Positions 1 to 39,396 of a stretch of 39,396 nt of DNA are shown one piece after another. The notes under the pieces are model-generated. The model saw only the letters and a list, made by a program, of their open reading frames with translations. It was not told where the DNA came from and did no database searches. Numbering within the stretch: the stretch's first letter is position 1; every line of letters begins with the position of its first letter. This stretch comes from Candidatus Levybacteria bacterium RIFCSPHIGHO2_02_FULL_37_13 (GTDB taxonomy: Bacteria > Patescibacteriota > Microgenomatia > Levybacterales > UBA12049), in NCBI GenBank assembly GCA_001782195.1, contig MFNZ01000001.1:32403-71798 (forward strand), read 5' to 3'. The position numbers were made by a program, and so were the translations under genes.

Positions 1-1
1 G

Positions 2-121
2 CCTTTTAGAGGCGCTGAAATTTCATCCTTGGCAGTTATACTTCTCTCAATCTCATTCTATCTTTTGTTAAAAACTGTTTTCGAGAAGGAATATTGCGAA
101 ATACCTTCAAAAAAAGTATGA
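2..121 (+). CDS. C-terminal end of an unidentified membrane protein (5' end outside window)
   Basis: An open frame enters from the left edge and stops at TGA 119-121. The 39 visible residues contain one hydrophobic stretch (AVILLSISFYLLL) followed by a short charged tail, so this reads as the last membrane helix and cytoplasmic end of a larger protein. The TGA overlaps the ATG at 118 in an ATGA arrangement, the usual sign of translational coupling to the next gene. The family cannot be named from so little sequence. Confidence 0.55.
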   Translation, partial: PFRGAEISSLAVILLSISFYLLLKTVFEKEYCEIPSKKV

Positions 122-720
122 AAAAAAATTATTTATTAATCTTTCTAATTGTTTTGGTAGGAATGCTTGGGTTTCTGGCTTTTGTTTGGAATGGAGAAAA
201 GCCTTTATTCCTTAGTACTAAAAATTCGGCAACAGCTGATACTAACGACCCTCTTTATGCAAAATTTCAGCAGTTAAGCACAAAGGGCAATTCATCATGT
301 TCAGGAACATTTACCGATTCAATTTCATCTATGAAAGATGGGGATCGTCTGCAAGGATCTTGCTGCAGTCCTATGAATTGGCACAGGTATAAAGAGCAGG
401 TAGAGGGTTTAAAAAAGTTCTCAAACATCAAAGAAATTCCACAAGATCCTTACGATATAGACGCAGAACTTGCTAAAAAAATGAAGAACCATTATGAGGA
501 CGCATTAACACCTGAACAGCAGAAAGCATATGATTTTGCAATGGCTAATTCAAATGAAAAAGGGCCATGTTGCTGCAAATGTTGGAGATGGTATGTTTAT
601 GGGGGACTGGCAAAGTTTTTAATTGTTGAAAAAGGTTTTACAGGAGAGCAAATTACGGAAGTGTGGAATTTATCTGACGGCTGTGGTGGAGAAGGAGACC
701 ACGTACAGCATGCATCTTAG
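118..720 (+). CDS. Membrane-anchored Cys-rich protein with CCCxCW motif, possible metal binder
   Basis: This protein has 200 residues. A signal-anchor helix (about residues 5-24) precedes an extracytoplasmic domain containing Cys61, a Cys82-Cys83 pair, a CCCKCWRW cluster (Cys151-153 and Cys155) and Cys189. The clustered cysteines and the neighbouring copper genes suggest metal or redox binding; this is inference. The motif recalls PCYCGC-type proteins, but no family is assigned. I chose ATG 118 rather than the upstream TTG at 94 because it overlaps the preceding stop as ATGA; the TTG has a purine-rich AGAAGGA only three bases in front of it. The 3' end overlaps the next gene by 11 bases. Confidence 0.7.
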   Translation: MKKNYLLIFLIVLVGMLGFLAFVWNGEKPLFLSTKNSATADTNDPLYAKFQQLSTKGNSSCSGTFTDSISSMKDGDRLQGSCCSPMNWHRYKEQVEGLKKFSNIKEIPQDPYDIDAELAKKMKNHYEDALTPEQQKAYDFAMANSNEKGPCCCKCWRWYVYGGLAKFLIVEKGFTGEQITEVWNLSDGCGGEGDHVQHAS

Positions 721-1189
721 TACAGAGGTAAAAATTATAGGCGGAATTGGACTGTTAACACTTGTTATTTTAGTTGGGGGCGTTTTCTTTTTATCAAAAA
801 GTGAAAACCTTTCTGTTCCCGAAAGTGAAATTGTAGAGCGTAATGGGTTCCATTGGCATCCAAAACTAACAATTACTATTAAAGGTCGAAAACAGGAAAT
901 TCCAGCTAATCTTGGAATAGGCGCTGTGCATCAGGAAATCCATACCCATGATCAGGATGCTAAAGATGGAGTAATCCATATGGAAATGAAAGGAGTTGTT
1001 ACGAAAGATGAAACAAAACTCAAGAATTTCTTTAGAATCTGGGGTAAAGAGTTTAGTTCTACACAGATTTTTGATGAAACCAATGGGCCTGATGGAAAAA
1101 TGAAAATGCTTGTGAATGGAAAAGCAAACACAGATTTTGAAAATTATCAAATGCGCGATGGAGACAAAATAGAAGTTCGCTATGAATAA
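710..1189 (+). CDS. Membrane-anchored His-rich protein (HWH, IHTHD and IHMEM motifs)
   Basis: A 159-residue protein starting at ATG 710, preceded by a good GAAGGAGA Shine-Dalgarno at about 691-698. An N-terminal helix (about residues 8-28) is followed by a small beta-rich domain with HWH (His48, His50), IHTHD (His78, His80, Asp81) and IHMEM (His90). The spacing of these histidines resembles a widespread uncharacterised family with a LHTHD...GVIHVE pattern. The histidines could bind a metal, and the setting beside a multicopper oxidase and a P1B ATPase points to copper, but that is inference. An earlier in-frame start would run deep into the preceding gene, so 710 is preferred. Confidence 0.7.
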   Translation: MHLSTEVKIIGGIGLLTLVILVGGVFFLSKSENLSVPESEIVERNGFHWHPKLTITIKGRKQEIPANLGIGAVHQEIHTHDQDAKDGVIHMEMKGVVTKDETKLKNFFRIWGKEFSSTQIFDETNGPDGKMKMLVNGKANTDFENYQMRDGDKIEVRYE

Positions 1190-1252
1190 GCAGATAAAAA
1201 CAGTATTTATAAAAGCATAGACGGTGGTGACTCATGGAGCAAAATTCGATAA
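1190..1252 (+). pseudogene. Remnant of a BNR/sortilin-type propeller repeat
   Basis: Directly after the stop of the previous gene and in the same frame, 20 codons read ADKNSIYKSIDGGDSWSKIR before TAA at 1250. The string IYKSIDGGDSWSKI is the classic BNR/Asp-box repeat signature found in extracellular propellers. No other blade is present, so this looks like the last blade of a deleted gene. It has no start codon of its own. The match is short but highly characteristic. Confidence 0.5.
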
Positions 1253-1261
1253 TTAGTAGGT

Positions 1262-1975
1262 ATGATTTCAAAAAGTATATTGGTTGTAATTATTTTACTT
1301 ATTCTTAGCAGTGGCGGAGTTTTTATTTGGCAAAAAACCAATTCAACTTTTGTAAATCAAAATACTGATAATAAAGAATATAGGGTGGGAGCAGACAAAG
1401 TAATCGTGTTTGATACACAGAATAAGAAAGAGATAACTACAATTGATTTATCTGCAAAAGAAGGAGATTTTCTTATTAAATTTACTCCTCATGACGTTAC
1501 AATTACAGATGGTAAAAAACAGATCTGGATTACAGCGAGCGCCTCAAATGAAGAAATACAGGCAATGAGTAAAAAGCTTGTTGAAAAGACAAAAAGAGAT
1601 CAACACGTTATGATGGCAACAGATCAGGTAATTTCTATAAATCCAACGACAGACAAAATTGCAAAAAGAGTTCCAATTGGAGTAAGTTTAGATTTGGCAG
1701 ATATTATTCTTACACCAGATGGTAAATATGCGTATGTTTCGGCAGAAACTGGCAACGCGATATATAAAATTAACACAAGTACATTTAAAGTTCAGTTAAT
1801 ACAACTGCCTTCCGAAAGTAAACCTCACCAACTTGCTCTTTCAACTGATGGTGCAGAACTTTATGCGAGAAATCAGGCAGATAGCAATATATATCTTATC
1901 TCAACAAAAACAAATGAAGTTAAAAACCAAGAAGATACTGAAGAAACAAGCAATCTCAATTGGTCAAGTCATTAA
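1262..1975 (+). CDS. Membrane-anchored YVTN/YncE-like beta-propeller protein, short
   Basis: A 237-residue protein with an N-terminal membrane anchor (residues 5-22). The rest carries YVTN-type blade signatures: KVIVFDTQNKKEITTIDL, LTPDGKYAYVSAETGNAIYKIN and LALSTDGAELYARNQADSNIYLIST. Proteins of this class usually form seven blades over 300 or more residues; only about three to four blades are visible, and the end is a polar tail, so it may be C-terminally shortened or assemble as a partial propeller. HDV and PHQLALS histidines resemble those in propellers near copper or nitrogen-oxide genes. The function is unknown; binding or scaffolding outside the membrane is the cautious guess. Confidence 0.65.
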   Translation: MISKSILVVIILLILSSGGVFIWQKTNSTFVNQNTDNKEYRVGADKVIVFDTQNKKEITTIDLSAKEGDFLIKFTPHDVTITDGKKQIWITASASNEEIQAMSKKLVEKTKRDQHVMMATDQVISINPTTDKIAKRVPIGVSLDLADIILTPDGKYAYVSAETGNAIYKINTSTFKVQLIQLPSESKPHQLALSTDGAELYARNQADSNIYLISTKTNEVKNQEDTEETSNLNWSSH

Positions 1976-1987
1976 AAAAGTAAAATT

Positions 1988-2971
1988 ATGAATAGAAAGC
2001 TATTAATTTTATCTATAATATTATTATTAGGCATAGGGTCATTTATTCTATGGCAAAAAAATAACTCCTCTATTCCTACTCAGCAATTAGATAAACCACA
2101 AAATACTAATCCTGAAGGTGATCAGTTATTAGAAAATAGCAGTAATAATAATCAATCATTTATTGAAGACTTGCGCAAAAGAGAGTATAAAGGAGGAGAA
2201 ATTACGATCGAAGAAACTATTTCTGAAAATACAGAATATGTAAGTTACATTTTCTCTTATCCTTCTGATGATCTGACAATCTATGGAAGAATGAATGTCC
2301 CAAAAGGAAACGGACCGTTTTCTGTTATTGTTCTTAATCATGGTTATTTTAATCAGTCATCTTTTCAAAGCGGAGATGGTACGCAAACAATGGCAGATAT
2401 TTTGGCAAGGCGGGGTTATCTTACTCTGGCCTCCGACTATCGGGGGTTTGGAAAATCGGAAAACGACGCTCAAGGGTCACGGGGACATAATCCTAATTAC
2501 ACAATAGACATACTAAATTTAATTGCCTCGATAAAAAACTTACCAGAAGCTGATACGAATCGTATAGGTATGTGGGGACACTCTATGGGAGGAGAAGTGT
2601 TGCTTCGGACTGCGGAAGCAACAGACAAAGTAAAAGTGATTGTTTTATGGGCGCCGACAAGTGGAAGATCTTCAGATAATGCCAGGTTTTATGGCGGTAG
2701 ACGACCGCAGCCAACCGGTAATCCCGATGATGGCGGTACTTCCCCTATAGATTATTTAAGGTATATCTCGTCTCCTATAAGCTTGCATCAAGGGCTTTCA
2801 GATACGGAAGTTAAGCCTGAATGGTCAAAGGAGTTAAATGACGCTTTGAAGAAGGAAGGTAAACAAGTTGAGTATTTTGAATACGAAGGACAGGATCACA
2901 ATTTTAAAAATTTAGGTTGGGATTTGATTTCTGAAAGAACGGTTGCATTTTATGATAAGTATTTAAAGTAG
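1988..2971 (+). CDS. Membrane-anchored alpha/beta hydrolase (S9/dienelactone-hydrolase type)
   Basis: This is a 327-residue serine hydrolase held in the membrane by an N-terminal helix (residues 4-22). The fold is complete: the oxyanion-hole strand VIVLNHGY (His118-Gly119), nucleophile elbow GHSMGG with Ser199, acid Asp272 in GLSDTEV, and His304 in GQDHNF. The order and spacing match prolyl-oligopeptidase-like esterases and peptidases, acting on the outer face of the membrane; the substrate is unknown. It lies 12 bases after the propeller gene and before the multicopper oxidase. The Shine-Dalgarno is weak. The catalytic triad makes the family certain and the substrate uncertain. Confidence 0.85.
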   Translation: MNRKLLILSIILLLGIGSFILWQKNNSSIPTQQLDKPQNTNPEGDQLLENSSNNNQSFIEDLRKREYKGGEITIEETISENTEYVSYIFSYPSDDLTIYGRMNVPKGNGPFSVIVLNHGYFNQSSFQSGDGTQTMADILARRGYLTLASDYRGFGKSENDAQGSRGHNPNYTIDILNLIASIKNLPEADTNRIGMWGHSMGGEVLLRTAEATDKVKVIVLWAPTSGRSSDNARFYGGRRPQPTGNPDDGGTSPIDYLRYISSPISLHQGLSDTEVKPEWSKELNDALKKEGKQVEYFEYEGQDHNFKNLGWDLISERTVAFYDKYLK

Positions 2972-2983
2972 CACTAACAATAG

Positions 2984-2992
2984 TGATATAAT
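2984..2992 (+). promoter_or_regulatory. Extended -10 promoter for the multicopper oxidase gene
   Basis: TGATATAAT matches an extended -10 (TGn plus a perfect TATAAT at 2987-2992). There is no convincing -35. The expected transcript start lies about 5 bases before the ATG at 3005, so the mRNA would be nearly leaderless, and no Shine-Dalgarno is present. Confidence 0.5.
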
Positions 2993-3004
2993 ATCTGTAC
3001 AACC

Positions 3005-4579
3005 ATGAACAATATACAAAGAATTATTATTGTTGGAATTATCCTGGTAGGAGTAGGTATTTATTTATACTCAAACAGCAGAGTGCTGGATCAAAAAGGC
3101 GGATTTTCTACTACGACGGAAAATTATCCTCTTGCAAAAGAGACTGAGACTATCGAACTTGAAAATGGTGATAGTTATAATTTAACTGCAAGTATTGTAA
3201 GGAAAACGATAAATAGTCAGGAAGTAAAAATGCTTGCGTATAATGGTTCAATTCCTGGCCCCTTGATAAAAGTTCCTCAAGGTGCAGAAATCACACTAAA
3301 TTTTAAAAATGATATTGATGTTGATAGCACAATCCACTCACATGGAATAAGAGTTGAAAATAAATTCGATGGTGTTCCGGATGTTACTCAAAAAGCAGCG
3401 AAACAGGGGGAGAGTTTTACTTACAAATTAAAATTTCCAGATGTTGGAATTTTTTGGTATCACCCGCATGTTCGTGAGGATTACGCTCAAGAGCTTGGAT
3501 TATATGGAAACTTTCTGGTTACGCCTCCACAAAAAGATTACTGGGCAGAAGTTGATAGAGAGGAAGTGCTCTTTCTGGATGATATTCTTATTGAGAATGG
3601 AAAAATCGCGCCATTTAGCAAATCGATAGTAGACCATGCCCTAATGGGAAGATTTGGCAATGTAATGCTTATTAATGGAAGCGATAATTATAAATTAAAT
3701 ATAAAACAGGGGGAAAGAGTTCGCTTCTACATAACAAATGCCGCAAATACCCGGGTATTTAATTTTTCGATTCCAAATATCCGTATGAAATTGGTTGGGG
3801 GAGATAACGGAAAGTATGAGCGTGAAGAATGGGTTGATTCGGTAGTAATAGGACCGTCAGAACGCGCAGTGGTTGAGATTTGGTCTGAGGAGAACGGAGA
3901 GTATCAAATTGTCCACAAGACTCCTGATAAGACTTATGATATAGGAATGATCGCGGTTGAGGAGTACCCGGTTACTGTTTCATACTTTTTAATCGCCCGA
4001 ACGAATCAAGATTTAATCGATTCGCTAAATCCACTTCGTGCGCTTTTTTCCAAAAATCCTGATAAAACTCTTAACTTAACTATTGATATGATGGGTGGCA
4101 TGATGGGAAATCAACAGGGTGGTCATATGATGCCGGACGGATCAATGATGGGAGGAAACATGATGATGGGGGATTCAAATGAAAAGATAGAATGGGAGGA
4201 TGATATGTCTATGATGAATACGATGTTTACCAACAAAACATTGAAGTGGAAGCTGGTTGATGATGCAACGCAAAAAGAAAATATGGGCATTGATTGGCAA
4301 TTTAAAAAAGGCGATAAGGTAAAAATCAAAATCTTTAACGATCCGGATTCGGATCATCCAATGCAGCACCCAATTCATATTCATGGACAGAGATTCTTGG
4401 TTGTAAGCACAAATGGAATCCAAAACCAAAACCTAGTCTGGAAAGATACGGTTTTGGTTCAAAATGGCGATACTGTTGAATTATTGGTTGAGATGGACAA
4501 TCCAGGAGATTGGTTAATCCATTGTCATATTCCGGAACATATGGAAAGTGGTATGATGAGTAAGTTCGAAGTTTTGTAG
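3005..4579 (+). CDS. Multicopper oxidase, laccase/CueO-like, membrane-anchored
   Basis: A 524-residue three-cupredoxin oxidase with an N-terminal membrane anchor (residues 6-23). All four copper motifs are intact: HSHG (His111, His113), WYHPH (His153, His155), HPIHIHG (His455, His458, His460) and HCHIPEHMESGM (His506, Cys507, His508, His512, axial Met517). This gives a type 1 site and a trinuclear cluster able to couple substrate oxidation to reduction of oxygen to water. A Met/Gly-rich loop at about residues 362-390 resembles the methionine segment of CueO, a cuprous oxidase. The role is probably oxidation of Cu(I) outside the membrane, supported by the metal genes around it; a phenol-oxidising laccase remains possible. 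Confidence 0.93.
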   Translation: MNNIQRIIIVGIILVGVGIYLYSNSRVLDQKGGFSTTTENYPLAKETETIELENGDSYNLTASIVRKTINSQEVKMLAYNGSIPGPLIKVPQGAEITLNFKNDIDVDSTIHSHGIRVENKFDGVPDVTQKAAKQGESFTYKLKFPDVGIFWYHPHVREDYAQELGLYGNFLVTPPQKDYWAEVDREEVLFLDDILIENGKIAPFSKSIVDHALMGRFGNVMLINGSDNYKLNIKQGERVRFYITNAANTRVFNFSIPNIRMKLVGGDNGKYEREEWVDSVVIGPSERAVVEIWSEENGEYQIVHKTPDKTYDIGMIAVEEYPVTVSYFLIARTNQDLIDSLNPLRALFSKNPDKTLNLTIDMMGGMMGNQQGGHMMPDGSMMGGNMMMGDSNEKIEWEDDMSMMNTMFTNKTLKWKLVDDATQKENMGIDWQFKKGDKVKIKIFNDPDSDHPMQHPIHIHGQRFLVVSTNGIQNQNLVWKDTVLVQNGDTVELLVEMDNPGDWLIHCHIPEHMESGMMSKFEVL

Positions 4580-4603
4580 ATGATGGAGAGGAGGTGAGAA
4601 GAT

Positions 4604-4870
4604 ATGCATAACCCGGTACGTCTTGCAAATGCAGCTACGATTGTAGCAGTTGTCGGATCGTTTATTTGTTGGGTTTTGGTAACTGTTGCGCCCGATTTCT
4701 CGTTTTCGATCGCAAACTCTTGGTTCCATATGATCAATTTAGACGCGATGCGCGCATCCCAAGCGGTTGATTTTGGAACAGCCATTGTCGGCGCTTTTTC
4801 TTTAGGGATAGTTACATGGCTCGCGTTTTACGCATTCGCCAAAATTTACAACAATTTAGCTAAAAAATAA
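4604..4870 (+). CDS. Small two-helix membrane protein, DUF5676-like
   Basis: An 88-residue protein with two hydrophobic helices (about residues 8-30 and 58-80) separated by a polar loop containing WFHMINLD. Length, helix layout and the closing FAKIYNNL segment resemble the DUF5676 family, small membrane proteins repeatedly found next to copper ATPases and heavy-metal-binding domains. The family assignment is from pattern memory, not a search. It starts 24 bases after the multicopper oxidase behind a very strong GGAGAGGAGGTGAG ribosome site. The function is unknown; a metal-transport accessory role is inferred only from context. Confidence 0.7.
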   Translation: MHNPVRLANAATIVAVVGSFICWVLVTVAPDFSFSIANSWFHMINLDAMRASQAVDFGTAIVGAFSLGIVTWLAFYAFAKIYNNLAKK

Positions 4871-4927
4871 ATTCTGTTAGTGTTCAGAGAAAACCGTAAA
4901 AACTTGAGAAAGGAAAGGTGGGTTTTT

Positions 4928-5062
4928 GTGGAAAAGAAAGAACTATCGACAAATAATATCTATACTTGTCCAATGCACCCGGAAGTTCAATCCGACAAAC
5001 CGGGCAAATGCCCGAAATGTGGGATGTTTTTGGTTGAAAAGAAAGAGGATCAAAAAACATGA
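4928..5062 (+). CDS. Stand-alone heavy-metal-binding domain protein (HMBD, 44 residues)
   Basis: Residues 9-35 form a complete heavy-metal-binding domain: YTCPMHPEVQSDKPGKCPKC followed by GMFLV, with CxMH and CPxCGM ligand sets. The same domain is fused to the N terminus of the P1B ATPase at 8893, so this may be a free metal chaperone or a scavenger for it; this is inference. I take the GTG at 4928 as the start because AAAGGTGG lies about six bases upstream, whereas the ATG at 4880 has no ribosome site and would add an unconserved basic leader. The stop overlaps the next ATG as ATGA, indicating coupled translation. Confidence 0.8.
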   Translation: MEKKELSTNNIYTCPMHPEVQSDKPGKCPKCGMFLVEKKEDQKT

Positions 5063-5769
5063 ATTCACCGCACGAACCGCAATTTGCATGGTTTTTATGG
5101 AGTATGTTTCTTATTGTTATTTGGGGAGTAATCTACGCCTTCCTAAAAAACAAAGAAAGCAGGAAGGAGATGCTGGTTGTAAGTTTGTGGACATCTCTTT
5201 TGGGACTCTCGGAGCCGCTCTTTGTTCCGGCATATTGGAATCCGCCTTCGCTTTTTGATTTGGCGCACAAGACAGGTTTTGATATTGAAAGCTTAATCTT
5301 CTCATTCGGCGTCGGCGGTATAGCTGTTGTGATTTACGAGAGAATATTTCCTACCAAACATGAACAAATAACAAAGCACGAACAGCATCTTCCGAAACAC
5401 AGATATCATCTTCTTGCTCTTTTGTCCGCCCCCATTGTTTTCTTCTCCCTATGGGTTACTACCGAGCTTAACCCCATATATTCGGCAGTTATAGCAATGA
5501 TTATTGGAGGCTTTTTTTCCTGGTATTGCCGTCCTGATCTGAAAAAGAAGATGATAGTTAGTGCCTTTATATTTACCGCAATCTATTTTATATATTTTAT
5601 TGTACTTATTATACTTTATCCCGGCTATGTGGAACGAGTTTGGAATCTAAATGCAATTTCCGGTGTTCTGATCTTTGGTATTCCGTTTGAGGAGTTAATG
5701 TTTGCGTTCAGCTTCGGATTTTTATGGTCTAGTATCTATGAACATATTAAGTGGAAGAGATTAGCTTAA
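5059..5769 (+). CDS. Lycopene-cyclase-domain integral membrane protein
   Basis: This 236-residue protein has about six to seven membrane helices and two internal halves. Each half ends in a related acidic motif: YWNPPSLFDL...GFDIES (Asp75, Glu77) and VWNLN...GIPFEELMFAF (Pro209, Glu211, Glu212). The W-N-x-x-x-G-x-PxEE pattern is that of the CrtYcd/heterodimeric lycopene cyclase domain. No other carotenoid gene is visible nearby, so the protein may act on another isoprenoid or have a different role. It overlaps the heavy-metal-binding gene by 4 bases and runs into the SRPBCC gene after 7 bases, so it belongs to the island operon. Confidence 0.7.
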   Translation: MNSPHEPQFAWFLWSMFLIVIWGVIYAFLKNKESRKEMLVVSLWTSLLGLSEPLFVPAYWNPPSLFDLAHKTGFDIESLIFSFGVGGIAVVIYERIFPTKHEQITKHEQHLPKHRYHLLALLSAPIVFFSLWVTTELNPIYSAVIAMIIGGFFSWYCRPDLKKKMIVSAFIFTAIYFIYFIVLIILYPGYVERVWNLNAISGVLIFGIPFEELMFAFSFGFLWSSIYEHIKWKRLA

Positions 5770-5776
5770 ATAAAAT

Positions 5777-6280
5777 ATGAATACAAAAGAAAAATACAGT
5801 AGACACTATGAAGAAAACATACTTATACCTGCTAGTCCTGAGGAAGTATTTATTTATGCGGATGACCATACTAATTTTTCTTCTCATATGAATAAATCTT
5901 CCTGGATGATGGGTGGTGGAAAGATGACTACACATCCAGATGATAGAAATTTCCAAAAAGTAGGATCACACCTTCGAATGAGCGGAACAGTTTTTGGGAT
6001 TAAGTTGTTTCTTGATGAAGTTATCACTCATCATCAGCCACCTTACCGTAAAGAATGGCAGACGGTGGGAGATTTAGATATTATTGTTATCGGTCATTAC
6101 AAATTAGGCTTTGAGATAAAGCCAGAAAATAGCAATTCCAAATTAAAAGTATATATTGATTATAATCTACCAAACTCTTTTAAAACTCGTTTGTTAGGAA
6201 TTCTTTTTGGAAGATTCTACGCAAAATGGTGCGTTAATCAGATGATAAGCGGAGTAGGAAAACATTTCAAATCTGAATGA
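5777..6280 (+). CDS. SRPBCC-fold (START/polyketide-cyclase-like) protein
   Basis: A 167-residue soluble protein. The opening ENILIPASPEEVFIYADDHT is the typical first strand and helix of the SRPBCC ligand-binding fold, followed by alternating strands and a long C-terminal helix (about residues 138-165). This fold builds a hydrophobic pocket for lipids or aromatic molecules; the ligand cannot be read. Placement 7 bases after the lycopene-cyclase-domain gene might mean an isoprenoid-like ligand, but this is speculation. There is no Shine-Dalgarno; translation probably follows from the upstream gene. Confidence 0.65.
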   Translation: MNTKEKYSRHYEENILIPASPEEVFIYADDHTNFSSHMNKSSWMMGGGKMTTHPDDRNFQKVGSHLRMSGTVFGIKLFLDEVITHHQPPYRKEWQTVGDLDIIVIGHYKLGFEIKPENSNSKLKVYIDYNLPNSFKTRLLGILFGRFYAKWCVNQMISGVGKHFKSE

Positions 6281-6313
6281 ATATGTTTCATGGAAAAATT
6301 ATAGTCGAATAAA

Positions 6314-6967
6314 ATGGAAGACAATATCGAACAACTTAAGAATAGCCTAAAAGTAATCAGGAAAGTATTCGCAGGATTTGAGGATTATCGCATAATCGGC
6401 TCAACGCTTGTTGCTGCTATTAATAATAGGGCACATCGTAAATTGCATGATATAGATCTTTTGATAGATGAAAAAATTTATGACGAAGTTTCCAAAAGAT
6501 TTAAAGAGCAGGGATTTAAAAAAATAACCAAGCGTGCGCCTGGTTTTGAATGGGATGAATATCAAAAGGATAATTATCTTACTTTTGGAGTTTTATTACG
6601 AGGTAAATTTACCAAAGATTATTTTGAATATAAACCTAACAATTACATATCTCTATCAATTAAAAGTGAATATCTCAAGCCAACAAAATATGAATTGTAT
6701 GGAGAAAGCCTACGAGGGATTCCTGTCAGCTCTGTCTATGAAGGTATCAAAATCTCAAGTCTTAATACAAAAAGAAAAACAGATAAAGATGTTGTTCTTA
6801 ACAAAATTGGCAATACAATTCCAAGTGGTCTTTCTTTAAATCAAGCATTTTACGTAAAGCTTTTCGGAATTCGCATTCCTTATCTATATACAGCGTTTTC
6901 AGAAATATATAATTTAATTGGTGGTGCTCGATTAGCAATCGGAAAATCGTATGATCCTTGGCATTAA
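6314..6967 (+). CDS. Nucleotidyltransferase-fold protein
   Basis: The N-terminal 55 residues carry the nucleotidyltransferase core: IIGS (Gly29-Ser30) followed by the catalytic-type D-I-D pair (Asp46, Asp48) in HDIDLLID. This resembles the minimal and aminoglycoside-adenylyltransferase-like group. The C-terminal half has a KISSLNTKRKTDKD segment as in proteins that place the target group, then a hydrophobic end. The total length is 217 residues. Substrate and biological role are unknown. It follows the SRPBCC gene after 33 bases with no clear ribosome site. Confidence 0.6.
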   Translation: MEDNIEQLKNSLKVIRKVFAGFEDYRIIGSTLVAAINNRAHRKLHDIDLLIDEKIYDEVSKRFKEQGFKKITKRAPGFEWDEYQKDNYLTFGVLLRGKFTKDYFEYKPNNYISLSIKSEYLKPTKYELYGESLRGIPVSSVYEGIKISSLNTKRKTDKDVVLNKIGNTIPSGLSLNQAFYVKLFGIRIPYLYTAFSEIYNLIGGARLAIGKSYDPWH

Positions 6968-7012
6968 AAAGAACAATCAACAAGACAGAAGTTAAAAAAA
7001 CATTTCATTAAT

Positions 7013-7366
7013 ATGATAAATGTCGAGATTATTCCAATTGCTATGCTTCTTGTACAAATACTTCATTCTGTTGAAGAATTATCAACAGGCTTTCATAAAA
7101 AGTGGTACTTTACTAAGCTTTCTTTTAAAACTTTCTTAATCTTTGAGATAATTCACAACCTCTTTTGGTCATTAGTAGTTTTTATTAAAGACTTTCCTTA
7201 CAGAAGTGAGCTGCTACTTTTTTTTATAGCATTAATGTTTGCAAATGGAGTTCAGCATATTGTTTGGTTTGGATTCAAGAAGAAATATGTACCAGGTCTC
7301 ATAACCGCACCAATTCATATTGTGCTATTTTTTATATTTTATTTTCAATTTCTTAGATTCATATGA
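7013..7366 (+). CDS. HXXEE-domain membrane protein
   Basis: A 117-residue protein with about four hydrophobic helices. It contains the family signature HSVEE (His18, Glu21, Glu22), then NGVQH (Asn79, His83) and YVPGLITA (Tyr93, Pro95, Gly96), which together define HXXEE proteins. These polar residues sit within or beside the helices and could form a metal or catalytic site; the family has no known activity. The stop codon overlaps the AMP phosphorylase start as ATGA, so both are made from one mRNA. Confidence 0.8.
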   Translation: MINVEIIPIAMLLVQILHSVEELSTGFHKKWYFTKLSFKTFLIFEIIHNLFWSLVVFIKDFPYRSELLLFFIALMFANGVQHIVWFGFKKKYVPGLITAPIHIVLFFIFYFQFLRFI

Positions 7367-8868
7367 AACAGCATGCCTTAAACCAGTTAAGGGTAAAATC
7401 AATCGGTATTGACACATACCGCGAGAATATCATTTATATGCGGTCAGACTGTTACATCTGCATTTCTGAAGGATTCACAGCATTGACAAGAGTTGTCGTC
7501 GTCCACAAGGAGAAAACGATCGTCGCCACTCTCAATGTTGTTACCTCAAATATTCTTTCTCACGAAGAAGCAGGACTTTCTGAAATTGCCATGAGAAATC
7601 TTGCTGTAAAAGATGGCGATATTATTTCAATCTCCCATCTTAAACCGATTTCTTCACTGCATGATGTACGGGCGAAAGTATACGGAGAGAAACTGAACGA
7701 TGCGGCACTGACAAGAATTATTGCCGATGTGACAAATGGATTATATTCAGATCTTGAATTGTCCGCATTTATTACCGCATCTGCCGGCGATAATCTTGAT
7801 ATAGACGAAATCACAGGTTTGACAAAAGCCATGATTGATTCGGGTACAAAGATGCGTTGGAATACGAAAATTGTGCTGGACAAACATTGTGTTGGCGGTT
7901 TGCCCGGAAACCGCACCACTCCGATTGTGGTTGCGATTGTTGCCGCGGCAGGATTAACTATTCCCAAGACATCTTCGCGGGCAATTACCTCTCCTGCCGG
8001 AACAGCCGATGCAATGGAAACAGTCACTTCGGTGGATCTAACTCCTGAAAAAATACGTGAGGTTGTTGCTAAAGAAGGCGGATGTATTGTTTGGGGAGGA
8101 TCAGTTAATCTCAGCCCCGCAGATGATATTCTCATAGCAATTGAGAAAGCGCTTGATCTGGACAGTAAAGGGCAAATGATTGCCTCTGTCCTTTCCAAAA
8201 AAAAAGCAGCAGGCTCAACGCATGTGGTAATTGATATTCCCGTAGGAAAAACAGCAAAAGTCAGAACAGAGAAAGAAGCCCTGCGGCTTGAGCAGTATTT
8301 CAAAGAAGTTGGAAAATCAATTAATCTTACTGTTGATGTACTCATTACCAACGGATCGCAACCCGTAGGGAGAGGAATTGGTCCAACTTTAGAAGCGATG
8401 GATTTTCTTGCTGTGTTGCGAAATAGTAAAAATGCTCCGCAAGATTTAAAGCAAAGAGCATTGACAATTGCGGGCGCCCTGCTTGAACTTTCCGGAAAAG
8501 TAAAAAAGGGTGAAGGAGAAACAAATGCAAAACAAATTCTTGAAAGCGGAAAAGCTTGGGACAAATTTTACAAAATCTGTATCGCGCAGGGAGGATACAA
8601 GGAACCGCGTTTGGCAAAATACAAAAAAGAAATTGTGTCTCATGCAAAAGGCACGGTCACAGAAATAGACAATAGGAAATTAGCCAAGATTGCCAAACTT
8701 GCCGGCGCTCCTAAATCTCCTTCGGCAGGTGTATATTTTTGCTCGCCGTTAGGGACTAATGTTGTGAAAGGCCAGACATTATTTATAATTTATTCTGATG
8801 CAAAAGGGGAATTGGATTACGCTTTCGATTATCTCAATTCAATTAACGATGTTATCAAGCTTCAATGA
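7363..8868 (+). CDS. AMP phosphorylase (archaeal-type, thymidine phosphorylase superfamily)
   Basis: This enzyme of 501 residues, close to the roughly 503 of archaeal AMP phosphorylases, converts AMP and phosphate to adenine and ribose 1,5-bisphosphate. The N-terminal swivel domain (residues 1-85) is the extension that separates AMP phosphorylase from classical DeoA. The catalytic core shows KHCVGGLPGNRTTPIVVAIV, KTSSRAITSPAGTADAME and GGSVNLSPADD, and the C terminus carries the EIDNRKLAKIAKLAGAPKSP barrel-sandwich segment. In archaea and CPR bacteria it feeds ribose-1,5-bisphosphate isomerase and form II/III or III RuBisCO; neither partner lies in this window. It overlaps the HXXEE gene by 4 bases and precedes the P1B ATPase by 24. 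Confidence 0.93.
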   Translation: MKQHALNQLRVKSIGIDTYRENIIYMRSDCYICISEGFTALTRVVVVHKEKTIVATLNVVTSNILSHEEAGLSEIAMRNLAVKDGDIISISHLKPISSLHDVRAKVYGEKLNDAALTRIIADVTNGLYSDLELSAFITASAGDNLDIDEITGLTKAMIDSGTKMRWNTKIVLDKHCVGGLPGNRTTPIVVAIVAAAGLTIPKTSSRAITSPAGTADAMETVTSVDLTPEKIREVVAKEGGCIVWGGSVNLSPADDILIAIEKALDLDSKGQMIASVLSKKKAAGSTHVVIDIPVGKTAKVRTEKEALRLEQYFKEVGKSINLTVDVLITNGSQPVGRGIGPTLEAMDFLAVLRNSKNAPQDLKQRALTIAGALLELSGKVKKGEGETNAKQILESGKAWDKFYKICIAQGGYKEPRLAKYKKEIVSHAKGTVTEIDNRKLAKIAKLAGAPKSPSAGVYFCSPLGTNVVKGQTLFIIYSDAKGELDYAFDYLNSINDVIKLQ

Positions 8869-8892
8869 AGTAAAATGTAAAGGTGATGTGAT

Positions 8893-11172
8893 ATGACAAA
8901 ACAGAAGCAAACGTATACATGCCCAATGCATGCTGAGGTTCAATCAGATAAACCCGGAGCCTGTCCAAAATGTGGCATGAAGCTTGTTCCTTCACGGAAG
9001 AAAATGGAGCATGAAAACATAGATATACATACCATGAAGCCAGTTTCTGGAATGGGTTTTTGGGAAAAATTCAAGATGAGTATGACAATGAGCATGGGAA
9101 TGGAACATACGGGTTTAGCAGGACGTGAAATGGCAAAGCTCATGGAAGAGGATATTCGCAATAAATTTTTCGTATCTTTACTTCTTACAATTCCAATTGT
9201 CGCTTATTCTCCTCTTGGAATGAATATTTTCGGTTTACAGTTGTCTACCCCAATACCCGCTAACTGGATCATGTTTTTATTAACAACTCCTGTGTTTTTC
9301 TATAGCGGATGGATATTCCTCTACTCAAGCTACATTGCGCTCAAGCAAAAAACCCTTAACATGGCTGTTTTAATTGCGGTTGGAATTACAGCAGCCTACT
9401 TTTTCAGTATTGTTCTAACATTAATAGGGAGTCAGGAATCGTTTTATGAAGCAGCGGCAATGCTTACCACTTTTGTCCTTTTTGGCCATTGGATGGAAAT
9501 GAAATCAAGAAGAGGAACAACAGATGCTCTGCAAGCGCTTTTTAATCTGGTTCCTCCTAAAACAAGAGTAATTCGAAATGGAAAAGAAGAACTTATTCCT
9601 ACTTCCGAAGTAAAACTTGGAGATATTATTCTTCTTAAACCGGGAGATAAAGTACCTGTTGACGGAGAAATAGTAGAAGGTGAAACAGCGATTGATGAAT
9701 CGCTTGTTACCGGAGAGTCAATCCCTGTTGCAAAGAAAAAAGGAGACAAAGTTATTGGAGGTTCAATTAATCAATCAGGATCAGTGCAGTTTAGGGCAAC
9801 TAAAATAGGCGAAGATACAGCTTTGGCACAAATTGTAAAAATGGTTGAAACCGCCCAAAACTCAAAAGCTCCCGGACAAAAACTTGCCGACAGGTTTGCA
9901 AAGTATCTTGTGATAGTAGCAGTAGGCGGAGGATTATTAACATTTACGGTTTGGTTTTTTATAATGGGTCAGCCTCTTCTTTTTGCTCTCACTTTTGCTA
10001 TTTCAACAGTTGTTATTGCCTGTCCCGATGCGCTTGGTCTTGCAACCCCCACGGCCGTAGCAGTAGGAACAGGACTTGGAGCAAAACATAATATTTTGAT
10101 AAAAGATGCGCCGACTTTAGAGCAGGTTTCAAAAGTTCAGGCAATTGTCCTTGACAAAACAGGGACGCTGACAGAAGGGAAACCCACCGTAACTGATATA
10201 GTATCAGTTACGGAATTTCCAATTTCCAATTTCCAATTTCCAATGAAAACAAAAATATCAAATGAACAAAAGGCTCTCTGGTTTATTGCTTCTGTAGAAA
10301 AAAACTCGAGTCATCCGCTAAGTAAAGCTGTTCTTGAAAAAGCGAAAAAAGAAAAACTTACCCTGAGCAAAGTCGAAGGGTTCAAAAACCTTGCAGGGCA
10401 TGGTGTCGAGGCAGTTGTTGTAGATTCGGCAGGCTCACCACAAGCTGGGAAACACGTACTTGTTGGTACCGTGAGGTTAATGAATGATAGAAAAGTAGAC
10501 ATTACTCCGCTTCAAAAAGATATTGATAGGTTGCTCTCTGAAGGGAAAACAATTATGGTACTTGCAGTTGATGGAAAAATAGCAGGCGTTGCAGGAGCAG
10601 AGGATCCAATTAAACCAACGGCAAAAATAGCAATCGAGAAAATGATGAAACTAGGACTTGAAGTAGCGATGATAACAGGGGATAACAAAAAAACAGGAGA
10701 GACCATTGGAAAAAAGCTTGGTATAAAACGAATTTTTGCTGAAGTTCTTCCCGAAGATAAAGCTTCGTTTGTTAAAAAACTTCAGGACGAAGGAAAATTT
10801 GTGGCTATGGTAGGGGATGGCGTCAATGATGCGCCTGCTCTTGCTCAGGCCGATATCGGAATTGCAATAGGAGCCGGAACAGATGTGGCAATAGAAACTG
10901 CGAAAGTGGTGCTTATGAAATCCGATCCGGCTGATGTTCTGCGGGCAATTCGACTTTCTAAAGCAACCGTAAGAAAGATGAAGCAAAACCTTTTCTGGGC
11001 GTCGATTTATAATTTACTCGCAATTCCTGTTGCGGCTGGCGTTTTATATCCAGGCTTTCAAATATCGCTTCGTCCTGAAATATCAGCGCTTTTGATGAGC
11101 CTTTCCTCAATAATTGTTGCTACAAACGCAGTTTTGTTAAATAGAGCGGAAAAAGATTTAATTGATGTTTGA
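8893..11172 (+). CDS. P1B-type metal-transporting ATPase with N-terminal HMBD and CPD motif (CopA/CopB-like)
   Basis: A 759-residue heavy-metal pump. A heavy-metal-binding domain (residues 8-33, YTCPMHAEV...CPKCGMKLVP) and a Met-rich stretch precede the membrane helices. The actuator has TGES, the phosphorylation site is DKTGT (Asp421), and the hinge is GDGVNDAP (Asp642, Asp646). The last helices hold YNLLAIPVAAG and MSLSS, residues associated with Cu(I) selectivity. The membrane metal motif is CPD (Cys377-Pro378-Asp379) instead of the CPC or CPH seen in most copper pumps. An unusual segment after the phosphorylation site (about residues 438-455) is encoded by simple repeats. The start has AAAGGTGAT upstream. 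Copper export is the best guess. Confidence 0.93.
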   Translation: MTKQKQTYTCPMHAEVQSDKPGACPKCGMKLVPSRKKMEHENIDIHTMKPVSGMGFWEKFKMSMTMSMGMEHTGLAGREMAKLMEEDIRNKFFVSLLLTIPIVAYSPLGMNIFGLQLSTPIPANWIMFLLTTPVFFYSGWIFLYSSYIALKQKTLNMAVLIAVGITAAYFFSIVLTLIGSQESFYEAAAMLTTFVLFGHWMEMKSRRGTTDALQALFNLVPPKTRVIRNGKEELIPTSEVKLGDIILLKPGDKVPVDGEIVEGETAIDESLVTGESIPVAKKKGDKVIGGSINQSGSVQFRATKIGEDTALAQIVKMVETAQNSKAPGQKLADRFAKYLVIVAVGGGLLTFTVWFFIMGQPLLFALTFAISTVVIACPDALGLATPTAVAVGTGLGAKHNILIKDAPTLEQVSKVQAIVLDKTGTLTEGKPTVTDIVSVTEFPISNFQFPMKTKISNEQKALWFIASVEKNSSHPLSKAVLEKAKKEKLTLSKVEGFKNLAGHGVEAVVVDSAGSPQAGKHVLVGTVRLMNDRKVDITPLQKDIDRLLSEGKTIMVLAVDGKIAGVAGAEDPIKPTAKIAIEKMMKLGLEVAMITGDNKKTGETIGKKLGIKRIFAEVLPEDKASFVKKLQDEGKFVAMVGDGVNDAPALAQADIGIAIGAGTDVAIETAKVVLMKSDPADVLRAIRLSKATVRKMKQNLFWASIYNLLAIPVAAGVLYPGFQISLRPEISALLMSLSSIIVATNAVLLNRAEKDLIDV
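10214..10241 (+). repeat. Four tandem AATTTCC units inside the P1B ATPase gene
   Basis: Four perfect copies of the 7-mer AATTTCC lie head to tail within the nucleotide-binding domain and encode part of FPISNFQFPM. The 28 bases resemble the intergenic TTTCC/GGAAA repeats at 22185 and 27179 rather than normal codon use, suggesting a repeat inserted into a tolerant surface loop. Confidence 0.7.
10362..10379 (-). repeat. Dispersed 18-mer (copy inside the ATPase gene)
   Basis: On the minus strand this stretch reads CCTTCGACTTTGCTCAGG, identical to 20177-20194 in front of ychF. Here it encodes LSKVEG. A diverged relative lies at 13269-13287. Confidence 0.7.
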
Positions 11173-11207
11173 TAAGATAGTGATTCTATGAAATAATTAA
11201 AAGGAAT

Positions 11208-11807
11208 ATGGTATTTACAAAAGAATCTATGGAAGAAAAACAAGTTTTGTTTTCTTCCGAAAGTAAAAAGGAAATGATTTCGGTAACACATGTTAACGTA
11301 CGAGTAAGTTTGGTGTTTTTGCTTTTGAAGCTAGTTCTTTTGGATGTACTTGCTGGGGTTTTGGTATTATTATTCTTTGGAGTTTTGTCATTTGGATTTA
11401 TTCCGGAAGATTTTAGGCTTCTAATTTTTTCCAACAATGTCGGTTTTTTTATTTTATTAGTTATTGCCAAGATTATTCTTACAATTTTTCTTGTCGTTCA
11501 GTGGATAAATGAGTATTATGAAATAACACCAACAAAGATAATACACAGAAGAGGAATTATTTGGCGAAAAGAAGACGTTTATGGACTAGCACTGGTTAGA
11601 TCCATTGGTATAAAACAAAGCCTTTTTGGTCGAATATTTAATTATGGATCATTATTTATTTACGACAGGGGAGTTTACAAATATTATTATTTTAACGACA
11701 TCCATAATCCTTTAAGATATCTTGATATTTTGCATCATTTGCTTCCAGACGTAGATGTAGTAAAGGATGTAATACGGGAACATATCCGCGACATCGAAGC
11801 GGATTAG
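11208..11807 (+). CDS. Bacterial PH-domain (bPH2/YdbS-like) membrane protein
   Basis: A 199-residue protein with two long membrane helices (about residues 30-57 and 72-98) followed by a bacterial pleckstrin-homology-type domain, recognised from EYYEITPTKIIHRRGIIWRK and the later YGSLFIYDRG strand. The layout matches DUF304/bPH2 membrane proteins, whose role is poorly known. AAGGA sits only 2 bases before ATG 11208, so the start is somewhat uncertain; Met8 at 11229 is the alternative. It is 35 bases after the ATPase and 7 before the dehydrogenase gene, so it probably shares their transcript. Confidence 0.75.
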   Translation: MVFTKESMEEKQVLFSSESKKEMISVTHVNVRVSLVFLLLKLVLLDVLAGVLVLLFFGVLSFGFIPEDFRLLIFSNNVGFFILLVIAKIILTIFLVVQWINEYYEITPTKIIHRRGIIWRKEDVYGLALVRSIGIKQSLFGRIFNYGSLFIYDRGVYKYYYFNDIHNPLRYLDILHHLLPDVDVVKDVIREHIRDIEAD

Positions 11808-11814
11808 ATGTTAT

Positions 11815-12825
11815 ATGGATACTATTGTTTTTTTCGAAATCGAAGAATGGGAAAAAGATTTTATACAAAAGTCATATCCTGACAAAAAGGTTTTATTTAC
11901 TGTTAATAAAGCGCATGAAAAGAATCCAAGCGATCTTTTTAACGCTTCGGTTATTTCAACATTTATATACTCAACCCTTGATGAAGCAACACTTTCGAAA
12001 TTTCCCAATCTTAAATTAATTGCCACGCGCTCTACAGGATTTGACCATATAGATCTAAACTTTTGCAAACAGAAAGGAATAGTTGTTGCGAATGTTCCTA
12101 ATTACGGAGCGCACACTGTTGCACAGCATACATTCGCTTTGATTTTAGCAATCAGCAGAAAACTTATTCCAACGATCGAGCAAACTAGGCGAGGTCATTT
12201 TAGTCTTGAAGGGCTTCGCGGATTTGATCTTGCAGGAAAAACCATTGGAGTTGTAGGAGCGGGGAATATTGGACGTAAAGTTATAAATATCGCTCTTTCT
12301 TTTGAGATGAAAGTTTTGGTTAATACAAAAAATCCTCCAAGTGATAACGTGCAGGAAAATGTTCGCTACGTTTCGTTTGACGAGCTTATTAGTTCTTCGG
12401 ACATTGTTACTCTTCACGTTCCCCATACAAAAGAAACACATCACCTGATAAATATGGAGAATGTAAAAAAATTTAAAAAGGGGAGTATTCTTATAAATAC
12501 TGCCAGAGGTCCGCTTATTGAGACTCAAGCGATACTTGAGGGATTAGAAACAGGCATTCTTAAATCCGCCGGGCTTGATGTGCTGGAAGAAGAATGCAGT
12601 CTTAAGGAAGAGCGCGAGCTATTAACGGAAGAATTTTTGAAAAAATGCGATATTAAAGCCCAGCTTCTAAATCACGTATTGTTGGATAGAGACGATGTTA
12701 TTTATACCTCGCATAACGCGTTTAATAGCGATGAGGCGCTAATGCAGATTCTTCATGTGACAGTTAACAATATTTCTTCTTTTTTTCAGGGTAAGACAGA
12801 AAATTTAGTTACAAATGGTTCATAA
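11815..12825 (+). CDS. D-2-hydroxyacid dehydrogenase (NAD-dependent, D-lactate dehydrogenase-like)
   Basis: This 336-residue enzyme has the two-domain formate/glycerate dehydrogenase fold. The Rossmann motif is GVVGAGNIG (residues 145-153). The catalytic set is complete: Arg231 in NTARGPL, the acid in DVLEEE (Glu260 by alignment with D-V-x-E-x-E) and His300 in TSHNAF. An extended segment before the histidine resembles the D-lactate dehydrogenase branch, so reduction of pyruvate or another 2-keto acid with NADH, as in fermentation, is likely. The substrate is inferred. The 3' end overlaps the next gene by 11 bases. Confidence 0.9.
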   Translation: MDTIVFFEIEEWEKDFIQKSYPDKKVLFTVNKAHEKNPSDLFNASVISTFIYSTLDEATLSKFPNLKLIATRSTGFDHIDLNFCKQKGIVVANVPNYGAHTVAQHTFALILAISRKLIPTIEQTRRGHFSLEGLRGFDLAGKTIGVVGAGNIGRKVINIALSFEMKVLVNTKNPPSDNVQENVRYVSFDELISSSDIVTLHVPHTKETHHLINMENVKKFKKGSILINTARGPLIETQAILEGLETGILKSAGLDVLEEECSLKEERELLTEEFLKKCDIKAQLLNHVLLDRDDVIYTSHNAFNSDEALMQILHVTVNNISSFFQGKTENLVTNGS

Positions 12826-13240
12826 TTTAGAAAGAGAAAAAATAAGAGGAATTCCGGAGGCTTCAGAGAAATTAATTGATCCCTTCCAAAAGGTTGTAAA
12901 TATTGCAATGCAAAGGGTTCGTGAAGGCCATATAGATAGTCTTAATAGACAAACGGTTACGTTATCTGACGATAAAAATAATAGGGAATATGAAATTACA
13001 GACTATTCGGTAGGTGAACTTAGGGGTGCGGTTATATCAAAAGGATTGTTGGATGTGGGTTTGTTTATAGACGCAATTCGATTAGACACAACAGGAAATC
13101 AAGATAAGTGGATATTCTCCATACAGCTACCAAGAAATCCTGATCTGGTTAACAAGGAAAATTTGGATAAGCTAAGAGGATTCAATTCTAAAGAAGTTGA
13201 TGAACTCGCTGTTGCGCTTTCATCTGCGAGAAAACTTTAG
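12815..13240 (+). CDS. Conserved-looking protein of unknown function
   Basis: A 141-residue soluble protein with no motif I recognise. The first part is a basic amphipathic helix region, the middle is strand-like (RQTVTLSDDKNNREYEITDY), and the end is helical. It begins at ATG 12815 inside the last codons of the dehydrogenase gene, so it is probably translated by coupling; there is no Shine-Dalgarno. It is the last gene before a repeat-rich spacer and the SAM riboswitch promoter. Confidence 0.6.
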   Translation: MVHNLEREKIRGIPEASEKLIDPFQKVVNIAMQRVREGHIDSLNRQTVTLSDDKNNREYEITDYSVGELRGAVISKGLLDVGLFIDAIRLDTTGNQDKWIFSIQLPRNPDLVNKENLDKLRGFNSKEVDELAVALSSARKL

Positions 13241-13264
13241 TCCGTGCGGCCATTTTTTGCGATC

Positions 13265-13293
13265 TTGACCCATTCGATTTCACTCAGGGTCAA
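13265..13293. repeat. Short inverted repeat related to a dispersed 18-mer, possible terminator
   Basis: TTGACCC (13265-13271) and GGGTCAA (13287-13293) form a 7-bp stem. The loop and flanks contain CCATTCGATTTCACTCAGG, a diverged version of the 18-mer at 20177. It sits 25 bases after the stop of the preceding gene and could end its transcript, although there is no U-tract. Confidence 0.45.
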
Positions 13294-13314
13294 CACTGAG
13301 TAAGTTCGAATGTG

Positions 13315-13343
13315 TTGACAAGAATTATAGAATATTTTATTAT
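13315..13343 (+). promoter_or_regulatory. Consensus promoter of the SAM-riboswitch transcript
   Basis: TTGACA at 13315-13320 and TATTAT at 13338-13343 are separated by exactly 17 bases. The expected start is near 13350, giving a leader of about 170 bases that contains the hairpin at 13361, the riboswitch and the terminator. Confidence 0.75.
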
Positions 13344-13360
13344 AAGCATAGTTTAATAAA

Positions 13361-13383
13361 TCCAGCACCGAATTGGTGCTGGA
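13361..13383 (+). other. Perfect 9-bp hairpin at the 5' end of the riboswitch leader
   Basis: TCCAGCACC and GGTGCTGGA pair perfectly around a GAATT loop, ending one base before P1 of the riboswitch. No U-tract follows, so it is not an intrinsic terminator. A 5' stabilising stem, or a helix stacking on P1, is plausible. Confidence 0.6.
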
Positions 13384-13384
13384 T

Positions 13385-13484
13385 AAATCAAGAGCGATGG
13401 GGAGGGAATTGGCCCGTTGATCCATCCAGCAACCCTGAGGCGACTCGAAGGGTGCTAAACCCAACCCGTTAAAGGGAAGGATTT
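13385..13484 (+). promoter_or_regulatory. SAM-I (S-box) riboswitch aptamer
   Basis: The S-box core is recognisable base by base. P1 is AAATC (13385-13389) with GATTT (13480-13484). J1/2 is AAGAG. P2 pairs GATGG with CCATC around the kink-turn GGAGGGA...GGCCCGTTGA. J2/3 is CAGCAACC. P3 is ACCCT...AGGGT capped by GAG-GCGA-CTC, a GNRA loop. J3/4 is GTGCTAAACC, able to pair with the P2 loop as the pseudoknot. P4 is CCC...GGG. The family binds S-adenosylmethionine and usually switches genes off. Bases 13471-13477 (AAAGGGA) can pair with 13499-13505 (TCTCTTT), giving an antiterminator that competes with the downstream terminator. Confidence 0.9.
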
Positions 13485-13495
13485 CGTTTTTTTTG

Positions 13496-13523
13496 ACCTC
13501 TCTTTAATAAGAGAGGTTTTTTT
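13496..13523 (+). terminator. Riboswitch-controlled intrinsic terminator that also hides a ribosome site
   Basis: ACCTCTCTT (13496-13504) and AAGAGAGGT (13509-13517) form a 9-bp stem with a TAAT loop, followed by seven T (13517-13523). The 3' arm, GAGAGG, is also the Shine-Dalgarno of the gene starting at 13524, seven bases away, so folding would block both transcription and translation. Confidence 0.85.
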
Positions 13524-13757
13524 ATGAAAGAGAAGGTGCCAAACGGGAATGACCAACATCAAAAGTTTGCCCGACTTAGAAGACAGGTAAGAGCAATGCA
13601 GCGTCAAAATTTAGAACCGCCTCAAGCTCTGCTAGAACAATTAGTAGAACTTGATAATAGGTTGACAGGAAGCTATCCGGGATGGGTAACTAATTTCCCT
13701 TCCGCAAAAGAAGTAGACAATGGGGCGGGGAAGATACATAATATGAGAGTTAGGTGA
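13524..13757 (+). CDS. Small basic protein of unknown function under SAM riboswitch control
   Basis: A 77-residue soluble protein, rich in Gln and Arg, with a helical first half (FARLRRQVRAMQRQ and ALLEQLVELDNRL) and a less structured tail. No family is recognised. It starts directly after the U-tract of the riboswitch terminator and uses the terminator's 3' arm as ribosome site. Its stop overlaps the next start as GTGA. Being the first gene after a SAM-I switch, it might relate to methionine or SAM supply, but nothing in the protein itself shows this. Confidence 0.6.
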   Translation: MKEKVPNGNDQHQKFARLRRQVRAMQRQNLEPPQALLEQLVELDNRLTGSYPGWVTNFPSAKEVDNGAGKIHNMRVR

Positions 13758-14878
13758 AAAAGATAATATTGATTGTTGCGGCAGTAATATTTGCTGTAGT
13801 CTTTATTGCGGTAGCATACTTTATCACAGTTAGAATCTTCAATGGGATTGTTGGAAATATTACTAACGATATTATAGGCAGTTTGATAGGAGGGTCTCAA
13901 GAAATAGAGAAAAAACCCTGTACAACTCCTAGACATCAAAGGGAATTTAATTCGAACGCTTATTATGAGGGGCCATTGATTGATTCTCATGTCCATTTTC
14001 CTACATCTTCTACAATTGTCAGCAGTGTAGCCCAACAGAATGGTTTGGAGATGCCGGTTTTGGAAGGCGAAATAAGCGGAAATAATTTAGTTTGCCTTTT
14101 TGAAAGTGAAGGGATTACAAAAACTTTTGGTTTTCATATAACTTCCAAGTTTGCAGAAGACTCTGCAATTTCAACTGCCAAAGCTATTGAAAAGGCATAT
14201 CCTGGAAAAATTGTCCACTTTTTAATGCCTCCTCCCATAAGATCTTTAAATATTAATCCTTCCGGAATAAAGAGGATTCTTGAGGACAATAAAGGAGTGT
14301 TTAAAGGTTTTGGAGAAGTGGCTCTTTACATGGATGGATACGGAGGAGTAAAGCCCGATGACCCTGAGTTTAAGGAAATTTACAAACTAGCTGACGAACA
14401 TAGCTTAATAGTTATGATACATCCTGAAGACAATCAAAGAGATGGTGTGGAGGAGATTTTAAGAGAATTTCCCAATGTTACCTTTTTCTTTCATGGAGGC
14501 AGGAATCAGGAATGGATTATTGATTTAATGCCAAAGTATAAAAACTTTTATTATTCATTGGATGCTGATTTGATTTCACTTTATCTAGATAAAGAAACCA
14601 ACAGGAGTCAGAAGCTGACTAAGGAGGAATTCTTAACCTATATCAGGGGAAATTTTAACTCAGTTTTGGATAATGCTGTATCTAGATGGAAGGAAAGAAT
14701 TACAGTAAATCAGGATAGATTTACCTGGGGAACAGATCGGTGGTTTGCCTGGCATTTTGATCCGCAAGTAAGTGGAATACTGGAAGAGTTTGGGAGATCG
14801 TTTATTGGAAGGTTGGATGTATCAGTTCAAGAAAACTTTGCCTACAGAAATGCTGAAAGGATGCTAAAAACACCTTAA
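13754..14878 (+). CDS. Membrane-anchored amidohydrolase-family metal-dependent hydrolase
   Basis: This 374-residue protein has an N-terminal membrane helix (residues 3-26), a linker and a TIM-barrel of the amidohydrolase_2 type. The metal-site residues are visible: HVH (His79, His81) in LIDSHVHF, Glu188 in GFGEV, His223 in MIHPED, His247 in FFHGG and Asp328 in WGTDRW. The active site would face outside the cell. The substrate is unknown. Translation starts at GTG 13754, overlapping the preceding stop. The SAM riboswitch upstream implies expression when SAM is scarce, so hydrolysis of an external compound yielding a methionine or methyl source is a testable idea. Confidence 0.82.
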   Translation: MKKIILIVAAVIFAVVFIAVAYFITVRIFNGIVGNITNDIIGSLIGGSQEIEKKPCTTPRHQREFNSNAYYEGPLIDSHVHFPTSSTIVSSVAQQNGLEMPVLEGEISGNNLVCLFESEGITKTFGFHITSKFAEDSAISTAKAIEKAYPGKIVHFLMPPPIRSLNINPSGIKRILEDNKGVFKGFGEVALYMDGYGGVKPDDPEFKEIYKLADEHSLIVMIHPEDNQRDGVEEILREFPNVTFFFHGGRNQEWIIDLMPKYKNFYYSLDADLISLYLDKETNRSQKLTKEEFLTYIRGNFNSVLDNAVSRWKERITVNQDRFTWGTDRWFAWHFDPQVSGILEEFGRSFIGRLDVSVQENFAYRNAERMLKTP

Positions 14879-14963
14879 GTGTTAACCTGTTCCATCCCAG
14901 GGGGTGGACGCTCAGAAGCTTAGATGATAGATTATAAATCTCATAAGTAGCATATTTAAATTA

Positions 14964-15695
14964 ATGTCTATTAACTTTAGAAGTGATTACAAGCTGCATT
15001 TGAGTTTTATTGTATTTTTTGTACTGATGTTTTTTCTGTTGGGGGAACAGCTGGTGGCCTTGCCGACTTATTTATTGGGAGCAGAAAACGTAGGTGAAGG
15101 TCCTGCTAAACTTCATATACTTGACTTAGGTCTAAGCGATTCACTTCATCGTCCTTTTGCCTATTTGATAATTGGTACAGTAATTTGGATTCTGTATAGA
15201 ATGTTTGCCTGGCCATTAGCTTGGTTTGTGGGAGCAGCTCTTTGGATTTTAGAGCAACGGACATTAACCCCGCTGGATCAACGCCCAACACTTATTAATA
15301 CAATAGTTTTTACATTCACTTTCTGGATTCTTCTTACCCTAATTCCATATTTTATTTTCAGATGGGTGGATAAAAAGTGGGGAGGGAAAGGTATAAGAAA
15401 TGCCATCCTGATTATATTGATAGTAAATCTTTTAATCTTTGGTTTTTTTGCTTTTCAAATTTATGTTTTGCATCACTCATATCGTGGTTCCCATTATCAG
15501 AATAAAGGACAGAAAGGCTCTCAAGGCATTTCAGATTCCATGCGAGTGTTGCCTCCGAATACCTGTCCTGACCGTTTAATTACATCAAAAGATAAACAGA
15601 CAGCTGTGTATTGGAATGGAAAGACTCAGCCAGTGGATGCTGAAGAGCAGAAATGGATAGAGCAAAACTGCCCGGAAGCGTTAGGGAATCCTTAG
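14964..15695 (+). CDS. Multi-pass membrane protein with a Cys-containing extracytoplasmic tail
   Basis: A 243-residue protein with about four membrane helices in residues 10-170 and a polar C-terminal tail containing two cysteines (NTCPDRLIT and EQNCPEALG) that could form a disulfide outside the membrane. No family is recognised. It lies 85 bases after the amidohydrolase gene in the same direction; the gap contains an imperfect hairpin (TCCATCCC with GGGTGGA) but no U-tract, so read-through from the SAM-regulated transcript is possible. Confidence 0.65.
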   Translation: MSINFRSDYKLHLSFIVFFVLMFFLLGEQLVALPTYLLGAENVGEGPAKLHILDLGLSDSLHRPFAYLIIGTVIWILYRMFAWPLAWFVGAALWILEQRTLTPLDQRPTLINTIVFTFTFWILLTLIPYFIFRWVDKKWGGKGIRNAILIILIVNLLIFGFFAFQIYVLHHSYRGSHYQNKGQKGSQGISDSMRVLPPNTCPDRLITSKDKQTAVYWNGKTQPVDAEEQKWIEQNCPEALGNP

Positions 15696-15787
15696 GTGTC
15701 AATACGATTCCACCTCTAAGGTGGACATGGTTACTCTCCATACCAATCTGGAAATTACCCACAAAAAAGAATAAATTTGCTAAATTT

Positions 15788-16135
15788 TTAAACTCTTCTA
15801 TTTTTAAAAGTTTCTTCACCTTTCTTGGTCATAAGCCCCATCCCTACAAGTATTTCGTATCTTTTAATATTGCCTTTTGTCCAGCTGCTTTTTTTAGTTC
15901 GGGGAGTAAATCTTTGAGCATACTTTTCTTTATCTAAACTTTTTTCGACTCCATCTATCCAGCCAAAACATAATGCCTCATCAACAGCATCTTGATATAA
16001 AAGAGTCGGTTTACCGGTGGATTTTTTAAAATAGATTACCCAAATCTCAGATTTTTTATCGTGATTTTCTAAAAGCCAATTTCTCCATTCAGATCTTGTT
16101 TTGGGATAAATTGTTTGGGTAACAATAACAGCCAT
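15788..16135 (-). CDS. YdeI/OmpD-associated-family protein, short form
   Basis: This 115-residue protein carries the family's N-terminal domain: SEWRNWLLENHDKKSEIWVI, YFKKSTGKPTLLYQDAVDEA followed by LCFGWIDG, and RFTPRTKKSSW. Typical members are about 190 residues and continue with a second helical segment; here the frame ends in KGEETFKNRRV. No continuation was found in the other two frames just downstream, so it is either naturally short or C-terminally truncated. Family members have been linked to bacteriocin protection, but the biochemical role is unclear. It converges with the preceding membrane-protein gene. Confidence 0.75.
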   Translation of the reverse strand: MAVIVTQTIYPKTRSEWRNWLLENHDKKSEIWVIYFKKSTGKPTLLYQDAVDEALCFGWIDGVEKSLDKEKYAQRFTPRTKKSSWTKGNIKRYEILVGMGLMTKKGEETFKNRRV

Positions 16136-16209
16136 AAGTTAAGTATATCAAAAAAAACCATCGTGTTAATGTTGCCATGGCATCAATAAGTCGATAAGTT
16201 TTTGAAAAT

Positions 16210-17436
16210 TTATGTTTTGATTGAGGATTTATTAGGGGATGTGGCAAATTGTTTTTTGAATATTACAAATATTGCAAGGGTGGAAATAATAAATGGTAGA
16301 GCGAAGAGGTTTAGATTCGCCCATTTTATGCTAAAAAGCAGACTTCCCGCAAGAAATGAACCAAGAGTTTGACTTATAACTACAATAAAATCATTTATCC
16401 CTTGCGCCTTGAAGCGTTCCTTCTGATTGTATGACCTTGGAAGAAGAACAGTTGAGCTTATAAAAAGAAAATTCCAGCCAATTCCAAGTAAAACAAGAGC
16501 TAGCCAATAGGATGGAATTTCTTTGGCGTTTATAGATATAAAAACTGCCGCCAAGAAGCTTACAAGTCCTGTTATCAAGATACGAAATATCCCAAATTTT
16601 TGGATAAGCGCGCCTGTTACAAGAGAGGGGAGAAACATCGCGACAATATGGCTTTGAATAACGAATGCGGTATTATCCAGGCTAAAATGCGAGATTTTAT
16701 GAAGATGAATTGGCGATGCTGACATAATAAATACCATTACACCATATCCTATTGAGCCGGCAAGAACAGCCAAAAGATAGATAGGCTGCCTGACAATAAG
16801 AAAAAGAGGCCTTTCTTTTCCGTGCGCTTCCTCATCTTGCGGCTTGCTGTCTTTGAACATTAGAAGAATAATTGAAGTTGCAAAAAAAAGAATCGAAAGA
16901 GTTACAAAAGATCCTGCGTAAGTTTGTAGGGAAAATAAATTTTTTGTGTGTTTGGCAATTTCCGGGCCCAAAAATCCGGCAAAAATTCCCGCGAAAAGAA
17001 CCATTGAAACAGCTTTACTTGCCAAATCTTTTTGTACGCTTTCTAAAGCGGCAAATCTATACTGTTGCATAAATCCGCCAATTGTACCTAAAAGGAAGGT
17101 AGCCGTGCAAAATAGGAAAAAATTATTTTGTGTTATTGCAAATGCGGCAAGAAGCATTGAGAATACAGCCGTAATTGATGAGGCAATAAAACCCTTTTTC
17201 CTGCCGATTTTTTTCATTAGGATTACCGCAGGAATTGTCGCTACCGCGAGCCCTAAAACCATAAGTGTTACAGGAAGTGTTGCAAGAGAAGGGGATGGAG
17301 CCATATCTGTTCCTATAATTCCGCCTAAGAGTACTACCATTGTAGTTGCGGCCATTCCAATCACCTGGCTGATACTCAAGACATAAATATTTCTCGGGAG
17401 CTTGAAATAAGAGTTCACAATCTTATTATATCGCAT
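16210..17436 (-). CDS. MFS transporter
   Basis: A 408-residue membrane protein with about 12 helices. The loop after the second helix reads MKKIGRKKGF, the typical MFS GxxxDRxGRR-like position, and a central cytoplasmic loop (KDSKPQDEEAHGKERP) divides two six-helix halves. The substrate is unknown. I use the ATG at 17436; the upstream in-frame Met at 17514 would add a basic leader lying entirely within the neighbouring gene. The start overlaps the zinc-ribbon gene's stop as TAATG, so translation is coupled. Confidence 0.82.
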   Translation of the reverse strand: MRYNKIVNSYFKLPRNIYVLSISQVIGMAATTMVVLLGGIIGTDMAPSPSLATLPVTLMVLGLAVATIPAVILMKKIGRKKGFIASSITAVFSMLLAAFAITQNNFFLFCTATFLLGTIGGFMQQYRFAALESVQKDLASKAVSMVLFAGIFAGFLGPEIAKHTKNLFSLQTYAGSFVTLSILFFATSIILLMFKDSKPQDEEAHGKERPLFLIVRQPIYLLAVLAGSIGYGVMVFIMSASPIHLHKISHFSLDNTAFVIQSHIVAMFLPSLVTGALIQKFGIFRILITGLVSFLAAVFISINAKEIPSYWLALVLLGIGWNFLFISSTVLLPRSYNQKERFKAQGINDFIVVISQTLGSFLAGSLLFSIKWANLNLFALPFIISTLAIFVIFKKQFATSPNKSSIKT

Positions 17437-17972
17437 TATTCTTGGGGTTCGGGGGGGAGGAGTTCCTCTCCGCCGCTGTCTGATTTTTGTTCGTACTCGT
17501 TTGGTTTGAGCCAATAGACATATGTGCAGCCGGTTGGTTTTCTCTCAACTTTGTCCCATCCGGCAGTACTGCATTTTTTCATTTTTTTACCGGCAACAGT
17601 TGTGAAAAGAACAAGTTTGTTTCCGCACTGAGGACAGTCTTCATCAAGCGGCTCAGTCGTACCATTTATCCACTCAACATAATCACATCCAATTACTTTT
17701 TTGGTTTCTTTGTCCCATTTTCCAGTTGAGCATTTTTTCATTTTCTTTCCAAAACGGGTAACTGCCAGAATTAATTGGCTGCCGCATTTTGGGCATTTTT
17801 CATCGAGCATTTCAGGTTCTACCTCAAACCATTTGACATAATCACACCCAAGATTTATTCTAGTCTTAGGATCCCAAGAGCCGGTTGAACACCGCTGAAG
17901 CTTGCGGCCTGTTTTGGTAACAGTTATTTCGCCAAGCGCAGATCCGCATTTGGGGCATTTTTCTTCAGTCAT
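17436..17972 (-). CDS. Triple zinc-ribbon protein (topoisomerase C4 zinc-finger-like repeats)
   Basis: A 178-residue protein made of three tandem repeats of about 55 residues. Each runs CPKCGS-x-L...GKKMKKCSTG-x-WD...GCDYV-x-W, giving four cysteines per unit (CxxC, C, C). This pattern resembles the C4 zinc fingers found at the C terminus of topoisomerase I, which bind single-stranded DNA, but no topoisomerase domain is attached. The C-terminal tail is acidic and Pro-rich. It is the first gene of a two-gene unit with the MFS transporter. Nucleic-acid binding is inferred; a metal-sensing role is an alternative. Confidence 0.8.
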   Translation of the reverse strand: MTEEKCPKCGSALGEITVTKTGRKLQRCSTGSWDPKTRINLGCDYVKWFEVEPEMLDEKCPKCGSQLILAVTRFGKKMKKCSTGKWDKETKKVIGCDYVEWINGTTEPLDEDCPQCGNKLVLFTTVAGKKMKKCSTAGWDKVERKPTGCTYVYWLKPNEYEQKSDSGGEELLPPEPQE

Positions 17973-17978
17973 TGTTTA

Positions 17979-18008
17979 ATACTACTGTTTCTTAAAGAAA
18001 GATGTCAA
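17979..18008 (-). promoter_or_regulatory. Promoter for the zinc-ribbon/MFS unit, leaderless
   Basis: On the minus strand TTGACA (18008-18003), 18 bases, then TAGTAT (17984-17979). Only six bases separate the -10 from ATG 17972, so transcription should start at or next to the start codon. Confidence 0.7.
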
Positions 18009-18043
18009 TACCATCTTTACTCCTGCTTTATTTTCCTCCGATG

Positions 18044-18052
18044 TGATAAAAT
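18044..18052 (+). promoter_or_regulatory. Extended -10 for the DMT transporter, near-leaderless
   Basis: TGATAAAAT (TGn plus TAAAAT at 18047-18052) lies 11 bases before ATG 18064. No good -35 is visible. The predicted leader is at most about 5 bases. Confidence 0.5.
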
Positions 18053-18063
18053 CAGGCTAGAAT

Positions 18064-18960
18064 ATGAATTGGTTTTTGTACGCGATTGCCTCGCCGGCTT
18101 TGTATAGCTTAACAAACTACATAGAGAAATTTTTAGTTGAAAAAAGAGTTAAAAATCCTTTGCTTGTTCCAACTTTCGGAGGATTGATTATCCTGCTTTT
18201 AGGAATTTTGATTTTAGCAATAAAACATTTTCCTATTTTACCTTTGATGCCGCTCATTTTGATAATACTTTCCGGAGTATTTTTGTATTTATATTTAATT
18301 CCGTATTTCCAGGCGTTGGTATTGGACGAGACTTCCCGGATTGTGCCTCTTTTCGGAGCTTCACCAATTTTCGTGTTAATAATGTCTTATTTGTTTTTAG
18401 GAGAAAGTTTATCAATGAAACAAATTTTCGGTTTTGTGCTCATTCTGATAGGAGGTTTTGCTATCTCTTCAAAAAAAATAGATTTAAAAATTTTTATTCC
18501 AAGGAAAACATTTTGGTTAATGATGGTTTCAGCATTTCTTTGGTCGATAACTGTGATTTTGTTTAAGTTTGTTGTCATATCTAGCGACTTTTGGACCACT
18601 TTTGCATATGAGAGTATAGGTACTGGTCTGGCTTCAATTGTAGTTCTAATTGTTAAATGGAGAGAAATACATTTGTTTGTGACGAAGTCATTTAAAAGAG
18701 ATATTGTTATTCTTTTTATCCTTAATTCGATTGTTGGTGTAATTGCCCAGTATTCATTTTCTGTTGCAATATTATTAGCTCCCGCGGCTTTAGTTAGTAT
18801 AATAGGGGGCACTCAACCGTTTTTCGTTTTGGTCTTTGGAGTTTTCCTGTCTCTCTTTTTCCCTCACATTATAAAAGAAAATATAGAAAGAAAAGTATTA
18901 GTTTCAAAAATATTGTTAATAGTTTTAATATTTACGGGTATTGTTTTAATTTACTATTAG
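18064..18960 (+). CDS. EamA/DMT-family transporter
   Basis: A 298-residue protein with ten hydrophobic helices arranged as two EamA halves. Diagnostic segments are TSRIVPLFGASPIFVLIMSY followed by LFLGESLS at the end of the first half and APAALVSIIGGTQPFFVLVF in the second, the usual DMT positions. The family exports or imports small metabolites such as amino acids; the substrate cannot be predicted. It is transcribed divergently from the zinc-ribbon/MFS unit. Confidence 0.85.
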   Translation: MNWFLYAIASPALYSLTNYIEKFLVEKRVKNPLLVPTFGGLIILLLGILILAIKHFPILPLMPLILIILSGVFLYLYLIPYFQALVLDETSRIVPLFGASPIFVLIMSYLFLGESLSMKQIFGFVLILIGGFAISSKKIDLKIFIPRKTFWLMMVSAFLWSITVILFKFVVISSDFWTTFAYESIGTGLASIVVLIVKWREIHLFVTKSFKRDIVILFILNSIVGVIAQYSFSVAILLAPAALVSIIGGTQPFFVLVFGVFLSLFFPHIIKENIERKVLVSKILLIVLIFTGIVLIYY

Positions 18961-18991
18961 AATTCTCTATTAATTTATCGGTTGGGAGATA

Positions 18992-19020
18992 TTGACAAGC
19001 AATTGAGTATTTATTATCAT
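18992..19020 (+). promoter_or_regulatory. Strong leaderless promoter in front of two tiny ORFs
   Basis: TTGACA (18992-18997), 17 bases, then TATCAT (19015-19020). ATG 19028 is seven bases further, where transcription is expected to begin. Confidence 0.75.
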
Positions 19021-19027
19021 TTACACA

Positions 19028-19096
19028 ATGGGTTATAAAGAGAAACATCCTGTAAATAGGCAAGTGCTTAAGCATGGGAAAGATAGGGGACAATAG
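19028..19096 (+). CDS. Tiny leaderless ORF, 22 residues
   Basis: A basic peptide, MGYKEKHPVN followed by RQVLKHGKDRGQ, begins exactly where the promoter predicts the transcript start and ends at TAG 19094-19096, two bases before the ATG of the next small ORF. The position relative to a near-consensus promoter is the only support; it could be a leader peptide for the 41-residue ORF. No family is known. Confidence 0.4.
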   Translation: MGYKEKHPVNRQVLKHGKDRGQ

Positions 19097-19098
19097 AT

Positions 19099-19224
19099 AT
19101 GTCAGTTAATCCTTCAGAAGTGAAAACTCCGGCAGGAGGCGAGGTTAATTTAGGAGATTTGCTTCGAGTGATTCGTCAAGAACCGCCATCTCATCCAAGA
19201 AAGCGGGAACAAGGTTTTCGATAA
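19099..19224 (+). CDS. Small hypothetical protein, 41 residues
   Basis: This ORF follows the tiny leader ORF by two bases and has its own AGGGGA ribosome site (19085-19090) eight bases upstream. The peptide begins MSVNPSEVKTPAGGEVNLGD and ends in a basic, Pro-containing tail. It contains no recognised motif. A downstream reading frame of normal-looking composition plus a good ribosome site make it a reasonable small gene. Confidence 0.45.
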   Translation: MSVNPSEVKTPAGGEVNLGDLLRVIRQEPPSHPRKREQGFR

Positions 19225-19258
19225 TTCTTAACCCATTTTTAACAGCTAAATCTTCATT

Positions 19259-19852
19259 ATGAACATATTGGATTATAAGACAAAAACTTCGTTAATTCTT
19301 CCTTTTAAAGGAATTTGGATTGTGGGAAATGGCGGAAGAGATGCATCGAAGAATAATCATCGTGGTCCAGATGGTAACGGACCAAAGGATCAGATGTTCG
19401 CATATGACTTTATTCGCGAACACAAAGGTAAAGGAAAGAATCTTGAAGATTACGAGGCGTTTGGATTGGAAGTTATTGCACCAGCAGATGGATCAATATC
19501 ACAAGTTATTAATGGAAGCATGGATAATCCTGTAGGAGATAGAGATTTATATGTGATTCCCGGAAACAGGATTGTGATTGATCACAAGAATGGCGAATGG
19601 AGTATGCTGGCGCATCTTAAATTTAATTCCATAAAAGTAAAAGTTGGTGATAAAGTTAAGCAAGGAGATCTTTTAGGGCTTTGTGGGAATACGGGCAACA
19701 CCAGTGAACCTCATATTCATTACCAGCTTCAGGATAATGCATTACCCCATAAAGCAACAGGTTTACCAGCGCAGTTTGCAAAGATTAATGTAAATGGGGA
19801 ATTGAAAGAAAATTACGAACCCGAACGCGGACAAAGAGTCTCAAATATCTAG
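19259..19852 (+). CDS. M23-family (LytM-like) metallopeptidase without signal peptide
   Basis: A 197-residue protein with the LytM zinc site: His34 (NNHRG) and Asp50 (FAYDF) as the first ligand pair, His119 in MLAHL, and HIH (His152, His154) in EPHIHYQLQD. The strand GDKVKQGDLLGLCGNTGNTS is the classic M23 barrel segment. Such enzymes cut peptidoglycan peptides, but there is no signal peptide or membrane helix here, so it may act inside the cell, be exported by another route, or serve a different substrate. No Shine-Dalgarno precedes ATG 19259. Confidence 0.85.
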   Translation: MNILDYKTKTSLILPFKGIWIVGNGGRDASKNNHRGPDGNGPKDQMFAYDFIREHKGKGKNLEDYEAFGLEVIAPADGSISQVINGSMDNPVGDRDLYVIPGNRIVIDHKNGEWSMLAHLKFNSIKVKVGDKVKQGDLLGLCGNTGNTSEPHIHYQLQDNALPHKATGLPAQFAKINVNGELKENYEPERGQRVSNI

Positions 19853-19922
19853 ATCCGTAAATAAAATTCCCAAAATATTTTCTTTAAGGTAGTCTTATAA
19901 TATTTTTGAATAAATTGAATAT

Positions 19923-20113
19923 TTGAGGCTAAAAAAGGAAGTCCTGTTCTAAACTGCTTGCGAGCAGTTTAGAACATAAATGCTCATATGTCAATGTCCT
20001 AGAGTTATCTCGGCAGGATATTAATATATCAGTAAACTTTTCGTTTTCAGTCGTAGATCTAAGCATATTTTCTATTTTGTCGATTACAATAATTATACGG
20101 TTTCTAGCCTCAA
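19923..20113. mobile_element. 191-bp element with terminal inverted repeats and a 13-bp hairpin (MITE-like)
   Basis: TTGAGGCTA (19923-19931) and TAGCCTCAA (20105-20113) are perfect 9-bp inverted ends, and similarity extends a few A/T bases further. Inside lies a perfect 13-bp hairpin (19946-19958 with 19963-19975, loop TGCG). No target-site duplication is obvious. A 63-codon minus-strand frame spans most of it but starts with TTG in the repeat and is probably not a gene. The gap 19853-20202 holds nothing else except the ychF promoter. Confidence 0.45.
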
Positions 20114-20159
20114 AAGTCAAGAGAAACTACTCGGAAAATAAAATAATGTAGGTGAATTC

Positions 20160-20168
20160 TGCTATAAT
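20160..20168 (+). promoter_or_regulatory. Extended -10 promoter for ychF
   Basis: TGCTATAAT combines TGn with a perfect TATAAT (20163-20168). The expected start is about 25 bases before ATG 20203. The leader contains the dispersed 18-mer at 20177-20194. Confidence 0.6.
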
Positions 20169-20176
20169 CTTCTGGA

Positions 20177-20194
20177 CCTTCGACTTTGCTCAGG
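20177..20194 (+). repeat. Dispersed 18-mer in the ychF leader
   Basis: CCTTCGACTTTGCTCAGG occurs here and, on the opposite strand, exactly at 10362-10379 inside the P1B ATPase gene. Confidence 0.75.
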
Positions 20195-20202
20195 ATAATA
20201 AT

Positions 20203-21327
20203 ATGAATTTAAGTGTTGGCATTGTTGGATTACCTAATGTGGGAAAAAGTACGCTTTTTAATGCTTTACTTAAAAAGCAGATTGCTTTCGTGGCGAATTA
20301 TCCATTCGCGACAATTGAACCAAATGTGGGGATAGTTCCGGTGCCTGATGAGAGGTTAGAGGTATTGGCTAAAATTACAGCGAAAGAGATTGCTTCGCCA
20401 GGGCTCGCAATGACAGACTTAAAACTTCCACCGATAAAACCGGCAACAGTAAACTTTGTTGACATTGCGGGTTTGGTAAAAGGCGCGAATGAGGGCGCGG
20501 GACTTGGCAATAAATTCTTATCTCACATTAGAGAAGTAAGTATAATAGCTCATGTTGTACGCGCATTTGAGGACCCAAATATTATTAAAGAGGGGAGTGT
20601 GGATCCGAAGAGCGATTATGAAACGATTAGTACGGAACTGGTGCTTGCTGATTTACAATCGCTGGAAAAGTCAAAAGTCAAAAGTGAGAAGTCAAAAATA
20701 CAAGTCAAAAGTCAAAATGAGACGATTGAAAAGATAAGAAATGGACTAGACAAAGGGATTCCTGTTCGCGATATGCAGTTTAATGATGAGGAAAAAGAGA
20801 TTGTTGATCAATTATTCTTACTTTCATCAAAGCCGGAAATTATAGTGCTGAATGTTTCTGAGCAAGCGCTGAAGGACGCGGAACAAATAACGCAGAACTA
20901 CGCGGAGTTGTTAGGGGTTAGCAGTGAAAAGTTAGTGGTTATCTGCGCAAAGATTGAGGCAGAATTGGCGGAATTAACAGAAGAAGAGCAAGGACAATAT
21001 TTGGCTGATTTGGGATTGGATCAATCTGGACTTGAAAGATTAATCAGAAAAGCATACGAGACTTTGGGTTTAATCTCATTCTTAACAGCAGGAGAGAAAG
21101 AAGTGCGCGCATGGACCATTCGACGAGGAATAACCTCGCTCATGGCCTCCGGCACTATACATACAGACTTTATGCAAAAGTTTATAAAAGCAGAGGTTGT
21201 TTCATTTGAAGAATTTGTTTCATTAGGTGGATGGAAAAAAGCAAGAGAACTGGGAAAAGCACGAATGGAGGGAAGGGATTATGTTATGCAGGACGGAGAC
21301 GTTGTGGAGTTTAAAATAGGAACATAA
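20203..21327 (+). CDS. ychF: YchF/OLA1-type redox-regulated ATPase
   Basis: This is a 374-residue P-loop protein of the Obg-HflX superfamily. G1 is GLPNVGKST, G3 is DIAGLVKGANEGAGLGNKFL, and the specificity loop reads NVSE instead of NKxD, the mark of YchF, which prefers ATP. The C-terminal TGS-like domain begins at FLTAGEKEVRAWTIRRG and ends with GRDYVMQDGDVVEFKIG. YchF associates with ribosomes and stress responses. A Lys/Ser-rich insert in the coiled-coil region (encoded by 20668-20719) is made of AAGTCAAAA-type repeats. I chose ATG 20203, preceded by AGGA; the earlier GTG frame would include the promoter. Confidence 0.95.
   Translation: MNLSVGIVGLPNVGKSTLFNALLKKQIAFVANYPFATIEPNVGIVPVPDERLEVLAKITAKEIASPGLAMTDLKLPPIKPATVNFVDIAGLVKGANEGAGLGNKFLSHIREVSIIAHVVRAFEDPNIIKEGSVDPKSDYETISTELVLADLQSLEKSKVKSEKSKIQVKSQNETIEKIRNGLDKGIPVRDMQFNDEEKEIVDQLFLLSSKPEIIVLNVSEQALKDAEQITQNYAELLGVSSEKLVVICAKIEAELAELTEEEQGQYLADLGLDQSGLERLIRKAYETLGLISFLTAGEKEVRAWTIRRGITSLMASGTIHTDFMQKFIKAEVVSFEEFVSLGGWKKARELGKARMEGRDYVMQDGDVVEFKIGT
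20668..20719 (+). repeat. Simple AAGTCAAAA repeats inserted in frame in ychF
   Basis: The stretch contains AAGTCAAAA repeated with small changes and encodes KSKVKSEKSKIQVKSQNE. It interrupts the coiled-coil arm, where length varies between YchF homologues. The composition is unlike the flanking codons. Confidence 0.65.
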
Positions 21328-21328
21328 A

Positions 21329-21395
21329 CAGTTATCAGTTCTCTGTTTTCTGTTTTCGGATTCGTGTTTGTCAGTCGTCAGATGATCAGTTTATG
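21329..21395 (+). repeat. Left inverted repeat of the four-helix-bundle element
   Basis: This stretch includes CAGTTATCAGTTCTCTGTTT and then TTGTCAGTCGTCAG. It is an imperfect inverse of 21784-21857 on the other side of the four-helix-bundle gene. Confidence 0.55.
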
Positions 21396-21402
21396 CTAGT
21401 AT
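21394..21402 (+). promoter_or_regulatory. Extended -10, leaderless, for the four-helix-bundle gene
   Basis: TGCTAGTAT is followed by six bases and then ATG 21409, so the transcript should begin at the start codon. Confidence 0.45.
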
Positions 21403-21408
21403 TAAAAT

Positions 21409-21783
21409 ATGATTAAAGACGTGACCGATCTTGAAGTTTATAGGATAGCTCTTGAATTACTTTCTCCAGTATATGTACTTGCGAACTTACTTCCACAAGA
21501 TCATAGAAAACTAAAGTATCAACTTATCGAGGCAGGGGAAAAAATTGCTCCTCAAATTGCCGAAGGCTTTGGTAAAAAGAGATCACCCAGAGAGTTTTGT
21601 AGGTTTCTTTCAATGGCGCTTGGTTCATCTGATGAAATAATAACTCATATAAGAGAAATAAAGATTGTTGCTGAAACTTACAAAAGAATTAATATAAAAG
21701 ACTGCGATCTGCTGATTGAACGCTATAAAGTCCTTTCTAAAAAACTTAACAAACTTCTTTCTTCTTGGCAACGATTCAACTGA
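21409..21783 (+). CDS. Four-helix-bundle protein (S23/Avd-like, 23S rRNA IVS type)
   Basis: A 124-residue all-helical protein. It carries the family pattern: DLEVYRIALELLSPVYVLA at the start, IEAGEKIAPQIAEGFGKKRS in the middle and FCRFLSMALGSSDEIITHI later. The family includes proteins encoded in 23S rRNA intervening sequences and the Avd accessory protein of diversity-generating retroelements. No rRNA, reverse transcriptase or variable repeat is present here, so it is a solitary copy. Imperfect inverted repeats flank it and a leaderless promoter is built into the left one, suggesting it arrived as a small unit between ychF and rpsF. Confidence 0.85.
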   Translation: MIKDVTDLEVYRIALELLSPVYVLANLLPQDHRKLKYQLIEAGEKIAPQIAEGFGKKRSPREFCRFLSMALGSSDEIITHIREIKIVAETYKRINIKDCDLLIERYKVLSKKLNKLLSSWQRFN

Positions 21784-21857
21784 ATGACGGAAAACAGACG
21801 TACATCCTTATCTGACAACCGAAAACTGAGAACCGATAACCGAAAGAGCCTGTAGGA
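21784..21857 (+). repeat. Right inverted repeat of the four-helix-bundle element
   Basis: This contains GACAACCGAAAACTGAGAAC followed by CGATAACCG. Its reverse complement, CGGTTATCGGTTCTCAGTTT, matches the left repeat CAGTTATCAGTTCTCTGTTT with a few differences. It starts at the stop codon of the gene. Confidence 0.55.
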
Positions 21858-21876
21858 TTTTTACCTCTTTTTTTTT
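21843..21876 (+). terminator. Probable intrinsic terminator before rpsF
   Basis: AAAGAG (21843-21848) and CTCTTT (21865-21870) can pair, with a short inner CCT/AGG stem, followed by a run of T to 21876. It would separate the four-helix-bundle gene from the ribosomal operon. Confidence 0.45.
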
Positions 21877-21885
21877 ATTTTTCGA

Positions 21886-21891
21886 TATGAT
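21886..21891 (+). promoter_or_regulatory. Possible -10 box for rpsF-ssb-rpsR
   Basis: TATGAT lies 14 bases before ATG 21906. No convincing -35 is present. The predicted leader is short, with AGGG as a possible weak ribosome site. Confidence 0.35.
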
Positions 21892-21905
21892 AACATTAGG
21901 GCACG

Positions 21906-22181
21906 ATGAGAGCATACGAGTTAGTATTGGTTTTGAAAACATCTTTATCCGAATCCCAACAGAAAAAAATACTGGACGGGGTTAAAACTTTATTAAAAGG
22001 CGTAAAAAAAATTAAAGAAAATGTGTTGGGGCAAAAGCCGTTAAGCTACCCGATAAAAAAAGAAACGGCGGGAGTCTATATTGATTGGTCGTTTGAAATG
22101 GACTCTATTCCTACTGATTTTGAAAAAAAACTTTTGGTAAATGATGATGTGTTGAGACACTTATTGATTAGAAGAAAATAG
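21906..22181 (+). CDS. rpsF: 30S ribosomal protein bS6
   Basis: A 91-residue protein with the bS6 signature: MRAYELVLVLKTSLSESQQK at the start, GQKPLSYPIKKETAGVYI in the middle and NDDVLRHLLIRRK at the end. It binds 16S rRNA in the platform of the small subunit as a pair with bS18, whose gene lies two genes downstream. The order rpsF-ssb-rpsR is the standard bacterial one. A 111-bp repeat separates it from ssb, which is unusual for this tight operon. Confidence 0.96.
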   Translation: MRAYELVLVLKTSLSESQQKKILDGVKTLLKGVKKIKENVLGQKPLSYPIKKETAGVYIDWSFEMDSIPTDFEKKLLVNDDVLRHLLIRRK

Positions 22182-22184
22182 TTT

Positions 22185-22295
22185 ATGGAAAATAGAAAGT
22201 GGTAATAGAAAATAGAGATTAGAAAATAGATTATACTAATATCAATTTTCCAGTTTCCATTACTATTTACCAATTTCTAATAACTAATTTCCTAG
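22185..22295. repeat. 111-bp intergenic repeat, copy A
   Basis: The element begins ATGGAAAATAGAAAGTGGTA and ends in CTAATTTCCTAG. About 101 of 111 positions match copy B at 27179-27289. GGAAAATAG-type units in the left half are loosely inverse to TTTCCATT/CCAATTTCTAA units in the right half, so the RNA could fold into a long imperfect stem. It starts four bases after the rpsF stop. Confidence 0.8.
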
Positions 22296-22323
22296 TTTTA
22301 GAGTTTAGGATTTTTGAAAAGTT

Positions 22324-22875
22324 ATGGCACGATCTTTAAACAGGGTTCAGTTGATTGGCAATTTAACACGCGATCCGGAGTTAAGATATACGCCGAATGG
22401 TACAGCGGTATGCTCTTTTGGTTTGGCAACAAACAGGAGCTGGAAGACAGACACGGGAGAGAAAAGGGAAGAGGCGGAATTTCACAATATTGTTGCATGG
22501 AATAAACTGGCAGAACTCTGCAGTCAATTTTTGGTAAAAGGCAGAAAAGTATACGTTGAGGGAAGACTGGCAACCAGAAGCTGGAATGCCCAGGATGGGA
22601 CTCAGAAGTCAAGAACGGAAATAGTCATTTCGGACATGATTTTGCTTGATTCAAGAAGACCAGATGGGAGTTCCGCAACTTCCGAGCCGGAAGTCCGGGA
22701 GGAAAAAAAGGTTGAGGTTAATACCAAAAAGACAAGTTCTTCAGAACCTCAAGATGCTAAAAAAAAGGCGACAAGTAAAAAAGTAAATGAGGAGGCAAAA
22801 AAATCCCAAGGGACTACCGAAAAGTTGGAAGAACCGTCAAGCGATGAAGTTGTCCCTGACGACATCCCATTTTAA
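22324..22875 (+). CDS. ssb: Single-stranded DNA-binding protein
   Basis: A 183-residue protein. The OB fold occupies residues 1-110, with SLNRVQLIGNLTRDPELRYT, FHNIVAWNKLAELCSQFLVKG and KVYVEGRLATRSW as typical strands. A long charged linker follows, then the acidic tip DDIPF that recruits repair and replication partners. It coats single-stranded DNA during replication. It lies between rpsF and rpsR and is spaced 3 bases from rpsR. Confidence 0.97.
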   Translation: MARSLNRVQLIGNLTRDPELRYTPNGTAVCSFGLATNRSWKTDTGEKREEAEFHNIVAWNKLAELCSQFLVKGRKVYVEGRLATRSWNAQDGTQKSRTEIVISDMILLDSRRPDGSSATSEPEVREEKKVEVNTKKTSSSEPQDAKKKATSKKVNEEAKKSQGTTEKLEEPSSDEVVPDDIPF

Positions 22876-22878
22876 CGT

Positions 22879-23127
22879 ATGAAAAGAGCAAAAAAAGACA
22901 TAAGAAGAAGAAAAAAAATTTCGGTACCAAAAGAATGTTTTTTTTGTAAAGAAAAAACAGAGCCTTATTTTTTTGACACACCTATCCTTCAAAGATTCCT
23001 GACCCAAAGAGGCAAAATAGTGCCGGGATCAAGAAATGGACTTTGCTCAAAGCATCAAAGAGCAGTTGCTCTTAACATAAAATATTCAAGGCACCTGAGT
23101 CTTCTTCCGTTTGTTTCAAGAGAGTAA
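22879..23127 (+). CDS. rpsR: 30S ribosomal protein bS18, zinc-binding form
   Basis: An 82-residue protein with a basic N terminus and the bS18 core: TPILQRFLTQRGKIVPGSRN, CSKHQRAVALNIK and SRHLSLLPFV. Cys20 and Cys23 (CFFC) with Cys56 and His59 (CSKH) give a complete zinc-binding set, so this is the zinc-containing version. It pairs with bS6 in the small-subunit platform. It starts 3 bases after ssb with no separate ribosome site visible. Confidence 0.95.
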   Translation: MKRAKKDIRRRKKISVPKECFFCKEKTEPYFFDTPILQRFLTQRGKIVPGSRNGLCSKHQRAVALNIKYSRHLSLLPFVSRE

Positions 23128-23149
23128 AGGACACCTTTCGCCTTATCAA

Positions 23150-23177
23150 TTGTTTCAAGGTTAGTACGATGTATAAT
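23150..23177 (+). promoter_or_regulatory. Leaderless promoter for the HAD hydrolase
   Basis: TTGTTT (23150-23155), 16 bases, then a perfect TATAAT (23172-23177). ATG 23184 follows after six bases. An in-frame ATG at 23169 overlaps the -10 and so cannot be transcribed from this promoter. Confidence 0.65.
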
Positions 23178-23183
23178 AGCCGT

Positions 23184-23981
23184 ATGACACATAAACTTCT
23201 CGCTTTAGATATTGATGGGACTGTGGTTAGAGAACATACAAATACTCCTTCGAAGCGTGTTATTGATGCTATTCGTAGGGCAAATAAGAAAATAAATATT
23301 ACTCTTATTAGCGCACGCGCGTGGAAAGATCAAGAGATTATACTTAATTTACTAAATCTTAAAGATTTTTATCACGTTTTAGAAAATGGAACCAAAGTTA
23401 TCAATCCATCAGGGGATTTGGAATACAGCAAGCACATTCCGGCAAAAGAGGTACAGCAAATTATAGATGTATCAGCGGATTTCTTCGATGATATTGGATT
23501 TTGTATTGATAGCAGGTGGATGAAGGAATACGAAAATCCGGAAGAAGAAATTGTCTCAACCCTTTCTCTTATTTCTTTTTCCCGCGGAAAAGCAGATAAA
23601 ATACCAAAGTTACTTAAAAAATTACCGGAAAAATATAGCGTTACTGTTGGCGTTCATTGGACAAACCCTAAATGGGCTGTAACGCTGATTAGTAATAAAA
23701 AGGCATCCAAGGGATTAGGGCTTAGATATATTCAAAAGAAAGTAAAAATTACCAAAGAAGAAACAATTGCTGTAGGAGATGGAGCTAGCGATGTACCAAC
23801 AATGTCATACGCGGGAGTAAAAATTGCGATGGGAAACGCGGAACCGGAATTAAAACGAATTGCAGATTATATTGCTCCGCCAGTTTCTGAAGATGGTTTG
23901 GTTGAAATAATCAATAAATTTGTTGTTGGAAAATATCCAGATACAATGTGGCTAGAAAATTCATTGAAGGGTAGCATATAA
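23184..23981 (+). CDS. HAD-superfamily (Cof/IIB type) phosphatase
   Basis: This 265-residue protein begins HKLLALDIDGTVV, with nucleophile Asp9 and acid/base Asp11. A cap domain occupies the middle, and the C terminus carries motif III and IV elements: the KASKGLGLRYIQ lysine and VGDGASDVPTM with the Mg-binding aspartates, followed by VKIAMGNAEPELKRIADYI. This is the Cof-type sugar-phosphatase group; the substrate is likely a phosphorylated sugar or a flavin-type phosphate. The start at 23184 agrees with the leaderless promoter. Confidence 0.9.
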   Translation: MTHKLLALDIDGTVVREHTNTPSKRVIDAIRRANKKINITLISARAWKDQEIILNLLNLKDFYHVLENGTKVINPSGDLEYSKHIPAKEVQQIIDVSADFFDDIGFCIDSRWMKEYENPEEEIVSTLSLISFSRGKADKIPKLLKKLPEKYSVTVGVHWTNPKWAVTLISNKKASKGLGLRYIQKKVKITKEETIAVGDGASDVPTMSYAGVKIAMGNAEPELKRIADYIAPPVSEDGLVEIINKFVVGKYPDTMWLENSLKGSI

Positions 23982-24012
23982 TGTGATTTAGAACTGAAGT
24001 AAATCTCAAACA

Positions 24013-24564
24013 ATGAGAAATGCTCAAGATAATCATGCACATGCTGATTCTCGATACAAAGAAATAGGCTGGCTCGATTATGTAATCTTGCTACAAAACA
24101 TAATCGAAGTACGGCTGTATTCTTATACAAGTCTTAATGTTCATTTACCCTTTGAGGTACAACATCCATCAAGATACCCGCATCTTAAAAAAGGACTTAT
24201 GTTTATTCGTTTTGGTGAAAGGATGAAACGAATATTTAATATTAGACTTTATTGGGAAAATGCGCCTGCGCAAAATTACGGTACGTGGGATTTGAAAAAC
24301 GGCCAAACACAATGGGAGCATATTCCAAAAACGATTGATCTCTGTTTAGATACAGGACACGTTATGCTGGAGGTACGAAGTGTTGAAGAAGCAAGAAGAA
24401 ATATAGTAAAAATACTCAAAAAGCGGGGGAAACAAATAAAACATCTTCATATACACGAAAACGATTTGCTTCATGATACACACAATCCGATTGGGAAAGT
24501 TATTACGAAAAAACTTCTTGCCGTTCTTATCGACAACAGGACGTACATTTTTGAGAAAGGTTAG
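24013..24564 (+). CDS. Sugar-phosphate isomerase/epimerase-like TIM-barrel protein, short
   Basis: The second half matches the AP-endonuclease-2/xylose-isomerase-like barrel: LYWENAPA (metal-site Glu), LCLDTGHVML (Asp and His) and KHLHIHENDLLHDTHNPIGK (His and acid cluster). With 183 residues it is shorter than the usual 250-300. The N terminus, beginning MRNAQDNHAHADSRYKEIGW, retains a possible first His but lacks a normal first strand, and the last strand is missing. It may be a shrunken or decaying gene. It lies 31 bases after the HAD gene. Confidence 0.55.
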   Translation: MRNAQDNHAHADSRYKEIGWLDYVILLQNIIEVRLYSYTSLNVHLPFEVQHPSRYPHLKKGLMFIRFGERMKRIFNIRLYWENAPAQNYGTWDLKNGQTQWEHIPKTIDLCLDTGHVMLEVRSVEEARRNIVKILKKRGKQIKHLHIHENDLLHDTHNPIGKVITKKLLAVLIDNRTYIFEKG

Positions 24565-24656
24565 AGTTATTGGGGACAATAAAATCAATCTAGTGGTTTA
24601 ACCATTGATAGAAATAGCGATTTATGTAATAATGAGAAAATTGGTTTATTAGTTGT

Positions 24657-25928
24657 ATGAGAGATAACGCTGGACGATTCAGGATTATTTTAATAATTTT
24701 AATTTCGGTATTAATCGGGTATTATCTTGGTGTTAACAAAGTAGCAATTGATTGGAAAAACTATAAACCCTCAGTTTCTGTTGTCAACAAAGAGCCTCCT
24801 GCGGTTTTGGCAAACGTTGATTTTTCGGTTTTTTGGACGGTTTGGGAAAAGCTTGAGGAAAATTTCTATGACAAAAGCAAACTCGATTCCCAAAAAATGC
24901 TAAACGGCGCAATTAACGGCTTGGCGGAAAGCCTCGGGGATCCTTATACTGTCTATCTTCCATCCCAACAAAATAACAATTTCAAGCAAGGTCTTGCCGG
25001 TCAGTTTTCTGGAATTGGGGCAGAACTTGGGATGAATAATGAACAGGTAATTGTAATAGCGCCTCTAAATGGAAGTCCGGCGGAAAAAGCAGGGGTTAAG
25101 GCTCAAGACGCAATCGTAAAAGTTGATGGTGTTTCAACGGCGGGATGGAATGTTTCTCAGGCTGTAGAAAAAATTCGGGGGCCTAAAGGAACAGAAGTTA
25201 TATTAAGCGTTGTTCATAAAGACGCGGCCAAACCTAGCGACTTAAAAATAACAAGAGATATAATTACTGTCAAAAGCGTTGAGGGAGGGATAAAAAATTG
25301 GAAGATGGAAAATGGAAGATGGAAAATGGAAGAAAAATGCGAGAAATGCTCCAAAATTGCATATATAAAGCTTTCGCAATTTGGGGATTCTACAAACAAG
25401 GAATGGATTTCGTTAATCAACGAACTTGATCTGCAAATTCAAAAAGACCCCAAAGCTGTAAAGGGTTTAATTTTGGACCTTCGCAACAATCCGGGAGGAT
25501 ATTTAACAGATGCTGTTTTTATCGCATCGGAGTTTTTAAGCCTTGGAAAAACAGTTGTTTTGGAAGAAGGACATGAAAATAAGAGAAATTTTTCGGTAAC
25601 AAGGAAAGGACTTTTAATCGGGATTCCTTTAATTGTGCTAATTAATAAGGGGAGCGCTTCAGCAAGCGAAATTGTTGCCGGAGCAATGCTGGATAACGAT
25701 AGAGCGACTCTAATTGGAGAAACGTCTTTTGGTAAAGGATCGATTCAAATGGCAAACGATCTTGGCAATGGAGGCGGAATTCATATAACCATTGCAAAGT
25801 GGCTAACTCCCAAAGGAGTTTGGGTGAATGGTATTGGTTTGAAGCCGGATATAGAGGTTAAACCGGACGACAAGGATAAAACCCGCGATGTGCAGCTTGA
25901 AAAAGCGGTAGAAGAGCTGGTAAAATAA
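24657..25928 (+). CDS. S41-family C-terminal processing protease (CtpA-like)
   Basis: A 423-residue protease anchored by an N-terminal helix (residues 7-24). A PDZ domain (about residues 110-190, GIGAELGMNNEQVIVIAPLN) is followed by the tail-specific protease domain. The catalytic pair is Ser335 in GSASASEIVAGAM and Lys360 in SFGKGSIQM, 25 residues apart as in E. coli Prc. It trims or degrades exported proteins from their C termini on the outer side of the membrane. A repeat-coded insert, NWKMENGRWKMEEK, interrupts the region after the PDZ. A TTGATA-17-TAATAA promoter may lie at about 24606-24634. Confidence 0.93.
   Translation: MRDNAGRFRIILIILISVLIGYYLGVNKVAIDWKNYKPSVSVVNKEPPAVLANVDFSVFWTVWEKLEENFYDKSKLDSQKMLNGAINGLAESLGDPYTVYLPSQQNNNFKQGLAGQFSGIGAELGMNNEQVIVIAPLNGSPAEKAGVKAQDAIVKVDGVSTAGWNVSQAVEKIRGPKGTEVILSVVHKDAAKPSDLKITRDIITVKSVEGGIKNWKMENGRWKMEEKCEKCSKIAYIKLSQFGDSTNKEWISLINELDLQIQKDPKAVKGLILDLRNNPGGYLTDAVFIASEFLSLGKTVVLEEGHENKRNFSVTRKGLLIGIPLIVLINKGSASASEIVAGAMLDNDRATLIGETSFGKGSIQMANDLGNGGGIHITIAKWLTPKGVWVNGIGLKPDIEVKPDDKDKTRDVQLEKAVEELVK
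25300..25338 (+). repeat. Tandem 14-bp repeats inside the S41 protease gene
   Basis: GGAAGATGGAAAAT occurs twice in tandem (25300-25313, 25314-25327) followed by a partial third copy. It encodes Trp/Lys/Met-rich residues absent from typical homologues. Confidence 0.75.
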
Positions 25929-26035
25929 TTTTCAATTCGAAATTTTCAATTTGAAATGAAATCTAAATGTTTAAAATATTAAAAATTAAAACATTAAATA
26001 TTCAATGAAAATTAAAAATTGAAAATTAAAAATTT
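25929..26035. repeat. AT-rich spacer of degenerate TTTCAATT/AAAATTGAAA repeats
   Basis: The spacer between the two protease genes consists of imperfect, partly inverted units such as AATTTTCAATTTGAAAT and AAATTGAAAATTAAAAATT. No promoter or terminator with a clear U-tract is visible, so the proteases may be co-transcribed. Confidence 0.5.
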
Positions 26036-27154
26036 ATGAGAAAGCTAATTGTTCTAGTCATCATTCTTCTTGTTTTCTTAGGTCTTTGGAGTACTTTTAC
26101 AAAGTACGCTCCGCAATTAGTAAAAAAGACGGATGAAAAAGTCAAAATAGTTACTGAAGATTCTGTTGTTATAGATATTGTCAAAAAAGTGGGACCGTCT
26201 GTTGTGACAGTTTCCGAGGAGGTATCTGTAGGCGCCAACGCTCCTTTTGATTTTGGTCCATTTGGATTTTTTAGTCCTCCGCAGGGAGAAATAAAAAAGC
26301 AACAGCAGGATATTGGGTCAGGTTTCATTGTGTCGAATGATGGGCTTGTTGTAACAAATAAACATGTGGTTTCGGATATTGGAGCGTCGTATCAGATTAT
26401 TACAAATAGTGAGAAAAAGTATGATGTCCAAAAAATCTACAGGGATCCGCTTAATGACATTGCGATTTTGAAAATTGACCCTTCCGTGGCTTCAGAATTA
26501 AAGCCGGTTGAGCTTGGAGATTCGTCAAAATTGCAAGTAGGGCAGTTTGTAATTGCAATTGGCACCGCTCTTGGGGAGTTTAGAAATACAGTGACGACAG
26601 GAGTGATTTCGGGATTGGGACGAGGTATTAGCGCAGGGTCGCAATTTCAGGGATTTGTTGAAGAGCTTGATAATGTCATCCAAACTGATGCGGCAATAAA
26701 TCCCGGGAATTCGGGAGGGCCGCTTATGAACTCCGCCGGCCAGGTAATTGGCGTTAATACCGCGATTGCTCAAGGGGGAGAAAATATCGGATTTGCCCTT
26801 CCGATCCAAGTAGTAAAAGACTCTCTTAAAAACTTTAATGAAACAGGGCAATTTAATCGTCCATACCTTGGGGTTTCGTATCAAATAATTACCCGTGAGG
26901 TTGCGATTAGAAACGAAATCGCGGAAGGGGCTTATGTTGAGCGAGTGGTTGAAGGTTCGGCAGCTGAAAAGTCGGGTATACAGCGGGGAGATATAATTAC
27001 AAAGTTTGACGGAGAAAAAATTTCAGAATCAAAAGGGGGCTTAGCAGGATTTATTGCAAAGAAAAAGGTAGGGGACACTATAACAATCACGGTTTATAGA
27101 GATGGGAAGACATTAGAGCTTAAGGCAACCTTGGAAGCCGCACCCAACCAGTAG
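26036..27154 (+). CDS. HtrA/DegP-type serine protease, membrane-anchored
   Basis: This 372-residue protein has an N-terminal membrane helix (residues 3-20). The trypsin-like domain has the full triad: His110 in TNKHVV, Asp141 in NDIAILKID and Ser226 in NPGNSGGPL. One PDZ domain follows (about residues 275-365), with GAYVERVVEGSAAEKSGIQR. It performs quality control of exported proteins. It follows the S41 protease gene in the same direction, a natural functional pair. Confidence 0.95.
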   Translation: MRKLIVLVIILLVFLGLWSTFTKYAPQLVKKTDEKVKIVTEDSVVIDIVKKVGPSVVTVSEEVSVGANAPFDFGPFGFFSPPQGEIKKQQQDIGSGFIVSNDGLVVTNKHVVSDIGASYQIITNSEKKYDVQKIYRDPLNDIAILKIDPSVASELKPVELGDSSKLQVGQFVIAIGTALGEFRNTVTTGVISGLGRGISAGSQFQGFVEELDNVIQTDAAINPGNSGGPLMNSAGQVIGVNTAIAQGGENIGFALPIQVVKDSLKNFNETGQFNRPYLGVSYQIITREVAIRNEIAEGAYVERVVEGSAAEKSGIQRGDIITKFDGEKISESKGGLAGFIAKKKVGDTITITVYRDGKTLELKATLEAAPNQ

Positions 27155-27178
27155 TTAAGATTCCATTGAAAGTAGTTA

Positions 27179-27289
27179 ATGGAAAATAGAAAGTCGTAAT
27201 AGAAAATAGAGATTAGAAAATAGATTATGCTAATTTCAATTTTCCACTTTCCATTACAATTTTCCAATTTCTAAGAACTAATATCTCAG
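27179..27289. repeat. 111-bp intergenic repeat, copy B
   Basis: Same length and register as copy A at 22185-22295, with about ten substitutions and no gaps. It starts 25 bases after the HtrA stop, so both copies sit just downstream of a plus-strand gene. Confidence 0.8.
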
Positions 27290-27293
27290 TTAC

Positions 27294-27385
27294 TCACGGT
27301 GCTACCTCCTGCCAGATGGTTTGGGATAGGTTCTGGGTATGGCAGTGAATCGTGATTGACGTTCTGACGTTAGGTCGGGCCTGCT
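27294..27385 (-). pseudogene. Decayed copy of the 3' end of the large surface-protein gene
   Basis: On the minus strand the last codons read QTIWQEVAP-stop, identical to the end of the 1225-residue protein at 28707. Further upstream RPDL in another frame matches its RPDF, so at least one frameshift separates the two pieces. The terminal 32 bases (27294-27325) match 28707-28738 at 31 positions. Only the C-terminal tail remains. Confidence 0.7.
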
Positions 27386-27412
27386 AGCGTACCGCTTGCG
27401 TACACATATGCT

Positions 27413-27790
27413 TCAAATGATTAACAAAATATTAAGAAAGTAGTATAAAAATACTCCAAGGGGAACCGCATACTGCATAAACTTTATCATTTTGTTAAGA
27501 TAATAAAACCTCGTAGAAAACTTTAATAAGCCAAACACAAGGACGATATCAATGAGAAATTGAGGCCAAATAATCCGTGTGGGATTTTCACGGGGGATTT
27601 CAAAGGATGTCTGTCAAGGTAACGGAGGGGAGATGTTCTGATCCTGAACAATAAAAGGAAGGGGCAGCCCCAGCTCAACATGACGAAAATCCTCTTCGCG
27701 ATAGATAGTCTGCGGGATGAGGAGGGTGAAAAAAAGAAGTGTAACAGTTAATAAAAAGAGAAAAAGATTGTCGAGCGTGATGTGTTTCAT
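27413..27790 (-). pseudogene. Small membrane protein gene interrupted by one in-frame TGA
   Basis: ATG 27790 opens 58 codons (MKHITLDNLFLFLLTVTLLF, later VELGLPLPFIVQDQNISPPL) up to TGA 27616-27614. The same frame then stays open for 66 more codons (QTSFEIPRENPTRIIWPQFL, then a second hydrophobic helix and FLNILLII) to TGA 27415-27413. Together they make a coherent 125-residue protein with a helix at each end. The interrupted position follows PPLP and could have been Trp (TGG). Other genes here stop at TGA, so this is either a recent nonsense mutation or a read-through site. It accounts for most of the 27155-27908 gap. Confidence 0.7.
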
Positions 27791-27873
27791 TTTCTAGCCT
27801 TCTAAATTTGTTCTTTTTAAATCATTGTATCTCAGTCGAATTTAAACAACAAATATCAACAAATTACACAATA

Positions 27874-27902
27874 TTGACAAACTTAATGTTTTATGGTTAG
27901 AT
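27874..27902 (+). promoter_or_regulatory. Promoter of the toxin-antitoxin pair
   Basis: TTGACA (27874-27879), 17 bases, then TTAGAT (27897-27902), a weak -10. ATG 27909 is six bases on. AGGAG lies only one base before the ATG, too close to be a normal ribosome site, so the mRNA is probably leaderless. Confidence 0.5.
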
Positions 27903-27908
27903 AGGAGT

Positions 27909-28223
27909 ATGAAATACGCAGTTTCTTTAGATGAATTTAGAAAAAATCTGTCAGACATTGTAGCGCAGGTTATGTATGGTAACCAAACTGTTCTTGTACG
28001 AAAACACAATAAAACAGGAGTAGTTGTTATAAGCGAGAACGAATACGAATCTTTAAGAGACCCTAGAAAACGTTTTTCCTCGAAAAACGAATGGGATAAA
28101 TTATTTGTGCTTACCGATAAAGTGAGAGATCGAATGTCTCAAAAAGACCAGAAACAATTAGAAAAAATCATAGGTTCGGAAGTCAAGGCAGTACGAGCGC
28201 AAAAGAAACGCAGTGTAGTATGA
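27909..28223 (+). CDS. Phd/YefM-type antitoxin
   Basis: A 104-residue protein. The N terminus has the Phd/YefM fold pattern: KYAVSLDEFRKNLSDIVAQV, then VLVRKHNKTGVVVISENEYE. The basic, disordered-looking C-terminal part (after about residue 60) would wrap the toxin. It should bind DNA at its own promoter and neutralise the PIN protein encoded next. The two genes overlap by 4 bases (ATGA), the usual arrangement that keeps the antitoxin in excess. Confidence 0.85.
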   Translation: MKYAVSLDEFRKNLSDIVAQVMYGNQTVLVRKHNKTGVVVISENEYESLRDPRKRFSSKNEWDKLFVLTDKVRDRMSQKDQKQLEKIIGSEVKAVRAQKKRSVV

Positions 28224-28654
28224 CGAAGGATCTGCGGGTGGTTGTAGACACGAATGTTTTGGTGAGCGGTTTACTCGGTATTAAAAATTCTCCATCATCT
28301 AAAATTCTCAAAGCAGTACGTAACCAAAAAGTTATTCTTGTGACATCTCCAAAAATACTTAAGGAAGTAACAGACGTAATAAATCGCGAAAGAATTGTTA
28401 AACTAACGAAAATGACTCGGCAAGAGCGAAAAGAGTTTATTGACAAACTTATTGAAAGAAGTGACATTACAATAGGTAAACAACTTTCGCAAATCGTAAG
28501 CCGCGATGTAAAAGACGATAAGTTTTTAGCATGCGGTGTTGAAGGAAAAGTAGATTATATTATCTCTGGTGATGACGATTTGTTGTCACTCAGGGAGTTT
28601 GAAGGGATAAGAATTGTATCTCCGCAACAATTTGTTACTCTTTTAGAAAATTGA
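28220..28654 (+). CDS. PIN-domain toxin (COG1569-type ribonuclease)
   Basis: A 144-residue PIN-domain protein. The acidic active-site residues are in place: Asp10 in VVVDTNVLVSG, Glu49 in ILKEV, Asp99-Asp100 in RDVKDDKFLACG and Asp118-Asp119 in IISGDDDLLSL. PIN toxins cut RNA with Mg2+ or Mn2+. The subfamily (toxin component with VSGLLG after the first Asp) pairs with Phd-type antitoxins. The module stands between two copies of the 3' end of the large surface-protein gene. Confidence 0.9.
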   Translation: MTKDLRVVVDTNVLVSGLLGIKNSPSSKILKAVRNQKVILVTSPKILKEVTDVINRERIVKLTKMTRQERKEFIDKLIERSDITIGKQLSQIVSRDVKDDKFLACGVEGKVDYIISGDDDLLSLREFEGIRIVSPQQFVTLLEN

Positions 28655-28706
28655 CAAAAATAGGTTGCTACTCCTTTATTGCAAGAATTGAGGTATTTGA
28701 GTTTTT

Positions 28707-28738
28707 TCACGGTGCCACCTCCTGCCAGATGGTTTGGG
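28707..28738. repeat. 32-bp direct repeat, right copy (partner at 27294-27325)
   Basis: The stop codon and last nine codons of the surface-protein gene, TCACGGTGCCACCTCCTGCC onward, recur at 27294-27325 with a single T/C difference. The two copies are about 1.4 kb apart in the same orientation and bracket the interrupted membrane-protein gene and the toxin-antitoxin pair. Confidence 0.8.
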
Positions 28739-31700
28739 TAGATTGGATGAATAGGGGAGAGTTAAGAACAAAGTCAGGCCTTTCTGTTATATAGAATGCG
28801 GGATTGGAGACGTTACCGGCGCAAAGGTCTCTTTGTTTTTGAAGAGTTCCTCCCAGAAGCGATGCGTTTGTTACAATAGTTCCCGCAATGTTAAGTCTAA
28901 GATCCGGTCCAATTGCGCAGTCATCGTTACCGCCTGTAATAAAATTCCTGTCTGCCGAATATAATCCTTCAAGATCAGGAGTTGCTGATGATGCAGGGGA
29001 TCCGACAGATCTGTCAACTATGATATCGCCTTTAGCCGAAAAGGTAACGGTTGAGCCGATAGGCACATGTATTTCTCCTCGTAATGTTAAGTCTCCGTTA
29101 ACCAATATGACATAGTCTTGATTAGATGGAATTGTATAGGATAGATTCACTATGGTAAGATTGCCATTGGCAATAAAAAGACCGGGATCATTAGGCAGGT
29201 TTAAGGTACAATTTGAAATACTTCCTCCGCCTCCGCAACGAGCTCCCGAATTTAGATCAAGCGGCGTTAAGGCGTTTTTCCTTGCAATAGCCGAAAGGTA
29301 ATCAAATGATGTTTTGATAGTATTTAAGATTGGAGGCGTATAGACTTCCGGAAACAAAGAATTGCCGACAACCCATCTTCTTGAAGAAGCTTGACCGAAT
29401 GGTCCAAAATCCGCATTTTCATTTCCGGAGAAAATAACACCGGGCATCCCGCCTGTTCCATCCAATGATGCGTATGGAGGAATTGCAGACGTGGGAATAT
29501 TAGGATCATCAAATCCATCATCTACTCTTAAGTCCACACCTCTGCTGGAAAACCAGGGATTTGCAAAGTTAATGCCAAAGTTGGCATTGGAAATATTTCC
29601 GTTAACATCGCATGTCCCGACAGTTACACTATCGAATGGAAAAGCGGTACACGGTGATCCGACACCCAAGATTATGTGAGGAAGGCCGACTTGTCCTCTT
29701 GGGAAAGTCATGATATAGCCTAAGGGAATATTGGCGTAACAGAGAGTATATTGTCCTGTTGGAAGAATATTACCGGTAGTAAAGGTTCCGTTGGGAGTAT
29801 TAAGTGTTGTGCGTAAAGAGCCGGAACAGTTACTGCCGGTTCGTACTTGAATCGTTGAAGATCCTAGTGTGTAGTTTGCCTCCCCGGCATCTTTAATCTT
29901 ATTGCCATTGGTATCTACATATACATTGCCTGATATTGAGTGCATAGGTGCGATACCAATATAAACAGTTGCGTTGGGGCCAAGAGTTCTTGATACAGGA
30001 TAGTTTGTGGTAACAAAATATCCGGCAGGGACAGGGGAAAGTGAAACAGTATATGATCCGGCGGTAAGATTGGCTATAGTGAAATTTGGAATTGGAAATG
30101 CCGAGCCATTTGTTACAGCGGATCCAGTTGTCGGGCCTACTGCTCTGACAGTTGCTCCCGCAAAGCCCAGCTCCCCTGCGTCTTGCGCTTGATTTTCGTT
30201 GGTGTCTACAAAAACTCTGCCTGTAATTGTATATGTTGGGATTGGAGTGGGAGTAGGAGTAGGTACTGCAGGAACAATAAAAAAGTTTACAGGCGTTGAA
30301 GGAGGAATAGGCGGTGTGGTAATGCTGCTACTAGAGCATGATGACATTCTATATCCAGCAGGGATCGAGAGCGTTGCAGTATATACTCCGGCGCAAAGAT
30401 TTGCAAAAGAATAGTCTCCGTTTCCGGCAGTAACCGCAACGCGTCCTCCGGACAGCGCAACAGACGCTCCGTTAAAGCCTGTTTCGCCTACGTCTATAGC
30501 GCAATTCTCAAAAACACTTTCTCTGATAAGTTTCCCTGGGAGAATATTTGTGCACCCTGGAGCAGCTGTTGGCGTAGGAATGAAAGTAGGGCCAATAGGC
30601 GTTGGGGTGGGAGTAGGGGTGGGAGTGAGGGCACCACTTGGTGGAGAAATACCGAAATCAACAAGTGTCCATGAGGTATCTACTGGAAGAAAGGGCGAGG
30701 GAGGAAGCCGAATAAAAGCAGAGGTCGTAGATAAGACCCTATCAAAAGGATTGGTAATTGAGTTTGTTGGTTGGCCTGGCGGAAACCAATAGCCGCAGTT
30801 TCGGGGAGGGGAAGAAGTAGGATCAGGACAAGGGCGGGCAAAACTTCTGATAGTAACACCTGTTCCGACAGACCCTAAAGGAGGGGTGATTGTTACTAGA
30901 TAGTCTCCTCTTTGTAAAGGAGAAACCCTGTAGTCGCCACCGGATTGATTGGTTGCAGTCCCACCCCCAGCCCCTGATTCGTAGTGGGAAGCTATACAAA
31001 TAGGATTGCCATAAACATCGGTGCCTCCATAGGCATCGCACACAAATACCGGTCTTGCAACTCTTATGGTTGCGCCTCCGCCTCCTGTGTAACGGCATAT
31101 TGGATTGCCATATACATCTATACCGGGACCGCATGTGTATACCCAGTTTCCTGTGTAATTTGGCTCTCCAGAGTCTTTTACTCCATTTAGGTTGGTATCT
31201 ATATATACTATTCCTTCTAAATCCAAAACATCGCAGGTTCTGGGAAATCCGCCAAAGGGAATCCATTGGTTGACGCATACATAGCCTGAAGCCTCACAAG
31301 AGTTAGGACTGCCGCCAACCTCCCTGCATTGTCCGCATTGATTGCATTCCCAGTATCCCTGACAGGATAAAGGACCTCCATTATATCGCGTGTAGACTCC
31401 ACAGTTGGGTGTTGGTGTGGGGGCGCCTACTGTTGGGGTAGGTGTGGGACCGGCAAGAGGGAGGATGCCATAATTTATTGTTGATGGAGGGAATACTCCA
31501 AATACGGGATTGCTGACAAAAGTTGATGTTCTGTATCCTGATGGGACAGTCAGGAATATATCGTAAGGAGGGCCGCAGAGATTAACCAGCGAATAACTTC
31601 CGGTATCTGTTGTAGCAACTCTAGGATTGCTTGAAATGGCTGTAATTGTTAGCGTTGATAATGTATAGAGTGGTTCGGTACCATCTCTTGCTCCATTGTC

Positions 31701-32384
31701 AGCTGTTCCTCCGCCTCTCCCATCGTCTATCCAGACAAACCCGGAAACGCCAGGACAAGGACCAGATGTTGGAGTAGGAGTAGGTGGTGGAGGAGGGGTA
31801 GGGGTGGGAGCAGTGCATAAAGAGTTTATACAAAGATATGGGCTACAGCATGTAGCACCAAAACAAGATGCGCCAGGACCTCCACATGTTGGGGTGGGGG
31901 TGGGAGGAGGGGGAATGGTTGGGGTGGGTGTTGGGGTGGGGGCAACCTCTGTGTATTCAATGCAGATAGCAGTTACTCCCTCTGAAGCCGGATTCGTTGT
32001 TTCCGTACAGGTAGCTAAATCCATATCAATACACGTGTTATGACTATCCCTTGGACAAACAGGATCAGAACCAGTAGTTGAGCATTTTTCTATACATCGC
32101 CCTTCTAGGGTTATGCCTTCTTGTCCGCCATACCATATCGCAGCATTATCGGCGCATTCTTGTCCACTTGTTAGTTGAGCATTTGTTCCTTGTGGAGTCA
32201 TACAATCAATCAGTAGCTGTGATGTAGAATCACATTCTACCGCAAGTTCACCACCAAGATAGTAACCATTTACCGGAGAGCATTGATACAGCCTAGCAAC
32301 AGCAAAGGAATGTTTGGGAAAAGTGAAGCTGAGGATGAAAAATATAGAAACTATTAAAAAGAATAAGGCAGGATTTTTGCGCAT
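28707..32384 (-). CDS. Giant secreted surface protein with SdrD/CNA-B-like modules and Pro-Thr linkers
   Basis: A 1225-residue protein with a signal peptide (about residues 1-28). Cys-rich segments alternate with SdrD B-like/CNA-B modules, recognised by FVDTNENQAQDAGELGFAGA, YVDTNGNKIKDAGE, YIDTNLNGVKDSGEP and GSYSLVNLC-type strands. Linkers of PTPTPTP repeats join them. The C-terminal 240 residues form a separate strand-rich domain (DYVILVNGDLTLRGEIHVP, FSAKGDIIVD) ending in ERPDF...WQEVAP. No sortase motif or C-terminal helix is present. It probably sits on the cell surface and mediates contact with a host or neighbour; this is inference. It starts 4 bases after its upstream partner. Confidence 0.85.
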   Translation of the reverse strand: MRKNPALFFLIVSIFFILSFTFPKHSFAVARLYQCSPVNGYYLGGELAVECDSTSQLLIDCMTPQGTNAQLTSGQECADNAAIWYGGQEGITLEGRCIEKCSTTGSDPVCPRDSHNTCIDMDLATCTETTNPASEGVTAICIEYTEVAPTPTPTPTIPPPPTPTPTCGGPGASCFGATCCSPYLCINSLCTAPTPTPPPPPTPTPTSGPCPGVSGFVWIDDGRGGGTADNGARDGTEPLYTLSTLTITAISSNPRVATTDTGSYSLVNLCGPPYDIFLTVPSGYRTSTFVSNPVFGVFPPSTINYGILPLAGPTPTPTVGAPTPTPNCGVYTRYNGGPLSCQGYWECNQCGQCREVGGSPNSCEASGYVCVNQWIPFGGFPRTCDVLDLEGIVYIDTNLNGVKDSGEPNYTGNWVYTCGPGIDVYGNPICRYTGGGGATIRVARPVFVCDAYGGTDVYGNPICIASHYESGAGGGTATNQSGGDYRVSPLQRGDYLVTITPPLGSVGTGVTIRSFARPCPDPTSSPPRNCGYWFPPGQPTNSITNPFDRVLSTTSAFIRLPPSPFLPVDTSWTLVDFGISPPSGALTPTPTPTPTPIGPTFIPTPTAAPGCTNILPGKLIRESVFENCAIDVGETGFNGASVALSGGRVAVTAGNGDYSFANLCAGVYTATLSIPAGYRMSSCSSSSITTPPIPPSTPVNFFIVPAVPTPTPTPIPTYTITGRVFVDTNENQAQDAGELGFAGATVRAVGPTTGSAVTNGSAFPIPNFTIANLTAGSYTVSLSPVPAGYFVTTNYPVSRTLGPNATVYIGIAPMHSISGNVYVDTNGNKIKDAGEANYTLGSSTIQVRTGSNCSGSLRTTLNTPNGTFTTGNILPTGQYTLCYANIPLGYIMTFPRGQVGLPHIILGVGSPCTAFPFDSVTVGTCDVNGNISNANFGINFANPWFSSRGVDLRVDDGFDDPNIPTSAIPPYASLDGTGGMPGVIFSGNENADFGPFGQASSRRWVVGNSLFPEVYTPPILNTIKTSFDYLSAIARKNALTPLDLNSGARCGGGGSISNCTLNLPNDPGLFIANGNLTIVNLSYTIPSNQDYVILVNGDLTLRGEIHVPIGSTVTFSAKGDIIVDRSVGSPASSATPDLEGLYSADRNFITGGNDDCAIGPDLRLNIAGTIVTNASLLGGTLQKQRDLCAGNVSNPAFYITERPDFVLNSPLFIQSTQTIWQEVAP

Positions 32385-32388
32385 GCAC

Positions 32389-33660
32389 TTATTTTAGCAC
32401 AATTTCTTTATTGTCAACAGTCGGATGTTTACAGTCTTCTCCTCCAAATGTATTGGCTATTCCATTTTCGCCAAAATCTCCTTCATAGCTGGTAGATACT
32501 ACAATTTGAGATTTTGTCTTCCTGTAATTACGGAATTCTTGTCCAGGCGATATAGTTATGAATTTAAACAAGTCTTGCCCTTGCTCTACCATTACTACTG
32601 GTATCTTATCTTTGTTGGTTACCATTATTTCAACCTCTTTTCCAGAGGAATCTATCCCTATTGCTTTTTCTTCGAAGGATTCATCTACTTGATTAGGTAT
32701 GCTTTCTACTAATGGCTGGGTTATTAAGCCTAACATGGTAACTCTCGCAATCGTCTTAAAGGTCTTGCCTGTTTTTTCATCATAATACTGGCCTTCTATA
32801 GTATAGTTTCCGCTAATAACTTTTCCTGGTGTCTGCCGCCCTTTACGATAGTCTTCATAATATGCTCTGCCGCTTATTGGAGCAGGGAAAATGTCGCCTG
32901 CTTGTATTTCCCCTTCAAGCCCTAAAAATGTTTGGCAGTTTGGAAATACGAACCCAAAAGGGCCCCCTACTCCCCCAGGATTTGCGATTTTCGTCTTACT
33001 TACCTTCCGAATATCTCCATCCGGTGTTTTTACATATATCATTGCATTTATAGTAGTACCTTGTTCCAGAGTTAACTTCCTGGTCGTACGTCCATCCGAG
33101 GTTGGATGAATATTAAGTGTCATGGGAACTTCTTTCAGATTTGTTCTATCTATCGCTGGCGGCGCAATCTTCTCGTATTCCTCACGAGTCATCTGGATGG
33201 TATTTCCTTCACTTTTTATTCCATTTGTTGTTGTATTATCAGATATTTCTTCACGATTTGTTTTTGTATTCTCGCTATTAAGATGCTTTATAAAATCAGC
33301 ATTTGCTTCTCGATGTATTTCTATATCGCTAATCTTATCAGCTGCTACCTTTAATCCTACCATTATTCCCGCTAATAACCCAAGTCTTATAGGCAGTGTT
33401 TTAGAAAGATCGATAAGGGTTTTTGATACCCCACGGGGAGCAAGTTTTCCAGCATTTGCCGCTATTACTTCTTCTTTTGTTGGGGGAGGAGCAGCCTTAT
33501 CAAATACTTCTCTCACAGCATCTTTATATGCTGGTGAGGTTATGTGCGGAGCTTCTGTGATTTGTGGGGGCAATGTAGGAACACCGCCGACACCTTGCGG
33601 TCTCTCTTCCGTTCTTAACGGATGTACTCCTCCTCGTGGTCTTATCTCGGGATTATCCAT
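32389..33660 (-). CDS. Membrane protein of unknown function, partner of the giant surface protein
   Basis: A 423-residue protein with a Pro-rich cytoplasmic N terminus (residues 1-80), one membrane helix (about 92-108, LPIRLGLLAGIMVGLKVAAD) and a large external domain rich in strands, with GTTINAMIYVKTPDGDIRKV and GNYTIEGQYYDEKTGKTFKT. No family is recognised. It is 4 bases upstream of the giant surface protein, so the two are almost certainly made together and may form one surface structure. ATG 33660 is preceded by a strong AAGGAGGG. Confidence 0.7.
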   Translation of the reverse strand: MDNPEIRPRGGVHPLRTEERPQGVGGVPTLPPQITEAPHITSPAYKDAVREVFDKAAPPPTKEEVIAANAGKLAPRGVSKTLIDLSKTLPIRLGLLAGIMVGLKVAADKISDIEIHREANADFIKHLNSENTKTNREEISDNTTTNGIKSEGNTIQMTREEYEKIAPPAIDRTNLKEVPMTLNIHPTSDGRTTRKLTLEQGTTINAMIYVKTPDGDIRKVSKTKIANPGGVGGPFGFVFPNCQTFLGLEGEIQAGDIFPAPISGRAYYEDYRKGRQTPGKVISGNYTIEGQYYDEKTGKTFKTIARVTMLGLITQPLVESIPNQVDESFEEKAIGIDSSGKEVEIMVTNKDKIPVVMVEQGQDLFKFITISPGQEFRNYRKTKSQIVVSTSYEGDFGENGIANTFGGEDCKHPTVDNKEIVLK

Positions 33661-33692
33661 AAACCCTCCTTAAAACCTATAGTGATACCTTG

Positions 33693-33721
33693 TTAATACC
33701 ATATTTCGGGCTTTTTGTCAA
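33693..33721 (-). promoter_or_regulatory. Promoter of the surface-protein operon
   Basis: On the minus strand TTGACA (33721-33716), 17 bases, then TATTAA (33698-33693). A leader of about 27 bases with an AAGGAGGG ribosome site follows, in contrast to the leaderless promoters nearby. Confidence 0.65.
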
Positions 33722-33746
33722 TGACTTAGAGTAATTTAGTGCGGAT

Positions 33747-34514
33747 TTAAGGAGTTACGCCTGTTTTTAAGAACTCAGGTCTGCAGCTTTTCCATGAATA
33801 GAGATCGCTCTCTTTAGTATGTTCGCAAAGATAATAAACAATTCTATTTCCCGCAGGACTTGTAATTGTGAGAGCGCCTAACCCTCTTTTTGAGTTTTCT
33901 GATTGTTCCCAGAAATTCTCGCAATATAACATAGTTTCAACAATGACTCTCTTGCATCCCCATGTTCCTTTTGGTTCTATAGAAAAGACTTCAGCTGCTG
34001 TTGACATAGTAGTTTCTCTTGAAATAGATGATGGTAGTTCAGAGCCTTTGGCATAGAAGTCTACTGCTATTATTTTTTTTAGGTCTTGAGACATACGAAA
34101 ACTTGAGTCAATGTTTTTTTCTTTTGTTTTCCAGGAGGCAATGAAGCCTTGTTGACTGGAGGGATCCTTAGTAAAATTAATATCAGAGGAAGAAGCAGGA
34201 ACAAGAGAAGGGTCAAGAATAGTTGGAAGGTAGCTTGTGAGCGCTTGTTTTGTTCCTTCGGAGATTAATGGGATGGGAGTAGGAAACCCTTGTTTTGAAT
34301 TATTATTTTCTATCCGTAGAGATTCCGCATAGGGTCTGTGGGGCAGAAAACCAAGGTAGTTTGGGAGAAGTTTTGACAATGGTAAGACATTGAAGTAGTT
34401 AAGAGCTAATACCAGGAGAATAAAGATTGAAACGATGACTATGCCAATAGATAGCATTCCAAACATACCTTTATTTCCCGGCTGATTTTGCTGATTAGGA
34501 GAACTTGGATCCAT
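33747..34514 (-). CDS. Membrane-anchored Cys-containing protein of unknown function
   Basis: A 255-residue protein with a short Asn/Gln/Pro-rich cytoplasmic start, one membrane helix (about residues 20-42) and an external domain. The C-terminal part holds four cysteines in WGCKRVIVE, LYCENF, YYLCEH and WKSCRPEF, suggesting two disulfides. No family is recognised. A decayed paralogue lies at 39031-39201 and shares the first codons, the WKSC-x-PEF...GV-x-P end, and the 3' flank. The gene has its own leaderless promoter. Confidence 0.7.
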   Translation of the reverse strand: MDPSSPNQQNQPGNKGMFGMLSIGIVIVSIFILLVLALNYFNVLPLSKLLPNYLGFLPHRPYAESLRIENNNSKQGFPTPIPLISEGTKQALTSYLPTILDPSLVPASSSDINFTKDPSSQQGFIASWKTKEKNIDSSFRMSQDLKKIIAVDFYAKGSELPSSISRETTMSTAAEVFSIEPKGTWGCKRVIVETMLYCENFWEQSENSKRGLGALTITSPAGNRIVYYLCEHTKESDLYSWKSCRPEFLKTGVTP

Positions 34515-34520
34515 GAGTTT

Positions 34521-34549
34521 ATGGTAGGGGATTGGGATTCAACTGTCAA
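34521..34549 (-). promoter_or_regulatory. Leaderless promoter of the 255-residue Cys protein gene
   Basis: TTGACA (34549-34544), 17 bases, TACCAT (34526-34521), then six bases to ATG 34514. The same CCCCTACCAT block precedes the decayed paralogue near 39210. Confidence 0.7.
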
Positions 34550-34594
34550 GAAGAACATTTTTATTAGAAAATTTCAGACCTTAAGAAGATTCAC

Positions 34595-34622
34595 CTTTTT
34601 GTCAATAGCTTAGGGTAATTTG
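34595..34622. repeat. Diverged copy of the flank at 33711-33737
   Basis: CTTTTTGTCAATAGCTTAGG onward matches the bases just downstream of the 255-residue gene with about three differences in 27. A third, weaker relative follows the paralogue remnant near 39003-39027. The rest of 34550-34677 shows nothing I can name. Confidence 0.5.
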
Positions 34623-34677
34623 TTCTACTTCTTCCTTGTGGGGTTTATCTCAATACTGTGGATATTTCTTTGAAATT

Positions 34678-34809
34678 TTATCTGGAAGTTGTCGAAAAAC
34701 CATTATATATACTTCCCTTTGGTCCAAAAAGAATAACGGGAATTAACGGACGGCTTAACCATTTCTTCTTAGGATCAAGTGTTGGAGTTTTAATGTAAGA
34801 AAACCTCAT
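34678..34809 (-). pseudogene. N-terminal remnant of a retropepsin-like aspartic protease gene
   Basis: A 43-codon frame reads MRFSYIKTPTLDPKKKWLSR, then PLIPVILFGPKGSI and a short unrelated tail to TAA. The strand pair P-x-IPV-x-LFGPKG is the usual beginning of small clan AA aspartic proteases in CPR genomes, but the DTGA/DSGA active-site strand that should follow is absent. It starts 2 bases after the preceding minus-strand stop, consistent with an old operon. The family call is by pattern memory and is tentative. Confidence 0.4.
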
Positions 34810-34811
34810 AT

Positions 34812-35032
34812 CTAAAACGAAGGTGCGTATTTTACATTAAAAGGCGGAAGTTTAAGGAGCAGATATTGTTTGTTTTGTTTTTCCGCCTTTCTTTTTGTCT
34901 CTTGTAAAGTATCAGCCGCAGCAAAGACCCTTTTGTGGTCAAAAGAGAGAACCACCCATTTATTATTGTAGGGCTTTAGCTTTTCTGTCAGGTCAATAGG
35001 TCTTATGGAATGACTGTCATTTTTGTTTTCAT
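34812..35032 (-). pseudogene. Frameshifted DUF5678-like gene
   Basis: The coding-looking segment reads RPIDLTEKLKPYNNKWVVLS, then FDHKRVFAAADTLQETKRKA and a strand ending LLLKLPPFNVKYAPSF, the layout of DUF5678 proteins (WV-x-L-x-x-D...V-x-A-x-x-x-L-x-E). No ATG, GTG or TTG opens this frame. The only nearby start, ATG 35032 (MKTKMTVIP), is in the neighbouring frame and would join it by a -1 slip on the AAAAA run at about 35016-35020. Either a base was lost or gained, or the slip is programmed. Confidence 0.5.
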
Positions 35033-35187
35033 ACTAAAGTACTATCGCAAAGAATTGTCATTGTAGCAATATAGCTCGTAGAAATCAAGGACTTTCCTCC
35101 TTTTATGGGCGCACAATCCCGAGGGAAACGGGGTGGCGGACGCCGCTTCCACCAAGATTCTAGGATCCAATCGGCCATTTTTACCAT
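35029..35187 (-). CDS. Possible small ORF upstream of the DUF5678-like gene, 52 residues
   Basis: ATG 35187 opens a 52-codon frame (MVKMADWILESWWKRRPPPR at its start) whose TGA overlaps ATG 35032 as ATGA. The overlap supports a real gene; the Trp/Arg/Pro-rich composition and GC-rich DNA (35110-35155) do not. The GC-rich part forms hairpins such as GGTG...GCGG-CGT-CCGC...CACC, so the region may instead encode a structured RNA. It follows the XRE gene by 11 bases. Confidence 0.3.
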   Translation of the reverse strand: MVKMADWILESWWKRRPPPRFPRDCAPIKGGKSLISTSYIATMTILCDSTLV

Positions 35188-35198
35188 TTTGGCTATTA

Positions 35199-35423
35199 CT
35201 AGAAAGGAAGCAAATCAGAAGAGTGAACTTTGAGCGCTTTTATAATCCGATAGACTTTTTCCAAGGATGGATTTACTTCCCCTCTCTCAATTTTACTATA
35301 ATAGCTTGGGTTAACTCCTGCATCTACTGCCACCTCGACCTGTTTTAAACCTCTTTTCTTCCGGACTCTTTTCAAACATTTACCTATTTCCTTGCGAAGT
35401 TTGACAGTGAAATAATAAGCCAT
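35199..35423 (-). CDS. XRE-family helix-turn-helix regulator
   Basis: A 74-residue protein from ATG 35423. The Cro/CI-type domain covers residues 10-70: LRKEIGKCLKRVRKKRGLKQ, then VEVAVDAGVNPSYYSKIERG and EVNPSLEKVYRIIKAL. It is a small DNA-binding repressor. A longer frame from 35552 would add 43 residues lacking HTH character and overlapping the divergent promoter region, so the short start is preferred. It faces away from the HTH-transporter operon across a spacer containing an inverted repeat and two direct repeats. Confidence 0.8.
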   Translation of the reverse strand: MAYYFTVKLRKEIGKCLKRVRKKRGLKQVEVAVDAGVNPSYYSKIERGEVNPSLEKVYRIIKALKVHSSDLLPF

Positions 35424-35429
35424 ATATAA

Positions 35430-35460
35430 CAATTCTCGACAAAAATGAGCGATAGAATTG
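35430..35460. promoter_or_regulatory. Candidate operator between the XRE gene and the HTH-transporter operon
   Basis: CAATTC (35430-35435) and GAATTG (35455-35460) are inverted, with CG steps at matching inner positions (CTCG and CGAT). The dyad lies 7-37 bases upstream of the XRE start, where self-repression would act. Confidence 0.4.
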
Positions 35461-35513
35461 TCTATATAAAGACTTTTTAGCTTCATATTGGTGCTTGACT
35501 TTTTATACAACAT

Positions 35514-35533
35514 TTGATTAAACTTGATTAACC
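35514..35533 (+). repeat. Two tandem 10-bp repeats upstream of the HTH-transporter operon
   Basis: TTGATTAAAC and TTGATTAACC lie head to tail about 34 bases before ATG 35567. They are spaced one helical turn apart, as expected for a regulator binding cooperatively on one face of DNA. Confidence 0.5.
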
Positions 35534-35566
35534 CTGACAATATGTGTGTCAAACATGGTCAAATAT

Positions 35567-36460
35567 ATGCAGGATAACTTATATAGTATCAAGCAAGTTT
35601 CAAAAAAATTAAATGTTTCTACGTCTACAGTAAGACGACAGATCAAGAAAGGACTATTGAAATCAGTAAGAGTTGGTAATAGCATCAGAATATCTGAAGA
35701 GGAAGTTGATAAGTATTTAAAAATACCTGGCGGTGGTGATAATACTGTCAAAATTCCTAAAAAAACAACTCCAATTAAGCCTCTAATAAAAGAATCTAAA
35801 AGCCTAAAGATTCCTGGATCAAAGCATGTTAAATATGTAATACCGGGCGTGAGCTCAATTGAAGCAGAAACGTTGGAAGCTCTTATGGGAGATACAATTG
35901 AAACTGAAGAAATATTCTCATTTTTAAAGGAAGAGGATTATGAAAAGCTCCATAGAATGCTTAGTAAAATTGTTAAAGAAAATAACCTATCTATCAAACA
36001 AAGTTTGATTCTTTTGTTTGTGGAAGAAGGAATACATAATTTACAGACAAAAAAACAATTATTGCTGGAATTAATCCATAACGACAATGCATTGGTTTTA
36101 TTACCGCTCCCTCCCCACCTATTTTTTAATTTCTTAGAATTTATTCGTGAAGGTCAAATTATTAATACGGACCATATTATACCGGCCCATCTAGAAGAGT
36201 TTAAGGAATTGATCATTGATATTGATGTCATAGACCCCATAGAATTGCACGAAAAATTTCAAAAGGCTGAAATAATTATTATAGACGGAATGAAAACTAA
36301 GGGAGGTGTGATGATCCGCAGAAATGTGGCATATTTAATCGGTCAGTATACAAATACTATCAAAAAAATCTACTTTCATAACATACCGCACCTGCCTAAG
36401 GACCAAAACTTTGCCCTAATTAACAGTAAAAATTTTCTGGCCAAGATAGTAGATTTATAA
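35567..36460 (+). CDS. HTH (excisionase/MerR-like) protein with unknown C-terminal domain, coupled to a transporter
   Basis: About 297 residues from ATG 35567. Residues 5-50 are a winged helix of the excisionase type (YSIKQVSKKLNVSTSTVRRQ, VGNSIRISEEEVDKYL). A linker of Lys/Pro/Ile repeats follows, then a roughly 200-residue mixed domain with EETYE-like acidic helices and several His residues, not recognised; it ends in strands such as AEIIIIDGMKTKGG and IKKIYFHNIPHLP. Earlier starts at 35555 (ATG) and 35546 (GTG) are possible. The stop codon abuts the transporter's ATG with no gap, so the protein is likely its dedicated regulator or sensor; that is inference. Confidence 0.65.
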   Translation: MQDNLYSIKQVSKKLNVSTSTVRRQIKKGLLKSVRVGNSIRISEEEVDKYLKIPGGGDNTVKIPKKTTPIKPLIKESKSLKIPGSKHVKYVIPGVSSIEAETLEALMGDTIETEEIFSFLKEEDYEKLHRMLSKIVKENNLSIKQSLILLFVEEGIHNLQTKKQLLLELIHNDNALVLLPLPPHLFFNFLEFIREGQIINTDHIIPAHLEEFKELIIDIDVIDPIELHEKFQKAEIIIIDGMKTKGGVMIRRNVAYLIGQYTNTIKKIYFHNIPHLPKDQNFALINSKNFLAKIVDL

Positions 36461-37771
36461 ATGAGTATAGAGACAATACTTCTAATTGTAGTAATTTTGT
36501 CTGGCTTTGCTTTGATGACGGCCAGAAAACTCTCGCAGGAAATAGCTGTCCCTCTTGTCGCGTTTATTGCGATTATATTAGCAGGTCCAGATGAAGGTTT
36601 ACGCAGTTTGGAAGGGGGCGTTAAGGAATTTGCTAGAGTAGGTCTTTTATTTACAGCAGTTGCAATTCCTGCTCATATGTTGCAAGAAAGTAATTTATTT
36701 AATCTTTTAGGAACTAGGATAGGAGCGATGATTGGCTCCTTAAATTTAAGATTTAAGACGGATATCGTTCTTTTGGTATCATTTATCTCTGTTTTTGCAA
36801 CTTATATTATGGCCGCTTTATTCCACAATGTAACAAGCATATTGGTAAACTCCTATGTAATTTACGTTTTAGCAAAAGCATATAAACTACCCGCTGTTTT
36901 TATACTTTCCGCCGCTTTGATAGCATCTAACTTAGGAGGATTTAGTACTAAATGGGGAGATACGCCCAATATAGTAGAAGCGCAGGTGTGGGGCTTGAAA
37001 CATGTTGATTTTTTTAGAGAAATACTTCCAGTAAATATAGTTCTCGTTTTTATACTCGCGTTTGTAGCTTATTTCCTAACAAAAAGAATGGTTGGCAATA
37101 ACAACGACGTATCTAGAATTAAATTAGCTCATTCGATGATTAAATTTAAAACTGAAGGCAGATTTATGTCGGTAGATAGCAGGCTAGTTTTTTACGGAAT
37201 TCTTTCATTGGTAATAGCTATTACGGGACCACTCTTTTTTCAATCATACGAAATTCCACTTTCTGCTTTTGCAATTATAGTTGCTCTAGTCGGAACCCCT
37301 AATAATCATCGGACGCAAAGTCTTTATGCATTGGGAATTGAAACGTATTTTACTTTAATTTCTCTTTTTGTTCTGGCTCAAGTATTTGGACATTCCAACA
37401 TCGGAATCTTTAAATACATTGAAGGTTTCCTGCAGACAAATACTAACAGTATTTATCCTGTACTAATCGTTTCCTATCTTGGCACTCTGACTACTGGGGC
37501 AGCGTCATGGGCAGCAGCGGTATCTCCATCTATATTCCAACTCTTCCCCTCTCATTTAGGTGCATGGGCTTTAGGTTCCGGAATAGCCGCCGGTTCCTCC
37601 AGTCTTATAACTGCTGCATCAGCCGGGGTTATTCTTGCCCACCAAACTTCAACTTTTGAAAAAGACTCACGGGTTGATTTTACCACATATATTAGATTTG
37701 GCATTCCTTTTAGCTTGTTTATGTTGTTAGTTTATGCTATAATCCTGCCATTGTACATGAAGCTATTTTAA
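36461..37771 (+). CDS. Ion-transporter-superfamily permease (ArsB/NhaD-like)
   Basis: A 436-residue protein with about 11-12 helices and two inverted halves. Signature spots are ALFHNVTSILVNSYVIYVLA, the hairpin with a polar break, and SNLGGFSTKWGDTPNI, which corresponds to GG-x-x-T-x-x-GDPPN of NhaD/ArsB proteins. The second half has AAGSSSLITAASAGVILAHQ at the equivalent place. Transport of Na+, an oxyanion such as arsenite, or a dicarboxylate are all possible. It starts at the base after the HTH gene's stop and is followed by two Pro/His-rich small proteins. Confidence 0.8.
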   Translation: MSIETILLIVVILSGFALMTARKLSQEIAVPLVAFIAIILAGPDEGLRSLEGGVKEFARVGLLFTAVAIPAHMLQESNLFNLLGTRIGAMIGSLNLRFKTDIVLLVSFISVFATYIMAALFHNVTSILVNSYVIYVLAKAYKLPAVFILSAALIASNLGGFSTKWGDTPNIVEAQVWGLKHVDFFREILPVNIVLVFILAFVAYFLTKRMVGNNNDVSRIKLAHSMIKFKTEGRFMSVDSRLVFYGILSLVIAITGPLFFQSYEIPLSAFAIIVALVGTPNNHRTQSLYALGIETYFTLISLFVLAQVFGHSNIGIFKYIEGFLQTNTNSIYPVLIVSYLGTLTTGAASWAAAVSPSIFQLFPSHLGAWALGSGIAAGSSSLITAASAGVILAHQTSTFEKDSRVDFTTYIRFGIPFSLFMLLVYAIILPLYMKLF

Positions 37772-37806
37772 TATGCTAAATTTTATTGCAAAGGAGGTGA
37801 TTTATA

Positions 37807-37980
37807 ATGGCTAAGGAAATATCTAATAAGCCAGAGAAAAAACTTAAGTTGCCGCCTCCACCTCCTCCAAAACCACATGATATACCGCCTCATATCTTAA
37901 AAGAGATATTTGATTTGAAGGAAAAAGTGGGAAGGTTGGAAGGCAAAATTGAAGTTTTAATGAGCTTAAAGTCTAAGTAG
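37807..37980 (+). CDS. Small Pro-rich protein with coiled-coil end, 57 residues
   Basis: ATG 37807 follows a perfect AAAGGAGGTGA ribosome site. The protein has a basic start, a run of six prolines (LKLPPPPPPKPHDIPPH) and an amphipathic helix with heptad spacing (ILKEIFDLKEKVGRLEGKIE). No family is known. The strength of the ribosome site suggests it is made in quantity. It lies 35 bases after the transporter and 52 before the His-rich gene, which has an equally strong site. Confidence 0.65.
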   Translation: MAKEISNKPEKKLKLPPPPPPKPHDIPPHILKEIFDLKEKVGRLEGKIEVLMSLKSK

Positions 37981-38032
37981 ATAAATATAGGGATTCATTT
38001 TAACTATAAATTTTTGAAAGGAGGTGAAAAAA

Positions 38033-38401
38033 ATGGTAGAAAAAGCAGAGAATCATATTTGGAGCGGACATCCAAGACCGCCAGAAGAGCATGAGGAAAT
38101 GGATGAATTAAGAGGCGTAGCAGAAGAATTAATTACTTCTTTAGAAAATGAAGATTATGAATTAAAAATAGAAGGAGTAGTTAATGTATTAAGCAGGTTT
38201 GAACTCAAGAAACAGCATCATTTTGAGCCAAAACCTCATCCGAAGCCTTTTCATCCAAAACCTCATGGTCCAAAGCCAGGTCATCCTTTGCCTCATGAAT
38301 TGGGACATCACCCACATGAACCTGGATTTGAGCATCCAAGGCCACCGGTTCATGGTGAACATCCGGAACCGTCAAGGCCTCATGAGGGTCCAAAACATTA
38401 G
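38033..38401 (+). CDS. Small His/Pro-rich protein, 122 residues, likely metal-binding
   Basis: The start ATG 38033 follows AAAGGAGGTGA. Residues 15-60 are an acidic helical region (EEHEEMDELRGVAEELITSL). The C-terminal half (from about residue 62) is a repetitive His/Pro/Gly tail (HFEPKPHPKPFHPKPHGPKP, then GHHPHEPGFEHPRPP) with more than twenty histidines, reminiscent of metal-storage tails. It could buffer zinc, nickel or copper inside the cell. Placed after a transporter and regulator, it may be part of a metal-response unit; this is inference. The strong hairpin at 38435 probably ends the transcript. Confidence 0.7.
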   Translation: MVEKAENHIWSGHPRPPEEHEEMDELRGVAEELITSLENEDYELKIEGVVNVLSRFELKKQHHFEPKPHPKPFHPKPHGPKPGHPLPHELGHHPHEPGFEHPRPPVHGEHPEPSRPHEGPKH

Positions 38402-38434
38402 CTTAAATATTTAAGGTTACTGAGGTAAGGCATA

Positions 38435-38475
38435 AACCCCCTATTCACATTTTTGTAAAATGTGAGTAGGGGGTT
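38435..38475 (+). terminator. Very long perfect hairpin after the His-rich gene
   Basis: Bases 38435-38453 and 38457-38475 form a 19-bp stem with one T-G wobble and a TGT loop (arms AACCCCCTATTCACATTTT and its inverse). There is no T run after it, so it may act as an mRNA 3' stabiliser or bidirectional terminator, or be a transposon end. Confidence 0.55.
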
Positions 38476-38502
38476 AGCAGGAAATATTCATATTACATTC
38501 CT

Positions 38503-38522
38503 CCCAGTCTTTAAAGGACGGG
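38503..38522 (+). repeat. Hairpin resembling an IS200/IS605-type end
   Basis: CCCAGTC and GACGGG pair around TTTAAAG. The sequence CCTCCCAGTCTTTAAAGGAC followed by GGGG resembles right-end hairpins and omega-RNA ends of TnpB-type elements. No tnpA or tnpB is present, so at most this is a relic. Confidence 0.3.
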
Positions 38523-38636
38523 GTTTTCTATAATACGTTATGGAAAAATATATATTTTAGATTATACAGACCTTAGTTTTCTTGTTTATTTAGTAATTAT
38601 GCTAATAATTTTAATTACATCGTCAATTTTAAAAAA

Positions 38637-38765
38637 ATGATTGATAATTTAAATGGTAAAACAATAAATCTAAAAGAGTGGACGAATGAACTTAATAGAA
38701 GTAAGCCACTATTTGAACATAGAATCACTTGTGTATTAATGAGAAGAAATTACATTAAACCCTAA
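38637..38765 (+). CDS. Doubtful small ORF, 42 residues
   Basis: ATG 38637 opens a frame reading MIDNLNGKTINLKEWTNELN and ending in RRNYIKP. Codon use is ordinary for this AT-rich DNA, but there is no ribosome site and no recognised motif. It may be a fragment. The surrounding gap 38531-38794 holds nothing else I can support. Confidence 0.25.
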   Translation: MIDNLNGKTINLKEWTNELNRSKPLFEHRITCVLMRRNYIKP

Positions 38766-38794
38766 CTTTTATATTCCTTGTCTTGATGGGATAA

Positions 38795-38965
38795 TCATGG
38801 AAAAAATCTTCCTGTCCTTTCCTCAACAATCATTCTTCCTTCCTTTTTTAATTGGTTGAGAGCATAACTTTCTTTTATAACAAATTTATTCTTTAACCAC
38901 TCCTTCATTGGTTTAATTATTTTTCTAGTAGAGATTCCTTGTTCTTTCTTATTCACAATGTACAT
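38795..38965 (-). CDS. Small basic protein of unknown function, possibly winged-helix
   Basis: Fifty-six residues from ATG 38965; an upstream TTG at 38992 gives 65. The sequence STRKIIKPMKEWLKNKFVIK followed by ESYALNQLKKEGRMIVEERT could fold as a small helix-turn-helix with a wing, but no family is recognised. A TGTGATAAT extended -10 overlaps the region just before the ATG, leaving the exact start uncertain. Confidence 0.4.
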   Translation of the reverse strand: MYIVNKKEQGISTRKIIKPMKEWLKNKFVIKESYALNQLKKEGRMIVEERTGRFFP

Positions 38966-39030
38966 ATTATCACAAATGATTAATACTCTCAAGTATAAAT
39001 CTTTATATGTTAGAGTAGTTTGGTGAAGAT

Positions 39031-39201
39031 TTATGGGTTTACTCCGTTTTCCGCAAATTCAGGAGCGCAGCTTTTCCAGGAGAAGATAGGATTGTCAAGG
39101 GGAAATGCAGCTTTTCATGCCTTCGTAATCCTTGCTTTCTTTTGGAATAAAACAGGTAAATGCAATTGTTGTTTGTTGAGCAGGGGATTTTGAGGATTCA
39201 T
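39031..39201 (-). pseudogene. Decayed, internally deleted paralogue of the 255-residue Cys protein
   Basis: ATG 39201 begins MNPQNPLLNKQQ, like the MDPSSPNQQNQ start of the gene at 34514, but jumps straight to C-terminal sequence. In a second frame it reads IAFTCFIPKESKDYEGMKSC, and in a third PIFSWKSCAPEFAENGVNP before TAA 39031. These match YYLCEHTKESDLYSWKSCRP and GVTP of the intact gene. The membrane helix and central domain are gone and the C-terminal end seems partly duplicated. The CCCCTACCAT promoter block upstream is kept. Confidence 0.65.
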
Positions 39202-39239
39202 AATGTCATGGTAGGGGATTAAATGGAAACCGTTAAGCG

Positions 39240-39269
39240 TTGACAAATCATAGAGGTGTATTCTACACT
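39240..39269 (+). promoter_or_regulatory. Leaderless promoter for the DCC-family gene
   Basis: TTGACA (39240-39245), 18 bases, TACACT (39264-39269), then seven bases to ATG 39277. Confidence 0.65.
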
Positions 39270-39276
39270 GAATTCT

Positions 39277-39396
39277 ATGGATCCTCAACAGAAGAACGGT
39301 GAGGGTGATTGTAGAAAGACTATTTATTATGATGGAAGTTGTCCAATGTGCACAGCAATCATTAAAAGGATTGATCGGTCAAAGCATAAGGAGAAA
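39277..39396 (+). CDS. DCC-family (DUF393) thiol-disulfide oxidoreductase-like protein, 5' part only
   Basis: Forty codons are visible before the window ends. After a variable start (MDPQQKNGEGDCRKT), the segment IYYDGSCPMCTAIIKRIDRS carries the family signature YDGxCPxC with two redox-type cysteines. DUF393 proteins have a thioredoxin-like core of unknown role. The first bases, ATGGATCCTCAA, are an inverted near-match to the start of the divergent pseudogene at 39201, so the two 5' ends share sequence. Confidence 0.75.
   Translation, partial: MDPQQKNGEGDCRKTIYYDGSCPMCTAIIKRIDRSKHKEK

Follow-up and report, generated by a model that had tools for sequence, protein, structure and literature searches.

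What does a SAM-I (S-box) riboswitch control when, unlike most of its relatives in the same bacterial class, it is followed by no recognised methionine gene? This question is raised by a 39,396-nt stretch of DNA from Candidatus Levybacteria bacterium RIFCSPHIGHO2_02_FULL_37_13 (GCA_001782195.1; contig MFNZ01000001.1, positions 32,403 to 71,798), hereafter referred to as the window, in which the riboswitch precedes genes for a 77-aa protein, a membrane-anchored amidohydrolase and a 243-aa membrane protein. The host genome comprises 1.09 Mb on 66 contigs and is 84% complete. As its class relatives are by name Microgenomatia (Daviesbacteria, Woesebacteria and others), the initial assignment to a CPR genome, made from the sequence of the window without database searches, was correct.

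Our preferred reading, to which we assign a probability of roughly 0.8, is that a genuine SAM-I switch, turned OFF by SAM, heads a single transcript in which the 77-aa protein is a regulon member, and the amidohydrolase and the membrane protein constitute a separate surface unit.

A full-length SAM-I aptamer upstream of the 77-aa gene

Comparison with Rfam revealed a plus-strand SAM-I match (RF00162) at positions 13382–13487 that spans the full model (positions 1–108); its 54.2 bits clear the gathering score of 44.4 (E = 6e-10 when the entire window is searched) and bear out the S-box aptamer that the first-pass annotation had read from the sequence. No second Rfam match occurs in the window, nor a second SAM-I match anywhere in the genome. 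Helix P1 is formed by nucleotides 13385–13389 and 13480–13484 and the L2–J3/4 pseudoknot by TTGG (13409–13412) and CCAA (13461–13464); P1 to P4 and the conserved junction residues are all present, as seen from the full-length match and from invariant columns common to 22 relatives. The leader also folds more stably than shuffled sequences (z = –4.5). The SAM-I riboswitch before the 77-aa gene is real, and its family membership suggests that 13382–13487 binds SAM. In its four helices, kink-turn region, pseudoknot and terminator platform, the leader resembles other members of RF00162. It differs from the typical SAM-I switch in its CPR host, in its target (an orphan protein of small size, followed by a hydrolase at the cell surface) and in a terminator arm that also serves the first gene as ribosome site.

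Upstream of the aptamer, a candidate sigma-70-type promoter (13315–13343, plus strand) consists of TTGACA at 13315, a 17-nt spacer and TATTAT ending at 13343. It matches 11 of 12 consensus positions, in agreement with the consensus promoter noted in the first pass, and was identified purely by this match; promoter-like sites in the region were not clearly enriched by count (8 vs. 4.5 expected, sd 2.1). Between the upstream 141-aa gene and this promoter, a long imperfect hairpin (13267–13316; about –19 kcal/mol) may terminate the upstream transcript. The 5′ hairpin described earlier was recovered on the plus strand at 13360–13384 as a perfect 10-bp stem (–18.3 kcal/mol), whose 3′ arm runs into the start of P1; visual inspection of relatives showed no counterpart.

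A sequence scan placed an intrinsic terminator directly 3′ of the aptamer on the plus strand, with a 10-bp stem at 13495–13518 and a U tract extending to 13523. Within its 3′ arm lies the Shine-Dalgarno sequence AGAGAGG (13510–13516), 7 nt upstream of the ATG at 13524. The terminator arm is thus also the ribosome site of the next gene, just as had been claimed, and this motif arrangement is unique to 13510–13524 within the window. The linker between aptamer and terminator measures 7 nt, compared to typically 15–35 nt in relatives.

The antiterminator proposed in the first pass (plus strand) fared less well. Its seven pairs between AAAGGGA (13471–13477) and TCTCTTT (13499–13505) do exist, but forcing them gives a fold (–38.6 kcal/mol) that falls 5.6 kcal/mol short of P1 plus terminator (–44.2 kcal/mol), and the 3′ strand of the aptamer complements the terminator arm to a degree close to chance, in this leader (z = –1.4) as well as over 67 leaders (median –1.1), on which ground a class-wide antiterminator was rejected. 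A helix spanning 13471–13505 is therefore retained as a possibility only. That such complementarity does not exceed chance, here or class-wide, obscures how the ON state would form and, together with the short linker, counts against our preferred reading.

SAM-I riboswitches in Microgenomatia

The first-pass annotation had regarded SAM-I as unexpected in such a clade, a view contradicted by its distribution: at E ≤ 0.001, RF00162 was detected in 75 of 374 sampled Microgenomatia genomes, 30 of which exceed the cut-off, with metK and other methionine genes as its main targets, and in 19 of 82 genomes of the host's order. Among the class aptamers, P1, P2 and P3 covary, with pair changes on both sides, and the L2–J3/4 pseudoknot is complementary in all 42 scorable leaders, covarying through six combinations.

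Inspection of the first genes downstream of 90 class leaders revealed metK in 42 cases and another methionine gene in 11 (Cys/Met-type PLP enzyme, 6; MTHFR, 2; MetE, 2; metA, 1). Five leaders were followed by a small ORF and then metK, MetE or a PLP gene, eight by other genes, two by the contig end and 22 by a short first ORF. Two of these 22 are doubtful, one with its first listed ORF 604 nt away (L007) and one cut by the contig end (L019). Another encodes a GAF-domain protein according to a Pfam scan (L187), which, reading its sequence by eye, we take to resemble free-methionine sulfoxide reductase. The 19 other short first ORFs scanned gave no Pfam match, leaving about 20 class leaders that drive a short protein without such a match. 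SAM-I switches in the class are mostly a canonical regulon, controlling metK, metA, MTHFR, MetE and Cys/Met enzymes as is familiar for SAM-I; given the target counts over the 90 leaders, a small orphan protein behind SAM-I is recurrent and not peculiar to the window.

A terminator-like hairpin was found just 3′ of the aptamer in 68 of the 90 leaders, 57 of them with a Shine-Dalgarno-like 3′ arm in a fused platform that typically reads ACCTCTC...GAGAGGTTTTTTATG; the motif definition was loose, and these counts are descriptive. Since Shine-Dalgarno-like 3′ arms are common, the terminator stem probably blocks both transcription and translation in class leaders. Taken further, the window's leader might be a mainly translational switch, in which the hairpin masks AGAGAGG and termination is secondary. 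That the ribosome site coincides with the 3′ arm in most class leaders, and that several metK leaders (L170, L177, L185) carry a sequestering hairpin and hardly any Ts, or none, is in line with this. The window, however, combines a strong stem with a U7 tract, as an intrinsic terminator requires, and we consider a mainly translational switch rather unlikely.

In five genomes from one family of the class (L155, L163, L176, L190, L194), SAM-I and an orphan ORF of 90–131 aa converge head-on with ahcY. The ends of the orphan ORF and ahcY abut or overlap by a few bases, and a PfkB-like kinase gene follows ahcY where the locus reaches far enough. Judging from this orientation, the switch facing ahcY could act in antisense, reminiscent of the antisense S-box of Clostridium acetobutylicum ubiG-mccBA (PMC9943018); as of 2023, only two antisense riboswitches were counted as known (PMC9943018). 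In contrast to the Clostridium case, the ahcY loci of the class also encode a small protein, and the window is not so arranged.

Other leaders of the class precede a variety of genes. For instance, one (L009:442-1455, minus strand) lies before a 338-aa protein with a weak, below-cut-off match to SAM hydroxide adenosyltransferase (PF20257), an odd target given that such an enzyme would destroy SAM. Another precedes a methyltransferase recognised by Pfam (L006), and three precede unassigned proteins that look methyltransferase-like by eye (L003, L022, L174), followed in L003 by a homocysteine S-methyltransferase. Leaders from two genomes (L004, L156) stand before related proteins of 444–446 aa, of which that of L004 combines a histidine-phosphatase domain with a weak guanylate-kinase-like match. 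One genome that retains SAM-I carries a metK fragment of 63 positions with two internal TAA stops (G080:C5:52481-52669), likely a pseudogene.

A relative of the 77-aa protein in another SAM-I operon

The first gene of the operon (13524–13757, plus strand) encodes a 77-aa protein that belongs to no family in Pfam or NCBIfam; a single-sequence prediction of modest confidence gives a helical hairpin (residues 8–27 and 34–47) with a disordered tail. In calling it an unknown protein, the first-pass annotation was right as to family, but the protein is not without relatives. Across 374 class genomes, one other match at E ≤ 0.001 was identified, a 67-aa protein from another family of the class (G330:C24:4351-4530). 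Its operon comprises a SAM-I leader, the gene for a 380-aa Cys/Met-type PLP enzyme (PF01053) and, after 10 nt, the 67-aa relative.

The similarity of the two proteins scored 23 bits, compared to a maximum of 12 in 20,000 shuffles, and is not reported by pairwise BLASTP. Its per-genome E of 1.5e-4 is modest on its own when taken over 374 genomes; yet, because the relative sits inside a SAM-I operon, a chance match is unlikely. Neither the host's order nor 45 genomes of the order containing G330 yielded a further relative. Having but a single relative, missed by BLASTP, counts against our preferred reading. With the operon position in G330 as the best evidence, we count the 77-aa protein as truly belonging to the clade's SAM/methionine regulon. 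A decayed MTHFR was considered as well, a single-sequence phmmer search having returned 7.6 bits (0 of 2000 shuffles as good), but was ruled out by a two-sequence profile, which scored 0 bits and was equalled or beaten by 53 of 2000 shuffles.

The amidohydrolase and its membrane partner

The stop of the 77-aa gene overlaps by 4 nt with the GTG start of a gene for a 374-aa Amidohydro_2 protein (13754–14878, plus strand; PF04909, E = 7.8e-11, 42.7 bits vs. a cut-off of 26.4), a start that is confirmed by the alignment, from residue 1, of a homolog with ~70% identity. The structural model (pLDDT 86.8) shows a barrel plus an N-terminal membrane helix, and the ligand residues D77, H79, H81, H223, H247 and D328 are invariant in 21 amidohydrolase sequences. 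Domain match, membrane helix and overlap uphold the earlier description of an anchored amidohydrolase in the operon. Barrel fold and HxH, H, H, D ligands are those of the Amidohydro_2 (COG2159-like) metal hydrolases, whereas the N-terminal anchor, a CPR/DPANN-centred family (65 loci spread over CPR and DPANN genomes) and a partner membrane domain, fused in one genome, set the protein apart.

This partner, a 243-aa membrane protein (14964–15695, plus strand), is probably the third gene of the transcript, as the 85-nt gap before 14964 contains no terminator-like site on the plus strand. It is homologous (E = 9e-6) to a membrane domain that, in L027/L089, forms the N-terminal part of a fusion with the amidohydrolase; given this fusion, the amidohydrolase and the 243-aa protein are probably a functional pair.

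Expecting the same arrangement in relatives, the first-pass annotation had pointed to a search for the S-box beside either protein. For the 77-aa protein this returned the G330 operon; for the amidohydrolase, SAM-I was found at none of the 65 loci (flanks up to 4 kb) and at none of 10 class loci. No neighbour recurred in more than 4 of the 65 loci. Both SAM-I and the 77-aa gene are lacking in the best relative (Daviesbacteria, L025/L073; identity about 70%), and in two genomes (G098, G244) SAM-I and an amidohydrolase relative are both present on different contigs. Among the loci examined, the linkage between amidohydrolase and SAM-I is confined to the host genome, and we count this against our preferred reading. 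All four observations would fit a switch that meaningfully controls the 77-aa protein only, the amidohydrolase and membrane protein being passengers that arrived via rearrangement or transfer. The 4-nt overlap, from which joint translation of the first two genes is expected, argues against passengers, as does the sequence between these genes, which holds no separate terminator and no good promoter (one 10/12 site, 13714–13742). We see the chances of this alternative as about even.

Attempts to derive a function for the amidohydrolase from sequence or solved structures yielded matches at superfamily level only. Its fold neighbours—decarboxylases, COG3618 hydrolases, ACMSD and TatD—share about 12% identity with it, and no methionine-related function emerged from sequence and fold searches. 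This bears on the first-pass proposal that the operon represents a new way to scavenge methionine or methylthio compounds, here at the cell surface. Induction at low SAM would suit such a role, as would a host with ahcY and no obvious methionine synthesis. However, none of the distant fold neighbours is methionine-related, and the amidohydrolase relatives have neither a SAM-I link nor conserved neighbours, making scavenging very improbable.

Methionine and SAM genes of the host

Family searches of the host genome, in which absences are uncertain at 84% completeness, gave no match to metK, to the MetE C-terminal domain or to homocysteine S-methyltransferase (HMT). A Cys/Met-type PLP gene was likewise not found, the PF01053 hits examined being DegT and class I/II aminotransferases; ahcY is present. 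In the host's order, metK is absent from 34 of 82 genomes searched, including 16 of the 47 best ones. The lack of metK in the 84%-complete host counts against our preferred reading, as the source of SAM is not evident.

Together with the shortened 7-nt linker, the missing Cys/Met PLP, MetE, HMT and metK genes would agree with a relic leader whose original target (e.g. a PLP or methionine gene, cf. G330) was lost and whose operon is decaying. Yet nothing is missing from aptamer, pseudoknot, terminator or ribosome site, and the reading frame of the 77-aa protein is uninterrupted and has its relative in another SAM-I operon. We therefore deem a relic unlikely.

Elsewhere in the window, translations read by eye indicate a multicopper-oxidase-like protein and a copper-type P-type ATPase (3005–4579 and 8893–11172), possibly a metal-handling cluster. 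A thymidine/AMP phosphorylase-like gene (7363–8868) scored above the cut-off of the NCBIfam subfamily NF003338 and below that of the AMP phosphorylase model.

A putative response to SAM limitation

According to our preferred reading—a SAM-I switch in the OFF state when SAM is bound—the ligand would hold P1 and allow hairpin 13495–13518 to form, thereby ending transcription and masking the first gene's ribosome site. At low SAM, read-through by the polymerase would yield the 77-aa protein and, by way of the 4-nt start/stop overlap, the amidohydrolase, and probably also the 243-aa membrane protein. The latter two would act as a separate surface unit, which was either recruited to serve when SAM is low or simply brought along.

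The riboswitch class is known; the operon is unusual. The clade's repeated use of SAM-I before small uncharacterised proteins appears to be undescribed in the literature searched, and a search of 5.39 million open-access papers turned up none that describes natural riboswitches of CPR bacteria. Riboswitches have been raised as possible genetic tools in one relevant paper, and the need for CPR expression tools has been named (PMC11665869). Tentatively, and with the odds somewhat against it, we suggest that Microgenomatia SAM-I switches run fast-evolving small proteins such as the 77-aa one, alone or with methionine genes, as an undescribed response to SAM limitation. If true, these proteins would be required at times of SAM shortage, in CPR bacteria that rely on an external supply of SAM or methionine. 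The class-wide SAM-I regulon points to RNA as a SAM sensor in these reduced organisms; it offers a way into small proteins that otherwise give no clue to their function, and SAM-I would provide a native switch for CPR expression tools.
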